Shown here one piece after another: positions 1-63,039 of a DNA stretch of 63,039 nt (positions are counted from its first letter, which is position 1; every line of letters begins with the position of its first letter). The notes beneath the pieces are model-generated. The model did not search any database. It was not told the origin of the DNA and was given only the letters and a program-made list of their open reading frames with translations. The position numbers and the translations under genes are program-made. Source of the DNA: Cyanobacteria bacterium CG_2015-22_32_23 (GTDB lineage Bacteria; Cyanobacteriota; Cyanobacteriia; Cyanobacteriales; Cyanobacteriaceae); contig JAACUG010000064.1 of the NCBI GenBank assembly GCA_009993045.1, positions 1-63,039 on the forward strand, in the 5' to 3' direction.

Positions 1-97
1 AAGTTTTTTCCTCACTATTAGGTAAAGCAAGAGGAGGAGAAGATAAAGTTTTTTCCTCACTATTAGGTAAAGCAAGAGGAGGAGAAGATAAAGTTTT
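1..97. repeat. 45-bp in-frame tandem repeat inside the TamB-like gene
   Basis: Two full 45-bp copies (1-45 and 46-90) and the start of a third (91-97) are nearly identical. 45 bp is 15 codons, so the protein carries a tandem 15-residue unit, KTLSSPPLALPNSEE. More copies may lie left of the window. The unit is Pro/Ser-rich and differs from the beta-type sequence around it. Confidence 0.9.
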
Positions 98-3000
98 GTC
101 TAAATATAAATCTTTAGCTTTACCATACTCACGAGGTTGAATTCCTGTAGCAATATCTTTTAACTCGAAAATTTGCCAACTACTCAGAAAATTTTGAATA
201 TCTCCTTCTTTTATATCCAACTTAGCTTTAAGCTGCGGATTCTCTCCAAAGGGTTGTAATTCTCCATTGAAAAGATACTCATTTTTTTGATGATTTAATT
301 TTCCTTCCTCAATTTTAATCACCCCTTCAGAGGAAGAAAGTTGAGTAATCAAAATATCTCCTTGTAAATTATTTACTGTTGGTTTTTCAATGATGATATT
401 CGGCGAAGTGAAATCATAGTTAGTTAAATTTATATTTACTTCCCCTGAAAGATTACCTCCTATTTGCTTTATCTCAAAGGGAAGATAACTTAACCAATTT
501 TTTGTTACTTTCTCTAAAGGAATATTTATAGCATTAATATTAAAGTTTTCATTGTCTCTTATTCCCTTAATTTTAGTCGTCTTTCTTTGTAAATCTATGA
601 ATTGAGGTTGATTGTTACTATCTAGTTGTAAATAAAATTTATCTGCTTCTGTTTCATTTTGAGACTTTAATTGTAAATTTAATCCTTCCCCAACAGAATT
701 AGTTAAACTCCCTGTCAAAGTTGTAAATGTCAAATTAGCCAGTTGAAAATTATTAACGATGACATTTCCTGCTAATTTTGGTTGAGATAAATTTCCTTGC
801 AGATTTCCTTTAAAGTCAACTAAACCTTGATAATTCAATAAGTCAAGAGAAGACGGTAAGGATAGTTTTTCTAAATTTATAGCCTTGGCGATAATACCTA
901 AGTTAATATCTTTAACGGTTTGTTTAGCAGTATCATAATTAATAATTCCTTTAGCTTGAATACCATCACTAATGGCTTGATTTACCTTTAACTTTTTCCC
1001 ATCCCAAGACACATTTGCCGACAATGGTTGTTTAATAACACTAATACCCTTACTAAAAACTAAATCACCATCAAGGTTAAGATTTTCTGCTGTTAAATTA
1101 TTAATATTTCCTCTCAAAGTTATCTCGCTACTAACATCTCCACGAAAATTATTCCCCATATTATCTAAAGGAAAATTCATCGTCTTCGTTTGCGCCATAA
1201 AATTATCTTTTACCAAACTAAAATTATTAATATTTATAATTCCTTTCGGTAAATTAAGTTTTCCTTTTCCTTGAATATTAATCTCCTCACTTTGACTAAG
1301 ATTACCCTTTATATCTAAATTTGCATTAACTTTTCCTCCTTTCATCTGAGATGGTAAAGAGTTTAAATTAATTAATGGTAGTTGCGAAAAAAGAAGATTG
1401 TCTGCTGTCATTAAGGTTTGCCAGTTACCTTCCTTTATTTGGGTTTTTTCTAAATTAACTCTTCCTCCAGCTAAGTTAAAATCAAAATTTCCTTTTAAGT
1501 CTATATTTTTAACATCAATTTTATTATTACTACCCGATACCAAAAACTCTCCATTTAATAACGAATTATCACAACCAATTTTTTGACAATCAATATTCGG
1601 TAATTGTGTTAACTTTACTCCAGACAGAGTAACTTTTCCTCCCCATGTATCATGGTTAATCTCCAAATTATTAATATTCGCTTTTCCTCCCCCTAACTCC
1701 ACTGTAGAAAAACCTGTTAACTTAGCTTGATTAAATTCTTGCCAGTTTCCTGATAAGTTATAGTTGCCAGAAATTAAACCAACATTAATCGGTAACTCTT
1801 GTTGATAAACAGAAGCTAACTTTTCTCCTTCAATATTTTTTCCTTGCCAATCAATACTAAAACTGTCATCTTTTTTCCCTAATAAATTAATATTACCTTT
1901 TGCGCTAACTTCTCCTCCTATAATCGGCAGTAAGTTAAGATTTTTAATCTTTAATTGATGATTATAAATTTCTAAATTAGCCGTAACTTTATCCAAAGGA
2001 ATTTGATTAACTTCCGTAACTCCTGCATTAACAATATCTACTTCTATTTTTGGTTTATGAATATCTCCAATAATATTGATTTTTCCTTCAACTTTACCTT
2101 TGGTAACTAAATTACTATTATTTAATTTTAAGGAAGAAAGTACATTTTTTATCTCTAGGGGTTTTGTGGTGTTAGCCTGAATATTTAATTGATGGTTATT
2201 ATGGATAAATCCGTTAACATCTGTATTAATTAAACCTAAATTAGTATTAATATTTTCTAACTTAATTACTTGATTATGAAACTTAACTTTTCCTTGACTA
2301 CCTTTTAAATCATCAACAAAATTAGGTAATTTAACATTAACCTGATTAAAACTAATATCTCCTTGAATATCATCTAATTTATTTGCCAAAAATCTTAAAT
2401 TAACGTTTCCTTTAACACTTCCAGCATTAACATCCACTGGAAGAATCAAAAAATCATTAAGAGTATTTGTCGCTAAATTTTCACTATTAATTTTTAATAA
2501 CCATTCTCCTTGAGAAAATTTATGTAAACCATTAACTTGAATGTTATTACCATTAACTAATTTTCCTCTAACATCAAAAAATAATTGATTCTTCTCAAAA
2601 GAAATATTACCCAAGGGAATTTCAACTTTATTAATCGATGATGTTGATAAATTTGGTAATAAATAATTATTTCTCTTGATGCTTAAATTACTATCTTTAA
2701 CCTCAATATTATTAACACTAAAATACCACCCTGAAGAATTTTGTTTTTCCTTATTTAACTTTAAACTAATCCAACTATTATTTTTATCCTGTTGCAAATA
2801 ACCATTAGCATTAATAATCGTAATGCTTAAATCGACTTTTTTCGCTAATAACTTTAAGGGATTTAAACTAATTTCTACCCCTTCGGCTATCAAAAAATCA
2901 TTCTCGTTGTCGGTGGTTTCAATACTACTTTTTCCTAACCTAATTCCCGTTAAACTAATTCCTTCTATCTTACCTAATTTAACAGGGCGAGAAAGATAAT

Positions 3001-3193
3001 TACTAACTGGTTTTTCCACCATAGGGATTAATTTTTGGGTGAGAAAATACCAACCATAACTCAACCCTCCCCCTAAAGATACCAATGCTAAATAAATAAA
3101 CCAACGCCAAAAATTATGACATTTTACTAATTCCTGATATTCTTGGTTTCCTTCTGGATTTTCTGAAATAGGGTAATCTGAAGCATTTATCAT
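1..3193 (-). CDS. TamB-like translocation/assembly protein (partial, C-terminus beyond window)
   Basis: The frame is open from an ATG at 3193 to the window edge, about 1064 codons, so the C-terminal part is missing. The start reads MINASDYP and is followed by one membrane segment (about residues 28-50, beginning WRWFIYLALVSLGGG). After that comes a long, low-complexity beta-type sequence with recurring I/L-x-G-N-I and G-x-x-N-L patterns, as in AsmA/TamB (DUF490) proteins. Family members anchor in the inner membrane and span the periplasm to move lipids or help outer-membrane assembly; the conserved TamB C-terminal domain would lie outside the window. It stands alone on this strand, transcribed away from pyk. 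The assignment rests on length, topology and repeat style, not on a catalytic motif. Confidence 0.8.
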   Translation of the reverse strand, partial: MINASDYPISENPEGNQEYQELVKCHNFWRWFIYLALVSLGGGLSYGWYFLTQKLIPMVEKPVSNYLSRPVKLGKIEGISLTGIRLGKSSIETTDNENDFLIAEGVEISLNPLKLLAKKVDLSITIINANGYLQQDKNNSWISLKLNKEKQNSSGWYFSVNNIEVKDSNLSIKRNNYLLPNLSTSSINKVEIPLGNISFEKNQLFFDVRGKLVNGNNIQVNGLHKFSQGEWLLKINSENLATNTLNDFLILPVDVNAGSVKGNVNLRFLANKLDDIQGDISFNQVNVKLPNFVDDLKGSQGKVKFHNQVIKLENINTNLGLINTDVNGFIHNNHQLNIQANTTKPLEIKNVLSSLKLNNSNLVTKGKVEGKINIIGDIHKPKIEVDIVNAGVTEVNQIPLDKVTANLEIYNHQLKIKNLNLLPIIGGEVSAKGNINLLGKKDDSFSIDWQGKNIEGEKLASVYQQELPINVGLISGNYNLSGNWQEFNQAKLTGFSTVELGGGKANINNLEINHDTWGGKVTLSGVKLTQLPNIDCQKIGCDNSLLNGEFLVSGSNNKIDVKNIDLKGNFDFNLAGGRVNLEKTQIKEGNWQTLMTADNLLFSQLPLINLNSLPSQMKGGKVNANLDIKGNLSQSEEINIQGKGKLNLPKGIININNFSLVKDNFMAQTKTMNFPLDNMGNNFRGDVSSEITLRGNINNLTAENLNLDGDLVFSKGISVIKQPLSANVSWDGKKLKVNQAISDGIQAKGIINYDTAKQTVKDINLGIIAKAINLEKLSLPSSLDLLNYQGLVDFKGNLQGNLSQPKLAGNVIVNNFQLANLTFTTLTGSLTNSVGEGLNLQLKSQNETEADKFYLQLDSNNQPQFIDLQRKTTKIKGIRDNENFNINAINIPLEKVTKNWLSYLPFEIKQIGGNLSGEVNINLTNYDFTSPNIIIEKPTVNNLQGDILITQLSSSEGVIKIEEGKLNHQKNEYLFNGELQPFGENPQLKAKLDIKEGDIQNFLSSWQIFELKDIATGIQPREYGKAKDLYLDKTLSSPPLALPNSEEKTLSSPPLALPNSEEKT

Positions 3194-3423
3194 AACAAAC
3201 ACCGAAATCTTAGAAGCATTAACTCTTAGCTTACCTCATTCTCTTTTCCTCTGACTTCTCCTGCTATCTTTTTTTTCTCTTTCCGCATTTTCCTAATTCG
3301 TCCACGTTATTAATATTTATTTGCAATAAAGTTTTATTTTAATTAAAGCTTATTGAATATAAAAGTCAATTAATTTTAATTTTGGTGTGAAGAATTAATC
3401 TTACTATCTCACAATAAATTATC

Positions 3424-3570
3424 ATGGATAACTCCTTTAACGGCGTTAACCTCATGTTTGTTAGCATCCCTATTAATGCTTTGAACATACCAGCCTATAA
3501 GGCTTCTTTCGATGTTAATGGGCAACGCACCTCCGTCTCTCAATTAATGGATGTATCCCTTACAGATTGA
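3424..3570 (+). CDS. Putative small protein of 48 residues
   Basis: This ORF lies in the 585-bp gap between the TamB-like gene and pyk. It runs from ATG at 3424 to TGA at 3568-3570 and begins MDNSFNGVNLMFVSIPINAL. Its codons are much richer in C and G at third positions (AAC, TCC, GGC, ATC, CGC, GTC) than the AT-rich flanks, as in a highly expressed or recently acquired gene. There is no clear ribosome-binding site, which is common in cyanobacteria. I do not recognise the family. The rest of the gap (3194-3423, 3571-3778) is AT-rich and shows no other gene. Confidence 0.4.
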   Translation: MDNSFNGVNLMFVSIPINALNIPAYKASFDVNGQRTSVSQLMDVSLTD

Positions 3571-3778
3571 GCTTTTAAAGCCTTAAAACCCTTGTGGAAG
3601 GTTATAAGTGTATAGTGGGTTGTGATGATAAAACATTCAGGAGAAATCGGGTTTTAATTTATTTTAGAATTTTAATGTTGTACATATACTAACCAAAAAA
3701 AATTAATTGCTACTTTTACTAAAATTATAGTGCTGTTATTGCTAATAATAGTCAATTAGAGAGGAATTAAGAATATGG

Positions 3779-5569
3779 TTAATTATCAACATCCCCTCCT
3801 TTACTACCATCGGTGCCGAGGTAAACTAAACCTTGCTCTATTTTTAGGGTAATAAAACTAGCATCTCGAATCAAACGGGTGGCTTCTTTTACCCCCACAA
3901 TAACGGGAATACCTAGACGCATCCCTATTTGAGCGGCGTGGGATCTTACTCCTGTTTCTTCGGTAACAATAGCCCCCGCAATGCGCATAGCGTCAACATA
4001 TTGATTATCTGTAGCTTTGGTTACTAATATATCTCCTGTGTTAAAGTTATTTAGTTGACTGACATCTTGAATTACTTTCGTCCTGCCTGTTATTTCCCCC
4101 TGTCCAATGCCAATTCCTTCGCTCAGTAAACCTTTGACGATTTCTACTTTGATTAAATCCGTTGAACCAGCGACACCTTGTAATGTACCTGCTGTCATAA
4201 CTACTAAGTTACCATCGTGAAGTAAATTTTTTTCTCTAGCTACATTAATAGCAGCTTGAAATACTTGTCTTAATCCGGGCAAATCTAATAATAGTAATGG
4301 TTTAACACCCCAAACTAACTGTAATTGACGAGAAACACTCACATGGGGAGTAATGGCAAAAATAGGGGTTTGAGGGCGAAATTTGGAGACATTACGAGCA
4401 GTTGCACCAGTTTTGGTTAATGTCATAATGGCGGATGCGTGAAGTTTTTTCGCTATTTGACTGACGGCGGCGGCGATGGCTGTAGAGATATTCTCGTTAT
4501 CAAAATTATCGTTATAGGGTGCAACAATATTGTCTCTTTCTTGTTCAATTCTAGCGGCAATTTTCGCCATGGTAGCCACTGCTAAAACGGGATATTTGCC
4601 TACGGCAGTTTCATTGGAAAGCATCACTGCATCCGTACCGTCTAAAATGGCGTTAGCAACGTCTGAAACCTCTGCACGGGTTGGGCTTGGACTATTTGCC
4701 ATACTATCTAACATCTGGGTAGCGGTGATGATGGGAATGCCGAGACGGTTGGCAGTACGAATTAAGCGTTTTTGTAAGATTGGCACGTCTTCTGCTGGTA
4801 ATTCTACCCCTAAATCTCCTCTTGCTACCATCACTCCATCACACAAAGAGAGAATTTCTTCCATTTGCTCAATGGCTTCATGTTTTTCAATTTTGGCGAT
4901 GACAGGAGTAGATTTTCCCGCACTACTGATTAAGTCTTTTATTTCTAATACATCTTGAGGATTACGAACGAAACTTAATGCTACCCAATCCACTTTTTGA
5001 TCTAATCCGAACATTAAATCTATTTTATCCTTATCTGTTAATGCTTTTACGGATAAATAAACATTAGGAAAATTTACTCCTTTATTACTCGAAAGTACTC
5101 CTCCTACCACCACTTGACAATGCAAATCTTTTTTTTCTAAATCAATGGCTTTAACTACCATTTCCACTCTACCGTCATCAATTAAGATTCGTGCATTAAC
5201 TGGTACTTCCTCCGCTAAGTTTTCATAGCTAATACAACCAATTTCTTGATTACATTCTACTTCCCTACTGGTTAATATATAGCGATCGCCTTCTTTTATT
5301 TCAATAGAGCCACAGTTAAACTTCCCTAACCGAATTTTAGGACCTTGTAAATCTTGTAAAATACCAATAGGTATATTAAGTTCATTTTCTACTTGACGAA
5401 TCAGACGAATACTGCGTTGATGTACTTCATGAGTACCATGAGAGAAGTTAAGACGAAAAGTGTTAGCGCCTGCGAGAATCATTTGACGTAAAGTTTCGGG
5501 ATTAGCACAATCAGGGCCAACAGTGGCTACAATTTTAGTACGGTGGGAAAATTTGTCAGACATCACCAA
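3779..5569 (-). CDS. pyk: Pyruvate kinase with C-terminal PEP-utiliser mobile domain
   Basis: Pyruvate kinase transfers phosphate from phosphoenolpyruvate to ADP in the last step of glycolysis. The 596-residue protein starts with the family signature TKIVATVGPDCANPETLRQM. It has LQGPKIRLG, VALSFVR, VIAKIEKHEA and the active-site stretch VMVARGDLGVELP, then ATQMLDSM and SNETAVGKYP. Residues about 500-590 form the extra domain related to PEP-utilising enzymes (EETGVRSHAAQIG, GIPVIVGV) found in cyanobacterial and Bacillus-type enzymes, which explains the length above the usual 470. Start could be the first ATG (5569) or the ATG two codons in. It is monocistronic, with gaps of over 200 bp on both sides. 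Confidence 0.97.
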   Translation of the reverse strand: MVMSDKFSHRTKIVATVGPDCANPETLRQMILAGANTFRLNFSHGTHEVHQRSIRLIRQVENELNIPIGILQDLQGPKIRLGKFNCGSIEIKEGDRYILTSREVECNQEIGCISYENLAEEVPVNARILIDDGRVEMVVKAIDLEKKDLHCQVVVGGVLSSNKGVNFPNVYLSVKALTDKDKIDLMFGLDQKVDWVALSFVRNPQDVLEIKDLISSAGKSTPVIAKIEKHEAIEQMEEILSLCDGVMVARGDLGVELPAEDVPILQKRLIRTANRLGIPIITATQMLDSMANSPSPTRAEVSDVANAILDGTDAVMLSNETAVGKYPVLAVATMAKIAARIEQERDNIVAPYNDNFDNENISTAIAAAVSQIAKKLHASAIMTLTKTGATARNVSKFRPQTPIFAITPHVSVSRQLQLVWGVKPLLLLDLPGLRQVFQAAINVAREKNLLHDGNLVVMTAGTLQGVAGSTDLIKVEIVKGLLSEGIGIGQGEITGRTKVIQDVSQLNNFNTGDILVTKATDNQYVDAMRIAGAIVTEETGVRSHAAQIGMRLGIPVIVGVKEATRLIRDASFITLKIEQGLVYLGTDGSKGGDVDN

Positions 5570-5693
5570 ATATTACTCATAAAACGTAATCAAATATTAT
5601 ACCTTAACATGGATGGGATAAAAGTTGGGAGTTAGAAATAAAGAAAAATTTGGCTCAACTACTTCTGTTCGTGATAAATTATGTCTAAAAAAA

Positions 5694-5716
5694 GGTGTCA
5701 GGTGTCAGGTATCAGG
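5694..5716. repeat. Heptanucleotide repeat (GGTGTCA-type), about 3 units
   Basis: Three consecutive 7-bp units, ggtgtca, ggtgtca and ggtatca, lie in the pyk/ydcF-like gap. The reverse complement resembles the array at 41168-41195. It belongs to the heptamer STRR class seen throughout this window. Confidence 0.8.
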
Positions 5717-5856
5717 TTAAATTCAAACTGTTAATTTATGATAATTGCATTTTTAAAATACTCAAAGCCATACTGATTAAAGTTTACATTAATTATTTTC
5801 TATTAATTTGTCATAACTACTGTAGGAAAGCCAAAAATTTTTAATTGTCAATAGAA

Positions 5857-6657
5857 TTAAAGCCATCCTTTGAGTTTATAAACTACCATGCCGATATATT
5901 CTTTAATGGCTAAAGTCGTGTTATTTAAGTAAGATGAATCTGGGAAAAGATTAATAAAAGTACTTTGCCCATTGTCTTCTGGTTGAAAGTCTTTTTCTGT
6001 AACAAGGTAATCTGTAGGTGCTGGAATTACGATTAAGTTTTGTTTTTCAAAAATTTTGACGGAGCGAGGCATATGTATCGCAGAAGTAACTAATAAGATA
6101 CGATTTAGATTTAATTTTTCTAAAATTTTACGAGTGTTAACGGCGTTATCGTAAGTATTAAAAGAGTTACTTTCTTTGATTATCGCTGATTCAGGAATGC
6201 CAAAAAGTAATAATAATTCTGTCATGTCATCGGCTTCTGAAGGAAGATTGTCGCCGCCACGCCAAGGAATTCTGCCTCCTGTGGGGATAATTAAGGAAGA
6301 TTTGCCCATTTTATAGAGTTTAGCACCATAAATCACTCGATCTCCTTGTTCGGCTACATCAATCATGGGGCGCGGAGGAATCATAGATTTAATGCCACCT
6401 CCGAGAATAACTATGGCTTCAGCTTTGGGTAAGTCATCCGCCGTAAAAATATATTGCCATTCTAAAGATTTTACTAATAGGTTACTCACATAATAATTAC
6501 CACCAATAAATATAATTACACAAGAAATAATTAAAGGAATTGGTAGCCAACGGGGATATTTCCACCACAGAATTAAGCTAATAATTAGTAATAAAAAGAC
6601 TAATCCTAAAGGATATAAAAAAAGTGGTAATAATTTTGATAAAAATAAAAAATCCAT
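5857..6657 (-). CDS. YdcF/ElyC-like DUF218 membrane protein
   Basis: The 266-residue protein has two N-terminal membrane helices (about 7-27 and 33-57) followed by a DUF218 domain. Recognisable parts are EAIVILGGGI (about 80-90), ADDMTELLLLFGIPESAI, SFNTYDNAVNTRKIL and ILLVTSAIHMPRSVKIFEKQN. Relatives (YdcF, SanA, ElyC) sit in the cytoplasmic membrane with the domain outside and affect envelope integrity and carrier-lipid or peptidoglycan metabolism. The biochemical reaction in cyanobacteria is not known. It is monocistronic, between pyk and an unrelated small gene. Confidence 0.85.
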   Translation of the reverse strand: MDFLFLSKLLPLFLYPLGLVFLLLIISLILWWKYPRWLPIPLIISCVIIFIGGNYYVSNLLVKSLEWQYIFTADDLPKAEAIVILGGGIKSMIPPRPMIDVAEQGDRVIYGAKLYKMGKSSLIIPTGGRIPWRGGDNLPSEADDMTELLLLFGIPESAIIKESNSFNTYDNAVNTRKILEKLNLNRILLVTSAIHMPRSVKIFEKQNLIVIPAPTDYLVTEKDFQPEDNGQSTFINLFPDSSYLNNTTLAIKEYIGMVVYKLKGWL

Positions 6658-6786
6658 CTAAAATTATGGGGGAAGACTGGAGATAAAAGTTATCAATTAA
6701 TTATAGTAAGTTGATTTTATCTACTAATATATCCTTTATTAATTAAATTAAATTATCTTATCTATAACTCAGGTAATTTTAATTAA

Positions 6787-7293
6787 TTAAACTACTTGAT
6801 AACTTTGTATATTTTCTGGGTTAAAACCTTTGAGAATTTCTTGGGCTCTATTTTTGATATTATCATTACCTTGGACAATCAAAAGATACTTACCAGCTTT
6901 GAGACGATTAAGAAAAGGTGTCATCTCACCGTTATTTTCCATTAAACTAGCACTACCACCGACAAAGAAACTACCCATTGCTCCACCAATTGCCCCTAAA
7001 ATACCACCAATTATATGATTAAAAGGTTCTCCAGCCCATCCAAAAGTATCAATAGTGGTAATAGCGTCAAAAGTAAAACCGCCAAAAAAACCGAAGGGAA
7101 TTAACCAATAAGCCATTCTAAAGGAATTTTTGCGCCCTTCAATGCTAGGATCTATGAAATTAAAGTCAGAAGCACTTTTATAACCTCTACCCACGATGGA
7201 AAGTTGATTCAGAGGAATTTGTGCTTTTTCTAAGGCGGTGTAAGCCTCTTCTGCTTCTATACGATCTGATAATACTGCTATTAAATAATTCAT
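6787..7293 (-). CDS. Conserved protein with central glycine-zipper region (general-stress/DUF1269-like)
   Basis: The 168-residue protein starts MNYLIAVLSDRIEAEEAYTAL, a ferredoxin-fold-like N-terminal half seen in general-stress and DUF1269-type proteins. Residues about 63-118 are hydrophobic and glycine-rich (FGFFGGF, IIGGILGAIGGAMGSFFVGG), a glycine-zipper membrane hairpin. The C-terminus repeats an alpha/beta unit ending ENIQSYQVV. Function unknown; membrane association and a role in stress response are inferences from similar proteins. Confidence 0.7.
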   Translation of the reverse strand: MNYLIAVLSDRIEAEEAYTALEKAQIPLNQLSIVGRGYKSASDFNFIDPSIEGRKNSFRMAYWLIPFGFFGGFTFDAITTIDTFGWAGEPFNHIIGGILGAIGGAMGSFFVGGSASLMENNGEMTPFLNRLKAGKYLLIVQGNDNIKNRAQEILKGFNPENIQSYQVV

Positions 7294-7482
7294 CGTTAAA
7301 GTTTAAATATTATTATTTTATCTATAACGATTAAACCATAAAATTAACCATTTTTTATAGATATTTTCATAAGTTAAATAACAAATTTAATTATCTTCAA
7401 TCAAAAATTATTGATAATGATAGGTTTTTGTGTAAAAATTTGATAATGTTGGTTAATAGTAGAAAACAAAGAAGTAGTAAAA

Positions 7483-7773
7483 CTATTTAGAAAATTTAGC
7501 AATAGCATCCTCAAAAGCGGAAGTTAATTCATCACAAGCATTTTGAAAACCAGATTTGAGAGTTTCCCAAGCCTCATCTCCAGAAGATTTAAGTTCGATT
7601 AATTTAGCTTCTACGGCTTCTTTTTTAGCCTTTAAAACCCTCAGTTTTTCTTCAGCTTCCGCTTTAGCTTCATCGGTTATTTCATCTTTTTTGGTATTCC
7701 AATGATCTAATTTAGCACCTAATTCTTGAAGTTTTGTCTCCATTTCACCCTGATAAGTTTCTCTATTTTCCAT
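7483..7773 (-). CDS. Small coiled-coil protein
   Basis: The 96-residue protein is almost wholly charged alpha-helix: KLQELGAKLDHWNTKKDEIT, then AEAEEKLRVLKAKKEAVEAK, with alternating Lys/Glu heptads. It has no Cys, no signal peptide and no membrane segment. Similar short coiled-coil proteins with the pattern KLDEWNAEIDK are common in cyanobacteria and proteobacteria, with no established function. It is transcribed alone. Confidence 0.7.
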   Translation of the reverse strand: MENRETYQGEMETKLQELGAKLDHWNTKKDEITDEAKAEAEEKLRVLKAKKEAVEAKLIELKSSGDEAWETLKSGFQNACDELTSAFEDAIAKFSK

Positions 7774-8080
7774 GTTCTTATTTTGTTATTTATATTGATT
7801 TATTGCTATCTTAACATCAAAATTTTAAGATGTGTCGAAATATAGCATTTCTCAATAATTTGTGATAATTTTTGCCCCGAATTTTGGAGAAATTTAACTT
7901 ATTATTTTCTTACAACTTAAATAGGATTACTATAGTTTATTCCTAATAAAAATTATTGACAATCTTGATGATTTTCTTTTGGAGGGTTATAACAAAATAA
8001 TATTAAAATATTAATAATTTATTAAAATTGCCATAACCCATTGAGATATAAAATTAATGCTTTTACTAAGAGAAAAAAAA
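7774..8080. other. Intergenic region, no gene seen
   Basis: These 307 bp are AT-rich with stop codons in all frames. They should hold the promoter of the coiled-coil gene's neighbour on the minus strand. I saw no strong hairpin, repeat or RNA gene. Confidence 0.6.
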
Positions 8081-8509
8081 TTAAATAGTGCCTCTTATTT
8101 CTTCAATTACTCCATCTCTAAGGATAATTTCAACGTTGAGTTTTTCTACTAAATTATCTCCTTCTTGAACATCAAAAAAACTTTCCATTTGAGCTTGTAT
8201 AACTTCTTGTCCTAATTCTAATAATTGCACTTGTTGCATCTGTTGTAAAAATTGATTTTTCTGCTGTAAAAATTCACTTTTTTTCTGATTTACTTGTCCT
8301 TGGATATTTTCTATTTGTTGAGATGCTTGTAAACTACCTTGTTTTCTAATTTCAGCAATAGCACTTTGCCCTTGTTGATCTATTTGTAACATTTGTTGAT
8401 CTAATTGATTAATTTGGGCTTGTAATTGATTTTGAGCTTCTTCTTGCCATGCTGGAGTAACAATTACTTTTACATTTACGGGACGTTTTAAGGTTAATTT
8501 TGATGTCAT
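8081..8509 (-). CDS. YlqD-like coiled-coil protein
   Basis: The 142-residue protein begins with a basic beta segment (LTLKRPVNVKVIVTPAWQEE). A glutamine-rich coiled coil follows (about 25-100, QLQAQINQLDQQMLQIDQQG), then a short C-terminal beta segment (VEIILRDGVIEEIRG). This matches the YlqD family of Firmicutes and cyanobacteria, whose function is unknown. It lies 41 bp downstream of the acyl-ACP synthetase gene on the same strand, so the two may be co-transcribed. Confidence 0.75.
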   Translation of the reverse strand: MTSKLTLKRPVNVKVIVTPAWQEEAQNQLQAQINQLDQQMLQIDQQGQSAIAEIRKQGSLQASQQIENIQGQVNQKKSEFLQQKNQFLQQMQQVQLLELGQEVIQAQMESFFDVQEGDNLVEKLNVEIILRDGVIEEIRGTI

Positions 8510-8550
8510 GATGACTAAATTTTCTCCAATTTTAAAGTTATTATTTGTGG

Positions 8551-10476
8551 TTAATTATTATTAAACATCGAATCAATCATATCCTGATAATGACTTGTTA
8601 TTACAGGGCGTTTAATTTTCAAAGTTTGAGTCATCATACCATTGTCTATAGAAAAAGGCTCTAAAATTAGCTCAAAAACGCTGATACGGTCATCCATTCT
8701 ATATCCTGCTCTGTTTTTGACCTCCCGTGCTAATTCTTGTTTATAGAGGCTTATAACGGCTTTTGCGTAAAGATCACTATTTTTGATTTCTTCTGGAGTG
8801 GCAGTAAGAGAAGGTATATTTAAAGAAAGATTGTTAGTTACAGACCATTTTGTTAAAGCATCAAGATTTGGTACAATTAAAGCACCTAAATATTTTTGAT
8901 CTTGTCCTACTACCATAATCTGATCAATATATGGGCTACGGATACAAGCATCTTCAAGGGGTTGAGGTTCGATATTTTCACCGTTACTTAATACAATAGT
9001 ATCTTTTGCCCGTCCTGTAATCACTAAATCATTATCAGGTGTTACCCAACCTAAATCACCACTGTCAAACCATCCCTCACTATCAATGGCTTTAGCGGTG
9101 GCAGAAGGATTTTTGTAATAACCTAGCATAACTTGAGTACCACGAATACAAATTAAGCCAGTTTTGCCTTGGGGTAATGTCTGTTTAGTGTCAATGTCAA
9201 TAATTTTAATTTCTGTTTCGGGAATGGGTTGCCCCGATGCACCAACAATATTACGATTTAACCGTCTGGCGTTAGTAACGGGAGATGTTTCTGTTAAACC
9301 ATAGCCAACGATGAGGGGAATACCAACGATTTGAAAAAAGTTATCAATGTGTTTCGGAAGTGATCCTCCGCCGCTAATCCATGTTTCTAGGTTACCGCCA
9401 ACTCCATCGCGCACTTTTTGATAGATTAATTTATCTCCTAATTTATGTAAAGGAAACAAAAATAAGGCTTTAATTTGAGAAGTAATTTTATCAAAAATAT
9501 TGGGTTGTAAATTGTCGAGAGTTAAACCTTTTTGAATACGTTTTGCGGATAAATATTCTTGAGAAATTGAGAGGAAAAAGAAGACGATTTTTTGTTGAGT
9601 TTTACTACCATCTCGAAATTGTTTTTGAATGCCTTCATAAATAGATTCCCATAAACGAGGTACTCCTACCATATGATGAGGTTTATATTCTTTTAAATCT
9701 TGCTTAAAATAACGAATATTAGTATAAATTAAGGTTGTACCCCTTGATAAAAGAAAATACTCCGCTGCCCTTTCATAGGAGTGCCAACTTGGTAAAATAC
9801 TTAAAATGCGATGGCATGGTAAGGGTTTAATTACTGTTTCGAGATAGCGCATTTGATGAAGTAAATTACGATGACTTAACATTACTCCTTTGGGTTGTCC
9901 TGTTGTACCTGAAGTGTAAATTAATGTAGCCAAATCATTTATATTAACAGATACGGGAATAAAAGAATGATTAATTCCTAAGGCTATAAATTGCTGAAAA
10001 TTATAAATAGGTTGAGAAAATTCTTCTTCAATAACTTCGTCAGATAATAAAATAATTGCTTTTAGTTTAAATTCTTTTATTTCTGGATTTAACTTGTTTA
10101 ATGTGGCTAAATCTTGAATAACTAAAACAATACTATCACTATGATCTAAAATGTATAATAATTCTTTTTTATCGGCTTGGGATGAACGAACAGCATCAGC
10201 ACAACCATTATAAATTATACCTTGATCTGCTATTAACCAACGGGGACTATTATCAGCAAATAAAGCGATTTTTCCCCCTGAATTAATATTTAAAAACTGT
10301 AAAGAGTTAGCAAATTGTTTAATATTTTTTTCTACTTCTTTATAGGTTAAGTTAACATTTGGTTTACTATGGGGATCTGATAATGCCACAATATCACCAA
10401 AATTAGAAACTAATAAATCCCACATTTCCCCTAAAGAATTAAGGTGAGAATAGTTATGTGTATTAACTTGATTCAT
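8551..10476 (-). CDS. aas: Long-chain acyl-ACP/acyl-CoA synthetase (AMP-forming)
   Basis: The 641-residue enzyme belongs to the ANL adenylating family. The ATP-binding motif TLIYTSGTTGQPKGVMLSHR lies near residue 190, with GYGLTETSPV near 395, GWFDSGDLGWVTPDNDLVITG near 470 and the C-terminal lysine motif LKIKRP near the end. In cyanobacteria this family is usually acyl-ACP synthetase, which recycles free fatty acids released from membrane lipids; the plant and bacterial equivalents make acyl-CoA. Length and the cyanobacterial context favour Aas, but substrate cannot be read from sequence. It is probably transcribed with the YlqD-like gene 41 bp downstream. Confidence 0.88.
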   Translation of the reverse strand: MNQVNTHNYSHLNSLGEMWDLLVSNFGDIVALSDPHSKPNVNLTYKEVEKNIKQFANSLQFLNINSGGKIALFADNSPRWLIADQGIIYNGCADAVRSSQADKKELLYILDHSDSIVLVIQDLATLNKLNPEIKEFKLKAIILLSDEVIEEEFSQPIYNFQQFIALGINHSFIPVSVNINDLATLIYTSGTTGQPKGVMLSHRNLLHQMRYLETVIKPLPCHRILSILPSWHSYERAAEYFLLSRGTTLIYTNIRYFKQDLKEYKPHHMVGVPRLWESIYEGIQKQFRDGSKTQQKIVFFFLSISQEYLSAKRIQKGLTLDNLQPNIFDKITSQIKALFLFPLHKLGDKLIYQKVRDGVGGNLETWISGGGSLPKHIDNFFQIVGIPLIVGYGLTETSPVTNARRLNRNIVGASGQPIPETEIKIIDIDTKQTLPQGKTGLICIRGTQVMLGYYKNPSATAKAIDSEGWFDSGDLGWVTPDNDLVITGRAKDTIVLSNGENIEPQPLEDACIRSPYIDQIMVVGQDQKYLGALIVPNLDALTKWSVTNNLSLNIPSLTATPEEIKNSDLYAKAVISLYKQELAREVKNRAGYRMDDRISVFELILEPFSIDNGMMTQTLKIKRPVITSHYQDMIDSMFNNN

Positions 10477-10784
10477 GATTAATTTTTTTGAATATAGTTT
10501 TTGTTAAGGAAAAATAATTATAGTTTAAACGATAAGATAAACTGTTGGATATTATTTTATATAATTTATCCCTTTATTTTAATAAATTTTTTTCTGAATA
10601 GAGATTTGTTATCAATTATGGTAGATAAATTGTTAATTAAACCATCATTATTTAATGAAAAATTAAGCAAACTATCAGGTTTTTAAGATTTAATAGATCA
10701 TATATACAAGTTATAAATAATTTTTGATTAAGAATAAACATTTCAAAATCATTAATTTTTTTATTTTTATTTAATTACTTTATA
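10477..10784. other. Intergenic region between divergent genes, no gene seen
   Basis: These 308 bp separate aas (minus) from the histidine kinase (plus) and should hold both promoters. A 61-codon frame beginning with TTG at 10501 is present. Its Asn/Ile/Lys/Leu composition is what AT-rich noncoding DNA gives, so I do not call it. Confidence 0.6.
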
Positions 10785-12197
10785 ATGTTAACTAAATTTA
10801 TTAAAAATCTTTCTGAAAAAAAAACTATTGACTTTAATTCTCTCAGATTTCGGTTAACTTTAGGTGTGGCTTTACTTTCTACTTGTGGCTTGGGTAGTGT
10901 TGCTTTATGGATGAATTGGAAAATGCAACATTTATTAATAATGACTCATAAAGAAACCGTTAATTATGTAGAAAATCGTTTTCCCCATGATGTCGAAATC
11001 TATAGCGAAATGGTATCTTTAGAAGTAGGTATTCAAAAAACTATTAATAATTTATCAGATCATAAAAATATATTTTGGTTTAAAAATAAAGATAATAATA
11101 TTATTGCTCAATCTGTTTATTTTTATCCCCAATTAGCTAAGTTAAATTATCTTGATTATTCTCCTCAATTTATTCTTATTGACAAAAATAGTTGGCTTAT
11201 TTGTGGTATTCCTTTAAATATTAATCAACAATTTATTGGACATTTATATATCGCTCAAAATATTACCAATGAGCAAGTTTTATTTACTTATTTAATTCAA
11301 AGTTTAACTATTTCTACTACCATTGCTATCACTATTATGATTACTTTGATAGCTTATTATATTTCTTATTCCTTAAAACCCTTAGAAAAAATTTGTAATG
11401 TAGCGGAAAATATCTCAGCAGATAAATTAAAAGAAGTATCAATTAATTTTAATAATAGCCCTAGTGAAGTTAAAAAACTAGCTCAAACTTTAGAAAAAAT
11501 GCTAATGAGATTAGGAGAAAATTGGGAAAATCAACAACAATTATTAAACAATGTTTCCCATGAATTAAGAACACCACTAACTATTGTATCAGGATATTTA
11601 CAAAGTACCTTAAGAAGAGGAGAAAATCTTACTTCCATACAAAAAGAAGCCTTATCTGTAGCAGTATCAGAGGCTAATCGTACAATACAATTATTAGAAG
11701 ATTTGTTAGATTTAGCAAGGGCAGATAATGGTAATATTCAGATGCAATTAGAAATAGTAATAGTCAATGATTTAATGAGAGAAATTATAGCTATGACTCA
11801 ACAATATCATAAAAGAAATATTAATTTAAGAGAAGAAAATAGTAATTTAAAAATAAAAGTTGATCGTAATAGATTTAAACAAATTTGTCTTAATTTAATC
11901 GATAATGCTATTAAATATTCTCCTGAAAATACCGATATTAAAATTGTATTAAAACAAGATAAATCAGTAATAATAGAGATTCATGATCAAGGAATAGGTA
12001 TCCCTTTTACTCTGCAAAATCGTATTTTTGAGCGTTTTTATCGAGTAGAAGAAGCGAGAAATAGAGACACTGGCGGTACAGGTTTAGGGTTAGCAATTGT
12101 TAAAAGTTTAGTAACAACAATGAATGGTAAAGTTACCTTAGTTTCACCTTCAGAAAAAGGCTGTATTTTTACTTTAAGTTTCCCTTTAATAGAATAA
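10785..12197 (+). CDS. Membrane sensor histidine kinase (orphan)
   Basis: The 470-residue kinase has TM1 (about 25-45), an extracytoplasmic sensor loop (46-168), TM2 (about 169-194) and a HAMP segment (about 195-245). The H box NVSHELRTPLTIV has His259 as phosphoacceptor. The ATPase domain shows the N box LNLIDNAIKYSPEN, G1 DQGIGIP, F box FERFYRVEEAR and G2 GGTGLGLAIVKSL, so it looks active. The layout resembles cyanobacterial metal- or redox-sensing kinases of the OmpR-partner class, but nothing in the sensor loop identifies a ligand. No response regulator is adjacent, so the partner must lie elsewhere. Confidence 0.93.
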   Translation: MLTKFIKNLSEKKTIDFNSLRFRLTLGVALLSTCGLGSVALWMNWKMQHLLIMTHKETVNYVENRFPHDVEIYSEMVSLEVGIQKTINNLSDHKNIFWFKNKDNNIIAQSVYFYPQLAKLNYLDYSPQFILIDKNSWLICGIPLNINQQFIGHLYIAQNITNEQVLFTYLIQSLTISTTIAITIMITLIAYYISYSLKPLEKICNVAENISADKLKEVSINFNNSPSEVKKLAQTLEKMLMRLGENWENQQQLLNNVSHELRTPLTIVSGYLQSTLRRGENLTSIQKEALSVAVSEANRTIQLLEDLLDLARADNGNIQMQLEIVIVNDLMREIIAMTQQYHKRNINLREENSNLKIKVDRNRFKQICLNLIDNAIKYSPENTDIKIVLKQDKSVIIEIHDQGIGIPFTLQNRIFERFYRVEEARNRDTGGTGLGLAIVKSLVTTMNGKVTLVSPSEKGCIFTLSFPLIE

Positions 12198-12221
12198 TTT
12201 TTTATCTTTTATAGGTACTAA

Positions 12222-12623
12222 TTATTCTAAAAAATCTGTTAAAATCTCATCGGGTTCATCTTCAAATTCTTCCTCTATAATAGGAGCATAACTTATGGAT
12301 TTATCTCTAGGATAAGGTGAAATTTGAGTTTGTAAACTAGATACTAATTTTTCTATAATAAATAAACGATGTTCTAATCTATCAATATAATGATCTTTAG
12401 CTTCTAATATTTGAACTTTTTTGTTTAATTCTTGATAATTTTCTTGCAATCTACTAATATTAAGCTCATCAAGATTATAGCTTAAATATACGCCGATAAT
12501 ATCAGTAATTAATTCTGATAAAGGCTGTTGTTTTTCTAAGGCTAATTGTTCTATTTTCTCAGTCCATTGTAGAGGTAAATCTAAAGTTAGATTAAGAGAT
12601 TTTTTAACTATTTTTTCCGTCAT
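12222..12623 (-). CDS. Conserved hypothetical protein with coiled coil, possible ribbon-helix-helix start
   Basis: The 133-residue protein begins KSLNLTLDLPLQWTEKIEQL, a beta strand then helix that would suit a ribbon-helix-helix fold. A coiled coil covers about 60-100 (LNKKVQILEAKDHYIDRLEH), and the acidic tail is EEEFEDEPDEILTDFLE. It lies 57 bp downstream of urtA on the same strand and converges with the histidine kinase gene, 24 bp away. I do not recognise the family; DNA binding is only a guess from the N-terminus. Confidence 0.6.
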   Translation of the reverse strand: MTEKIVKKSLNLTLDLPLQWTEKIEQLALEKQQPLSELITDIIGVYLSYNLDELNISRLQENYQELNKKVQILEAKDHYIDRLEHRLFIIEKLVSSLQTQISPYPRDKSISYAPIIEEEFEDEPDEILTDFLE

Positions 12624-12647
12624 TTATAAGTTTTAAAAAAGAAAGAT

Positions 12648-12668
12648 AATTGCTAATTGTTCATTGTT
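12648..12668. repeat. Heptanucleotide repeat, 3 units
   Basis: aattgct, aattgtt and cattgtt run in register between urtA and the downstream gene. The same unit type recurs at 38792-38826. Confidence 0.65.
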
Positions 12669-12679
12669 AGTGAAAATTT

Positions 12680-13993
12680 TTAGCTCATTTTAAACTTACC
12701 ACCTTTAGCGGGATCTGTCCAATCGCAAGAATAACCTTTCGTTTCTGCTACATACTGATTCCAAGGAATAGGATCAACAGGTTTATCAGTAGCATAGACA
12801 ATATCAAATAAACCATCATCTCTAACTTGTCCAATACGAACAGTTTTTGAGATATGATGATTAGGGAACATTTTAATAGCGCCATGGGGTGCTTGTAACT
12901 CTTGCCCTACTGCCGCCATTCTCACTTTTTCAATGTCATCAATACCACCAGCTTGTTCAACAGCTTGTTTCCATAAATATACCATAATATAAGCAGCTTC
13001 CATAGGATCATTTACCACTCTTTCTGGTCCATATTCAGCTTTAAAAGCATCTACAAACTTTCTATTCTCAGGGCTTTCTACGGTTTGAAAATAATTCCAA
13101 GCAGCATAATGGCCTTTAAGGTATTCTACACCGATTTGTTTAACTTCTTCTTCTGCAATACTTACAGACATAACAGGATATTTCTCAGGAGTCAAACCTG
13201 CTGCTTGAATTTGTTTGAAGAAAGCTACATTACTGTCACCGTTAAGACTGTTAAATATTACTCCTCCATTAGGTAAAGCGGCTTTTATTTTAGCAATAAT
13301 AGGTGTAACTTCAGTATTACCAAGGGGTAAATAATCTTCTCCCACAACTTTTCCGCCTTTTGCTTCTAATTGGGCTTTAATAATGGTATTAGCAGTACGA
13401 GGGAATACATAATCAGAACCAACTAAGAAAAACTCTTTACCTTTATTTTCTAATAACCAATCCACCGCAGGTTCAATTTGTTGATTCGGTGCTGCACCAG
13501 TGTAGAATATGTTTTTAGAACATTCTTGACCTTCGTATTGTACAGGATACCATAGCATATGATTTTTAGACTCAAATACTGGTTTCACTGCTTGACGACT
13601 GGCAGAAGTCCAACATCCAAAAACTGTGGCTACCTTATCTTGATCTATTAGTTTAGTTGCTTTTTCCGCAAAAGTAGGCCAATCTGAAGCGCCATCTTCC
13701 ACAATCGCTTCAATTTGTTTCCCTAAAACCCCGCCAGAGGCGTTAATTTCTTTGATAGCTAACTTTTCAGCTTCTACTACGCTGGTTTCACTAATGGCCA
13801 TTGTACCACTAAGAGAGTGTAAAATACCTACTTTTATGGTATCTCCTGTGGTAGTGGCAGGAGGAGTTTCTGTAGGAGTAGTAGCGGTATTATCTGCAGG
13901 AGGTGGTGCATCGGCACAGGCTTTTAGTAATAAACTTGTACCTAAAGTTGCCGAACCGTATAAAAGGAATTTTCTTCTTCCGAGTCTGGACAT
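12680..13993 (-). CDS. urtA: Urea ABC transporter substrate-binding protein UrtA
   Basis: UrtA is the periplasmic lipoprotein that captures urea for the high-affinity transporter UrtABCDE. The 437-residue protein has a twin-arginine start (GRRKFLLYG) and a lipobox LLLKAC with Cys26. A Pro/Thr-rich linker follows (30-50), then a branched-chain-amino-acid/urea binding fold: [72 protein letters not shown]. The last third has the MYLW-like stretch [18 protein letters not shown] and the ending [17 protein letters not shown]. No urtBCDE genes follow, only a small unrelated gene. The promoter at 14027-14068 predicts activation by NtcA when nitrogen is short. Confidence 0.96.
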
Positions 13994-14026
13994 GATTTAA
14001 TATTATTCTATATTTTGACTTTATCA

Positions 14027-14068
14027 ATGGTAAAGATAAGATTAATAATATTTTGTATTTTTAGATAC
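14027..14068 (-). promoter_or_regulatory. NtcA-activated promoter of urtA
   Basis: The palindrome GTA-N8-TAC lies at 14055-14068 (GTATTTTTAGATAC on the plus strand). On the minus strand it is followed after exactly 22 bp by TACCAT (plus positions 14032 down to 14027), which fits the TAN3T -10 box. This is the canonical class II NtcA arrangement. Transcription would start near 14020, leaving a leader of about 27 nt before the urtA ATG at 13993. NtcA regulation of urea transport is established in cyanobacteria; the site itself is read directly. Confidence 0.88.
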
Positions 14069-14071
14069 ATA

Positions 14072-14228
14072 AGACTTCTTGCAGAAGTGGAGTAATGAGT
14101 AATAAGTAATAAGTAATAAGTAATAAGTAATAAGTAATAAGTAATGAGTAATGAGTAATGAGTAATGAGTAAGAAATTAACGTTTTCCATCCTAAAATAG
14201 ATTTTACTTTTTATTTTGCAAGAGGTCT
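14072..14228. mobile_element. MITE-like element with 15-bp terminal inverted repeats
   Basis: The left end AGACTTCTTGCAGAA (14072-14086) and the reverse complement of the right end, AGACCTCTTGCAAAA (14228 to 14214), match at 13 of 15 positions. Both ends are flanked by ATA, a possible 3-bp target duplication. The 157-bp element codes for nothing and is largely filled by the heptamer array at 14091-14173. It could be the non-autonomous remnant of an insertion sequence; no transposase for it is in the window. Confidence 0.55.
14091..14173. repeat. Heptanucleotide array AGTAATA/AGTAATG, about 12 units
   Basis: Eleven full 7-bp units in perfect register (first agtaatg, then six agtaata, then four agtaatg) and a partial twelfth lie between urtA and the TVP38 gene, inside the MITE-like element. 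A long reading frame across it on the minus strand is only a translation of the repeat. Confidence 0.95.
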
Positions 14229-14285
14229 ATATTCTAGTTAATATATTTATAAAAGTAAACAATAATAAATTTAAGGTGGTATAGA

Positions 14286-14915
14286 GTGAAAAATCAGTTA
14301 ATTTTTTTGACGTTAATTTGTATTTTTATCTCTGGAATAGCCATTTTTTTTATGGGGGGAATTAATCCACAATTTTTAGAAGATTCTCTGACTAAATTAG
14401 GTATATTTGCCCCTTTTTTGTATATTTTTCTGTATATTTTAGCAACTATCTTACTTTTGCCTTCTACTCCTTTAAATCTTAGTGGTGGTTTGATTTTTGG
14501 TTTTTGGTGGGGTCTTCTTTGGACGGCCATCGCTGCTATAATAGCTGCAATGGTAAGTTTTGCCTATGGTAGATTTTTAGGTAGAAAATGGGTAAAAAAA
14601 AGATTTGGTATTCATCTGCAACGGTTAGATAAGGAAATAAAAAAAGGGGGAATGGGGTATATTTTTGCTATCCGTTTATTACCTTTAATTCCCTACGGTA
14701 TTGTCAATTTTGGTGCTAGTTTAACTTCTGTTAGTGGGAAGGAATATTTACTAGGTACTATTTTCGGTACTATACCCGGTATTTTACCATTTGTAATGAT
14801 GGGAGCAGGAATTTCATCCCTAGAAAAAGGTGATATGTTAACCATTACATTATCTTTAACCTTGACAGGTTTATTAGTAGGCGGCGCTACATATTATCGA
14901 AAAATCAAGAATTAG
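14286..14915 (+). CDS. TVP38/TMEM64 (DedA superfamily) membrane protein
   Basis: The 209-residue protein starts with GTG, preceded by the ribosome-binding site AAGGTGG at about 14273. It has roughly five hydrophobic segments. The family core is clear: LPSTPLNLSGGLIFGFWWG, then YGRFLGRKW, then FAIRLLPLIPYGIVNFGASL and FGTIPGILPFVMMGAG, the paired re-entrant loops of SNARE-associated/VTT proteins. Relatives act as lipid scramblases or ion-coupled transporters in the cytoplasmic membrane. The substrate here cannot be inferred. It is divergent from urtA and 57 bp right of the MITE-like element. Confidence 0.9.
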   Translation: MKNQLIFLTLICIFISGIAIFFMGGINPQFLEDSLTKLGIFAPFLYIFLYILATILLLPSTPLNLSGGLIFGFWWGLLWTAIAAIIAAMVSFAYGRFLGRKWVKKRFGIHLQRLDKEIKKGGMGYIFAIRLLPLIPYGIVNFGASLTSVSGKEYLLGTIFGTIPGILPFVMMGAGISSLEKGDMLTITLSLTLTGLLVGGATYYRKIKN

Positions 14916-15029
14916 AAGCAAACCAGAATTATCTATTATTTTTAGGAATTAAGAATTAATAACAAATAATTGATTATTCACCGTTATTAGATAACAATTG
15001 ACAATATATTGTTGATTAAATGTGAGATT

Positions 15030-15953
15030 ATGACAGTAATAACTAGCAAATCAGATAACAACCTTTCCACTAAATTAATTAATGGATTACTTAGTATTAA
15101 ACCCCTGATGGAATTTGCGAAAACAAGGGCGCGTAATATGATTATTAAACGTGCGAATCTCATTGGTGTCAAGTGGGAAGATAATGTCAAAAATCTTCAA
15201 AATCATGATTGGCAACAAGAAATTAAAACCGTAGAAAATCCTGAGATTATATATCCTGACTATTATCTCACCTCTTTTCACGCCTACGATAAAGGTAATA
15301 TGAGTTGGGAAGCCGCTTGGGAATTAGAATCCGCCGCTTATAGTGTTCACTCTACCATTTATTCTAAAACTCCTCAAGTTGATGGGGATGGTAATTTAAG
15401 AAAAAATTATCATGAAGTGTTACTTTCAGAAATTCCCTTTTATCCTGAAAATATCTTAGATTTTGGTTGCGGTGTTGGCTTAAGTACATTTGCCTTACAA
15501 GAAATTTATCCCCATAGTAATATCTCTGGTTTAGATTTATCGCCTTACTTTTTAGCCGTAGCAAACTATCAAAGTAAGAAAAAAAATAAGTCAATAAATT
15601 GGATTCATAACGCCGCTGAATCGAATAACTTAAATCCAGAATCTTTTGATTTAATTTCTAGTTTTTTGATGTTTCATGAATTACCCCAAACCGCCGCCGA
15701 AAATATTATTTTATCTGCTAGTAAATTAATCAAAAAAGGAGGTTATTTTGGCATTATGGATATGAATCCCCAATCAGATAATTATCAAAAAATGCCTCGT
15801 TATGTGCTAACTTTATTAAAAAGTACCGAACCTTATTTAGACGAATATTTTAGTTTAGATATAAACTCTATTTTTCTTAAATATGGTTTTTCTAATCCCA
15901 AAATTATTACTATAAGTTCTCGTCATCGTGCTATTATTGCTCAAAAAATTTAG
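15030..15953 (+). CDS. Class I SAM-dependent methyltransferase
   Basis: The SAM-binding motif I is ILDFGCGVGLSTFAL, followed by ISGLDLSPYFLAVANYQSKK (motif II with acidic residue) and FDLISSFLMFHELPQTAAEN (motif IV region), as in class I methyltransferases. I take ATG at 15030; the frame also extends upstream to a TTG at 15009. The N-terminal 140 residues are a cyanobacteria-type extension (YPDYYLTSFHAYDKGNMSWE). The substrate is unknown. The gene lies 20 bp upstream of rfbC on the same strand, so it may belong to the nucleotide-sugar group. Confidence 0.85.
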   Translation: MTVITSKSDNNLSTKLINGLLSIKPLMEFAKTRARNMIIKRANLIGVKWEDNVKNLQNHDWQQEIKTVENPEIIYPDYYLTSFHAYDKGNMSWEAAWELESAAYSVHSTIYSKTPQVDGDGNLRKNYHEVLLSEIPFYPENILDFGCGVGLSTFALQEIYPHSNISGLDLSPYFLAVANYQSKKKNKSINWIHNAAESNNLNPESFDLISSFLMFHELPQTAAENIILSASKLIKKGGYFGIMDMNPQSDNYQKMPRYVLTLLKSTEPYLDEYFSLDINSIFLKYGFSNPKIITISSRHRAIIAQKI

Positions 15954-15973
15954 TATTTTATCCCCTTAAAAAT

Positions 15974-16519
15974 ATGAAGATTATTGCTACAAAAATCCCA
16001 GAAGTTTTAATAATTGAGCCTCAAGTTTTTGGCGATGATAGGGGCTTTTTTTTTGAAAGTTTTAACGCTAAATCTTGGCAGGAAAAAACAGGTTTAAATA
16101 TTAATTTTGTCCAAGATAATCATTCCCGTTCTCAACAAAATGTATTAAGAGGATTACATTATCAAATTCAACAACCTCAAGGTAAATTAGTAAGAGCAGT
16201 AGTGGGAGAAATTCTTGATATTGCTGTAGATATTCGTAAATCTTCCCCTACTTTTGGGCAATGGATAGGAGAAGTTTTAACTGCCGAAAATAAAAAACAA
16301 TTATGGATACCTGAAGGGTTTGCTCACGGTTTTTTAGTGTTATCAGAAAATGCCGAAGTTTTGTATAAAACTAATAATTTTTATGCCCCAGAATATGATA
16401 GATCAATTCGCTGGAATGATCCAGATATTACTATTAATTGGAATTTAAAAATAACTCCTTTACTATCTAATAAAGATAAAAATGCACCCCTATTAAAAGA
16501 TGCAGAAATTTATGACTAA
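15974..16519 (+). CDS. rfbC: dTDP-4-dehydrorhamnose 3,5-epimerase
   Basis: RfbC (RmlC) epimerises dTDP-4-keto-6-deoxyglucose on the way to dTDP-rhamnose. The 181-residue length is typical. Family motifs are PQVFGDDRGFFFESFNAKSW, FVQDNHSRSQQNVLRGLHYQ (active-site His in RGLHYQ), QGKLVRAVVGEILDIAVDIR, and the substrate-binding region WIPEGFAHGFLVLSE. Its stop overlaps the rfbD start (ATGACTAA), so translation is likely coupled. The rhamnose is presumably for surface polysaccharide or lipopolysaccharide. Confidence 0.96.
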   Translation: MKIIATKIPEVLIIEPQVFGDDRGFFFESFNAKSWQEKTGLNINFVQDNHSRSQQNVLRGLHYQIQQPQGKLVRAVVGEILDIAVDIRKSSPTFGQWIGEVLTAENKKQLWIPEGFAHGFLVLSENAEVLYKTNNFYAPEYDRSIRWNDPDITINWNLKITPLLSNKDKNAPLLKDAEIYD

Positions 16520-17390
16520 AATTCTATTATTTGGAAGTCAAGGACAAGTTGGAACAGAATTGACTTATACTTTATCATTATTAGGAGAGTTAATTCCTGT
16601 AAATCGTCAGGTACTAGATTTAACAAATTATCAACAAATTAGAGATATTATTCAACAAATAAAACCCAATATTATCGTTAATGCTACTGCTTATACCGCC
16701 GTAGATAAAGCCGAATCAGAAATAGAATTAGCCTATCAAATAAATGCGATTGCACCAAAAATAATGGCAGAAGAAAATAATAAAATAGGCAGTAAATTAA
16801 TTCATATTTCTACAGATTATGTTTTTGATGGAAAATCAAATCTTCCTTATTTAGAAACAGATTTAACTAATCCTCTAGGTGTTTATGGCAAAAGTAAATT
16901 AGAAGGAGAAGAAAATATAAGAAAAAATACCGATAATTATATTATTCTTAGAACTTCATGGGTTTATGGTCATTATGGGAAAGGAAATTTTGTAAAAACT
17001 ATGATTAGATTAGGTAAAGAAAGAGAACAAATAAAAGTAGTAATTGATCAAATTGGTTGTCCTACTTATGCTCAAGATATAGCAATATTTATTAATAAAA
17101 TTATCTCACAATTTGGTGACGAAAACAACATTAAAAAACTATATCATTTTACTAATTTAGGAGTTTGTAGCTGGTATGATTTTGCCGTAAATATTTTTAA
17201 TCAAGCACAAAAATTAGGTTATAATTTAAAAGTTAAAGAAGTTTTACCTATTTTAACCTCAGAATATCCCACGGCAGCAAAACGTCCTGCTTATTCAGTG
17301 TTAAATACCCGTAAAATTAGCCAAGATTTAGATTGTTTTCCCTCCCATTGGCAAGATTCTTTAAACCAATATTTTATGAAACTTAATTAA
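16512..17390 (+). CDS. rfbD: dTDP-4-dehydrorhamnose reductase
   Basis: RfbD (RmlD) reduces dTDP-4-keto-rhamnose with NAD(P)H. The nucleotide-binding loop LLFGSQGQVGTEL lies at the N-terminus. STDYVFDG and YGKSKLEGE (catalytic Tyr-x-x-x-Lys) follow, then ILRTSWVYG and the C-terminal TAAKRPAYSVLNTRKI. I choose the ATG at 16512, which overlaps the rfbC stop by 8 nt. An in-frame ATG at 16500 would add four residues. dTDP-glucose 4,6-dehydratase (rfbB) is not in the window. Confidence 0.96.
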   Translation: MTKILLFGSQGQVGTELTYTLSLLGELIPVNRQVLDLTNYQQIRDIIQQIKPNIIVNATAYTAVDKAESEIELAYQINAIAPKIMAEENNKIGSKLIHISTDYVFDGKSNLPYLETDLTNPLGVYGKSKLEGEENIRKNTDNYIILRTSWVYGHYGKGNFVKTMIRLGKEREQIKVVIDQIGCPTYAQDIAIFINKIISQFGDENNIKKLYHFTNLGVCSWYDFAVNIFNQAQKLGYNLKVKEVLPILTSEYPTAAKRPAYSVLNTRKISQDLDCFPSHWQDSLNQYFMKLN

Positions 17391-17528
17391 CCTTAATTAT
17401 TAGCAAAAATTCTGATATTAATTCAGTCTTTTAATGTTATTAATTACTTAATTATTTTAGTTCGTAAGGACATAATAGATTATTAAATTTCCATTAAGTT
17501 GACAAACAGAAAAAATAAGTTATCATTT

Positions 17529-18602
17529 ATGAAAGCATTAATTTTATCCGGGGGAAAAGGTACAAGGTTACGTCCTCTCACTTATACAGGGGCAAAACAG
17601 TTAGTACCCGTCGCCAATAAGCCCATTCTGTGGTATGGTATTGAAGCCTTAGTTAGTGCAGGAATTACAGATATAGGCATTATCATCAGCCCAGAAACTG
17701 GCACAGAAATCGAACGAAAAACAGGGGATGGTACTCTTTTTGGGGCAAATATTACTTATATACGGCAAGATAGCCCCGACGGTTTAGCCCATGCTGTGAA
17801 AATTGCTCAACCTTTTCTGGGTGATTCTCCTTTTGTGATGTATTTGGGCGATAATTTAATTGCTGACGATTTAATTCAATATTTAGAAGAATTTAAAGAA
17901 AAAAATTTAGATGCTTTAATTCTCCTTAGAAAAGTATCTAATCCTTCTGCCTTTGGTGTTGCTACGGTTAACGAAAAAGGAGAGGTTTTAGAATTAGTTG
18001 AAAAACCCAAAAATCCTCAATCAAATTTAGCATTAGTTGGTATTTATTTCTTCTCTCCTAGTATTCATAATGCCATCGCAAATCTAAAACCTTCTGCTAG
18101 AGGGGAATTAGAAATAACTGATGCCATTCAATGTTTGTTAGAAGATAAAAAATTAGTTTCTGCACGGCAACTAAAAAATTGGTGGTTAGATACAGGTAAA
18201 AAAGATGATTTATTGGAAGCTAATCGCATTATTTTAGATACTAATTTAACCTCAGAAAACTTAAGCACAATGGAGGAAAATAGTCAAATAATTGGCAGGG
18301 TAAAAATAGGAAAAGATACAAAAATTATTAATTCAACTATTAGAGGGCCTGTTATTATTGGAGAAAATTGTACCTTAGAAAACTGTTTTATTGGCCCTTA
18401 TTCAAGTATTGCTGATAATGTGAAATTAACCGAAACAGACTTAGAACATAGCGTAATTTTAGAATCGGCAGAAGTGCTAGGTATTCAGCAACGAATTGTG
18501 GATAGTGTTATCGGGCAAAGGGCAAAAATTCATCTTGCTTTAAAACGTCCAAAAGCATTTAGTTTTATGATTGGAGATGATTCACAAATAGAATTAACTT
18601 AG
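17529..18602 (+). CDS. Glucose-1-phosphate thymidylyltransferase, long form (RmlA-like)
   Basis: The N-terminal nucleotidyltransferase domain (about 1-240) begins MKALILSGGKGTRLRPLTYT with the G-x-G-T-R-L-x-P-L-T signature and AKQLVPVANKPI. VMYLGDNLI, VEKPKNP and NWWLDTGKKDDLLEAN follow. Residues about 250-357 form a left-handed beta-helix tail (ENSQIIGRVKIGKDTKIINS, IIGENCTLENCFIGPYSSIA), which distinguishes the long-form family from standard 290-residue RfbA. It would make dTDP-glucose from glucose-1-phosphate and dTTP. I start at ATG 17529 because the alignment begins there; a TTG 30 bp upstream is in frame. It lies 138 bp after rfbD. Confidence 0.88.
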   Translation: MKALILSGGKGTRLRPLTYTGAKQLVPVANKPILWYGIEALVSAGITDIGIIISPETGTEIERKTGDGTLFGANITYIRQDSPDGLAHAVKIAQPFLGDSPFVMYLGDNLIADDLIQYLEEFKEKNLDALILLRKVSNPSAFGVATVNEKGEVLELVEKPKNPQSNLALVGIYFFSPSIHNAIANLKPSARGELEITDAIQCLLEDKKLVSARQLKNWWLDTGKKDDLLEANRIILDTNLTSENLSTMEENSQIIGRVKIGKDTKIINSTIRGPVIIGENCTLENCFIGPYSSIADNVKLTETDLEHSVILESAEVLGIQQRIVDSVIGQRAKIHLALKRPKAFSFMIGDDSQIELT

Positions 18603-18771
18603 GTTTTTTTCCTGAATTAAAACTATAAAAAATTATTCGTATTAACCCTAAATATAGTTAACTAAAATATCATAATTTGAAACAATACAAGGGGGGAAAA
18701 CTGTACTAAAAATATCTTTTCTTCTCCTGTTAATGGGTTATGATAAAAGAACATTAATTATCTTATCAATA

Positions 18772-19059
18772 ATGAAATTTAATCTTCAATCTCTTTACGG
18801 TTTTTATCGCAATGCTATTCGTAACCCAAAATATCGTAATTGGATTATTTTAGGTACATTAATTTACGTTTTAAGCCCTTTTGATATTTCTCCTGATTTT
18901 TTCCCTTTAGCAGGACAAATTGACGACTTTTTCTTATTATCAATTATGTTAACAGAGGTTTCTCAAATGCTTATTAATAGCGTCAAAAATAAAAAAGATA
19001 CCTATACAGAAAATGAAACAAAAAACACTGTAGATGTAGATGCGGTTTCTATGGATTAA
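18772..19059 (+). CDS. YkvA family DUF1232 membrane protein
   Basis: The DUF1232 core is NPKYRNWIILGTLIYVLSPF then DISPDFFPLAGQIDDFFLLS, a hydrophobic hairpin with the conserved SP-D-SPD-P motif. The family is widespread and of unknown function, with one or two membrane segments. I start at MKFNLQSLYGFYRNAI (18772), which fits family members, although the frame opens 39 bp earlier. The C-terminal tail is charged. Its stop overlaps the stop of the convergent pentapeptide gene by 4 bp. Confidence 0.82.
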   Translation: MKFNLQSLYGFYRNAIRNPKYRNWIILGTLIYVLSPFDISPDFFPLAGQIDDFFLLSIMLTEVSQMLINSVKNKKDTYTENETKNTVDVDAVSMD

Positions 19060-19940
19060 ATTAAAGAAGAATAATTAAAGTTATTATTGACTTCAAAATT
19101 TATGATTCGGTGTAATGTTTCTGGTAAAATCGCCCTTTCTAAAAAAGAATTATTTAGGTTAGTTTTATCTAAATTTACACCACTTAAATTAGCTTGAGAT
19201 AAATTAGTTTTATCTAAAATTGCCTCCGTTAAATCTGCTTTTTCTAAATCCGCACCCTGTAAATTTGCACCTCTTAAATCTGCACCACGAAGGTTAACTT
19301 TGCACAACCGTGCTTCTCTTAAGTTTGCACCCTGTAAGTTAGCTTCTTGAAAATTTGCACCGCTCAATCTTGCACCATACAGATTCGCTTCACTTAAGTT
19401 ACTTTTACTTAAATTAACTTCTTTCATAAAAGATCTAGTAAAATTAGCTTGATAACCAGAAGATTCTCTCATATTTGCACCACTTAATCTTGCTTCCTGA
19501 AAATTACTCCAATTGAGGTTACTTTTCATCATATTTGCACCTCTTAGATTAATTCTGTACGCTGATGCACCACATAAAATTGCTTCTGTTAAATCACTTT
19601 TTGCTAAATTACCATGACTGAGATTTGCACCGCTTAATTGACTTTTGATAAATTGCGATCGCACCATAAAAGCACCAGTTAAATTAGCCTTAGTTAAATC
19701 AGCATAATTGAAAATAGCTTCACTTAATTTAGCATAGGTGAAATCACTCCAATTAAGTTGACTATGAGTAAAATTAGATTTTGTTAAAAAAGCACGATTG
19801 AAGTTAATCCCAATTAATTTTGAGCCATGTAAATCAAGGGCAACTAAAACTGATTTTGCCAAATCAACACTTTGTAGCTTAATCTGCGGAAATTCACGAA
19901 TTCCTTGCTCATATTGTCGTAAAAATTGGGATACTTTCAT
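19056..19940 (-). CDS. Pentapeptide-repeat protein
   Basis: The 294-residue protein is built of about 40 pentapeptides of the A-(D/N)-L-x-x type (for example ANLREARLCKVNLRGADLRG and ANLQGADLEKADLTEAILDK), which predict a right-handed quadrilateral beta-helix. No extra catalytic domain, signal peptide or membrane segment is present. Cyanobacteria have many such proteins; roles range from DNA mimicry to complex assembly, and none can be assigned here. The N-terminus MKVSQFLRQYEQGIREFPQI is a typical short helical cap. Confidence 0.93.
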   Translation of the reverse strand: MKVSQFLRQYEQGIREFPQIKLQSVDLAKSVLVALDLHGSKLIGINFNRAFLTKSNFTHSQLNWSDFTYAKLSEAIFNYADLTKANLTGAFMVRSQFIKSQLSGANLSHGNLAKSDLTEAILCGASAYRINLRGANMMKSNLNWSNFQEARLSGANMRESSGYQANFTRSFMKEVNLSKSNLSEANLYGARLSGANFQEANLQGANLREARLCKVNLRGADLRGANLQGADLEKADLTEAILDKTNLSQANLSGVNLDKTNLNNSFLERAILPETLHRIINFEVNNNFNYSSLI

Positions 19941-20280
19941 CTTTTTTTACCTCTATCAACCTCATCAATATTTAATCTATTACTATCTCATTTTCTGTAA
20001 AGAAAAATACTAAATAAAAATAAATTAACTTAACTGTCATTCTAATTCTAATACTAAAGAACCCTAAAAATACTTGGGATTGTCATTACTCTTAATAAAT
20101 ATTTTATAATCTTCACTAAATCTTTTTGAATATAGATCACAGTATCGCAATAGATCTGTTCCTCTGTCAACTTTTGATTATCATAAGTTAATAATTTTTC
20201 ATTAGTAAATAACTAATATATAATTGAGTAACAGAACTTAAAGAAACTTAAACAAAATAAATATTAAAGATATAAAGGAA
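19941..20280. other. Intergenic region between divergent genes
   Basis: The 340 bp hold the promoters of the pentapeptide gene (minus) and the small membrane protein gene (plus). The sequence is AT-rich. The only distinct signal is AAAGGA just before the ATG at 20281. I saw no RNA gene or repeat. Confidence 0.55.
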
Positions 20281-20418
20281 ATGGAAAGAAAAAAATTAGT
20301 CGCAGTAATTACGGGGATAATTTCAGTTTTATTAGGTGTTGTTTATCTAGTATTAGTACAATTACTAGACTATCGGGGAGGGATGATTCCTGCACCTTTA
20401 TCCTTTATTTTATGGTAA
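20281..20418 (+). CDS. Small single-span membrane protein, 45 residues
   Basis: The ORF runs from ATG 20281, preceded at 3-4 nt by AAAGGA, to TAA 20416-20418. It reads MERKKLVAVITGIISVLLGV, then a hydrophobic stretch ending in LLDYRGGMIPAPLSFILW. A basic start, one membrane helix (about 6-27) and a conserved-looking Arg-Gly-Gly-Met tail suggest a real small thylakoid or plasma-membrane protein. I recall similar cyanobacterial hypothetical proteins. Function unknown. It converges with psb34. Confidence 0.7.
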   Translation: MERKKLVAVITGIISVLLGVVYLVLVQLLDYRGGMIPAPLSFILW

Positions 20419-20581
20419 ATATTATTTCTCTAGTCAACAATGTTTTTTTTCGACATTAGAGGCAATTTTCCCTTCGATTTTAATACTCAATAAAGTAATT
20501 TTACCAATAGTACAAAGATAATTTTTATGATTTTTTATCCTTTAAATAAATTTACTAAAACTCAAAAATAACTAAACCACT

Positions 20582-20618
20582 GAGGAGTTAAATCGTAACC
20601 CCTCTATGGACTATTTTT
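20582..20618. terminator. Probable bidirectional terminator between convergent small genes
   Basis: A hairpin at 20582-20604 pairs GAGG-GTTA with TAAC-CCTC, with one A/C mismatch and a 5-nt loop. A T-run at 20613-20620 follows it on the plus strand, and T-rich sequence lies beyond it on the minus strand. It lies between the 45-residue protein gene and psb34, which face each other. Confidence 0.55.
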
Positions 20619-20795
20619 TTAAACATTAGAAGCCATCACGGCAATGGCAATTACACCACTAACGAGAATTATCCCTAAAACTCCAAGAATTAAATAGTTA
20701 TTTTTTTCTTTTGTACTAGGTGCTTGAGCTTGATAAACTTTAGGTTCATTGGCAAAATTATTAAGTCTGCCTCCATCTTCTGTGGTATAGGGCAT
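20619..20795 (-). CDS. psb34: Photosystem II assembly protein Psb34
   Basis: This 58-residue protein begins MPYTTEDGGRLNNFANEPKV, followed by YQAQAP, a short charged linker and one C-terminal membrane helix (YLILGVLGIILVSGVIAIAV). This is the pattern of Psb34 (Synechocystis Ssl1498), a one-helix protein of PSII assembly intermediates. The soluble N-terminal arm with GGRLNNFA-EPKVY is the recognisable part. Binding near CP47 is established for the family, not shown here. Confidence 0.85.
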   Translation of the reverse strand: MPYTTEDGGRLNNFANEPKVYQAQAPSTKEKNNYLILGVLGIILVSGVIAIAVMASNV

Positions 20796-20978
20796 ATATT
20801 TAACCTCTTATAATTAACTGTGTGAAATTATAGTATATTAGTCAATAATTTACAATTATATTTAAAAAATGTATAGATTAAAAATCTATTGTTAAAAAAA
20901 ATGTATTAATGTTAATTAATGTTAAAAATTACTATACAATAAGAGATTATCTTAAATAAATCTTTTAATAAAAAAAAC

Positions 20979-21371
20979 ATGAAAAGCACTATTTCAACTT
21001 CTAATAGCATCACTTTAGCGCCTAATTATAATATTCCTATAGTAATCATAATCGGTGGTATTGCTTTAAGTTTATGGTTATGGATAATCGGATTAGTTGT
21101 TACTGTTTTTGGTGTGTTTTTATTAATTCAAGCAAATCTAATTAAACTCACATTTACCCCTGTTAGTTTAGACGTTTATCGAGGAGAAAAAAAAATCAAA
21201 ACCTTTCCTTATAGTGAATGGGAAAATTGGGTAATATTTTGGCAACCTGTACCAATTTTGTTATACTTTAAAGAAGTCAAAAGTATTCATTTTTTACCCA
21301 TTATCTTTGATGTAAATACTTTAAGAGAATGTTTAGAAAAATATTGTCCTCAAAACAATAAACTAGATTAA
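20979..21371 (+). CDS. DUF3119 family membrane protein
   Basis: The 130-residue protein has two hydrophobic segments (about 18-55) and then the conserved DUF3119 stretch VSLDVYRGEKKIKTFPYSEW, NWVIFWQPVPILLYFKEVKS and IHFLPIIFDVNTLRECLEKY. The family is confined to cyanobacteria and plastids and has no assigned function. It lies 122 bp upstream of the DUF3086 gene on the same strand. Confidence 0.9.
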   Translation: MKSTISTSNSITLAPNYNIPIVIIIGGIALSLWLWIIGLVVTVFGVFLLIQANLIKLTFTPVSLDVYRGEKKIKTFPYSEWENWVIFWQPVPILLYFKEVKSIHFLPIIFDVNTLRECLEKYCPQNNKLD

Positions 21372-21493
21372 ATTAAAATTTTATACCTTTTTCAATAACT
21401 ACAAGAATTGACTTAATTTAATAAATTCTTGATTATTTTTTATAATGAATCATCAAAATAGCCTATTTATAATAAACAACTATAGAAATTATT

Positions 21494-22789
21494 ATGTCTG
21501 AAAATCGCAAAAAAAATCAAATACAAAATACTAATTTAGAAAATTTTGACGATGAAGATTTGTGGGAAATACAATCAAAAAAAGAAGATTATATTAATAA
21601 ATCTTTAGAATTAGAGATGACAGCAGATTTAATAGAAAACTTACCTTTAGAATTGCCTATTAATAATCAAGAAGTTGATTCCATCAATGAAAATTTAGCT
21701 TTGGAAAATATAACCGAAACTAAAGAATTAGAAGAAAAAAATATTGAAATATTAAAACAAGAAAATATTAACTCTATCCCTGAAAATAAAGAAGAAAAAT
21801 CGATAATCTCATCATTAGAATTAGAAGAAAAAATAGAACCAAATATTGATAATAAATCTGATACTTTAATAACAGAAATAACCGTCTTAGAACAGAAAAA
21901 ACAAGAATTAATAAATCAACAAGAAACTATGATTTCTAGCGTTAATTTATTAATTCAAGAAGGGTTAAAAGAGTTAGAAGAAAAAAAACAAAACCTAGAA
22001 TTAACTATCCAAAAATTAGAACGTAGAAAGGAAAGAATTGAACAAGAAATGAAGAGTACTTTCTCAGGAGTTTCTCAAGATTTATCTATTCGAGTACAAG
22101 GTTTTAAAGATTATCTCGTAGGTAGTTTACAAGATTTAGCCGCCGCCGCCGAACAATTAGAGTTATCTAACACTTCTTCTCAATCATGGGAAACCCCTTC
22201 GGTTTCTACCCCCTCACAAAATAATAATCCTAATCCTAATTTTGTCGAAAACAATTTTCAGGGGGAAACTCGACAAATTCGCAGTTTAATCAATCAGTAT
22301 CGCACAAAACCTGATTATTATGGTTCTCCTTGGCAATTACGGCGTACTTTTGAACCTATCCACGCCGAAAGAGTTGCTGAATGGTTTTTTACTCAAGGAG
22401 GGCGAGGTGCTTTACGCAGTATGGGTACTCGGTTACAAAATATTCTTATCGCTTCAGCTATTATGTCCATTCTCTATCAATTATATGGCGATCGCAGTCG
22501 GATGTTGATTTTAACGGATACCCCAGAAAGACTAGGAGAATGGCGCAGAGGTTTACAAGATTGTTTAGGTATTTCTCGCAGTGATTTTGGTCCTAATCGT
22601 GGCGTAATACTATTTGAAACCCCTGAATCTTTAATTCAAAAAGGCGATCGTATTGTGGAAGAAAAAGATTTACCCTTTATAATCATGGATCAAAGCGATG
22701 ATAAAGTCAGTCTTTCCCTGTTAAAATTTCCTTTATGGTTAGCCTTCGCAGCAGATCAAACAAATAAATCCTCTAATTATTATTATTAA
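21494..22789 (+). CDS. DUF3086 family protein with N-terminal coiled coil
   Basis: The 431-residue protein has an acidic disordered start (1-130) and a coiled coil (about 130-190, LIQEGLKELEEKKQNLELTI). The DUF3086 domain follows, with SIRVQGFKDYLVGSLQDLAA, RTKPDYYGSPWQLRRTFEPI, VAEWFFTQGGRGALRSMGTR and LILTDTPERLGEWRRGLQDC. It is soluble and cyanobacteria-specific, of unknown function. The YciI gene starts 4 bp after its stop, so they are probably co-transcribed. Confidence 0.9.
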   Translation: MSENRKKNQIQNTNLENFDDEDLWEIQSKKEDYINKSLELEMTADLIENLPLELPINNQEVDSINENLALENITETKELEEKNIEILKQENINSIPENKEEKSIISSLELEEKIEPNIDNKSDTLITEITVLEQKKQELINQQETMISSVNLLIQEGLKELEEKKQNLELTIQKLERRKERIEQEMKSTFSGVSQDLSIRVQGFKDYLVGSLQDLAAAAEQLELSNTSSQSWETPSVSTPSQNNNPNPNFVENNFQGETRQIRSLINQYRTKPDYYGSPWQLRRTFEPIHAERVAEWFFTQGGRGALRSMGTRLQNILIASAIMSILYQLYGDRSRMLILTDTPERLGEWRRGLQDCLGISRSDFGPNRGVILFETPESLIQKGDRIVEEKDLPFIIMDQSDDKVSLSLLKFPLWLAFAADQTNKSSNYYY

Positions 22790-22793
22790 AATA

Positions 22794-23063
22794 ATGGCAA
22801 AATATATTTTATTCGGAAGTTATTGTGACAATGCCTTAGAAAAAAGAACACCCTATCGTGAAGCACATTTGGAAGGATTAGGCGAACAAAAAGAAGCAGG
22901 AATTTTAATTACTTTAGGTCCAACAAAAGATAATACAAAAGTATTTGGGATTTATGAGGCGGAAAATGAACAAATAGTTAAAAATTTAATTGAATCTGAT
23001 CCTTATTGGCTAAATGGTATTTGGACAGATTATGAAGTAAAAGAGTGGATTCAAGCATTTTAG
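22794..23063 (+). CDS. YciI-like protein
   Basis: The 89-residue protein has the YciI fold signature: YILFGSYCDNALEKRTPYRE, AHLEGLGEQKEAGILITLGP with the conserved His, and NLIESDPYWLNGIWTDYEVK with the conserved Asp-Pro. YciI proteins form ferredoxin-like dimers. Some act in aromatic or chlorinated compound breakdown, but most have no known reaction. It is 4 bp downstream of the DUF3086 gene. Confidence 0.85.
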   Translation: MAKYILFGSYCDNALEKRTPYREAHLEGLGEQKEAGILITLGPTKDNTKVFGIYEAENEQIVKNLIESDPYWLNGIWTDYEVKEWIQAF

Positions 23064-23113
23064 CATAAAGGGCAAAGGTAAATTCCCCGTTTTCTAATTC
23101 CTAATTCCTAACT

Positions 23114-23189
23114 CCCCGTTTCCTTTTTATCTCCTATCTCCCCGTTTCCTTTTTATCTCCTATCTCCCCGTTTCCTTTTTATCTCCTAA
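23114..23189. repeat. 26-bp tandem repeat, 3 copies
   Basis: Copies start at 23114, 23140 and 23166, each beginning ccccgtttcctttttatc. The plus strand is pyrimidine-rich. It lies between convergent yciI-like and phzF-like genes. No hairpin is evident. Confidence 0.92.
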
Positions 23190-23192
23190 TCA

Positions 23193-24086
23193 TTAAATAG
23201 TTAAAATTCCTTCGGTGATAATTACTGATTCACCCTTAACTTTTATCTGGGTAATTTGATCATCTTTTTTACAAGCACTAGCTATAATTTTACTAGGACG
23301 ATTAATCTCGAAACCTTGATCCATTAGCCATTGCCAATTACCATCTTTTTCTGGTTGATAAGTAGCTAAATAAGCCGCAAAAGCCGTTGCCGCCGAACCA
23401 GTGGCTGGATCTTCTGTTATATTTAAACTAGGGGCAAACATTCTTACTCTCCATTGAAATTCATCCACCTGATAACAAGGATAAACATGGGGAGTATCAT
23501 GATTAGATAAGGTTTTTTGCCATGAGGTTAAATCAATTTTTGCCTTACTTAAAGCCGAAATACTGTTAAGGGGGATAATTAAAAACGGTAAACCACAAGA
23601 AACTCCTTGAGGAGTATATTTATCGCTAAAATCTTCCTCTGATAAAGATAAAACCTCTGCTAAATCAAATTTTGAAGGAATATTAGGGAAAAATTCAGGA
23701 GGATTAGGCGCTATTAATTCTGTGGCGATAACTTCATTATACTTACAATAAATGGTAACAGGAACATTGCCAACTTTTTCTTCTAAGATAATTTCGGTAA
23801 CATCATCGGTTAAGTGTATCATCCCTAAGTATGCTAATAGAAAAGCCGTTCCAATGGTGGGATGTCCTGCAAAAGGAATTTCACCTCCTGGGGTAAAAAT
23901 TCGTAGCTTAAAGTTAGCTTCATGATTACTAGGAGGAAAGACGAAAACTGTTTCCGAAAAATTAAATTCTTTGGCAATGTTTTCCATCATTTCTGAAGAT
24001 AATTCCTCTAAAATATGAGGAAATACTGCTAATTGATTACCGCTAAAAGGTTTATTTGTAAAGACATCCAGAGTGTAAAATTTCAT
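23193..24086 (-). CDS. PhzF family isomerase/epimerase
   Basis: The 297-residue protein matches the PhzF/diaminopimelate-epimerase-fold family. The start is [20 protein letters not shown], the catalytic Glu lies in [33 protein letters not shown] follows, and [20 protein letters not shown] marks the second half. Family members catalyse proton shifts on small molecules (phenazine synthesis in PhzF itself), but most, as here, have no known substrate. Its neighbours give no pathway. cinA lies 48 bp upstream on the same strand. Confidence 0.92.
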
Positions 24087-24093
24087 AGTAAAT

Positions 24094-24121
24094 AACTGAT
24101 AATTGATAACTGATAACTAAA
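24094..24121. repeat. Heptanucleotide repeat (AACTGAT type)
   Basis: aactgat, aattgat, aactgat and aactaaa run in register in the 48-bp gap between cinA and the phzF-like gene. Confidence 0.75.
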
Positions 24122-24134
24122 TTTTCTTCTACTT

Positions 24135-25385
24135 CTAATTAGCCAATAATTCCCGACGCAATTTATCTAAAGCATAACAACTGGTAAGGTGTCTTATGGC
24201 TTCTCTACCTCGCTTTTCTCCTAGTCGAAATTCATAGCTTTCTACTTCTTTATCTGGATTGGCGATCGCCACATACACTAAGCCAACGGGCTTATTTTCC
24301 GTACCTCCCTTAGGTCCCGCTATACCTGTAACTGAGATACTCCAATTAGTGTTGAATTTTACTTGAATACCTTTAGCCATTTGTCGTGCTACGATAGCCG
24401 AAACTGCACCATATTCCGTTAAAAATTCTTCTAAAACCCCCAGTTGTTGAATTTTGATGTGATTACTATAGGCAATAATTCCACCCATAAAATAACTCGA
24501 ACTTCCGCTAACTTCTGTTAACATTGAACCTAAACCGCCGCCAGTGCAAGATTCTGCTACACTCAAGGTTTCCCCTCTTTCTAACAAGATTTTTCCCACC
24601 ACCGAAGCAATGGTATCATGATCATAACCGAAGTAATCTTCCCCAGCGATGTCTTCAATTTCTTTAGCCACAGGGAGGATTAATTTTTCTGCGGTGTCAG
24701 AATTTTTAGCCTTTGCCGATACTCGTAATTTTACCTCTCCCATAGAAGCATAAGGCGCAACGGTAGGATTCGTTAAAGAGAATAAATGATTAACTTTTTC
24801 TGCCAACGCCGATTCACCGATACCTCGAAAACGCATCATGCGACTGTAAATGATTTCTTCTCCCCATCCCTGACTTTTAAGGAAAGGTATGGCAGTATCA
24901 CGCCACATTTGTTTCATTTCTGAAGGTACACCCGGGAAAGTGAAAATAGTTAAATTAGGGATAGGTTGCCATATGATACCCGGAGCAGTACCTGTTAAAT
25001 TAGGTAAAATATCAGCAGATTGAGGAATTAGTGCTTGTTTACAGTTATTAACTGTCATTTGTCTTCCTCTTTCGGCAAATTTCTGGGTTATATCTTCTAT
25101 TATTTCTTGTTTTTCTTCTAAAGGAGTTTCAAAAAAAGTAGCGATGGCTTCTGTAGTTAAATCGTCAGGAGTTGGCCCTAAACCTCCTGTAAAAATGAGG
25201 ATTTGAGAACGTTTTGAGGCGATTTTTATTACTTCATGAATGCGAGATAAATTATCCCCTACAACAGTTTGATAATAGTGAGGAATGCCTAATTTGGCTA
25301 ATTCTTGAGCTAAAAATTGAGCATTACTATTAAGAATATCACCTAATAATAATTCTGTCCCGATACAAATAATTTCTGCTGTCAT
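24135..25385 (-). CDS. cinA: CinA-like NMN deamidase / competence-damage protein
   Basis: The 416-residue protein has both CinA domains. The N-terminal molybdopterin-binding-like part shows GTELLLGDILNSNAQFLAQE, FTGGLGPTPDDLTTEAIA and FPGVPSEMKQMW. The C-terminal amidase part (about 255-410) shows SVAESCTGGGLGSMLTEVSG and SVTGIAGPKGGTENKPVGLV. CinA hydrolyses NMN or ADP-ribose to recycle pyridine nucleotides in several bacteria; its link to competence is species-dependent. The length is normal for the two-domain form. Confidence 0.95.
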   Translation of the reverse strand: MTAEIICIGTELLLGDILNSNAQFLAQELAKLGIPHYYQTVVGDNLSRIHEVIKIASKRSQILIFTGGLGPTPDDLTTEAIATFFETPLEEKQEIIEDITQKFAERGRQMTVNNCKQALIPQSADILPNLTGTAPGIIWQPIPNLTIFTFPGVPSEMKQMWRDTAIPFLKSQGWGEEIIYSRMMRFRGIGESALAEKVNHLFSLTNPTVAPYASMGEVKLRVSAKAKNSDTAEKLILPVAKEIEDIAGEDYFGYDHDTIASVVGKILLERGETLSVAESCTGGGLGSMLTEVSGSSSYFMGGIIAYSNHIKIQQLGVLEEFLTEYGAVSAIVARQMAKGIQVKFNTNWSISVTGIAGPKGGTENKPVGLVYVAIANPDKEVESYEFRLGEKRGREAIRHLTSCYALDKLRRELLAN

Positions 25386-25427
25386 AGTAATAGTAAATAG
25401 TGAATAGTTGATGACTGAAAACTGAGT
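25386..25427. repeat. Degenerate heptanucleotide repeat upstream of cinA
   Basis: agtaaat, agtgaat, agttgat, gactgaa and aactgag follow one another at 7-bp spacing just upstream of the cinA start codon. Confidence 0.6.
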
Positions 25428-25431
25428 ACTT

Positions 25432-26568
25432 TTAAGTTAATTTGAAGAGTAAAAATTGATTTTTTTGTTTACCATCTTTAGCAAAATTATTATCACTAAC
25501 CATGATTAAACTTTGACTACCATCTGCTAAACGAGGACCGAAAGTTAAACCTTCTAAGTTATCTAATTTTATACCTAACTTTTGTAAATCTAAAACTAAT
25601 TTTTTGCGAATCGGAGTAATATTATTTATCTCCCCTGCTAAACTTTTTTGATTAGAAATATCTGAAGCATTAGCCATAACTAATTGATAAATTTTAACAC
25701 CATATCCTCTTAAACCAAAAGTTCTTTCTAAACTTAATAAATAACCTTCTTGAGGTAAACTTAATAAATCAGAAATACCGTTATAAAGTGTCCCTAAAAT
25801 GGGATTATCAATAATGTATAAATGTTCTCCTATTAGTACAGGATCGCCAAAAGGATTAATTACATAGTGCATTAACCTTGATCTTAATACAGTTTCAGGA
25901 TTATTGAGATCAACATCTTGTACTAAAGCTGATTCAGTAGCGGTAAATAATCTAAAGGGATCTTGAGCCATTGTACCATTACTTTTGATGGTTAAAGATT
26001 CAAAACCAAGATTATTTTCGATGCCTTTTTTTTCACCTTCTTTTGTTATATATCTTTGAGGTATTCTTAAGGCACTTTTAAAGTTACCATCTAAATCATA
26101 TTCATTAATAAATGGTGGAATATTTTGTTTAAAAACTCCTTCACTACTGATAAATAAAGTATTTCTTGGACTAAAAGCTATACCTTCTGTATCAGATGTA
26201 TTTTCACTATAAATTTTCCCTTCTTTATTCTTTAAAAAAGTTACATTTTCGATGTTAATATCATTAATTTTATTATTATTTAGGTCTATTTTTAAAGTAT
26301 AAAAACGAGCAGGAGATAAATTTGATCTGTCATCAGAAATAGTATAAAAAACATCTTTTTTTGGGTTATAAGTTATGCCAGAAAAACCACCAATAACACT
26401 TTCTTGATAAGTAGTTTCCGTTAAATTATACTCTCCTAAAAATTCTAATTTTAAATCTAAAAATACCCTATTCTCAGCTAAAGCAGTTAAATTATAAAAG
26501 CCAAAAATTAATAATAAACAAGATAAAAAGACAGCAAAAAATCGATTTTGTTTAATGGTAATAATCAT
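25432..26568 (-). CDS. Secreted phytase-like (esterase-like activity of phytase) protein
   Basis: The 378-residue protein has a signal peptide (RFFAVFLSCLLLIFGFYNLT, cleavage near ALA). A beta-propeller-like domain of the pfam13449 type follows: GGFSGITYNPKKDVFYTISD, RFYTLKIDL, DTEGIAFSPRNTLFISSEGV, GLEGLTF-like DNLEGLTFGPRLADGSQSLI and MVSDNNF. Some relatives hydrolyse phosphate esters, but for most the activity is only annotated. It is probably periplasmic. It lies 54 bp downstream of the GerMN gene on the same strand. Confidence 0.85.
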   Translation of the reverse strand: MIITIKQNRFFAVFLSCLLLIFGFYNLTALAENRVFLDLKLEFLGEYNLTETTYQESVIGGFSGITYNPKKDVFYTISDDRSNLSPARFYTLKIDLNNNKINDINIENVTFLKNKEGKIYSENTSDTEGIAFSPRNTLFISSEGVFKQNIPPFINEYDLDGNFKSALRIPQRYITKEGEKKGIENNLGFESLTIKSNGTMAQDPFRLFTATESALVQDVDLNNPETVLRSRLMHYVINPFGDPVLIGEHLYIIDNPILGTLYNGISDLLSLPQEGYLLSLERTFGLRGYGVKIYQLVMANASDISNQKSLAGEINNITPIRKKLVLDLQKLGIKLDNLEGLTFGPRLADGSQSLIMVSDNNFAKDGKQKNQFLLFKLT

Positions 26569-26621
26569 TATATAAATGGGTTTAAAAAAATCAATATCAA
26601 AATTTTATTATTAGAGTTAAA

Positions 26622-27230
26622 TTAATTAGGAAAAGACTCAATAAATATATCTCTAGTCATGGGTTGTTCTACCATTAACCCTTCTTCCCCTAAAATATCT
26701 AAAGGTTTACCATCGACATTTATCCACACATTAACATTAGGATTAAGACTACTAGCAGTATAAACTATTTGTCCTAAACGTCCAATCATGGAAGCACTAC
26801 CGCCTCCTGTGGTAAATTCTGAGGATAAATCAATGTGAATGCCATCTTCTTTGACGGTTAAACTCATTAATTTGGTATTTTCAGGAATAGCGGAAGTTAA
26901 ATTATTACTATTAAAACCTGTTAATAATGTGTTAAAAGCAATAGTTAAAGATTCTTGAGGATTTTCAGTTTTATCTATGTTTATATCAACAGTATTAGGT
27001 ATAATTTTTAACTCCTCATTGAGTCCATATATTTCAATTTTTTGTTGATTATTATTACTATTATTATCAGGATTGGGTATAGTTTCTGTAGGTTTATTAT
27101 CTTGATTTTTTACCTCTAAATTATTATAAGCATACCAAGCTGTGATACTACCTAAAGCCAAAATAGTAGTTACTAAAGCCGCAATGGTTTTTGTCGATAA
27201 AAAGGAGTTTGAATTTTTATTTTCTTTCAT
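26622..27230 (-). CDS. GerMN-domain membrane-anchored protein
   Basis: The 202-residue protein has one N-terminal membrane helix (about 14-33, TIAALVTTILALGSITAWYA), an Asn-rich linker (40-62) and a GerMN domain (about 75-195). The domain shows SLTIAFNTLL, IHIDLSSEFTTGGGSASMIG, RLGQIVYTASSLNPNVNVWI and GLMVEQPMTRDIF. GerMN domains occur in spore-germination and cell-envelope proteins and probably bind cell-wall components. In cyanobacteria the role is unknown. It is followed at 54 bp by the phytase-like gene and preceded at 56 bp by the DUF2993 gene. Confidence 0.85.
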   Translation of the reverse strand: MKENKNSNSFLSTKTIAALVTTILALGSITAWYAYNNLEVKNQDNKPTETIPNPDNNSNNNQQKIEIYGLNEELKIIPNTVDINIDKTENPQESLTIAFNTLLTGFNSNNLTSAIPENTKLMSLTVKEDGIHIDLSSEFTTGGGSASMIGRLGQIVYTASSLNPNVNVWINVDGKPLDILGEEGLMVEQPMTRDIFIESFPN

Positions 27231-27285
27231 AGTTTTACAATTTTATTTGATAATTTTTTGTTTTTTTATAATTAATAATTTTGCA

Positions 27286-28077
27286 TTAATTTACCTTATC
27301 TAAATCAGGTTTTAGATGAACAAAACCAGCAATTTCTAATTTATCTTTATCGGTGTTTAATTGCAAAATTCTCATAGTAATACCAGATTTTTCTAAATTT
27401 CGTAAACTTAACTGAGTATTTATGTTATCAGCAAAACCTTGTAACAATTTAGATGACAGTTGTCTATTATTTAAAGTTCCTTGAAGGTCTTTAATTATAA
27501 GTGTATGACCTTTTTTTAACTCCATACTTAATTCTAAATGAACATTTAAGATTTCTTCTCCTCGGATAGGTAATTTTATTTTTGAGTCTAAAAAAATGCG
27601 GTTATTCGGCTGTAAATTAAATGCTAAATCTAATAATTCAAAATCTGATTGACTAGAATTTCCTGTAGATTTACTAATAATTGATTGCGCAGGAGGAGAC
27701 ATAATTATCTTGTTTAAATCATTTTCCGTCATCACCATACGCCAACCAATATTAACGGGAGATTTTAAGGCTTTTTGCCAATTATTCGCCGTAATTCCTT
27801 TAATTTCTCGTAAATTCAGTTTTAATCTATCTCCTTCTAACTCTAACAAATCCAATTTAAGATAAGGAGTTACTTGCCATTGCTTAAGACTCAGTTGAAT
27901 AGAATCAGTTTCTCCTTTCAGCAGTTGGTGAGTCGGAATGCTATTGACTCTTACATTAACCTCTTCAACACTTTCTGATTTATTACGAATAATTGAGGTT
28001 AAAGAATTATTAAGAACAAAACCGCTTACAGAGAACAGAGACATTATAATGGTAGTAAAGATAACAAAAATTTCCAT
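27286..28077 (-). CDS. DUF2993 (LmeA-like) secreted protein
   Basis: The 263-residue protein starts with a hydrophobic signal (IFVIFTTIIMSLFSVSGFVL). A DUF2993 domain follows, with VEEVNVRVNSIPTHQLLKGE, LRLDLLELEGD-like YLKLDLLELEGDRLKLN and the late beta strands DKDKLEIAGFVHLKP. In actinobacteria LmeA acts on lipoglycans in the periplasm; cyanobacterial members are uncharacterised. It heads the minus-strand run DUF2993, GerMN, phytase-like, cinA, phzF-like, whose gaps are 36-56 bp. Confidence 0.75.
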   Translation of the reverse strand: MEIFVIFTTIIMSLFSVSGFVLNNSLTSIIRNKSESVEEVNVRVNSIPTHQLLKGETDSIQLSLKQWQVTPYLKLDLLELEGDRLKLNLREIKGITANNWQKALKSPVNIGWRMVMTENDLNKIIMSPPAQSIISKSTGNSSQSDFELLDLAFNLQPNNRIFLDSKIKLPIRGEEILNVHLELSMELKKGHTLIIKDLQGTLNNRQLSSKLLQGFADNINTQLSLRNLEKSGITMRILQLNTDKDKLEIAGFVHLKPDLDKVN

Positions 28078-28315
28078 ATTTGATCAACTATTAAATTACT
28101 TAAAACTATATCTCAATCAACCTTATTAATTTTAATTCACATTATTTGAAGTTAAAAATATAAATTTTAGGTAAAAGTAAATTTTAAATAATAACTATTA
28201 TTCAATCTTAATTTAATTCAATTTTATAAGGAATAAAAATTTTTATAAATTAATATTTTCAATTATGAAGAGGAGGCTATTCTAACAAGATTTATTTAAT
28301 AAAAACTGTGTAATT

Positions 28316-30793
28316 ATGGATTTAATGGTTAAAGACAAAAAAGGTGTTAGAATATTGAACGAAAAAAAAAGTTCTTATGTAATTTATGCCGTTGATGATC
28401 AACGAATTAATTTAGATTTGATTACCGTTTTTCTGAGAAATAAAGGGTTTAAAGTTTTCACGGAAACAGACATTATTAAAGCAATAAAAGAAATAGATAC
28501 TATAAAACCTGATTTAATTTTATTAGATGTTTTAATGCCTGATTTAAGTGGGTTTGATGCTTGTAACTTATTAAAGTCTTTCCCTCGCACAAAAGATATT
28601 CCTATTATTTTTTTAACCTCTTTAGATGAAACGGCAGATAAGGTAAAAGGTTTAGAATTAGGTGCAGTAGATTACTTAACCAAACCTGTACAATTTTCTG
28701 AATTATTATCAAGAATTAATAGTTGTTTAAAAATCAGTCAATTAACTAAACATTTACGAGAAAAAAATAACCTTTTAGTTAAAGAAATTTATAAGAGAAA
28801 AAAAGCACAATTAGCTTTAAAAAATAGTGAAGACAGATTAAAAACTATTATTAATAATAATCTCAACGGCATGATTGTTATTGATTACGAAGGAAAAATT
28901 TTATTTCTCAATTCAGAAGCTGAAAAATTATTCAACCGTGAAAAGAATCAAATGTTGGGAGAAATTTTAGGAATACCCCTAGAATTTGATACAATTACTG
29001 AATTAGAAATACCACGTTTTTATGAAGAATTAATTACAGTTGAAATGAGAGCTGTACCTATTATTTGGAATGATAATAATGCCTTTTTAATTTCTTTTTT
29101 TGACATTACAGAACGTAAAAAAATGGAGGAAAAACTAAAAATATTATTCCAAGCATCCGAACAAAGTCCAGCATCAATTATCATAACAGATATTGAAGGA
29201 AATATCGAGTATGTTAATCCTAAATTTGAAGCAGTTTCAGGATATAAAGAAGAAGAAATAATCGGCAAAAATCCTCGTATTCTTAAATCAGGATATACAA
29301 GTGATAATGATTATAAAAATCTTTGGGAAACTTTAAAAAAAGGAAAAGAATGGCAAGGAGAATTTCATAACATCAAAAAAAATGGTGAATTATATTGGGA
29401 AAAAGCCTTAATTTCTCCTATTTTTAACTCTGCTGGTGTTATTACTCACTATATGGCAGTTAAAGAAGATATAACGGAAAAAAAACAACAAGATATTTTA
29501 TTACAATATCAAGCAAAATATGATCATTTAACAAAAATTCCTAACCGTAATTATGCGTTAGAAAAAGTTAATTATCTCTTAAATCAAGCTAGAGAAACCC
29601 AGAGTAATTTAGGATTAATGTTTCTCGATTTAGATCATTTTAAAGAAGTTAATGACAGTTTAGGCCATGATTTTGGAGATGAGTTACTTATTCAAGCCAC
29701 CGAGAGGATGAAAAAGGCTTTACGCAATACAGATTTATTGGCTAGATTAGGAGGAGATGAATTTTTAATTGCCATTCCTTGTATTGAAAAATTTAGTGAT
29801 TTAGAAGTTATTACCAAAAAAATTATTGATTTATTAAACTTACCTTTTGATATTTTTAATCATCAAGTATTTGTTTCTGCCAGTATCGGAATTACTGTTT
29901 TTCCTCATGATGGAAATAATTTAAAACAGCTAATTCGTAACGCAGATTTAGCTATGTATGAAGCGAAAAAAAATGGGCGTAATCAGTCTAAATTTTATCA
30001 GTATCAGATGAGTAAAATCGAGATTAATAAAACTAATATAGAAAAGAATTTTCATGAAGCATTAGCCAATAATGAATTTAAAATATTATATCAACCAGTT
30101 GTGGAGTTAAAAACCCAATTAATTAATAGTGCTGAGGCTTTAATTCGTTGGGAAAATAAAGATTTAGGTTTAATTTATCCTGAAAAATTTATCCCTCTTT
30201 TTGAAAATAATTCTCTGATTTTTACCTTAGAAAATTGGTTATTAAAATCTGTTATAGAAGATATAAAAACTTGGAAAGAAATCAAAAATATTCCCATTAG
30301 TCTTAATTTATCTGAATTTGAATTTGAAGATCAAAATATCATGAATAAATTAATTAATTCCATACCGAATAATCAACTTAAAAATAATAATATACAAATA
30401 GAAATAAAAGAAGATATGTTATTAGAAAGAAAACATTTATTAAACAGTATTTTTAAGGACATATCCGCTTTAAATATTGAGTTATGTTTAGATAATTTTG
30501 GTATTGGTTTTTCTTCTTTAACTAATCTACATAAATTTAGTTTTAATTCTTTAAAAATTGATCAATCTTTGATTCATAATTTAGAAAAAGATAAAAAAGC
30601 ACAAAAGTTAGTAAAATCTATTATTGCAGCAGCAAAAGTCTTAAATATTAAAACTATTGCTAAAGGAATAGAAGTTAAAGAACAATTAGATATTCTCAAT
30701 GAATTAGAATGTAATTATGGGCAAGGTTACTTTTTTTCTCAACCTTTATCAGCGGTTAATTTTGTACAATACATTTTAAAACAACAAAAATAA
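28316..30793 (+). CDS. Response regulator-PAS-PAS-GGDEF-EAL protein
   Basis: The 825-residue cyclic-di-GMP protein starts with a receiver domain (about 20-140; DD near 27-28, phosphoacceptor Asp71 in LILLDVLMPD, Lys123). Two PAS regions follow (about 171-265 and 271-390). The GGDEF domain (about 395-560) has GGDEF at 479-483 and the product-inhibition I-site RNTD at 470-473, so cyclase activity is likely. The EAL domain (about 575-825) keeps E607 in EALIRW, N664, E696 and K747. It has Asn727 where the second Asp of the DDFG motif belongs and Lys783 where the catalytic Glu of AEG-x-E belongs, so phosphodiesterase activity is doubtful. It is monocistronic. Confidence 0.95.
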   Translation: MDLMVKDKKGVRILNEKKSSYVIYAVDDQRINLDLITVFLRNKGFKVFTETDIIKAIKEIDTIKPDLILLDVLMPDLSGFDACNLLKSFPRTKDIPIIFLTSLDETADKVKGLELGAVDYLTKPVQFSELLSRINSCLKISQLTKHLREKNNLLVKEIYKRKKAQLALKNSEDRLKTIINNNLNGMIVIDYEGKILFLNSEAEKLFNREKNQMLGEILGIPLEFDTITELEIPRFYEELITVEMRAVPIIWNDNNAFLISFFDITERKKMEEKLKILFQASEQSPASIIITDIEGNIEYVNPKFEAVSGYKEEEIIGKNPRILKSGYTSDNDYKNLWETLKKGKEWQGEFHNIKKNGELYWEKALISPIFNSAGVITHYMAVKEDITEKKQQDILLQYQAKYDHLTKIPNRNYALEKVNYLLNQARETQSNLGLMFLDLDHFKEVNDSLGHDFGDELLIQATERMKKALRNTDLLARLGGDEFLIAIPCIEKFSDLEVITKKIIDLLNLPFDIFNHQVFVSASIGITVFPHDGNNLKQLIRNADLAMYEAKKNGRNQSKFYQYQMSKIEINKTNIEKNFHEALANNEFKILYQPVVELKTQLINSAEALIRWENKDLGLIYPEKFIPLFENNSLIFTLENWLLKSVIEDIKTWKEIKNIPISLNLSEFEFEDQNIMNKLINSIPNNQLKNNNIQIEIKEDMLLERKHLLNSIFKDISALNIELCLDNFGIGFSSLTNLHKFSFNSLKIDQSLIHNLEKDKKAQKLVKSIIAAAKVLNIKTIAKGIEVKEQLDILNELECNYGQGYFFSQPLSAVNFVQYILKQQK

Positions 30794-30801
30794 ATAAATG
30801 A

Positions 30802-31761
30802 TTATAAAGAATTAATAAGTCTTAAGATTAAAGTAGCAATAAAAAGCCATAATAAAAAACAAAATCTAGTTAACAATAATGCTTTTTGAATAATATTTTC
30901 ATCAATTTTATGAATAGATTTACCTAATAATGGTTTAAACTTTTTCTCCCCTTGATAAGTATTTTCTCCTCCTAATTGTACTCCTAAAATAACAGCATAA
31001 ATTCCCTCACTCCAGCCTGAATTAGGACTAGGATCTATAGTTGCATACTTTCGGCATTCATTAATTTTATTAATAACATCTCCTGAAATCACCCCAAGAG
31101 TTAAAACCGTTAAGCGACAAGGAAACCATGTTATGTAATCCTCTAATTTAGCACTAAACCAACCTATATCCTTAAAAGGTTCTTTTTTGTAACCTATCAT
31201 AGAGTCTAATGTACTTAATGCTTTATAGGCGATGGCAAAAGGCACACAACCAATAACAGGGATAAATACACCTAACAAAGCATAAAATAAAGGTGCGGTA
31301 ACGCCATCTATAGTATTTTCTGCCACAGTTTCTAAAATAGCGCGCAAAACCTCATCAGTCGATAAAATATCAGTGTCTCTACCCACATAAAAACTAAGAC
31401 GATAACGCGCAGTGAGTAAATCATCTTTTCTGAGATATTGTAAAACGTCTTCTGCCGCACACCGCAAACTTTTTCCAGCAAAACAACTAGCTAATAAAAT
31501 AACTTGTAAAATAATCCCTAAATAAATATTAATTTTGGTGGCAATATCAATTAATAACCAAGTCAAAGCGCCACTACCAAAAACTAAACCAACGCCAAGA
31601 ATAACTCCTGCAATTTTTCGTAGTAATTTATTATCAGTATTATTGACAATAAAATTAGTATAACTATTAATAATCCATCCCATTAATTGTACAGGATGAA
31701 TCCAACCCCAAGGATCACCAATTAAAAAATCTAAAATAGACGCAAAATAAACAATTAACAA
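30802..31761 (-). CDS. cbiB: Adenosylcobinamide-phosphate synthase
   Basis: CbiB (CobD) attaches the aminopropanol arm to adenosylcobyric acid in cobalamin synthesis. The 319-residue membrane protein has the signature start LDFLIGDPWGWIHPVQLMGW and then RYRLSFYVGRDTDILSTDEV. ETVAENTIDGVTAPLFYALL, ALSTLDSMIGYK, NSGWSEGIYAVILGVQLGG and several membrane helices follow. Other cobalamin genes are not adjacent; cbiC is 30 kb away. The stop lies 8 bp from the stop of the convergent GGDEF-EAL gene. Confidence 0.95.
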   Translation of the reverse strand: MLIVYFASILDFLIGDPWGWIHPVQLMGWIINSYTNFIVNNTDNKLLRKIAGVILGVGLVFGSGALTWLLIDIATKINIYLGIILQVILLASCFAGKSLRCAAEDVLQYLRKDDLLTARYRLSFYVGRDTDILSTDEVLRAILETVAENTIDGVTAPLFYALLGVFIPVIGCVPFAIAYKALSTLDSMIGYKKEPFKDIGWFSAKLEDYITWFPCRLTVLTLGVISGDVINKINECRKYATIDPSPNSGWSEGIYAVILGVQLGGENTYQGEKKFKPLLGKSIHKIDENIIQKALLLTRFCFLLWLFIATLILRLINSL

Positions 31762-31778
31762 TTCAATGAGAAATTAAT

Positions 31779-32222
31779 TTAAACAATAAAATTATTATCT
31801 TCACCATAAGAGGCTTGACGACTACGAGCATCATAATATAAATCAGCTAAAGTTATACTATAAATTGCCTCTTTTAACTTATTATTTAACTGTCGCCATA
31901 AACAAATTGTCACCCAATCTTCAGCTAAATCACTATCTTGATTATAATTAGGTAAAGGCTCAATTTTATCTCCTACCGCTACGAGAATATCCCCTAAAGA
32001 AATATCCTCTGGAGAAAAAGCTAATTGATAACCACCATGCGCACCTCTGACGGATTTGATTAATCCTGCTTGACGAATTTTGATTAATATTTTTTCCAAA
32101 TAAGGTGCAGGTAAATTTTGACGACTAGCAATAGTATTAACTGAAATAGGTAAATAATTAGGTTGAAGACTCAAATCTAATAATGCTTTAACCGCATAAT
32201 GCCCTTTTGTGGTTAATTTCAT
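31779..32222 (-). CDS. Rrf2 family transcriptional regulator
   Basis: The 147-residue protein has the Rrf2 winged-helix start MKLTTKGHYAVKALLDLSLQ and LPAPYLEKILIKIRQAGLIK, then SVRGAHGGYQLAFSPEDISL. IscR-type members carry three Cys that hold a 2Fe-2S cluster. Only one Cys (in TICLWRQLN) is visible in the matching region, so it may sense by another means. It is encoded 17 bp upstream of cbiB on the same strand. Confidence 0.92.
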   Translation of the reverse strand: MKLTTKGHYAVKALLDLSLQPNYLPISVNTIASRQNLPAPYLEKILIKIRQAGLIKSVRGAHGGYQLAFSPEDISLGDILVAVGDKIEPLPNYNQDSDLAEDWVTICLWRQLNNKLKEAIYSITLADLYYDARSRQASYGEDNNFIV

Positions 32223-32441
32223 GAATTTATTATAGCTTTTGTGGGTATCTACTGACGGTAAGAATCTTTAAATAATTAACAAATAATAATTATCAATTCC
32301 TCATTTCTTTAAGATTAAGTTTAGTAAAAAAAGTTAAATTTTGCTATATTAGTATATGATAGTTGATGAACAAAAATTTAAAAACTATTTAGGCTATTAA
32401 TTTAAAATAGTTTGTTTGAAATTTAGTAAAATAAAAAATAA

Positions 32442-32813
32442 ATGGCAAGTAAAAAACAACAACCCTTAATCGGAAAAGACTTACTCAAAACCGTAAAAAA
32501 ATTAGGTAACGCATCTCGAGAAGAAAAAGCCATTGAATGTGGTTATTATACTCTTGGAGATAATGGACAAAAAAGAGTTAGTATGGTTAAATTTCTCAAT
32601 GCTTTAATTGAAGCCGAAGGAATTAGTCTTGATAACGAAACTTCTATGGATAGTAAAAAAAGAGGCAGAAGCGCTAATTATCGCATTAATGTACAATCTA
32701 ATGGTAATTTGTCCATTGGTAAAGCCTATACCGATAAAATGGGTTTAAAACCGGGGGATGAATTTGAGGTTGTTTTAGGCAGAAAAAATATTCATCTTAA
32801 ACAAGTAGAGTAG
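32442..32813 (+). CDS. Cyanobacterial AbrB-like transcriptional regulator
   Basis: The 123-residue protein matches cyAbrB regulators: PLIGKDLLKTVKKLGNASRE, IECGYYTL, KFLNALIEAEGISL and a basic spacer. The C-terminal DNA-binding AbrB-type fold follows with RSANYRINVQSNGNLSIGKA, MGLKPGDEFEVVLGRKNIHL. In Synechocystis the two paralogues control carbon uptake, nitrogen and hydrogenase genes. I cannot say which paralogue this is. It is monocistronic. Confidence 0.92.
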   Translation: MASKKQQPLIGKDLLKTVKKLGNASREEKAIECGYYTLGDNGQKRVSMVKFLNALIEAEGISLDNETSMDSKKRGRSANYRINVQSNGNLSIGKAYTDKMGLKPGDEFEVVLGRKNIHLKQVE

Positions 32814-33085
32814 AGGATAGTTAATTAAAAATTTTATGGCGAGATATAAAAAATAAATATCGGCAAAATATAAGTAGAAGCGTTAATTTTACGTTTCTCT
32901 AAATCTTAAACTAACACCAATTTATTTTTAAATATTCTCCCATAGATAATAGATAATTCTATAATTATTTCTACCATCTATAACCTCTAAACTTTCCTTT
33001 CTTCTCCATTTTATCTTAAGTGTTAAACTCAGGGCAAAATCTTAGTATAATAAGAGAGAAAAATCATCAAAAATAAAAGCTCATA

Positions 33086-34624
33086 ATGACAGGTTTAGCC
33101 TTATTAAGTGTATCGGATAAAACAGGAATAGTAGAATTAGCCAAAATTTTAGTTACAGAATTTAAGTTTCAAATTGTTAGTAGCGGTGGCACAGCAAAAA
33201 CTTTACAATCCGCTGGTATTCCCGTTACTAAAGTTAGTGATTATACTCAATCCCCTGAAATTTTAGGAGGAAGAGTTAAAACTTTACATCCTCGTATTCA
33301 TGGGGGTATCTTAGCAAGATTAGAATTAGAATCCCATCAACAAGATTTAACTGCTAACGAAATTCAACCTTTTGATTTAGTCGCCGTTAATTTATATCCC
33401 TTTGAAAAAACTATCGCTCAAGAAAATTGTACTATAGAAGATGCCATAGAGCAAATAGACATCGGAGGGCCTGCTATGGTGAGAGGGAGTGCGAAAAACT
33501 ATGCTCATGTCACTATTTTAACTAATCCTGCTCGTTATGATGATTATTTGACCCAATTACGAGAAAATCAAGGAAAAACTACCCTCGAATTCCGTCAAGC
33601 CAGAGCCATTGAAGCCTTTGCAATGACAGCAAGTTACGATCAAGCTATTTGTCGTTATTTCGCCCACATTAACCCTGAATCTGCCGATTATTATGGCATT
33701 GGAGGAGAAAAAATAGCTACTTTACGTTACGGCGAAAATCCTCATCAAAAAGCCAGTTGGTATCAAAACGGAAGGGAAGCTAAAGGTTGGGCATCGGCGA
33801 ATCAATTACAGGGTAAAGAGTTAAGCTATAATAACTTAGTTGATATGGAAGCCGCTAGAAGAATTATTGCTGAATTTCCCAGTAATGAACCTGCTGCGGT
33901 AATTCTTAAGCACACAAATCCTTGCGGTGTAGCCGTGGGTGACACTCTTTTTGAGGCGTATCAAAAGGCTTATAATGCTGATTCAGTGTCAGCTTTTGGT
34001 GGTATTGTGGCGTTAAATCAACCCCTCGATGCGCCGACAGCTCAAGCCATGAGTAAAATATTTTTAGAGTGTATTGTTGCCCCTGATATTACCGAAGAAG
34101 CCGCATCTATTTTAGCCAAAAAATCTAACCTTCGAGTATTGTTGTTATCCGATTTTAACTCCACTACTCAGGATAATATTAAAGCCATCGCTGGAGGATT
34201 TTTAATTCAAGAAAACGATTTAGCCTTAGAATTACCCGAAACATGGCAAATTGTCACAGAGAAACAACCCACAGAAACACAGTTACAAGAATTATTATTT
34301 GCATGGAAAATCGTTAAACACGTCAAATCTAATGCCATCGTCATCAGTAAAGATCGTACTACTCTTGGCATAGGGGCAGGACAAATGAACCGAGTCGGCT
34401 CAGTAAAAATTGCCTTAGAACAAGCAAAAGAGCATTCTCATGGTGCATTTTTAGCTAGTGATGCGTTTTTTCCTTTTGATGATTCCGTTCGCACTGCTGC
34501 TGAAGCAGGTATCTGTAGTATCATTCAGCCAGGAGGCTCAATCCGTGATGAGGATTCTATCAAAGCCGCTAATGAATTAGGTTTAGTGATGGTATTTACT
34601 GGAGTACGTCATTTCTTACATTAA
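33086..34624 (+). CDS. purH: Bifunctional AICAR transformylase / IMP cyclohydrolase
   Basis: PurH carries out the last two steps of IMP synthesis. The 512-residue protein has an N-terminal cyclohydrolase domain (LLSVSDKTGIVELAKIL, GGRVKTLHPRIHGGILARL, IDIGGPAMVRGSAKN). The C-terminal transformylase domain shows LRYGENPHQKASWY, VILKHTNPCGVAVGD with the catalytic Lys-His, SDAFFPFDDSVRTAAEAGIC and the ending GVRHFLH. The length is standard. pyrF follows 109 bp downstream after a palindrome. Confidence 0.98.
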   Translation: MTGLALLSVSDKTGIVELAKILVTEFKFQIVSSGGTAKTLQSAGIPVTKVSDYTQSPEILGGRVKTLHPRIHGGILARLELESHQQDLTANEIQPFDLVAVNLYPFEKTIAQENCTIEDAIEQIDIGGPAMVRGSAKNYAHVTILTNPARYDDYLTQLRENQGKTTLEFRQARAIEAFAMTASYDQAICRYFAHINPESADYYGIGGEKIATLRYGENPHQKASWYQNGREAKGWASANQLQGKELSYNNLVDMEAARRIIAEFPSNEPAAVILKHTNPCGVAVGDTLFEAYQKAYNADSVSAFGGIVALNQPLDAPTAQAMSKIFLECIVAPDITEEAASILAKKSNLRVLLLSDFNSTTQDNIKAIAGGFLIQENDLALELPETWQIVTEKQPTETQLQELLFAWKIVKHVKSNAIVISKDRTTLGIGAGQMNRVGSVKIALEQAKEHSHGAFLASDAFFPFDDSVRTAAEAGICSIIQPGGSIRDEDSIKAANELGLVMVFTGVRHFLH

Positions 34625-34641
34625 TTGATTTTACCTCTAAA

Positions 34642-34657
34642 TCCCCAACTATGGGGA
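34642..34657. repeat. Short palindrome of the TCCCCAA...TTGGGGA repeat family
   Basis: The hairpin TCCCCAACTATGGGGA lies in the purH-pyrF gap. With its flanks (cctctaaa before, cttttattt after) it matches the core of the tandem repeats in the gene at 43858-47580 (cccctaaatccccaagtttggggactt). The T-rich 3' side could also act as a weak terminator for purH. Confidence 0.65.
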
Positions 34658-34733
34658 CTTTTATTTCCATTTATTTATAGAGAAAGTGCGATCGCACAAT
34701 TTAAAATAACAAATTATAACATTAAATATTACT

Positions 34734-35432
34734 ATGGATCAAGATAAAATTATTGTACCTCTGGATGTCCCTGATTTAGATTCCGCCATGGCATTAATCA
34801 AATTATTACCAGAAGTGAGTTTTTGGAAAGTGGGATTAGAATTATTTGTAGCCACAGGTGCAGATATACTCAAATTTTTAAAAGACGAAAACAAACGGAT
34901 ATTTCTGGATTTGAAATTTCATGACATCCCCAACACCGTTAAAAGTGCCACCCAATCAGCATTAAAACATCAAGTTGACTTATTAACTATTCATGCCACC
35001 GCAGGTAGAGAAGCCTTAACCGCCGCCTCTGAAGTCGTAAAAAATAGTGAGGATACCCGTCTCAAATTGTTAGCCATTAGTGTTTTAACCAGCATTAATA
35101 GCCGACAATTAGCGTTTGACCTCAAAATTCCCCTAGAATTACCTGAATATGCCTTAAATAACGCCCTAATGGCGAAAGAGTGTGGCATTCATGGTGCTGT
35201 GTGTTCTCCCCATGAAGCACAAAAATTGAAAGAAGTATGCGGACAAGATTTCTTATTAGTATGTCCTGGAGTCCGTCCTTCATGGGCTATAGCAGGAGAT
35301 CAACAACGAATTATGACTCCAAAAAAAGCATTACAACAAGGTGCTGATTATCTTGTCATCGGTCGTCCTATTACCCAAGCACAAAATCCTCCCGAAGCAT
35401 GGAGTAAAATTATAAAGGAAATTGAGAATTAA
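34734..35432 (+). CDS. pyrF: Orotidine 5'-phosphate decarboxylase
   Basis: PyrF converts OMP to UMP, the last step of pyrimidine nucleotide synthesis. The 232-residue protein has [20 protein letters not shown] and the catalytic motif [17 protein letters not shown] (the Asp-Lys-x-x-Asp constellation). [32 protein letters not shown] and [14 protein letters not shown] follow. A HIP1 site lies in the leader (34688-34695). Confidence 0.97.
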
Positions 35433-35454
35433 GTATTTTCAAATATTAAAAATT

Positions 35455-36045
35455 ATGAAGATAAGGTACTATTTCTCTAAATATTTATTGTCAGTCTTGA
35501 CTATATTTAATAGCTTATTTTTATCCTGTTATTATGCCCAAAATGTTTTAGCCGAAAATGTTATTAATCCTCAAAAATGTCCTGATAATTTAGAAAATTT
35601 AGGGGATTTATTAGTTAAAGATTTAGCAGATTATGGTAATCGAGTTATCCAGCGAAATCGTATTTTTTCTCATGATTTAGAGTTTTTTCCTATCTATATA
35701 ATTACAGTAGGCAAAACAGATTTAGAACCTTTATCGTTAAAACAAACTCAGTATAAAAGTCCCATCAAATTACAAGAGGAAGAGCAAGTTAAACAGATTT
35801 TTTTTACAACATTGGAAAGGCAATATTCAAGCAATAATCGTATTATTGAAACCCAAAATTTTCACTGGTTATTATTAACAAAAACTCCTCAAGGATGGAG
35901 AATGATTATGTTATTAACTAAATTGGGTTATCCTCATGATAGTCAAAACTTTATTTCATCTCCTCCTCGTGATAGTAGTAATGGCATAATTGCACAGAGT
36001 GTAAAACTTTGGTTAAGAGATTGTCAACAATTTTCTAATAATTAA
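35455..36045 (+). CDS. Secreted protein of unknown function
   Basis: I start at ATG 35455, which gives a signal peptide (YYFSKYLLSVLTIFNSLFLS, then CYYAQNVLA). The frame also opens at 35422, overlapping pyrF. The mature part of about 165 residues has four Cys including CPDNLENLGD near the start and LRDCQQFSNN at the end. It also has a hydrophobic beta strand pair NFHWLLLTKTPQGWRMIMLL. I do not recognise a domain, though similar cyanobacterial periplasmic proteins occur. It lies 22 bp after pyrF and 77 bp before gatA. Confidence 0.7.
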   Translation: MKIRYYFSKYLLSVLTIFNSLFLSCYYAQNVLAENVINPQKCPDNLENLGDLLVKDLADYGNRVIQRNRIFSHDLEFFPIYIITVGKTDLEPLSLKQTQYKSPIKLQEEEQVKQIFFTTLERQYSSNNRIIETQNFHWLLLTKTPQGWRMIMLLTKLGYPHDSQNFISSPPRDSSNGIIAQSVKLWLRDCQQFSNN

Positions 36046-36122
36046 TCCATAAAACGATGACAATACTGCCCTAATCATTGAATAATAGATATTAATAATT
36101 TAAAGTATCAAGTAATTAATTC

Positions 36123-37571
36123 ATGACTTCTATAAGTGAGTTACATCAAGCCATTAAAAGTAAAAAACGTTCGGCAGTGGAAATTACCACAGAATATTTA
36201 AACACTATTGAAAAATTAGAACCACAAATTAAAAGTTTTTTATGGGTGACGAAAGATTTAGCGCTAGAAACGGCGCAAAAAGTAGATGAAAAAGTAGCCA
36301 AAGGGGAAGAAATTAATATCCTCGAAGGAATCCCCATGGCTATTAAAGATAATATGTCCACTAAAGGCATTCCTACCACTTGCGCTTCAAGAATTTTAGA
36401 GAATTTTATTCCTAGTTATGAATCTACTGTCACTCAAAAATTAAGAGATAAAGGCGCAGTAATTTTAGGTAAAACTAACTTAGATGAATTTGCCATGGGA
36501 AGTTCGACGGAAAACTCAGGTTATCAAGTCACTGCTAATCCTTGGGATATAACTAGAGTACCGGGAGGTTCTTCGGGTGGTTCAGCCGCCGCCGTTGCTG
36601 CTAATGAATGCGTGGTGTCTTTAGGTTCAGACACTGGAGGTTCAATTCGTCAACCTGCTTCTTTATGTGGGGTTGTTGGCTTAAAACCTACTTATGGTTT
36701 AGTTTCTCGTTTCGGTTTAGTTGCCTATGCTTCTTCTTTAGATCAAATTGGCCCTTTTGCTTATACTGTAGAAGATACCGCTATTTTATTACAGGCCATC
36801 GCAGGATATGACAGTAAAGATTCTACCAGTTTAAAAGTAGAAATACCAGACTATACACAATTTTTTACTACAGATTTAAAAGGCTTAAAAGTAGGAATTA
36901 TTAAAGAAACTTTTGGAGAAGGATTAGATAACGTTGTCGCCCAAAGCGTTAATCAAGCCATCAAAGAATTAGAGAAATTAGGCGCTCAAGTAAAAGAGAT
37001 TTCTTGCCCCCGTTTTCGCTATGGTTTACCTATTTATTACATTATCGCACCTTCGGAAGCCTCCGCTAATCTAGCTCGTTATGATGCTGTTAAATATGGC
37101 ATTAGACACGAAGCTGACAACCTTTTAGAAATGTACACCAGTACTAGATCTCAAGGATTTGGAGCGGAAGTCAAACGGCGTATTATGTTAGGTACTTATG
37201 CGTTATCTGCTGGTTACTATGATGCTTATTATCTCAAAGCGCAAAAAGTTCGTACTTTGATTAAAGAAGATTTTGATAACGCTTTTGCTGATGTTGATGT
37301 GTTAATTTCTCCTACTGCGCCAACTACTGCTTTTAAAGCTGGAGAAAAAACCGATGATCCCCTTAGTATGTATTTATCTGATTTAATGACAATTCCCGTC
37401 AATTTAGCTGGTTTACCCGGCATGAGTATTCCTTGCGGTTTTGATAGTCAAAATTTACCCATCGGAATGCAATTAATCAGTAATGTTTTACGAGAAGATG
37501 TCTTATTTAAAGTCGGTTACGCTTATCAACAAGCCACTAATTGGCATACAAAACGCCCGAATTTAAGTTAG
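36123..37571 (+). CDS. gatA: Glutamyl-tRNA(Gln) amidotransferase subunit A
   Basis: GatA is the glutaminase subunit of GatCAB, which converts Glu-tRNA(Gln) to Gln-tRNA(Gln). The amidase signature is complete: the catalytic Lys in [11 protein letters not shown], then [18 protein letters not shown] and [20 protein letters not shown] with the Ser-cisSer pair, and [20 protein letters not shown]. The length of 482 is normal. gatB and gatC are not adjacent. A heptamer array begins on the base after the stop codon. Confidence 0.98.
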
Positions 37572-37634
37572 TTAATAGTTAATAGTTGATAGTTGATAGT
37601 TAATAGTTGATAGTTAATAGTTAATAGTTGATAG
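37572..37634. repeat. Heptanucleotide array TTAATAG/TTGATAG, 9 units
   Basis: Nine perfect-register 7-bp units, each ttaatag or ttgatag, start immediately after the gatA stop codon (37569-37571). This is the clearest example of the heptamer arrays at gene borders here. Confidence 0.97.
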
Positions 37635-37720
37635 GAGTTGGGTTAGAAGTCAGGAGTAAAAGAGTGTCTAGTTAATCCTATAATCCTTTAATCCTGATAC
37701 TAGAATTATCAATTATATTT

Positions 37721-38758
37721 CTATATTTCATCGCTCATAATTCTTAACCGAATCATCTTCTCTCCACCATCATCGAGGCGCACTTCAATGGATTCACTGG
37801 TGAGTTTTTCTAAACAACTCAAAAGCGATCGCAAATTAGGACTACTTGCGCCCGTTTCTACATAAAGACGATCAGCAATACTACCCATTTTTTTCCACAA
37901 AGTATAAAGTTTCCCGACACTTTGTTCTAAATTTGTCGCTTGTTTGACTAAATCTGCCGTAATACTTAAACAATCTAATCTTAGGGCTTCATCTAAGGCT
38001 CTTTCTACATCTACCGTTGATTCTCTTAGGGTTTCTACTTGAGAAGCGGAATCTAAATATTTAGCTAGACTTTTCGCTGTGGAAGTCATTTGTTTCACCG
38101 TATCAACATCTGGATTTGCTTCCATTTCTTTACGAATTTCGGCAATTTGTTCTTCTGGTAACTTTTCTAATTCTTTCACCAACGGCGCTAAATGACGGGG
38201 TGGTAACGAACCATCAACGGCTTTTTCCTTGACAATATCAGGCAATAAATCAGAATTCATCGCTGTATATTCATCCGTTAATTGCTTTACCTCCCGACGA
38301 GTTATGCGATCGCCATTTTGAGCCGCTTCACTAACCAATTTTTGAATTTCAGGATCAGCTTTCGCCGTTTCTACAAAAGCCCGTTTACTAAAATTATTAA
38401 TAGCAGTAGGATCTAAATTACCATCTTCTAATAAAGTATCCGCACTATTAGCTAATTGGATAAAACCATAGGCTTGACTTTTGGTAATTTCCCTATTTTT
38501 TAGCCAATTCAAAAAACCCGTACCTCTACCTTCACCGCCGAATTTTTCTCGATCTCTAACAGTCCTTAAAATTCTACCACGCCAAATATCCGTCTGTAAA
38601 TCAAAGCGATCGCAAACTTTCCAAACATCTTCAACTTTTTGCAGAAACTCCTCCTCCCCGATACCCTCATCTTCAGGATTAGGTAAATCAAAATCTAAAT
38701 CTGCAGGAATAAATAAAGCCTCAGCAATATCTGAAGTGGAAGGAGAAGTATCTAACAT
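37721..38758 (-). CDS. Conserved cyanobacterial protein, unknown function
   Basis: The 345-residue soluble protein is mostly helical. Residues about 35-110 include VWKVCDRFDLQTDIWRGRIL and FLNWLKNREITKSQAYGFIQ, a helix-turn-helix-like stretch resembling DUF3102/ParB-type pieces. Residues 115-215 are rich in acidic helices, and the C-terminus ends EVRLDDGGEKMIRLRIMSDE. No catalytic motif is visible. DNA binding or a partition-like role is a guess from the helix pattern. Two HIP1 sites lie inside at 38306 and 38606 and one at 37825. Confidence 0.65.
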   Translation of the reverse strand: MLDTSPSTSDIAEALFIPADLDFDLPNPEDEGIGEEEFLQKVEDVWKVCDRFDLQTDIWRGRILRTVRDREKFGGEGRGTGFLNWLKNREITKSQAYGFIQLANSADTLLEDGNLDPTAINNFSKRAFVETAKADPEIQKLVSEAAQNGDRITRREVKQLTDEYTAMNSDLLPDIVKEKAVDGSLPPRHLAPLVKELEKLPEEQIAEIRKEMEANPDVDTVKQMTSTAKSLAKYLDSASQVETLRESTVDVERALDEALRLDCLSITADLVKQATNLEQSVGKLYTLWKKMGSIADRLYVETGASSPNLRSLLSCLEKLTSESIEVRLDDGGEKMIRLRIMSDEI

Positions 38759-38791
38759 AATCTAATGTTTCTATAGGTAAGGTACAATCTT

Positions 38792-38826
38792 AATTGTCAA
38801 TTGTTCATTGTTCATTGTCAATGTCA
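38792..38826. repeat. Heptanucleotide repeat (AATTGTC/CATTGTT)
   Basis: aattgtc, aattgtt, cattgtt and cattgtc plus a partial unit run in register between the ferredoxin gene and its minus-strand neighbour. Confidence 0.8.
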
Positions 38827-38831
38827 ATTAT

Positions 38832-39128
38832 TTACTGTGGTTTTGTATTAACACTGATAGGACCATTAACAAGAGTTTGACAAGCTAAACGATAATTATC
38901 GGGCTTTTTTTTCAATTTTCGTTCTTCAAAATCAGTTTTTGGGGATAAATTTTCTAAACCAGAAACAATTTCTACGATACAAGTGGCACATTGTCCATAA
39001 CCACCACAATTGATCAATTTTCCTCGCAATTTATAAATATCAACCCCATTTTGTAACGCTTTTTCTCTAAGATTTGCCCCCGTAGCCGCTACAACTTCTT
39101 TATTTTCTTTGATAAAAGTGATAGTCAT
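38832..39128 (-). CDS. 2Fe-2S ferredoxin-like protein
   Basis: The 98-residue protein has the plant-type cluster motif Cys41-x5-Cys47-x2-Cys50 ([10 protein letters not shown]) and the fourth ligand Cys83 (YRLACQT). It differs from photosynthetic PetF by the longer, more basic insert [10 protein letters not shown] and by the start [20 protein letters not shown], so it is one of the minor cyanobacterial ferredoxins. It is an electron carrier; its partner is unknown. Confidence 0.9.
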
Positions 39129-39552
39129 GATTAATTACTCCTCGATAAAATATTAAGTTTTATATACTAATATTAAGGAATAATCAAAAAAAATGCTTTG
39201 ATAAGCAAAAGCAAAAAGTATTAAACTGAGATCTTGCACCAGAACAAAAATACTTAATACTCTAAAGTGAGGTAATCAATCTTATAGCGGTTAGTATCAA
39301 TTCTGAAACTCATTACTCATTACTTCTTACTCATTACTCCCCCTAACCAGTTAATGGGGTGTAAGATATGAGTTAAACCTGCTATCTGCCTAAATCAGAT
39401 ATTATTACGTTGAACTAAAGTAATAGCAAACACCCCTGACAACTTCCATCGTAGAATTGATATAGTTTTTGAGCAAAAGTATCGATCAATGGTTTATGAT
39501 TTGAAAATAATCAACAGTTATTAAGAAATAAAATCTTATATTAAACCTTGAT
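39129..39552. other. 424-bp intergenic region with heptamer repeats, no gene seen
   Basis: No convincing ORF lies here. It holds the divergent promoters of the ferredoxin and DUF4335 genes and the heptamer array at 39309-39336. A distant inverted pair also occurs, ggggtgt (39356 region) and acacccc (39430 region). The stretch TCTTGCA near 39232 resembles the MITE end at 14072 and could be a decayed copy. Confidence 0.5.
39309..39336. repeat. Heptanucleotide array CTCATTA, 4 units
   Basis: ctcatta, ctcatta, cttctta and ctcatta run in register. The reverse complement, taatgag, is the unit of the array at 14091-14173, here in opposite orientation. Confidence 0.85.
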
Positions 39553-41049
39553 ATGGTCATTAATGCCTCTAGTTCTTTTCGACGTTATACCCCTCCTACT
39601 TGTACTTTAGAAATCTATCATCCTCAGTCTTTTTGGGGATATTTTGGCCCTAAACCTTTTCCACAACTCTTTAGCTTTCAATTGCATTTCGATGATCCTA
39701 GAGTACCAAAAGAAGATAGAAGTACTATTATTGGAGATCGAGATTTACTAGAAAAATTAAGAAAAAAAGTACAAGAATATATCAATAATTATTTGAAAAT
39801 TACTCCTCTTACGGAAGAAGATTTAGTCTGTGAATTACCATCACAAAATGAAGAAGAATTTATCTCTCTAACAAGGGATTGTGTGCGAGGACATCGACTA
39901 TTTTATCAGTGTTTCGTACCAAAAGAAGAAACTTTAGAAGTAACCTTAAGCAATACGCAATTACTAGATTTTATCAACGCCTTGTCAGCTTATCATTTAG
40001 ATGCCACAAGAATGACCATTAGTAAAGATGAATTAGGATCTAATAATATCGGATTAGGTATTCTGATTACAACCCTTGCTTGTATGGTTGGAGGCGGTAT
40101 TTGGTGGCGTTATGAAAAACAAGTAGCAACCAATGAAATCAATAATCCTAGTCAAGCTAACATCGAAAATATTACTCCCAACGTAGAAGAATTAATACCA
40201 CCATCACCCCTTGACCCTAAAACTTTACCATCAATTGTTGCGCCAGAAGTGCCAGAAAGTCTAAAAAATAGAGAAACTTTATTACCTCCTGCGTCTATAA
40301 CTAAACCATCCATGGAAGGAGAAAACGATGCTTTAAATAATAATAACTCTGGTGTTGCTTCTCAAACTCAAATTATTATTCCACCACCACCAACACCTTC
40401 GGCGGTAAATGTACCTACTGCCACCAAGGAAAGTAATGACAATGACATAAATCCTGCAAATATCATGATGATTCAACCTTCATTACCTCCTGCGCCACCT
40501 TTATCTGTCACCCCTTCTTTTCAACCTCCTCAACCCAGCGTAAAATCAATTCCTCAATATCCTTCTCGTCTGTCTAGTTTACCTGTCTTAAAATCTAGTA
40601 ACTCAGATTCTGGTGAAAATTCTTTCCCAAATACCTCCACAAAACCCATAGAATCTAATGATGTTGTGGGTATTAATAGTTTTAATAGCGTTTCTCCTTC
40701 GGTTATCGAAAATACTCCAGATTTTACCGTTAAGACAATATCACCATCATTGAATCAACAAAAATTTGCAGGTATTATCACTAATGAAGTTAAACAATAT
40801 TTTCAGAGTAAATGGCAACCACCAGAAAACTTAAAACAAAGTATCGAATATCGCTTAAACTTTAGTCAAAATGGTTCTTTAACGAAAATTACGCCTGTAG
40901 GACAAGTTGCAACTGTATTTTTAGATCGTACAGGAATGCCTTTATTAGGGGAAAAATTAACCTCTTCTTTTACCGAGACAGATCAACTTACTGTAAGATT
41001 AATCTTAAGTCCTAACGGTAATGTACAAACTTTTAATGAATCGAAATAA
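39553..41049 (+). CDS. DUF4335 family protein with membrane anchor and TonB-like tail
   Basis: The 498-residue protein begins FRRYTPPTCTLEIYHPQSFW, the hallmark of DUF4335 (cyanobacteria only; about 1-150). One membrane helix follows (about 170-190, NIGLGILITTLACMVGGGIW). A long Pro/Ser/Asn-rich linker (200-410) leads to a C-terminal domain (about 410-498; FAGIITNEVKQYFQSKWQPP). The last domain, with a periplasmic Pro-rich linker before it, resembles a TonB-type C-terminus, an inference only. Function unknown. Confidence 0.85.
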   Translation: MVINASSSFRRYTPPTCTLEIYHPQSFWGYFGPKPFPQLFSFQLHFDDPRVPKEDRSTIIGDRDLLEKLRKKVQEYINNYLKITPLTEEDLVCELPSQNEEEFISLTRDCVRGHRLFYQCFVPKEETLEVTLSNTQLLDFINALSAYHLDATRMTISKDELGSNNIGLGILITTLACMVGGGIWWRYEKQVATNEINNPSQANIENITPNVEELIPPSPLDPKTLPSIVAPEVPESLKNRETLLPPASITKPSMEGENDALNNNNSGVASQTQIIIPPPPTPSAVNVPTATKESNDNDINPANIMMIQPSLPPAPPLSVTPSFQPPQPSVKSIPQYPSRLSSLPVLKSSNSDSGENSFPNTSTKPIESNDVVGINSFNSVSPSVIENTPDFTVKTISPSLNQQKFAGIITNEVKQYFQSKWQPPENLKQSIEYRLNFSQNGSLTKITPVGQVATVFLDRTGMPLLGEKLTSSFTETDQLTVRLILSPNGNVQTFNESK

Positions 41050-41072
41050 TAAGTTATTCGGTTTTAGGTTTA

Positions 41073-41189
41073 ATGAAAATGATTGAAGTAAAAAGTTATC
41101 CAGATTTTAAGGTTTCGCAAAAATCAATGGATTTGGTAATAAGATTTTATCAATTTAATTTAATTCCAAACCTGAAACCTGAAACCTGA
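41073..41189 (+). pseudogene. Truncated four-helix-bundle (23S rRNA IVP-like) gene remnant
   Basis: From ATG 41073 (or 41079) the frame reads KMIEVKSYPDFKVSQKSMDL followed by VIRFYQFN. This matches the N-terminus of four-helix-bundle/IVP proteins (family pattern K-S-Y-R-D-L-x-V-W-Q-K-S-M-D-L-V). It then runs into the heptamer array and stops at TGA 41187-41189, after about 38 codons instead of about 120. The rest of the gene is not seen. The conserved Trp of VWQK is Ser here. Confidence 0.65.
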
Positions 41190-41195
41190 AACCTG
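41168..41195. repeat. Heptanucleotide array AAACCTG, about 4 units
   Basis: aaacctg occurs three times in register, followed by acacctc. It interrupts the IVP-like remnant and lies upstream of ureG. It is related on the opposite strand to the array at 5694-5716. Confidence 0.85.
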
Positions 41196-41251
41196 ACACC
41201 TCTAATCAACAACTAATTCTATTTTTGCGTAACATTCAGTTATTAATTATT

Positions 41252-41848
41252 ATGAGTAGTTTTCGAGTAGGAATAGCTGGACCTGTAGGATCAGGTAAGA
41301 CAGCATTATTAGACGCTTTATGCAAAATCATGAGGGAAAACTATTCCATCGCCGCCGTTACCAATGATATTTATACCCAAGAAGATGCACAATTTTTAGT
41401 CAAATCTCAAGCCTTATCAGCCGATAGAATTAGGGGAGTAGAAACAGGAGGTTGCCCTCATACAGCTATTAGGGAAGATGCCTCTATCAATATCGAAGCC
41501 ATTGAGGAGTTAGAGAGCTTATTTGGTGACTTAGAGCTAGTTTTTGTCGAAAGTGGCGGAGACAACCTTGCTGCGACTTTTAGCCCCGAATTAGTGGATT
41601 TGACAATTTATGTTATTGATGTAGCTGCGGGAGATAAAATACCTCGCAAAGGTGGTCCGGGTATTACCAAATCTGATTTATTGGTGATTAATAAAATTGA
41701 TTTAGCGCCTTATGTGGGTGCTAGTTTAGATGTGATGACACAAGATACAAAAAAAATGCGCGGTGAGAAACCTTTTGTTTTTACTAACCTTAAAACTGGT
41801 GATGGTTTAACTCAAGTTGTTGATTTTATTCAATTTCATTATCAATAA
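41252..41848 (+). CDS. ureG: Urease accessory GTPase UreG
   Basis: UreG is the SIMIBI-class GTPase that drives nickel insertion into urease. I start at ATG 41252 ([20 protein letters not shown]). The P-loop [22 protein letters not shown], the metal-binding Cys-Pro-His in [32 protein letters not shown] and the guanine-specificity motif [12 protein letters not shown] are all present. Other urease genes are not adjacent. The upstream region contains the pseudogene and repeats. Confidence 0.97.
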
Positions 41849-41913
41849 ATTTTACTGCTTCGGTGACAAGACATTGTGCTATTCTAGGAAATTACTCTAA
41901 TAATTTTTAAGTT

Positions 41914-43821
41914 ATGACTGCTAATATTCCTAAATTTGACACCATTGATAACATCAAAAAAGCTCAAAATTATCTTTTCTCCCTACAACAAAATGATGGT
42001 CATTGGTGCGCCTATTTAGAGTCTAATGTTACTATTACTGCCGAAGCTGTTTTGCTTTATAAAATTTGGGGTGTCGATAATCAAAAACCTTTACATAAAA
42101 TTGAACATTATTTGCGATCGCAACAACGTAATCATGGAGGATGGGAATTATATTACGGAGACGGAGGAGATTTAAGCACATCCGTAGAAGCCTATATGGC
42201 ATTAAGATTATTAGGAGTGAGTATCGATGATAATGCCTTAATAAAAGCAAAAAAATTTATTTTGAGTAAAGGTGGTATTAGTAAAACTCGTATTTTCACC
42301 AAATTTCACCTTGCCTTAATTGGTTGTTATGATTGGCGGGGAGTGCCTTCTATTCCACCTTGGATTATGTTATTGCCGCAAAATCCCTTTTTTACCATCT
42401 ATGAAATGTCAAGTTGGGCAAGAGGTAGCACAGTACCTTTATTAATTGTATTCGATCAAAAGCCTATTTTTGCCATCGAACCGAGAATAAAATTAAATGA
42501 ATTATACAGCGAAGGCATTAATAACGTAAAATATGAGATGCCTAGTAACGGAGATTGGACTGATATATTCGGACAATTAGACAATTTATTTAAACTAGCA
42601 GAAGAATGGAATATTGTACCCTTTAAAGAGCAAAGTATTCAAGCAGCGGAAAAATGGATTATTGAAAGACAAGAAGTTAGTGGAGATTGGGGTGGCATTA
42701 TACCAGCGATGCTTAACTCACTTTTAGCCTTAAAAACCCTTAAGTATCATAGAAACGATCCCATAGTAACACGAGGATTAAATGCCGTAGAAAATTTTGC
42801 CATTGAAACCCATGATGATTATTTAGTACAAGCCTGTGTTTCACCTGTATGGGATACCGCTTGGAGTTTACGCGCTTTAGTGGAATCTGGTGTTACTCCT
42901 AATCATCCTAACCTGATTAAAGGTGGAGAGTGGTTATTAAATAAACAAATCCTTGACTATGGCGATTGGGGAGTTAAAAATCCCGAAGGAAAACCTGGAG
43001 GTTGGGCGTTTGAGTATGAAAATCGTTTTTATCCCGATATGGATGATTCGGCGGTAATTGTCATGACATTAAATCAGCTAGAATTACCTAACGAAACCTT
43101 GAAACGAGAAGCCATTTTTCGTTGTTTACGGTGGATTGAAACTATGCAATGTTATAATCACGGTTGGGCTGCTTTTGATATTAATAACGATGCAAATTGG
43201 TTAAATTTTCTTCCTTATGCTGACTTAAAAGCAATGATTGATCCTGCAACGGCTGATATTACTGCTAGAGTATTAGAAATGGTGGGAAGTTGTGACTTAT
43301 CCATCAAAGGCAATAAAATTCAAAATGCCATCGCTTTTTTAATCAAACAGCAAGAAGAAGATGGTAGTTGGTTTGGACGTTGGGGAGTAAACTATATATA
43401 TGGTACATCAGGAGTTTTATCCGCCTTAGCCGTCATCGCACCTCAAACTCATAAAAATAACATTGAAAAAGCCATTAATTGGTTAGTTAGTTGTCAAAAT
43501 AGTGACGGTGGTTGGGGAGAAACTTGTGATAGTTATAAAAATTCATTTTTGAAAGGAAAAGGAGACTCAACACCTTCTCAAACTGCATGGGCATTAATTG
43601 GTTTATTAGATGGTGGTAATGCTATTAATAAATTTGCAGAAAATAGTATTAATCAAGGGATAAACTATCTTTTATCTACTCAAAATGACATAGGCACATG
43701 GGAAGAAAAGCAATTTACTGGCACGGGTTTCCCCGGACATTTCTATATTAATTATCATTTATATCGTCATTATTTCCCTTTAATTGCCTTGGGTAAATAT
43801 GCTAAGTTTTATCTTACATAG
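41914..43821 (+). CDS. shc: Squalene-hopene cyclase
   Basis: Shc cyclises squalene to hopene, the first step of hopanoid membrane lipid synthesis. The 635-residue protein has the QW repeats typical of the family (QQNDGHWCAYLE, QRNHGGWELYYG, QEEDGSWFGRWGVNYIYGT, SCQNSDGGWGE). The catalytic acid motif D-x-D-D is at 375-378 (YPDMDDSAVIV). GTGFPGHFYINYHLYRHYFP lies at the C-terminus. Membrane-associated monotopic enzyme. The R-M gene follows 36 bp downstream. Confidence 0.97.
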   Translation: MTANIPKFDTIDNIKKAQNYLFSLQQNDGHWCAYLESNVTITAEAVLLYKIWGVDNQKPLHKIEHYLRSQQRNHGGWELYYGDGGDLSTSVEAYMALRLLGVSIDDNALIKAKKFILSKGGISKTRIFTKFHLALIGCYDWRGVPSIPPWIMLLPQNPFFTIYEMSSWARGSTVPLLIVFDQKPIFAIEPRIKLNELYSEGINNVKYEMPSNGDWTDIFGQLDNLFKLAEEWNIVPFKEQSIQAAEKWIIERQEVSGDWGGIIPAMLNSLLALKTLKYHRNDPIVTRGLNAVENFAIETHDDYLVQACVSPVWDTAWSLRALVESGVTPNHPNLIKGGEWLLNKQILDYGDWGVKNPEGKPGGWAFEYENRFYPDMDDSAVIVMTLNQLELPNETLKREAIFRCLRWIETMQCYNHGWAAFDINNDANWLNFLPYADLKAMIDPATADITARVLEMVGSCDLSIKGNKIQNAIAFLIKQQEEDGSWFGRWGVNYIYGTSGVLSALAVIAPQTHKNNIEKAINWLVSCQNSDGGWGETCDSYKNSFLKGKGDSTPSQTAWALIGLLDGGNAINKFAENSINQGINYLLSTQNDIGTWEEKQFTGTGFPGHFYINYHLYRHYFPLIALGKYAKFYLT

Positions 43822-43857
43822 AATCAATAAATAAGTAATTTTAAGATATTTTATATT

Positions 43858-46800
43858 ATGGCAAATGTCTTGATTAATCAATATCGTCGAGATTTAGAAA
43901 CCAGAATTAGATATGGTGGTAGTCGCAATGAAAGCTCCGTTAGATTTGCTTTTGCTACTCTATTAAATGGTTACTGTAAACCTCGTAATTTTATCTTAGT
44001 TGATGAGTTAACGATTAAGAGTCGCATCAATACTTCTATTCGCCCTGATGGTATTATAAAAGATGCTTTACGCCTTGACTGGGGATACTGGGAATCTAAA
44101 GACGAAAAGGATACTATAGACGCTGAAATTGAGGCTAAATTTAAGAAAGGATACCCCACTGATAATATTTTATTTGAGGATACTAAAACCGCCGTATTAA
44201 TCCAAAATGGACAAGAATCTTTGCGGATTGAGATGGAAAATGATGATGATTTAGACAAGTTAATTAACCAATTTTTAGACTATGAAAGGGCAGAAGTAAA
44301 AGATTTTCGTCAGGCTATTAATTCTTTTAGTCAAGATTTACCCACCATCTTAGATACTCTCAGAAATTTAATTGATAGTCAATCAGGGGTTTTATCCCCC
44401 TCTACCCTTAATTCTGGGAATCGCCCCCCTACCCCCAATTCTGGGAATCGCCTCCCAGCCCCCAATTCTGGGGGAGTAAGAAAAGCATTGGAAGTCCCCA
44501 ATGTTGGGGATTTAGGGGCGAAAATCAACCCCCCTACCCCCAATTCTGGGAATCGCCCCCCTACCCCCAATTCTGGGGGAGTAAGAGACGGTTTGGAAGT
44601 CCCCAATGTTGGGGATTTAGGGGCGAAAATCAGCCCCCCTACCCCCAATTCTGGGAATCGCCCCCCAGCCCCCAATTCTGGGGGAGTAAGAGACGGTTTG
44701 GAAGTCCCCAATGTTGGGGATTTAGGGGCAAATCAAAAATTTATTGAGGCAAGGGATAAATTCTTAAAAGTATGTCAAGAATCCATTAATCCAGACATAA
44801 CTATTGATGATATTAGAGAGATGATTATTCAGCATATTTTGACTGAAGATATATTTAATAATATTTTTAATGAAGGGCAATTTCACCAAGAAAATAACAT
44901 CGCTAAACAATTAAATGAAGTTATCAAAACTTTTTTTACTGGTAATGTTAAACGCAATACTTTTAAGACCATTCAAAGTTATTATAATGCTATTATTCGC
45001 ACGGCTTCAAGTATAGTTAATCACCACGAAAAGCAGAAGTTTCTAAAAGTAGTTTATGAGACTTTTTATAAAGCCTATAACCCTAAAGAAGCAGATAGAT
45101 TAGGTATAGTTTATACTCCTAATGAAATTGTTAAATTTATGGTAGAAAGTACGGATTATTTATTAACAACTCATTTTCAGAAAAGTTTAGGGGATAAAGG
45201 TGTTGAAATATTAGATCCCGCTACAGGTACTGGTACTTTTATTACAGAAATATTAGAGCGTTTATTGCCTAAAGATCTTGAATATAAATATCAGCATGAA
45301 ATTCATTGTAATGAGGTTTCTATCTTACCTTATTATATCGCAAATTTGAATATTGAATATTCTTATCAGCAGATAAAAAAGCAATATTTAGAGTTTAATA
45401 ATATCTGTTTAGTTGATACTTTACACCCTACGGATAAGGGAGAAAAACAGATGAATTTATTTGGGATGAATGAGGAAAATACTGAAAGAATTAAACGTCA
45501 AAATGAGAGAAAAATATCAGTTATTATTGGTAATCCTCCCTATAATGCCAAGCAAGAAAACTTTAATGACAATAACGCTAATCGTAAGTATAACAGTATC
45601 GATAAAAGAATAAAAAATACTTATATTAAAGAAGGTACAGCACAAAATCAAATCGTAGTTTATGATATGTACACCCGTTTTATTCGGTGGGCAACGGATA
45701 GATTAAATGATGAGGGAATTATCGCTTTTATTACTAATTCTTCTTTAATTGATGCAAGGGCTTTTGATGGTTTTAGAAAATGTTTAGAGGAAGAATTTAA
45801 CTATATTTATATAATTGATTTAGGGGGAAATATTAGGGCAAATCCTAAGTTATCAGGCACAACTCATAATGTTTTTGGTATTCAAACAGGGGTAACTATT
45901 ACTTTTTTAATTAAAATCAATAAAAAATCTAATTTACCTTGTCAAATTTATTATAATCGCCGTCCAGAATTTGACACTAACACCGAAAAGTTAGCTTTTA
46001 TTAGTCAACATATATTAGAAAATATTATCCCTAAATCAGAGTTAATAAAACCTGATAAAAAACATAATTGGATTAATCAAACTGATAATGATTTTGATGA
46101 TTTAATTCCTTTAATTGATAAGGATGTTAAAGGGGGAAAAACTAAAGCCGTTAAAAATGAGGTAACAGGAGAGTTAGAAAATAAAGTTTGTGATGAGGCA
46201 ATTTTTAAGTTATTTTCATCGGGTTTAAAAACTCAAAGAGATGAATGGGTTTATGATGTTAGCAAAGAAAATTTAGAGACAAAAGTTAAGTTTTTAATCA
46301 ATACTTATAAAGCAACTTTAAAAGATAGTAACTATCAAGATAAAGAGAAAATTAAATGGGATAGGGAGTTAACTAAATATTTAGAAAGAGGTATAGAAAA
46401 AGAATTTAATAGTCAAAAAATTATTAAAAGTAATTATCGCCCGTTTTACAGTCAATATTTTTACTTTGATAAACATTTTAATGGTATGACTTATCAATGG
46501 TTTAATATTTATAATTCAGATAATTTAGATAATAAAATTATTGCTATTTCTGGTATAGCTCATACTAAACCTTTTTCTACTTATATTATTAATAATATAT
46601 GTGATTTAGGCTTTATTGAAACTTGTCAATGTTTGCCATTATATCGCTATGAAAAAGGAGAGAGAATTGATAATATAACCGATTGGGCGTTAACAAAATT
46701 CAGAGAATACTACCATAACGTAAAACGGGCTTCTAGCCCGTCGGAGGATAACAGGCAGGATGCCTGTTTTACGGATAAAGAGAGTATTTTTTATTATGTT

Positions 46801-47580
46801 TATGCTGTTTTACATAACCCTAAATATCGGGAAAAATATGAGTTAAATTTAAAAAGAGAGTTTCCGAGAATACCTTTTTATGATGACTTTTGGCAGTGGG
46901 CAAATTGGGGTAAACAATTAATGGATTTACACCTCAATTATGAGACTATTAAACCTTATGAATTGAAAAGAATTGATGTGGATAAATCTCCCCCAGAATT
47001 GGGGGCAGGGGGGCTGATTTTCGCCCCTAAATCCCCAAGTTTGGGGACTTCCGATACTTCTGTTACTCCCCCAGAATTGGGGGTAGAAGGACAAATTAAC
47101 GCCCCTAAATCCCCAAGTTTGGGGACTTCTGATACTTCTGTTACTCCCCCAGAATTGGGGGTAGAAGGACAAATTAACGCCCCTAAATCCCCAAGTTTGG
47201 GGACTTCCAATGCTTCTGTTACTCCCCCAGAATTGGGGGGAGGGGGGCGATTCCCAGAATTGGGGGCAAGGGAGCGATTATCCGTTAAACCGAAGTTAAA
47301 AGCGGATAAAATCAACCATAAAATTATCATTGATGAGGTAACAACTTTAACAGAAATTCCGCCTTTAGCATGGGAATATAAACTAGGTAATCGTAGCGCT
47401 TTAGAGTGGATTTTAGATCAATATAAAGAGAAAAAACCAAAGGATAAAACCATAGCAGAAAAATTCAATAATTATCGATTTGCTGACTATAAAGAGAAAG
47501 TAATTGACTTATTAATGAAAGTAACAACTGTTAGTATTGAGACTGTAAAAATCGTTAATGAAATGAATAAATTAAGCTAA
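43858..47580 (+). CDS. Single-chain restriction-modification enzyme (PD-(D/E)xK nuclease plus N6-adenine methyltransferase) with repeat insertions
   Basis: The 1240-residue protein joins a nuclease and a methyltransferase. Residues about 1-150 hold a possible PD-(D/E)xK site: Pro63-Asp64 (RPDGIIKD), Glu79-x-Lys81 (YWESKDEKD). Residues about 295-440 are helical. SAM motif I is DPATGTGTF (from Asp453) and the catalytic motif NPPY is at 559-562, the gamma class for N6-adenine. The C-terminal part should be the target-recognition domain (YRYEKGERIDNITDWALTKF, FDDFWQW-like YDDFWQWANWGKQL). It resembles type IIG or ISP-like enzymes without the helicase; site unknown. Three in-frame repeat insertions lie at residues about 177-291, 954-972 and 1044-1142. 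Confidence 0.87.
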   Translation: MANVLINQYRRDLETRIRYGGSRNESSVRFAFATLLNGYCKPRNFILVDELTIKSRINTSIRPDGIIKDALRLDWGYWESKDEKDTIDAEIEAKFKKGYPTDNILFEDTKTAVLIQNGQESLRIEMENDDDLDKLINQFLDYERAEVKDFRQAINSFSQDLPTILDTLRNLIDSQSGVLSPSTLNSGNRPPTPNSGNRLPAPNSGGVRKALEVPNVGDLGAKINPPTPNSGNRPPTPNSGGVRDGLEVPNVGDLGAKISPPTPNSGNRPPAPNSGGVRDGLEVPNVGDLGANQKFIEARDKFLKVCQESINPDITIDDIREMIIQHILTEDIFNNIFNEGQFHQENNIAKQLNEVIKTFFTGNVKRNTFKTIQSYYNAIIRTASSIVNHHEKQKFLKVVYETFYKAYNPKEADRLGIVYTPNEIVKFMVESTDYLLTTHFQKSLGDKGVEILDPATGTGTFITEILERLLPKDLEYKYQHEIHCNEVSILPYYIANLNIEYSYQQIKKQYLEFNNICLVDTLHPTDKGEKQMNLFGMNEENTERIKRQNERKISVIIGNPPYNAKQENFNDNNANRKYNSIDKRIKNTYIKEGTAQNQIVVYDMYTRFIRWATDRLNDEGIIAFITNSSLIDARAFDGFRKCLEEEFNYIYIIDLGGNIRANPKLSGTTHNVFGIQTGVTITFLIKINKKSNLPCQIYYNRRPEFDTNTEKLAFISQHILENIIPKSELIKPDKKHNWINQTDNDFDDLIPLIDKDVKGGKTKAVKNEVTGELENKVCDEAIFKLFSSGLKTQRDEWVYDVSKENLETKVKFLINTYKATLKDSNYQDKEKIKWDRELTKYLERGIEKEFNSQKIIKSNYRPFYSQYFYFDKHFNGMTYQWFNIYNSDNLDNKIIAISGIAHTKPFSTYIINNICDLGFIETCQCLPLYRYEKGERIDNITDWALTKFREYYHNVKRASSPSEDNRQDACFTDKESIFYYVYAVLHNPKYREKYELNLKREFPRIPFYDDFWQWANWGKQLMDLHLNYETIKPYELKRIDVDKSPPELGAGGLIFAPKSPSLGTSDTSVTPPELGVEGQINAPKSPSLGTSDTSVTPPELGVEGQINAPKSPSLGTSNASVTPPELGGGGRFPELGARERLSVKPKLKADKINHKIIIDEVTTLTEIPPLAWEYKLGNRSALEWILDQYKEKKPKDKTIAEKFNNYRFADYKEKVIDLLMKVTTVSIETVKIVNEMNKLS
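44385..44729. repeat. 105-bp in-frame tandem repeat array (about 3 units) in the R-M gene
   Basis: The landmark ggaagtccccaatgttgggg starts at 44490, 44595 and 44700, giving a period of 105 bp, or 35 codons. The encoded unit is rich in Pro/Asn/Gly (PPTPNSGNR, NSGGVRDGLEVPNVGDLGA). It lies in the linker between the nuclease part and the methyltransferase. Each unit contains small palindromes (ccccaattctgggg, tccccaatgttgggga). The minus strand is open across the same array. Confidence 0.95.
46719..46773. repeat. 55-bp cloverleaf palindrome inside the R-M gene
   Basis: The outer stem CGTAAAAC (46719-46726) pairs with GTTTTACG (46766-46773). Inside are two hairpins, CGGGCTTCTAGCCCG and ACAGGCAGGATGCCTGT. 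It adds residues such as KRASSPSEDNRQDACF in frame, between REYY and ESIFYY, where the reading otherwise appears continuous. It has the look of a dispersed extragenic palindrome. Confidence 0.85.
46987..47283. repeat. 78-bp in-frame tandem repeat array (about 3 units), inverse of the first array
   Basis: gcccctaaatccccaagttt begins at 47023, 47101 and 47179, a period of 78 bp, or 26 codons. Encoded unit: LGVEGQINAPKSPSLG and TSDTSVTPPE. The reverse complement reads NSGGVTEVSEVPKLGDLGA, clearly the same family as the array at 44385-44729, so the two arrays are inverted relative to each other. It lies near residue 1044-1142, in the probable target-recognition part. Confidence 0.94.
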
Positions 47581-47637
47581 ATAGTTAACATAAAACTCTT
47601 AATAAATATCTATTTTATGATTATATTTAGTTCATGA

Positions 47638-48030
47638 TTATTTTTTTTCTTCCTCCACAGAAATTGAAATTTTATCAACTTTATTTTCCTTTTCTTTTTC
47701 AATAACTACTTGACGAAATCCTAAAACTACAAAAATATTTGATAAGGTTAAGAAAAATTCTGCACTGCCATGTAACCAATCCACATTAGCTAAAGATGTT
47801 TGATAATGAGTTTCGGCATAAATTCCTGCGGGTATGGTAATGGCAACGAATAATAGTAGTAAATAAAAGCCCATTAAAGCCATTTTAGGCACTTTTTGCG
47901 ATCGCTGTAAAAACCATAAAAATCCGAGATAGGGAAATAAGGAAAGGGCGAATAAGGTTTCTTTGCTAATAAAACTAATAGTAAATGATTCCATGATGTA
48001 AAAGAGTGATATTATTTGATATTTTAACAT
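47638..48030 (-). CDS. DUF3593 membrane protein
   Basis: The 130-residue protein has the DUF3593 pattern: TLFALSLFPYLGFLWFLQRS, MALMGFYLLLLFVAITIPAG and NVDWLHGSAEFFLTLSNIFV, VVLGFRQVV. It has three membrane segments and a charged C-terminus. The family is restricted to cyanobacteria and plastids, with no assigned function. An in-frame ATG 36 bp inside (MESFTISFIS) is an alternative start. It lies on the opposite strand between the R-M and helicase genes. Confidence 0.85.
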   Translation of the reverse strand: MLKYQIISLFYIMESFTISFISKETLFALSLFPYLGFLWFLQRSQKVPKMALMGFYLLLLFVAITIPAGIYAETHYQTSLANVDWLHGSAEFFLTLSNIFVVLGFRQVVIEKEKENKVDKISISVEEEKK

Positions 48031-48125
48031 TTAATGTGAATAATTTTAAAGGATATTTATTATTAATAAAAATGATGATTAATCTATATATATAAATGCT
48101 ATAATTAAATCAAAATAAAAGATAA

Positions 48126-50429
48126 TTGACTATGGAAGAATTAATTAATAATTTAAGATTAGGACAAAAAGAATTAGCTCTGTGGGAAGGGGGGAAAATG
48201 GCAATTTCAGCAGTGCCGGGGGCAGGAAAATCCCATACTCTAGCTGTTGTTGCTGCCATTACTATTAATAAAAATAAACTTAATAATAATCGACAATTAG
48301 TTATTGTTACCTATACTCGCTCGGCTTGTGCAAGTATCAAAAATAAACTGAAAAAAAAGTTAGAAGAATTAAAATTACCTCCCATCGGTTTCACTGTGCA
48401 AACAATTCATGGATTAGCGGTGAATATTATCAATCGTCATCCTTTATTATCGCAACTTCATCTCGAAAATAGTACTTTAGTGGAAGTTACTCCTAGTCAT
48501 CGTATTATTCGCGCAATAGTAATGGAATGGGCAAAAAATTATCCTGATAATTATAATTTACTCTTAAAAAGTAAAAGTCAGACTAAAAATTTTAATGGGG
48601 AAGAAAGTGAGATTTTACGGCGAGATTCAGTATTATTAACGGAAGTTTTACCTAATTTTGCTCATAATGTTATTCGTCAAATAAAAAGTTCGGGTTTAAC
48701 AAAATTTGATCTTGATATATTACAAGATGATCCTAAAAATTCTTATCCTCTCATAGCCATGGCAAAAGGATTATATAAAGAATATCAAATATTGATGCAA
48801 AAAGAAAATTTTATCGACTATGATGATTTAATTTTAGGTGCATTAAGGGTGTTAGAAGAAGATAACCCAAGAAAAATGTGGCAGGAAGAAGTTTTTGCCG
48901 TGTTTGAAGATGAAGCACAAGATTCTAGCCCATTACAAGGAAAATTACTGGAAATTTTGGCTACTGATAGTAATAATGGTCAAGTTAATTTTGTCAGAGT
49001 TGGTGATCCTAATCAAGCTATTAACTCTACTTTTACCGCTTCTGATCCTGTTTACTTTAATCTTTTTTATCGTCAGTGTCAAGAAATGGGAAAATATGCC
49101 TCCATGAATCAGTCTGGCAGAAGTAGCAAAATTATTATAGATACAGCTAATAAGACTTTGAGTTGGGTTAATCAACAAATTAAACAAAAATGTGGGAATA
49201 AATCTCTCAATGACTTAAATTTAATGTTACCTTTTCAAGAGCAAAATATTGAAGTAGTGGGAAATGAAGATAAACAACCCTATGGAAATCCACCACCAGA
49301 AGGAAAAGGAGTGGAAATTTATCAACCAGAAGATATATATAAAACAGTGGAATTAATAGGTAAAAGAATTATTAAATTATTTACTACGGATAAAGCAAAG
49401 GAAAGTACTAATTTAGCAATTTTAGTTAGAGAAAATAAGCAAGGATTTTTTTTGCAAAAACATTTAGAATATTTAGAATTAGATTATAATATTAAAGTTA
49501 AATTAATCAATGATATTAATAACTCTACAGATATTCTTCAACAAATATTATCTATTTTACAGTTTATTTATTGCCCTCATTCTCCTCAATACCTCAAAAA
49601 TGCTTTAGAAACTCTGCAAAAGAATAACTTAATTCAATCTCAAGACTTTAACGCTTTAAGTATTTATCCTGAAAAATTTTTATATCCTTCTCCCCTAGAT
49701 AAGCCATTATCTAATCATAGTAAAAAAGCTCAAAATATTTGTTTAAAACTACTTAATTCTCGGTTAGAATTACCCCACTATCGATTAATTTCTTTTATTT
49801 CTTTTATCCTTGAATATAAAGATTCAAAATTAGCCACCACCCAAAAATTAGGAGATAAAATTCATCGCCAAATTACTGAAAATAGCTCATTAAAAACCAT
49901 GATTTCAACCTTACAAGAAATTATTAATTCAGAAAAATTTGAAGAGGTAGAAATCGATAATCAAGACATTTATACCAAAAATGGGCAAGTTACCATTATG
50001 ACAATGCACAAAGCAAAAGGATTAGAGTGGGATTATGTCTTTTTACCATTTTTACAGGAAGATGTTATTCCGGGTAGCCCTAAGCCTTATGTATCTCAAG
50101 GTGCAAAATTTTTAGGTGATTTTAATTTACCCGATGTTACTCGAATGATACTGCGTTCTATTACACATCATAAACATTTTCCCGACAATCACCCTCCGAT
50201 AACAAATATATCTGAAGCATCAAAGAAAAGTCATCAACTTAAACAAGCTGAAGAATACCGTTTATTATATGTAGCTATGACGAGGGCAAAAAGGTTACTT
50301 TGGATGTCTTCCGCTAAAAAAGCACCTTGGCGATGGAATTTTTTTGAAGATAACGATAACAAATCTCAGTTACAAATTCAAACACCTTGCCCCATTATTA
50401 ATATGTTGGGTTTTACTTACATTAAGTAA
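48126..50429 (+). CDS. UvrD/Rep family DNA helicase
   Basis: The 767-residue superfamily 1 helicase has the Q-motif-like start LRLGQKELALWEGGKMAISA, Walker A AVPGAGKSHT (residues 27-36) and motif Ia VTYTRSACASIKNKLKKK. Motif II FEDEAQDSSPLQ, motif III VGDPNQAINSTFTASDP and motif IV region NQSGRSSKIIIDTA follow. Motif V is TIMTMHKAKGLEWDYVF and motif VI RLLYVAMTRAKRLLW. It unwinds DNA in repair or replication restart. It could be a housekeeping enzyme or a partner of the R-M gene 546 bp upstream. A direct operon is unlikely because DUF3593 lies between them on the other strand. Confidence 0.93.
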   Translation: MTMEELINNLRLGQKELALWEGGKMAISAVPGAGKSHTLAVVAAITINKNKLNNNRQLVIVTYTRSACASIKNKLKKKLEELKLPPIGFTVQTIHGLAVNIINRHPLLSQLHLENSTLVEVTPSHRIIRAIVMEWAKNYPDNYNLLLKSKSQTKNFNGEESEILRRDSVLLTEVLPNFAHNVIRQIKSSGLTKFDLDILQDDPKNSYPLIAMAKGLYKEYQILMQKENFIDYDDLILGALRVLEEDNPRKMWQEEVFAVFEDEAQDSSPLQGKLLEILATDSNNGQVNFVRVGDPNQAINSTFTASDPVYFNLFYRQCQEMGKYASMNQSGRSSKIIIDTANKTLSWVNQQIKQKCGNKSLNDLNLMLPFQEQNIEVVGNEDKQPYGNPPPEGKGVEIYQPEDIYKTVELIGKRIIKLFTTDKAKESTNLAILVRENKQGFFLQKHLEYLELDYNIKVKLINDINNSTDILQQILSILQFIYCPHSPQYLKNALETLQKNNLIQSQDFNALSIYPEKFLYPSPLDKPLSNHSKKAQNICLKLLNSRLELPHYRLISFISFILEYKDSKLATTQKLGDKIHRQITENSSLKTMISTLQEIINSEKFEEVEIDNQDIYTKNGQVTIMTMHKAKGLEWDYVFLPFLQEDVIPGSPKPYVSQGAKFLGDFNLPDVTRMILRSITHHKHFPDNHPPITNISEASKKSHQLKQAEEYRLLYVAMTRAKRLLWMSSAKKAPWRWNFFEDNDNKSQLQIQTPCPIINMLGFTYIK

Positions 50430-50438
50430 CTTAATACT

Positions 50439-51926
50439 TTAATTGTATTCTAATAATGCCCAATAACGAGAATCTTCGGGGAATTTAGCAAATACCATTA
50501 TTTTACCTGAACCTACATTAATATTTCCAGCAAATACATCACCATATTTACTTAAATCATGCCATTGGTTAGTGGATTGATTGACTACTTTTACCTCTTG
50601 CGCTGATTTAATACGCATTTTAAAGTAAATATTTTGATTCTCATTTAAAGTCGCACTTAACGGTGATTCTAAATAACCATTATGCTCCGAAAAATGTTTA
50701 AAAGTCACGGGAAATTTATTTCCTTTTCCTTCTGCTGAAACTTCATAACTTACTATTAAAGGATAGTTATTACTCTCATCTTTAGGTTTAGCAAATATTT
50801 CTAATTTATAATCCCCTTTTTCGGGAAATGAAGCATTAACATTAATATTTTCTCCTTGTTTTTGCACAAATGTATAGTTTTCTATTAATTCATTTTCTCC
50901 TGTTTTTAAGTTTGCGATCGCAACTATATTTTTAGGAGCTTTTAAAGTAACATTAAGATTATTATCAGTATCAATATGTAAATTTTGATGACTAATTAAT
51001 TGTATATTATTATCAAATAAAGCAGTGGAAATATCGGGAAAAGTATCAAATTGAGCACGGGAAAAAGGAGTTGTTAATAATTGCCATTGAGGATTTTCAG
51101 GGAAGTGACTATAAATAAAATGTTCAGGTTTTGTAGCGAAATAAAAAGGATTAAATTCAGCAATAAATTGATTATTATCAACAATACCAGCACCCCAAGT
51201 TGTATCAATTAAATACCAATTTCCATCAATTTTAACACCATTCCAGCTATGATTAACTTGATTGTCTTTTCCAACAACATAATTTATTCCCTTACTATAA
51301 CCCAAAATAATAACTGATTTTAATCCCATATATTCAGCTAATTGTTGATATAAATTAGCATAACCAGAACAAATTGTCGATCTAGTAGTTAAAACATTTT
51401 TAGTAGTAACATCAGGATAAATATTTTTATCAAATAAGTTAGCTAAAGCGACAACATCGTAACTAATATTATGAGTTATCCAAGTGTAAATTATTCTTGC
51501 TTTTTCTTCATCGGTAGTAGCATATTGACTTAAAATATTAGCTAATTCTTTAACAGAGTTACCAGAATATTTGACATTTATAGCTAAGTTATCAATCCTC
51601 TGAAAAGTGGTATCTCTAAAATTTTTCTGATTCGGTATAACAACAACAGATTCATCAGTTTCTGTGACAAATTCTTGAGTTAAATTTTTAAGGGAATTAA
51701 CCTCTAAATTAAGAGAATTTAAAAAACTTAATATTGGTATTAATTGGGGAGTTTGAGAAACTTTATTAACTAACTGAGGTTGATTTTTTATAGCAAACAA
51801 GATGGATAAAATAGAAATCCCAAACCAGAAGACAAAAGTTAGATTTTTATTGTTATTTTTTTTGTAACGTTTTTTACCTTGATTTTTGCGTTTTTGCCAT
51901 TCTTGATATTCTCTTTCTGTTGCCAT
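50439..51926 (-). CDS. Membrane-anchored transglutaminase-like protein
   Basis: The 495-residue protein has a basic start (EWQKRKNQGKKRYKKNNNKN), one membrane helix (about 28-44) and a transglutaminase-like domain. The triad is visible: Cys186 (STICSGYANLY), His226 (VNHSWNGVKI), Asp241 (YLIDTTWGAG), the arrangement of the Cyk3/kyphoscoliosis-type subgroup. The C-terminal 200 residues are beta-rich (Ig-like) ending WALLEYN. It probably acts outside the plasma membrane as a protease or crosslinker; the substrate is unknown. Its stop is 10 bp from the helicase stop (convergent). Confidence 0.9.
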   Translation of the reverse strand: MATEREYQEWQKRKNQGKKRYKKNNNKNLTFVFWFGISILSILFAIKNQPQLVNKVSQTPQLIPILSFLNSLNLEVNSLKNLTQEFVTETDESVVVIPNQKNFRDTTFQRIDNLAINVKYSGNSVKELANILSQYATTDEEKARIIYTWITHNISYDVVALANLFDKNIYPDVTTKNVLTTRSTICSGYANLYQQLAEYMGLKSVIILGYSKGINYVVGKDNQVNHSWNGVKIDGNWYLIDTTWGAGIVDNNQFIAEFNPFYFATKPEHFIYSHFPENPQWQLLTTPFSRAQFDTFPDISTALFDNNIQLISHQNLHIDTDNNLNVTLKAPKNIVAIANLKTGENELIENYTFVQKQGENINVNASFPEKGDYKLEIFAKPKDESNNYPLIVSYEVSAEGKGNKFPVTFKHFSEHNGYLESPLSATLNENQNIYFKMRIKSAQEVKVVNQSTNQWHDLSKYGDVFAGNINVGSGKIMVFAKFPEDSRYWALLEYN

Positions 51927-52058
51927 AAAATATAACCAAATTATTAATAACTTATTTATGGATAATTTTAATCAATATATCTTTGAATTTTTAGCCTCAA
52001 AAATTTTCTAAAACTACCATAATAATATTTTAGCTTTTATCTTTAATATTAGGTTAAT

Positions 52059-52421
52059 TTATAAACCAATTTTATTTTGAAAACAAATTTCTTGAATAAA
52101 TAACTTTAATTTTTGTTTAGCAAGAAGTAGTTTTTCTTCGTCAAATTCAAATTCTTGTAAACTAGCAAAAAATTGGATATATTCGGTATCTAATACTATC
52201 CGAAAAGCATTTAGTTTCCATAATAAATCAGAAGTAAAACGCAAATCATAGATATTATTTTTATCATGGAAATAGTTATTACTATTATCATCTAAATTAA
52301 CTAAAATAACAGGTCTAACCCAACACATTTGACGGGAAGAAATAACATCGATAACTTCACAGTAAAGAGATTTATCTTGATTATCTAAACATACTATTTG
52401 ACTAGGTATAAAAGTTGACAT
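52059..52421 (-). CDS. Conserved hypothetical protein, 120 residues
   Basis: The soluble protein starts FIPSQIVCLDNQDKSLYCEV and IDVISSRQMCWVRPVILV, a beta barrel-like N-terminus. A helical C-terminus (FEFDEEKLLLAKQKLKLFIQ) follows. There are four Cys but no metal-binding spacing. I recall similar short cyanobacterial proteins; function unknown. It lies 132 bp upstream of the transglutaminase gene on the same strand. Confidence 0.65.
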   Translation of the reverse strand: MSTFIPSQIVCLDNQDKSLYCEVIDVISSRQMCWVRPVILVNLDDNSNNYFHDKNNIYDLRFTSDLLWKLNAFRIVLDTEYIQFFASLQEFEFDEEKLLLAKQKLKLFIQEICFQNKIGL

Positions 52422-52600
52422 TGTTATTTATTAATAATCTTTTCAAAGATGATTTACCTTAAAAACTTAGTAATAATTTTACTAAATATATCTATAATTT
52501 TTATCAATGATTTATGAGAATTTTTTGCATTCCTAACCCCCCATTGAGGAAATTAACTGATTATTTTATTCCCATTAAATACCATTGCTATAGATTGTTA

Positions 52601-52618
52601 ATTGTTAATTATTAAAAA
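52601..52618. repeat. Short heptanucleotide repeat (ATTGTTA)
   Basis: attgtta, attgtta and attatta run in register in the 237-bp gap (52422-52658) between the 120-residue gene and the small membrane protein gene. Confidence 0.6.
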
Positions 52619-52658
52619 CTTCTAAATCAAACAATAAAGTAATAAATAATTATTAAAT

Positions 52659-52799
52659 TTAAGAAACAACATAAGCAGATTTAAGCGCCCAAATAATTAA
52701 CCCCGCAATACTGCCAAGAATAATAACAGCTGAGATAGCGATAATAACAGGCTTATCTGCACCGTCAAACTTCATGATGCCACGATTTAAGTCAGACAT
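52659..52799 (-). CDS. Small single-span membrane protein, 46 residues
   Basis: The frame runs from ATG 52799, with AGAGGA 6-7 nt upstream as ribosome-binding site, to TAA. It reads MSDLNRGIMKFDGADKPVII followed by one membrane helix (AISAVIILGSIAGLIIWALK) and a short tail SAYVVS. The polar N-terminal arm and single C-terminal helix are typical of small subunits of thylakoid complexes. It is divergent from ndhI (298 bp apart), which makes an NDH-1 or photosystem link thinkable but unproven. Confidence 0.75.
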   Translation of the reverse strand: MSDLNRGIMKFDGADKPVIIAISAVIILGSIAGLIIWALKSAYVVS

Positions 52800-53097
52800 A
52801 AAAATCCTCTATGATACAATACAAAATTAATGATTTCCTTGTTTATAGATTAGCTCAAAAAAGTTTATAACTATGGAAACTGAGAAGAAAATTCAACATT
52901 CTTAACGTTTTTCTCACTATTTACTCTAAAACAAAAAAACCCTTGATTTATAAGTATTTTTCCTATCTTCTAAATCCTGTTTTCTGCCTCCCCATTCCAC
53001 CAAAAAACCATGATACAATCCCTAATTACATTTCTTTAGAATAAACAAGATACCATAAGGTAAAATGGATTGCATAAAGCACTGATAGCAACAGATT

Positions 53098-53673
53098 ATG
53101 TTTAAATTTCTCAAACAAGTAACCGATTATGCCAAAGAAACCGTAGAAGCGGCGAAATATATTGGGCAAGGATTTGCTGTTACTTTTGATCATATGAAAC
53201 GTCGTCCTGTAACGGTACAATATCCTTATGAAAAACTCATCCCTTCCGAGCGATTTAGAGGTAGAATTCATTTTGAGTTTGATAAATGTATCGCCTGTGA
53301 GGTTTGTGTAAGGGTTTGTCCGATAAATCTTCCTGTAGTAGATTGGACTTTTAATAAATCCGTTAAAAAGAAAGAATTAAAACATTATAGTATTGATTTT
53401 GGGGTGTGTATTTTTTGTGGTAATTGTGTAGAATATTGCCCGACAAATTGTTTATCCATGACAGAAGAATATGAATTAGCTGCTTATGATCGTCATGAAT
53501 TAAATTATGATAATGTCGCTTTAGGAAGACTACCTACAAAAGTAACGCAAGATCCTATGGTAACACCTCTGAGAGAGTTAGGATACTTACCTAAAGGTGT
53601 TATTGAGCCTCATGATTTACCTCAAGGTAGTCAAGGTGTGGGGAAAAATCCTCAAGACATAGTTAATAGTTAA
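53098..53673 (+). CDS. ndhI: NAD(P)H-quinone oxidoreductase subunit I
   Basis: NdhI carries the two 4Fe-4S clusters of the peripheral arm of NDH-1 that pass electrons from ferredoxin to plastoquinone. The 191-residue protein has [12 protein letters not shown] and [12 protein letters not shown] and a typical N-terminus [20 protein letters not shown]. It is usually preceded by ndhA in cyanobacteria; here the 298 bp upstream hold no gene, so it has its own promoter. ndhG follows 60 bp downstream. Confidence 0.98.
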
Positions 53674-53733
53674 TCGTTAATAGTCATTCAAAAAATAAAT
53701 AATTGTTTAGCAACATTAGGTTATCTTAAAATC

Positions 53734-54345
53734 GTGGAAATATCTCAAGGTGTTCAATATGTAGCTTTCGTCATCCTTGCCATTATGATGATTACGACAG
53801 CTTTAGGCGTAGTTTTACTCAATAATATCGTTTATTCTGCTTTCCTTTTAGGGGCGGTTTTTATGAGTATTTCAGGATTATATCTTTTACTTAATGCTGA
53901 TTTTGTGGCGGCAGCTCAAATTTTAGTCTATGTTGGTGCAGTAAATGTACTAATTTTGTTTGCCATTATGTTGGTGAATAAAACAGAAGAATATCAACCC
54001 CTTAAAGGTAGATTACTTCGTCAAATTTCTACTGGTTTAGTTTGTTTTGGTTTATTCGCTTTATTGGGCACGATGATTTTAGTTACTCCTTGGCAGTTAT
54101 CGACAATTTCTCCTGCGGTAATCGAAAATACTATCGTAGCTATCGGCAAACATTTATTCAGTGATTATCTTTTACCTTTTGAAATAGTCTCCGTATTGTT
54201 ATTAATGGCAATGGTAGGCGCAATTATTTTGGCGCGTAGAGACTTAATTCCTGAAGCAAAACAAAACAGAGAAATTTATACAACTTCTTTGACTTTACCA
54301 GAAAAACCTAGAGATTTAATTTCTGCTAATAATGATAATAATTAA
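53734..54345 (+). CDS. ndhG: NAD(P)H-quinone oxidoreductase subunit 6
   Basis: The 203-residue membrane subunit of NDH-1 begins at a GTG (MEISQGVQYVAFVILAIMMI). It has five hydrophobic helices. Conserved stretches are NNIVYSAFLLGAVFMSISGL, LLLNADFVAAAQILVYVGAV and NVLILFAIMLVNK, as in NuoJ/NdhG. ndhE follows at 86 bp. The stop codon lies at the start of a heptamer array. Confidence 0.97.
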   Translation: MEISQGVQYVAFVILAIMMITTALGVVLLNNIVYSAFLLGAVFMSISGLYLLLNADFVAAAQILVYVGAVNVLILFAIMLVNKTEEYQPLKGRLLRQISTGLVCFGLFALLGTMILVTPWQLSTISPAVIENTIVAIGKHLFSDYLLPFEIVSVLLLMAMVGAIILARRDLIPEAKQNREIYTTSLTLPEKPRDLISANNDNN

Positions 54346-54375
54346 TCATTAACTATTAACAATTAACAATTAACA
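54341..54375. repeat. Heptanucleotide array ATTAACA, 5 units
   Basis: attaatc, attaact and three attaaca units run in register. The first unit includes the ndhG stop codon (54343-54345). Confidence 0.88.
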
Positions 54376-54431
54376 ATCTCTTAGATATTAGAGTTTTTAG
54401 AAAATATTTCAGGGCAAAACAACTTAAAATT

Positions 54432-54749
54432 ATGGAATTACAATTACAATTACAATATTTTTTACTCTTAGCAGCCGCTTTATTTTGTATCGGTATTTAT
54501 GGTTTAGTTACCAGTCGTAATGCCGTAAGAGTTTTAATGTCTATTGAATTATTACTCAATGCTGTTAACCTTAATTTAATCGGTTTTTCTAATTATTTAG
54601 ATCCGAGTGAAATTAAAGGACAAATATTTGCTATCTTTGTTATTACTATCGCTGCCGCCGAAGCCGCCGTAGGATTAGCTATCATTCTAGCTATTTATCG
54701 TAACCGTGATACCATTGATATGGAACGTTTTAACTTACTTAAATGGTAA
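54432..54749 (+). CDS. ndhE: NAD(P)H-quinone oxidoreductase subunit 4L
   Basis: The 105-residue NdhE/NuoK-type subunit has three membrane helices. Typical motifs are [40 protein letters not shown] and the buried-Glu helix [18 protein letters not shown]. It completes the ndhI-ndhG-ndhE cluster. Confidence 0.97.
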
Positions 54750-54852
54750 GGTAATCATTAGGGGTTAATTTTTTAGAAGAGAGGAAATAGGAGAAATACT
54801 TACAAATCAAGCTCTCAATCTTATCGCTTTTGACTCCCATTTGCAAACCCTA

Positions 54853-54880
54853 ATTAACAATTAACAATTGACATTTAACA
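54853..54880. repeat. Heptanucleotide array ATTAACA, 4 units
   Basis: attaaca, attaaca, attgaca and tttaaca run in register in the ndhE/DUF2808 gap, the same unit as 54341-54375. Confidence 0.82.
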
Positions 54881-54955
54881 ATAAAAAAACAAAATTTTGT
54901 TAATAACTGAAGTCCAAATTTTTTAGATATAAATAAGAGTATAATCATCGAAAAA

Positions 54956-55501
54956 ATGTTTAATCATAACTTAACAAGTAATTTACTTTTTTCTTCTTTT
55001 CTCTTATCTACTTATTCAGCTTCAGTATTAGCAGAAGTTTCCCCTAAACAAATCAATTTTTTTCTTTCTTCTCCTCGTTTAACCCGCGCTGTTTCAACTT
55101 TTACTTTACCTAATGTAATCTCTACATATATATTTGAAATTGAAATCCCAGAAAATGCAGGAAATAATTTACAAAAAATAGTTATTAATCAACAAATTAA
55201 TACAGAAATTATCACTTTTTTCCCTGAGAAAACTAAGGCTTATATTATTAATTCACCAGTAAAATCTCTTGACATTAATACCCGTTTAAATGTTAATGGA
55301 AATACTAATGAGATTATTATTGACTTATTATCACCAGTGAAACCCACAGAAAAAGTAAAATTAGCTATTCAAGGCAGAAATCCTCTTTATGGTGGAATTT
55401 ATCAATTTGGAGTCACTGTTTATCCCCAAGGAAATAATCCTCAAAGTTTATATTTAGGTATCGGTAGATTTCATTTTGACACCAGAGGCGACAGATTTTA
55501 A
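54956..55501 (+). CDS. DUF2808 secreted protein
   Basis: The 181-residue protein has a signal peptide (SNLLFSSFLLSTYSASVLA). The DUF2808 domain follows, with FLSSPRLTRAVSTF, STYIFEIEIPENAGNNLQKI and the C-terminal RNPLYGGIYQFGVTVYPQGN and YLGIGRFHF. This cyanobacterial family is secreted and of unknown function. dndD begins 17 bp after its stop on the same strand. Confidence 0.85.
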   Translation: MFNHNLTSNLLFSSFLLSTYSASVLAEVSPKQINFFLSSPRLTRAVSTFTLPNVISTYIFEIEIPENAGNNLQKIVINQQINTEIITFFPEKTKAYIINSPVKSLDINTRLNVNGNTNEIIIDLLSPVKPTEKVKLAIQGRNPLYGGIYQFGVTVYPQGNNPQSLYLGIGRFHFDTRGDRF

Positions 55502-55518
55502 ATAATATTATATAAATA

Positions 55519-57498
55519 ATGATTTTTAAAGAATTAGTATTAGAAAATTTTGGCCCTTACAAAGGTAAACAAATTATTAATTTAACTCCAGAAAAAGAAA
55601 CAAATAATGCACCAATTATTTTATTTGGAGGAATGAATGGCGGTGGTAAAACCACTTTAATGGATAGTATTAGGTTAGCACTCTATGGCAAAAGATCTGA
55701 TTGTTCTAATCGAGAAAATTTGAGCTATAATGACTTTTTAATTCAATGTATTAATCATCAAATTTCTTTAGGAGAAAAAACTCAAATTGAGTTAACCTTT
55801 GAACATATTGTTAATGATCAATGGATAGAATTAAAAATTGTCAGATATTGGGAAAAAAATGTTAAAGATGGTAAAGATAATTTAGTTATTCTTGAAGGAG
55901 AATTTCCTGATCTAAATTTAACCGAAAATTGGGAAGAATATGTAGAAAATTTTTTGCCTTTAGGTATTTCTAATTTATTTTTATTTGATGGTGAGCAAGT
56001 TAAAGAATTAGCTGAAAAAAATATCCCTACTCCAGCTTTACAAGATGCCATAAAATCTTTATTAGGCTTAGAATTAGCCGATAAATTAACTACGGATTTA
56101 GATATATTAGTTGTTAAAAAAAATAAAGAGTTTCAACAAGATATTGAAGATAAAAATTTGGTTAATTTTCAAGAAGAATTAGCCTTATTAGAAGAACAAA
56201 AAAAAGATTTATTACAAGAGTTAACTATAGCAGAAAATAGTCTCAAAATAGTTACCAAAAGTCATCGCCAAGCCTCAAATAATCTTAGAGATGAAGGAGG
56301 TAAAATCGCCACGGAAAAGCAACAATTACAAGTTAAACAAAAATCTTTAACTAATAATATTGATAGTATTTACACTGAATTAAAATATTTAGCTAGTCAA
56401 ACTCTCCCTTTAGGTTTAATTACTGATATGTTAGGTAATTTAACACAACAACTTAAGAAAGAATCAAAATTGTTACAGCTAAAAAATGCTCAAGATTTAT
56501 GGCACGAAAAAGATCATAAACTATTATTATTTTTAGAAACTTTAAATATTAATTCTGATAAATATACTCAAGTTAAAGACTTTTTACAAGAGGAAAATTT
56601 ACTATTAATACAACAATTAAATTCTCAAGATATTTATTTAGATGCTGACGATACAACGTTACCTAAACTTGATAATATTATCAATAATTTACTTCCTTTT
56701 CAACAAAAAAAAGCTACAGAAAATTTAATCAAAATTTCTCAATTAGAAGATGAATTAATCAACATTGAATATCAAATTACAAAAGCAAATTCTCCCGAAG
56801 CCTATAAAACTTTAGAAAAACATTATTATCAAGAAGAAGAAAGTTTAATTAAGATAAAAACTAAATGTGAAACCATTAAACAAACTATTAATGCTATTGA
56901 TAAAAAAATAACTATTGTTAGACAAAAATTAAGTAATTATGGTGAAAATAATCTTAAAAATTTACAATTAAAACATATTACGGAAATGATGCCAAAAGTT
57001 AAAGATACTTTGAAGTTATTTAAAGAAAAATTAACTTTAAGAAAACTCAATAAATTAGAATCAGAAGTAACCAATTGTTTTCGTTATTTACTACATAAAT
57101 CTAATTTTGTGGCGAAAGTAACCATTGATACAGATAATTTTGCCCTTAATATATATGATCATCAAGGTTTAATGATTCCCAAGAATCGCTTGTCCGCAGG
57201 AGAAAAACAATTATTAGCCATTTCTTTATTATGGGGATTAGCCAGAGTTTCAGGAAAAAATTTACCCATCGCCATTGACACTCCTCTTGGCAGACTCGAT
57301 TCTTCTCACCGTCAAAATCTCATTGAACGTTATTTTCCTACGGCTTCTCATCAGGTGATTTTACTTTCTACAGATACTGAAATTGGCGAATCTGAAGTTG
57401 AATTTTTACGACAAAAACAAGCCATTGCCAGAGAATATATTTTAAATTATGATAGTAAAACTAACCAAACTACTGTTAATTCAGGATATTTTTTCTAA
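55519..57498 (+). CDS. dndD: DndD-like SMC-family ATPase (DNA phosphorothioation)
   Basis: DndD is the ATPase of the DNA phosphorothioate-modification system. The 659-residue protein has Walker A GGMNGGGKTTLMDSIR (about 37-52), the DndD-typical RLALYGKRSDCSNREN and FLFDGEQVKELAEKN stretches, and a central coiled coil (about 195-500). The ABC signature is LSAGEKQLLAISLLWGL (from 558) and Walker B is IAIDTPLGRLDSSHR (Asp587). The genes dndB, dndC and dndE are not adjacent. It may work with partners elsewhere or stand alone. Confidence 0.9.
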   Translation: MIFKELVLENFGPYKGKQIINLTPEKETNNAPIILFGGMNGGGKTTLMDSIRLALYGKRSDCSNRENLSYNDFLIQCINHQISLGEKTQIELTFEHIVNDQWIELKIVRYWEKNVKDGKDNLVILEGEFPDLNLTENWEEYVENFLPLGISNLFLFDGEQVKELAEKNIPTPALQDAIKSLLGLELADKLTTDLDILVVKKNKEFQQDIEDKNLVNFQEELALLEEQKKDLLQELTIAENSLKIVTKSHRQASNNLRDEGGKIATEKQQLQVKQKSLTNNIDSIYTELKYLASQTLPLGLITDMLGNLTQQLKKESKLLQLKNAQDLWHEKDHKLLLFLETLNINSDKYTQVKDFLQEENLLLIQQLNSQDIYLDADDTTLPKLDNIINNLLPFQQKKATENLIKISQLEDELINIEYQITKANSPEAYKTLEKHYYQEEESLIKIKTKCETIKQTINAIDKKITIVRQKLSNYGENNLKNLQLKHITEMMPKVKDTLKLFKEKLTLRKLNKLESEVTNCFRYLLHKSNFVAKVTIDTDNFALNIYDHQGLMIPKNRLSAGEKQLLAISLLWGLARVSGKNLPIAIDTPLGRLDSSHRQNLIERYFPTASHQVILLSTDTEIGESEVEFLRQKQAIAREYILNYDSKTNQTTVNSGYFF

Positions 57499-57499
57499 T

Positions 57500-58186
57500 T
57501 TATTTATTCTTTCTTTGACGATAAAATATCGCTAATTTTTCAGGATTTACTTTTAGATAATAACCCATAATTATGATTTGATTAATTATCGTTGTTTTTA
57601 ATATTCCTAATTTATCCCATCGTCTTGATGATGTGATTACAGCCTCTTTAGTGATATATATTTTACCAATTTTTTTTACTTTTTTAATTAACTCAAAATC
57701 TTCCATTATTTCTATGTCAGAAAAACCTTTTATACTCTCAAATACTTCTTTTTTTATGAATATTCCTTGATCTCCATAAGGTAATGATAAATATTGCGAT
57801 CGCCAATTTACTAAAGTTTCAAGAAGACGAAAAAGAGGTTTTACATTGTCAATTTTAAATCTAAATGCCCCAGCAATAAATTGTTTTTTTTGAACAGTAT
57901 TAAGTATAATTTTTTGATAATTAAAAGGTAAAATAGTATCACCATGAAGAAATAATAAAACCCTTCCTTTTGCCTGTTTTGCACCTAAATTCATTTGATA
58001 ACTACGGCGTAAAATAGGAGATAAAATAACTTTAAAACCTGCTTTTTTGATTAAATTAACAGTGTTATCTTTGCTACCACCATCGACAAAAATAAATTCT
58101 ATTTCTAAATTTTTTTCAAAACTAGATAGTATTTTTATGAGATTTTTTTCTTCATTAATAACAGGAATAACAACACTTATTTCCAT
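57500..58186 (-). CDS. Family 2 glycosyltransferase (TIGR04283-like)
   Basis: The 228-residue GT-A protein has the start ISVVIPVINEEKNLIKILSS, the nucleotide-sugar site EFIFVDGGSKDNTVNLIKKA, RVLLFLHGDTILPFNYQKII and GAFRFKID. FQDQG-like LPYGDQGIFIKKEVFESIKG and EDFELIKKVKKIGKI follow. It matches the cyanobacterial TIGR04283 group of small glycosyltransferases, some tied to arsenosugar or rSAM gene sets. The acceptor is unknown. Its stop lies 2 bp from the dndD stop (convergent). Confidence 0.9.
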   Translation of the reverse strand: MEISVVIPVINEEKNLIKILSSFEKNLEIEFIFVDGGSKDNTVNLIKKAGFKVILSPILRRSYQMNLGAKQAKGRVLLFLHGDTILPFNYQKIILNTVQKKQFIAGAFRFKIDNVKPLFRLLETLVNWRSQYLSLPYGDQGIFIKKEVFESIKGFSDIEIMEDFELIKKVKKIGKIYITKEAVITSSRRWDKLGILKTTIINQIIIMGYYLKVNPEKLAIFYRQRKNK

Positions 58187-58233
58187 AAATTAAATTAATA
58201 AATGAGGGGCAAAATGCCCAGATAATATTTATT

Positions 58234-59121
58234 TTAATTACTATAAAGATTATTGATAGCCAATTCTAAATCATCTTGTTTTATCAAAGATTCACCAATT
58301 AAAACAGCATTTGCACCAGCATTACTAACAAAATCTAAATCATTTTTAGTATATAATCCAGATTCACTAACTATAGTAATTTTCCTATTTAAAATAGTTT
58401 CTTGTCTGGCAGCTAAAATATTTTTTGTGGTATCTAAACTAACCTCAAAATTTTCTAAATTACGATTATTAATGCCGATTAATTTCACCCCATCAATACT
58501 CAAAACTCTATCCAATTCTTCTAAAGTATGAACTTCAATTAAAGCCGTCATTTTTAAATTATCAATAATCTTTAAAAAATACCGTAAATCACTATCTTTT
58601 AATATAGCAGCAATTAACAAAACGGCATCCGCACCATTAAGTCTTGCTAAATAAATTTGATAGGGATAAATAATAAATTCTTTACATAATAAAGGTATTT
58701 TAACCGCTTCTCTTACTTTTTTTAAATACTCAAAACTACCTTGAAAAAATTTTTCATCTGTCAACACTGATAAACAATTCGCACCACCTTTTTCATAGGA
58801 TTTAGCTATAGTAACAGGATCAAAATTTTCCTTAATAATACCTTTGCTCGGAGATGCTTTTTTTACTTCTGCAATCAAAGCAGGTTTTTTCTGACTATTA
58901 ACTAAAGCTGACAGAAAATCTAGGGGAGAAAATGATAATTCTAATACTTGTTTTCGTAATTCTAACAAAGAAAAACGATCTCGCATTTTTTCTACTTCTT
59001 TTTCTTTATACCAGACAATTTTTTCTAAAATATTTCGTGGTTCACTATCAGGTAAAATAACTTGATAACGCAGACTTTCTACCGCTACATCAGGAGAAGG
59101 TTGTTGACGACGAATTTTCAT
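58234..59121 (-). CDS. trpC: Indole-3-glycerol-phosphate synthase
   Basis: TrpC closes the indole ring in tryptophan synthesis. The 295-residue TIM barrel has [20 protein letters not shown], the catalytic Lys/Glu stretches [20 protein letters not shown] and [54 protein letters not shown] and [12 protein letters not shown] follow. The first 30 residues ([20 protein letters not shown]) are the N-terminal extension common in cyanobacterial TrpC. Other trp genes are not adjacent. Confidence 0.97.
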
Positions 59122-59273
59122 AAATCTCTAAATCCTTTAATATTAGTTATTAATTATCAATTATAATTGTCCATTGCCACTTGTCATGAGTGCCATTTTA
59201 AGAGAATATGGTTTTGGTATTTTATTGCAGTTTCTATCTGAATTAGTCAAAAAATTTAAGAGTATCAATTTAT

Positions 59274-59831
59274 ATGATTTCAAGTAATGATTTTCGCCCC
59301 GGTGTTAGTATTGAATTAGATGGTAGTGTTTGGCGAGTAGTGGAATTTTTACACGTTAAACCCGGGAAAGGCTCGGCTTTTGTGCGCACGAAACTAAAAA
59401 ATGCCCAATCTGGCAACGTCATGGAAAAAACCTTCCGCGCTGGGGAAACTGTACCTCAAGCTAACCTTGAAAAAATCACCATGCAACACACTTATAAAGA
59501 AGGTGATCAATTTGTCTTTATGGATATGGAAACCTTTGAAGAAGTCCGTTTAAGTGAGGCTCAAGTTGGCGATCGCGCTAAGTTCTTAAAAGAAGAAATG
59601 GAAGTTAATGTTCTATTTTGGAATACCACTGTCTTAGATATTGAATTACCTACATCAGTAATTTTAGAGATTATTGAAACAGATCCAGGCGTTAAAGGTG
59701 ATACAGCCACAGGAGGCACAAAACCAGCCATAGTAGAAACAGGAGCACAAATTATGGTACCTTTATTTGTCACTATCGGTGAAAAAATTAAAGTTGACAC
59801 CCGAAACGGTAGTTATTTAGGTAGAGAATAA
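59274..59831 (+). CDS. efp: Elongation factor P
   Basis: EF-P relieves ribosome stalling at polyproline. The 185-residue protein has the three OB-like domains: [20 protein letters not shown], the loop [15 protein letters not shown] with the candidate modified Lys, [20 protein letters not shown] and [20 protein letters not shown]. accB follows 161 bp downstream, the usual cyanobacterial order. Confidence 0.98.
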
Positions 59832-59992
59832 CTTTTATTAACTATCATTAATTGATCAGGTTTATAATTAATTGTCAAATATTAAATTTATTCCTCAGTA
59901 TTTTTCTCATCAAAATGTAACTATTAATTGTTGATGATTAATTTTTAATTACCATCACACTCTCATTAATTTATTGATATATTATTTAAACA

Positions 59993-60484
59993 GTGCCAAT
60001 AGATTTTAACCAACTACGAGATTTTATTGAAGCCATCGCCAAAACAGACATTACTGAATTAGCGATTAAAGAGGGAGATTTTGAATTAACACTCCAAAAA
60101 ACCAGCCCTCACACCACTAATACCACCTATACCATATCTACGCCCTTACCAGTGGCCATAGATACCCCAGAAGTGGTTAAACCTATAGAAACAAAATCCA
60201 ACATCCCCCCCGAAAAATCTACTCCCGTCAAAAAAACTGATAATTGGGTAGAAATTACTTCCCCCATGGTAGGTACATTTTATAGTGCTTCCGCCCCAGG
60301 TGAAGCTCCTTTTGTGGCAGTTGGCGATCGCATTTCTACAGGGCAAATTGTCTGTATTATTGAAGCCATGAAACTAATGAACGAAATTGAAGCAGAAGTA
60401 TCAGGAGAAGTAATGGAGATTACCGTCAAAAATGGCGAACCCGTAGAATACGGACAAACTTTACTTTGGATTGCACCCCAATAA
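59993..60484 (+). CDS. accB: Biotin carboxyl carrier protein of acetyl-CoA carboxylase
   Basis: AccB carries the biotin that shuttles carboxyl groups in fatty-acid synthesis. The 163-residue protein starts with GTG ([20 protein letters not shown]). It has a Pro/Thr-rich linker (40-80) and a C-terminal biotinyl domain with [20 protein letters not shown]. The biotinyl Lys lies in EAMKLMN, and the end is [18 protein letters not shown]1 site lies at 60325-60332. Confidence 0.98.
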
Positions 60485-60566
60485 CTAGGCTTTACTTTCC
60501 ATTTCTATTTGAGAGATTACCGAATATATTGATATTTTTCAAAAAAATTTTTGATCAGCTCCTAAA

Positions 60567-60585
60567 GGTTGAATAATACTCAACC
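60567..60585. terminator. Hairpin after accB (possible terminator or dispersed repeat)
   Basis: GGTTGA pairs with TCAACC around a 7-nt loop, flanked by cctaaa and ccctaca. It lies 83 bp after the accB stop. There is no clean T-run, so it may be a dispersed palindrome rather than a terminator. Confidence 0.35.
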
Positions 60586-60671
60586 CCTACAGGGCTTCTA
60601 CTCTCCTAACTAATTATGGAAAATGTGTAATAAAATATAACCCAAATCTCCTTGAATTTTTCCAATAAATT

Positions 60672-61094
60672 CTAAGATAAAATCAATTTTAAAGCCGATG
60701 ATTGAATCAAATTAGAATCGATTTGTATAATTAATTCTTCTGAACTATATTTACCCTCAAAAACTTCTAAAGATGCTTTTCTAATAGCTGTATCAAAGGC
60801 ATCTATCATGATTTCTTTTAATTCTTCTTCCGTGGCATAATAACCTCCTGATTTACGTCTTTTATTAATTTTTTTAATTTCTTTAATAGAATTATAAATA
60901 GAAAAATCCCAAGAGCGAGTAGTTCTTTTTTCTGCTTCTTGTTTAATTAAATGTAATAGTAAAATAACCCCATAACTAAAAATTTTATTAAGTTTATCTT
61001 CTTTCGACATTTCTTCTAATTCTGCTACTAATTCAAGTGCTTGATCATATTTTTTTTCCTCTATGTATTGACGTAAAGTTAATAATTCTTCCAT
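60672..61094 (-). CDS. DUF29 family protein
   Basis: The 140-residue protein matches the DUF29 pattern: MEELLTLRQYIEEKKYDQAL, LNKIFSYGVILLLHLIKQEA, EKRTTRSWDFSIYNSIKEIK. A C-terminal helix-rich half follows (YYATEEELKEIMIDAFDTAI). The family is cyanobacteria-rich, soluble, often in many copies per genome, and unassigned. It lies 36 bp downstream of cbiC on the same strand. Confidence 0.8.
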   Translation of the reverse strand: MEELLTLRQYIEEKKYDQALELVAELEEMSKEDKLNKIFSYGVILLLHLIKQEAEKRTTRSWDFSIYNSIKEIKKINKRRKSGGYYATEEELKEIMIDAFDTAIRKASLEVFEGKYSSEELIIQIDSNLIQSSALKLILS

Positions 61095-61130
61095 TAAATA
61101 TATACTCCTTAATAACGACCAAATTTTAAC

Positions 61131-61754
61131 TTATTTATCCCTAATTCCTAATTCTTTTGCCCTCCAAGCTAAATCAATTAAACCATCAAAAATAGCGATG
61201 GCTAAATTAACTCCCCCTTTACAACTATCGATTCTAATGTGAGAAATATGAGAGTATTTGAGCTTATGATTAATCATTTCTTTATGAATAAAACCCGAAG
61301 AAGTAGCAATAATCAGACTAGGTTTAACTTGTTGTGTTTGAATTAAATCTAATAAAGATAACAACATACCTTGGTTTTGACCAATTATATAAATAGCACA
61401 ATCATAACGATTAGCTAAAGTTTGTAAAATCCAAGAATTTTTTTGTCGCAAAGATACAGGGGCAGAAATTTCTTCTAAACAATAAACAGGATTAAGAAAA
61501 GTTTGTTGTAATAACGGTAAAATGCCCCCTTGAATCATCGAAACATCCACAAAAATAGGCACTCTAGCCTCTAAAGCTGCCGCTCCTGATAAAAGGGGAT
61601 TATTCTCAAAACTGACTAAAGAATGATATTCAAAATCACCACTAGCATAAATAACTCGGCGAATAATCTCATACTGTGCCGAAGAAAAATTGCCTTGATT
61701 AACTTCTTGATCGATAATAGCCAAATTTTGAGCCGTTAATAAATTCCATTCCAT
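61131..61754 (-). CDS. cbiC: Precorrin-8X methylmutase family protein
   Basis: CbiC (CobH) moves the methyl group from C11 to C12 of precorrin-8X to make hydrogenobyrinic acid in cobalamin synthesis. The 207-residue protein shows IRRVIYASGDFEYHSLVSFE, IFVDVSMIQGGIL, NRYDCAIYIIGQNQGMLLSL and KPSLIIATSSGFIHKEMINH. The histidine that acts as base in CobH aligns with Tyr36 here (VIYASGD); from memory other cyanobacterial members show the same tyrosine. The TPM-domain gene lies 14 bp upstream and the DUF29 gene follows. Confidence 0.88.
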   Translation of the reverse strand: MEWNLLTAQNLAIIDQEVNQGNFSSAQYEIIRRVIYASGDFEYHSLVSFENNPLLSGAAALEARVPIFVDVSMIQGGILPLLQQTFLNPVYCLEEISAPVSLRQKNSWILQTLANRYDCAIYIIGQNQGMLLSLLDLIQTQQVKPSLIIATSSGFIHKEMINHKLKYSHISHIRIDSCKGGVNLAIAIFDGLIDLAWRAKELGIRDK

Positions 61755-61768
61755 AAATTCATTGATAA

Positions 61769-62581
61769 TTACGTTTCCGAAGGAGTTTGTTGATTAAGTA
61801 ATGGGGAAAAATAAGCCACTAATGCACCTAAGACAAAACCCATGACATTACGAAATAAAGGCAACCATTCAGAAGTACGAGTAACCACAGGTCCCATGCC
61901 AAAAGCAAAAAACAAAATTCCCCATAAAGGAGAAATAATTAAAACCCATTGCCATGCAAAAACCTGCCCCGGTTTACGAGGATGTCCTGCTAATCCAAAA
62001 ATAATACCACCAACTACGGACGTAACTAAAGTTAAAATCCATTGCTCTTGAGGCAACCCTGGAACTACAGAACAACCCCCCGTAGCTAAACATCCTTTAA
62101 CACTATTTAAAGCCTCTACAATAGCATTATTCTCTCCATGCTCACGGACATAATACATATTTCCGAATCTAGTTTGTAATTCAATCCAAAAAGTACGAGG
62201 AAGAAGGGGATAAATATCATCACCAACACTGAAAGCCAATAAATTTCCGCCTCTACCATCGGCAACTAAAAGAATACTTTTATCATCTAAACCCCAAAAA
62301 TTAATAACCGCTCTCCCCGGAGATTGATCATATTGAGTTAAAACCCTTAACTTCCAATCTGTTTCTTGTTCAAATTGTTCTATCTCTCGAATTAAAGATT
62401 GTTCTTGTAGTGTGGGTAAATAATTCGCTAAATCAACCACGGGAGTAACTTCAGCAGGTAACAATTCAGGATTATTCACGGCATAAGCACCATTATAAGG
62501 AGTAAATAGCCAAGTGGTAATACTAATTAAACCTAGAAGAAAAACAGTCAAAACTTTTTTGTTGAGATGGTTTTGAATCAT
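61769..62581 (-). CDS. TPM-domain membrane protein
   Basis: The 270-residue protein has a signal sequence (NKKVLTVFLLGLISITTWLF) and a TPM domain (about 43-170). The domain shows VTPVVDLANYLPTLQEQSLI, REIEQFEQETDWKLRVLTQY, SPGRAVINFWGLDDKSILLV and FWIELQTRFGNMYYVREHGE. Three membrane helices follow (about 180-260). TPM proteins of this type are conserved in cyanobacteria and related to plant thylakoid-lumen TLP18.3/Psb32, which helps photosystem II repair; the exact role of this C-terminally membrane-anchored member is not known. cbiC follows 14 bp downstream. Confidence 0.85.
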   Translation of the reverse strand: MIQNHLNKKVLTVFLLGLISITTWLFTPYNGAYAVNNPELLPAEVTPVVDLANYLPTLQEQSLIREIEQFEQETDWKLRVLTQYDQSPGRAVINFWGLDDKSILLVADGRGGNLLAFSVGDDIYPLLPRTFWIELQTRFGNMYYVREHGENNAIVEALNSVKGCLATGGCSVVPGLPQEQWILTLVTSVVGGIIFGLAGHPRKPGQVFAWQWVLIISPLWGILFFAFGMGPVVTRTSEWLPLFRNVMGFVLGALVAYFSPLLNQQTPSET

Positions 62582-62787
62582 AGTAAGTGATAAAAAATAT
62601 TTTAATAAGAGTTTTTAATTTTTGTTACAAATGTTAACTTTTATTTTAACTTATATTAATTCACTTAATCCGTTATCTTCATCAAAAGTACGACGATGAT
62701 GATTATTTAAACAAAACTGATTATATTTTAAAATTAATATTACTGACCAAATCCAGATTAATTATCAAAACTAAACATCTATAGATT
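62582..62787. other. Intergenic region with an open minus-strand tail of a possible lost small gene
   Basis: The minus strand is open from about 62758 to a stop at 62651-62653. The frame encodes a hydrophobic start (LIWIWSVILILKYNQF) and a polar end (RRTFDEDNGLSELI), but no ATG, GTG or TTG in frame opens it. It could be a decayed gene or chance. The divergent promoters of the TPM gene and the small Cys protein must also lie here. Confidence 0.3.
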
Positions 62788-62949
62788 ATGACTTCTATAC
62801 CCAATACTCAAAAAAGTTATTCTGCACTTACCATCAAAAATGAACCTTCGGAAGAAATTAAAAACGAAACCATACTTTGTGAACATTGTAAACGTACAGC
62901 AACTAACGGCGTTAAATGTAAAGGAATTTGTGTCGCCGATAGTGATTAG
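62788..62949 (+). CDS. Small Cys-rich protein, 53 residues
   Basis: The frame runs from ATG 62788 to TAG 62947-62949. The start is MTSIPNTQKSYSALTIKNEP and the C-terminal half holds the metal-site-like pattern Cys-x2-Cys (LCEHCKRT), then Cys-x3-Cys (VKCKGICVADSD). Four Cys in this spacing suggest a zinc or iron-sulfur knuckle. I recall very similar short proteins in many cyanobacteria; function unknown. Confidence 0.75.
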   Translation: MTSIPNTQKSYSALTIKNEPSEEIKNETILCEHCKRTATNGVKCKGICVADSD

Positions 62950-62957
62950 TGAACTAC

Positions 62958-63039
62958 TCACACTGAATCGAAGATTACAGTGTTAGCTTCTAACTTCACA
63001 GGCTCATGCCCCAAAACCGACTTACGTCCGCCTTTTGGT
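62958..63039 (-). CDS. C-terminal end of a TnpB-like (IS200/IS605) protein, partial
   Basis: From the window edge the minus strand reads PKGGRKSVLGHEPVKLEANT then VIFDSV and TGA at 62958-62960. A short basic tail of this type after a zinc-finger region is characteristic of TnpB (IS605 OrfB) proteins of cyanobacteria, RNA-guided nucleases of IS200/IS605 elements. Only 26 residues are visible, so the identification is tentative. The stop lies 8 bp from the stop of the convergent small Cys protein. Confidence 0.5.
   Translation of the reverse strand, partial: PKGGRKSVLGHEPVKLEANTVIFDSV
62960..62994 (-). ncRNA. Two hairpins at the 3' end of the TnpB-like gene (possible omega-RNA scaffold)
   Basis: The stem ACACTG (62960-62965) pairs with CAGTGT (62978-62983) around a 12-nt loop. 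Next to it, GTTAG (62982-62986) pairs with CTAAC (62990-62994) around a 3-nt loop. They overlap by two bases. Right ends of IS200/IS605 elements carry such hairpins and encode the guide RNA of TnpB; here this is an inference, since the element is mostly outside the window. Confidence 0.35.

Follow-up and report, generated by a model that had tools for sequence, protein, structure and literature searches.

How a single restriction-modification (R-M) gene comes to carry, in frame and at separate places, two arrays of palindromic repeats lying in opposite orientations is the question raised by the window, the whole 63,039-nucleotide stretch of DNA analysed here. A preliminary description, made from the letters alone, had seen a repeat family inserted twice and had suggested that the element was shaped to be translated either way; the dispersed in-frame family, present twice and in opposite orientations, stands, while shaping of the element for coding is not supported.

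Two arrays of one palindromic family in a single gene

The host is an intact ORF of 1240 aa (43858–47580, + strand) encoding a single-chain Type ISP-like R-M protein, laid out as an N-terminal region that we take to be a nuclease, a coupler, an N6-adenine methyltransferase with NPPY, and a Type_ISP_C specificity domain. Pfam matches were to Type_ISP_C (E = 1.6e-91), ISP_coupler (7.3e-15), N6_Mtase (1.2e-13) and Eco57I (9.3e-11), and it is the presence of coupler, N6 methyltransferase and Type_ISP_C on one chain that marks the protein as Type ISP. No helicase family corresponding to the translocase domain of LlaGI/LlaBIII was found in it (Pfam, E 0.001). The nearest PDB entry was 7lo5 (1029 aa, E = 2.1e-287); LlaBIII (4xqk) also matched, in an alignment beginning only at 4xqk residue 750.

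Site A (44385–44736, +; aa ~176–291) lies just before the coupler and contains three 61-bp cores (44459–44519, 44564–44624 and 44669–44729) with 27-bp partial units between them; the protein has ~124 residues in this place, 7lo5 ~10. Site B (46987–47283, −; aa ~1044–1142) falls within Type_ISP_C, with cores at 47023–47083, 47101–47161 and 47179–47239. These positions agree with the earlier placement of the arrays in a linker, here the junction of nuclease and coupler, and near the recognition domain, here inside the specificity domain itself, and the array peptides quoted at that time were correct against the translations. Both arrays and their periods were recovered by TRF, A at 44424–44736 (period 105, 3.0 copies, 93% matches) and B at 46988–47239 (period 78, 3.2 copies, 93% matches), along with 27-bp units at 44397–44472, 44628–44682 and 47226–47279. 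That A and B belong to one palindromic family on opposite strands follows from a search with the DNA of array A, which found array B at 72% identity (E = 2.6e-48), independently of the family profile; the six cores, three per strand, score 73–76 bits against that profile, which was built from the same six and so matches them by construction. The core consists of two hairpins, CCCCCAATTCTGGGGG and TCCCCAAnnTTGGGGA, each with a stem, and single-strand folding of the units exceeds that of shuffles modestly (z −2.3 for the 105-bp unit, −2.0 for the 78-bp unit). As had been claimed, the opposite strand of each array is free of stops too, giving frames of 110 aa (44379–44711, −) and 124 aa (46956–47330, −). 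A weak partial copy, comprising the second hairpin only, lies between two ORFs at 34634–34660 (−; 20.6 bits).

A third in-frame palindrome, overlooked in the preliminary description, occupies site C (46718–46777, +; aa ~954–973). It has an outer stem and two hairpins, folds better than shuffles (z −5.45) and is unlike the A/B family in sequence. The C51 paralogue (named for its contig) has a 99% copy of it in the corresponding position; the sole further match in the same genome is a 24-base partial one, too little to establish that the element is dispersed.

The family is dispersed between and within genes

Further copies exist in the genome, many of them in frame inside genes. With the arrays as queries there were at least 58 own-genome matches (40 of 81 candidates scored) and at least 52 (40 of 94 scored). 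A census of the stretches around BLAST hits in this genome gave 47 arrays, of which 18 fall in long open frames (400 aa or more) belonging to 15 ORFs; the hosts include GltB, PriA, UvrA, GcvP and a ChlH-like gene (Pfam). In GltB, GcvP and UvrA the array lies inside a stretch absent from the best solved homologue, and in PriA and the ChlH-like protein the array is part of an unaligned stretch that exceeds its counterpart in the homologue. The repeat is thus multi-copy, both intergenic and intragenic, and in conserved genes it is in frame and extra relative to homologues. Among relatives the family is patchy, with matches in 16/60 genomes, the present one included, and 1, 1, 0 and 12 matches in its four genus mates (in both cases no more than 12 candidates were scored for each genome).

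We consider it probable (roughly 0.8) that the arrays are insertions of a dispersed two-hairpin repeat, grown in tandem and tolerated in a frame-neutral loop, with purging by selection on the host gene. A short palindromic repeat, two hairpins with outer arms, would have spread through this Geminocystis-like genome into intergenic and intragenic positions, and local tandem expansion, by slippage or recombination, would have followed insertion. The arrays may have been retained in the R-M gene because the inter-domain loop is tolerant and the insert frame-neutral; translation is predicted to give a Pro/Asn/Gly-rich loop, probably neutral as a peptide. Openness in both directions would reflect stop-poor hairpin sequence together with the purging of frame-breaking variants through host-gene selection. 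Movement as DNA is something we infer, since neither target-site duplication nor excision has been demonstrated.

DUF559 nuclease genes between palindromes

What might move such repeats is suggested by several relatives, in which an unbroken ORF for a DUF559 nuclease stands, in frame, between palindromes at the same three sites of the Type ISP gene. In-frame DUF559 between palindromes was found in MmeI-type, Type ISP, Eco57I-type and DUF1156 genes (partly by eye). The genome's own second R-M gene, of MmeI type, has DUF559 in frame inside it, and at this site (M1) relatives are near-empty, palindrome-only, or arranged as palindrome-DUF559-palindrome. Occupied and unoccupied versions are seen at site M1 and at Type ISP site C, between species or paralogues rather than as alleles of one species, and the embedded nuclease has a dN/dS of 0.03–0.11.

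Matching repeats stood on both flanks at 15/26 DUF559 loci (13/23 where DUF559 is a free ORF), compared with 2/29 for Uma2 and 3/29 for S9, and the A/B family occurred in a flank at 9/26, compared with 1/29 and 0/29. Dropped before counting were loci with short flanks (four DUF559, one Uma2, one S9) and two weak hits to DUF559, one in a 1376-aa and one in a 1348-aa frame. In the genome itself, locus C57 has A/B-family arrays on either side of DUF559. An ORF at this locus looks Uma2-like, and this prompted the Uma2 count, on which the idea of Uma2 as an equally repeat-bracketed gene was abandoned.

Taken with the frequent presence of DUF559 in Vsr-like PD-(D/E)XK endonucleases (PMC12907096), these observations would fit a cyanobacterial translated homing cassette. 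In such a cassette a Vsr-like DUF559 nuclease between two-hairpin palindromes would insert in frame, unspliced, into R-M and DNA-methyltransferase genes; by cutting palindromic or unoccupied sites it would induce repair in which the palindrome, alone or together with the ORF, is copied, and short arrays such as those of the window would be nuclease-less derivatives or landing pads. This reading is tentative, and we think it possible rather than probable that DUF559 supplies the mobilising or homing activity and so drives movement. No flank match was seen at 11/26 loci, the family lay on both flanks at only 4/26, and strong hairpins on both flanks, weak as a sharper test, were likewise found at 4/26 (0/29 and 0/29 in the comparison sets). 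Alternatively, the nuclease may be a passenger that recombining repeats carry along, or it may have a working role in the enzyme. A strict rule placing DUF559 in every case between the paired hairpins of a single element, where it appears to be in L125 and L128, was discarded, for the DUF559 ORF of C57 stands between units and not within one.

The DUF559-palindrome composite seems to be undescribed in the literature searched. The association of DUF559 with the repeats points to a testable candidate for the agent that moves them or benefits from them, and to a possible origin of extra nuclease domains in R-M proteins; a nuclease inside repeats at shared sites suggests how repetitive DNA may spread.

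The same sites in related enzymes

Alignment with homologues, as the preliminary description had proposed, revealed several without the insert and others with different repeats, all three sites being empty or otherwise occupied in relatives. Site A has 14 residues in eight Type ISP copies (L005, L068, L069, L009, L010, L081, L012 and L013), and other repeats are found in other homologues; of the window gene's nearest relatives in the tree, L005 has nothing at site A, L004 another repeat and L003 this family. At site B, among the Type ISP homologues compared, the family occurs only in the window gene and the C51 paralogue; because the paralogue shares both family and orientation, the two genes may owe their arrays to a single insertion that gene conversion spread, and not to two insertions. 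Site C has a similar element in G003, G004 and the C51 paralogue, and different elements or DUF559/Y1 ORFs in others. Insertions of at least 15 aa in 97 homologue sequences fell at sites A, B or C in 69/80 cases (10 assigned by eye); two longer matched regions were left out, L268 (an open 1001-aa piece with inserts of ordinary size) and L284 (broken, with unread bases). R-M genes of this order act as collecting sites, the same three loops being repeatedly occupied by different repeats.

Such concentration, where two domains meet and within the specificity domain, and the filling of the sites in many relatives, might indicate selection for the repeats as linkers or variable loops in the enzyme, affecting for example specificity or nuclease reach, with DNA similarity secondary. 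This is unlikely, however: the same DNA family is found between genes and in unrelated enzymes, the homologues either lack an insert or encode entirely different peptides in it, and the solved relatives have none.

Transposases and reading frame

Movement of the A/B family by a Y1 (IS200-like) transposase appears equally improbable. REPs elsewhere lie near tyrosine-transposase genes, which have been proposed as their movers (PMC3733652), and in G011 a Y1 ORF stands in frame between repeats at site C of a Type ISP gene, but around the six Y1 matches of the present genome, some in stretches cut by contig ends, the profile found no copy of the A/B family, and RAYT was rejected as its mobiliser. 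The tag of GTAG/CGTC REPs is inconsistent, CTAC/GTAG occurring near the first hairpin in 9/43 units and GTAG/CGTC at the second in 0/43.

Reading frame was compared in 43 full-length units, 23 genic (lying in open frames of 400 aa or more) and 20 intergenic. The NSGG frame (+2) was open in 22/23 genic and 8/20 intergenic units (p = 1e-4). For the main antisense frame (−0) the counts were 22/23 and 11/20 (p = 0.003), and for both frames together 21/23 and 7/20, a contrast that is partly ascertainment, since a genic copy is by definition open in at least one frame. Spacing between neighbours was a multiple of 3 in 9/11 genic and 7/19 intergenic pairs (p = 0.026); two genic arrays depart from it, L038 on C98 (period 80) and uvrA in L057 (77). 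Only the genic copies, then, preserve the frame. In composition the element is permissive, its first hairpin being open in all frames and its conserved second hairpin in 2/3 per strand, and this, with host-gene selection, explains the openness of genic copies. That the repeat was itself selected for open strands and lengths divisible by three, so as to invade coding DNA, is the least probable reading despite those permissive cores and open genic units, for intergenic units have on average 2.35 of 6 frames open and shuffles 2.27, 12/19 of their spacings are not multiples of 3, and neither are the two exceptional genic arrays.

Comparison with known systems

In inteins and introns with homing endonucleases, a small nuclease ORF lies in frame inside a host gene, and relatives have the site unoccupied. 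The DUF559 composite is likewise a nuclease ORF in frame with unoccupied sites in relatives; it differs in that the DNA flanking DUF559 is palindromic and itself belongs to the reading frame, and no splicing element was noticed. In REP-RAYT and IS200-IS605 systems, as here, hairpin repeats bracket a small nuclease or transposase ORF, although the bracketed ORF is here mostly DUF559, not Y1.

In-frame palindromes as such are of a known kind, represented by intragenic REPs and by the RPEs of Rickettsia. According to PMC3733652, many GTAG/CGTC REPs inside ORFs lie in DNA repair genes, uvrA included, recB of two Xanthomonas has different REPs at about the same site, and cyanobacterial REP families exist; the A/B family differs in having no consistent GTAG/CGTC tag, and the words restriction, methyltransferase and DUF559 are absent from the main text of that paper. 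RPEs are palindromic repeats of 105–146 bp, intergenic and also fused in frame in conserved genes, and a gmk product carrying an insert is made and active (PMC2229807). The present family resembles them in being palindromic and both intergenic and in frame within conserved genes, so that a mode of insertion best known from Rickettsia is found also in a cyanobacterium, reaching core enzymes (GltB, UvrA, PriA, GcvP). It differs from RPEs in phylum and sequence, in forming tandem arrays, in occupying sites where relatives carry other repeats, and in also bracketing a DUF559 ORF.

Three in-frame inserts in a restriction-modification gene

The preliminary description, in which one palindromic repeat family interrupts a restriction-modification (R-M) gene twice, in opposite orientations, was right but understated. 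Both arrays (A, 44385-44736; B, 46987-47283) are real in the window sequence and lie inside a single ORF (43858-47580, 1240 aa), whose Pfam matches point to a Type ISP-like R-M enzyme (methyltransferase; coupler, residues 296-389; Type_ISP_C, residues 781-1218). The nearest solved structure, 7lo5 (1029 aa), which we take to be DrdV, aligns on either side of the arrays and lacks both: where it has ~10 residues (174 to 184) the window protein has ~124 at array A, and where it steps from 913 to 937 the window protein has ~107 at array B. This alignment, with Pfam, places array A directly before the coupler and array B within the specificity domain. A third in-frame insert, overlooked in the preliminary description, lies at 46718-46777 (site C), opposite a 15-residue gap of 7lo5; it is palindromic, with an outer stem and two hairpins, and unlike arrays A and B in sequence. 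Elsewhere, the window carries heptanucleotide tandem repeats at 14091-14172 (AGTAATA, 11.7 copies) and 37569-37634 (TAGTTAA, 9.4 copies); short tandem repeats of this kind are known in cyanobacteria.

The same sites are occupied differently in relatives

The window protein was matched in 28/60 genomes (own included), in some by the methyltransferase part only, and segments at the three sites were compared in copies with ORFs of at least 500 aa. Site A was 14 residues long in eight copies; in others it held the window's family (two genes in the own genome, two in G004), palindromes of the GEG/GRG types or other sequence. Contents of site C ranged from the window's small element through GEG-type arrays and an Asn-rich stretch to a nuclease or transposase ORF, and occupants of site B were as variable. 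At site C of three loci (L004, L006 and L070) a DUF559 ORF lay between GEG-type palindromes (Pfam assignment for L004), and in L069, from genome G011, a Y1 (IS200-like) transposase ORF lay in frame between other repeats, a 50-base stretch of which recurred at 96% in at least 12 other places of that genome. Ten inserts used as queries matched each of the six source genomes in 7 to 126 places, those clearly dispersed being the GEG/GRG types, the repeat beside the Y1 ORF and the site B insert of G020; for the window's site C element (G004) and the site A inserts of G020 and G001, only Type ISP genes were found among the matches listed.

In a tree of 26 sequences built from insert-free columns, the window gene clustered with L005, L004 and L003 (support 0.87), whose site A held, respectively, nothing, a GEG-type repeat and the window's family; the own-genome paralogue on contig C51 fell in a different clade. 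A larger set of 97 sequences including the window's (ORFs of at least 850 aa in 80 named loci plus an earlier set, at least five contigs being common to both) contained 80 insertions of at least 15 aa, some of them not palindromic repeats: 59 lay at A, B or C by script, 10 more by eye, and 11 elsewhere. Filamentous cyanobacterium ESFC-1 (L312) had DUF559 at site C, as judged by eye.

The family enters many host genes

Arrays A and B as queries found at least 58 and at least 52 matches in the own genome, with 40/81 and 40/94 candidates scored. A profile from the six window cores, run over stretches around matches (280,544 bases including the window), gave 78 matches at E 1e-3 or better, grouped in 47 arrays, 18 of which lay within open frames of at least 400 aa, spread over 15 ORFs; an array at site B of the C51 paralogue was detected by BLAST but missed by the profile at that cut-off. 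Hosts assigned to DNA modification by Pfam were two Type ISP genes, a DUF1156/DNA-methylase ORF, a helicase-PLD ORF, an Eco57I/MmeI-like methylase, an Eco57I/TaqI_C ORF and a DUF7149/MmeI ORF. The last two terminate at contig ends inside family copies, at the starts of C136 (L037) and C78 (L061), and are probably halves of a single methylase gene, the assembly being broken by the repeat at both loci.

The remaining Pfam-assigned hosts were GltB, PriA, UvrA, GcvP, a ChlH/CobN-like protein, two hybrid histidine kinases and a glycosyltransferase. GltB, GcvP and UvrA each carried the array as sequence absent from solved homologues (gap at residues ~592-608 in GltB; 763 to 807 versus 760 to 767 in GcvP; 240 to 282 versus 259 to 261 in UvrA). 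In PriA and the ChlH-like protein, the array lay within an unaligned stretch longer than its counterpart in the distant solved homologue. The family was matched in 16/60 genomes (own included; no more than 12 candidates scored in any genome), the four genus mates giving 1, 1, 0 and 12 matches.

Open reading frames are imposed by the host gene

The preliminary description had proposed that the element itself was shaped to enter coding sequence. Among 43 full-length units, 23 genic and 20 outside any frame of at least 400 aa (termed intergenic), frame +2, encoding NSGG, was open in 22/23 genic versus 8/20 intergenic units, the main antisense frame in 22/23 versus 11/20, and both in 21/23 versus 7/20. 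Genic units averaged 3.48 open frames of six (shuffles 2.58), intergenic units 2.35 (shuffles 2.27). Spacing between neighbouring units was divisible by 3 in 9/11 genic versus 7/19 intergenic pairs (p = 0.026), and the host gene read frame +2 in 13 units, -0 in five, +0 in three and -1 in two. The contrast is partly one of ascertainment, a genic copy being open in one frame by definition, but this does not explain the shuffle-like look of intergenic copies. Openness is therefore imposed by the host gene, not inherent in the element, and selection on host genes replaces the mechanism first proposed.

DUF559 between palindromes

The strongest new lead is palindrome-bracketed DUF559 in R-M genes, a candidate cassette. 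Two DUF559 matches were found in the own genome. One is embedded in an MmeI-type R-M gene (L093:4835-8584, contig C120, 1249 aa) with three in-frame repeat inserts, one of which contains the whole domain in frame, directly preceding the NPPF motif, with palindromes of another kind on either side. Relatives of this gene show every stage at the site: near-empty (15 aa, L243), palindromes (L240, L241, L244 and L245), short other sequence (L239 and L242), and palindrome-DUF559-palindrome (genomes G020, G011 and G008). The other match, in L036, is a free ORF flanked on both sides by arrays of the window's own family. There (L036:2700-5450, contig C57) the arrays bracket three consecutive genes, one Uma2-like, one DUF559 and one pilin-like, DUF559 being labelled by database match and the other two by eye.

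Across 120 genomes of the order, DUF559 was matched in 80, with ~120 matches at E 1e-20 or better (rows counted by hand), nine of them within open frames of at least 900 aa. Eight of these nine hosts belonged to R-M or DNA-methyltransferase families or aligned to such genes; the ninth (G058) had DUF1156, which accompanies a DNA-methylase domain in L038. Two shorter hosts were a Type ISP piece (G069) and an SLFN_AlbA_2 protein (G061). No Uma2 domain lay in a frame above 296 aa among the best-scoring matches listed. Embedded DUF559 pairs gave dN/dS of 0.03-0.11 in the 8/9 pairs for which it was computable; the pairs are not independent, and in several of them synonymous changes are near saturation.

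Thirty DUF559 loci were taken for comparison of flanks, of which 26 (23 free, three embedded) were usable. The flanks matched each other in 15/26, versus 2/29 for Uma2 and 3/29 for ribosomal S9 (p = 5e-5 and 2e-4), and in 13/23 free loci (p = 1e-4 and 4e-4), the controls being of different genome setting and the loci best-scoring rather than random; 11/26 lacked a flank match. The window's family occurred in at least one flank of 9/26 DUF559 loci, versus 1/29 for Uma2 and 0/29 for S9, and at both flanks of 4/26.

Relation to known elements

Among the open-access papers listed by the searches (12 of 555 for DUF559 as a homing or selfish nuclease), no title or abstract connected DUF559 with palindromic repeats or with insertion in frame into R-M genes, and none dealt with in-frame palindromes in cyanobacteria. 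A Caulobacter DUF559 protein is presented as a Vsr-like PD-(D/E)XK endonuclease (PMC12907096). Earlier accounts describe in-frame palindromes in Rickettsia (PMC2229807) and intragenic REPs, many of which lie in repair genes, uvrA among them (PMC3733652); the kind of element is therefore known.
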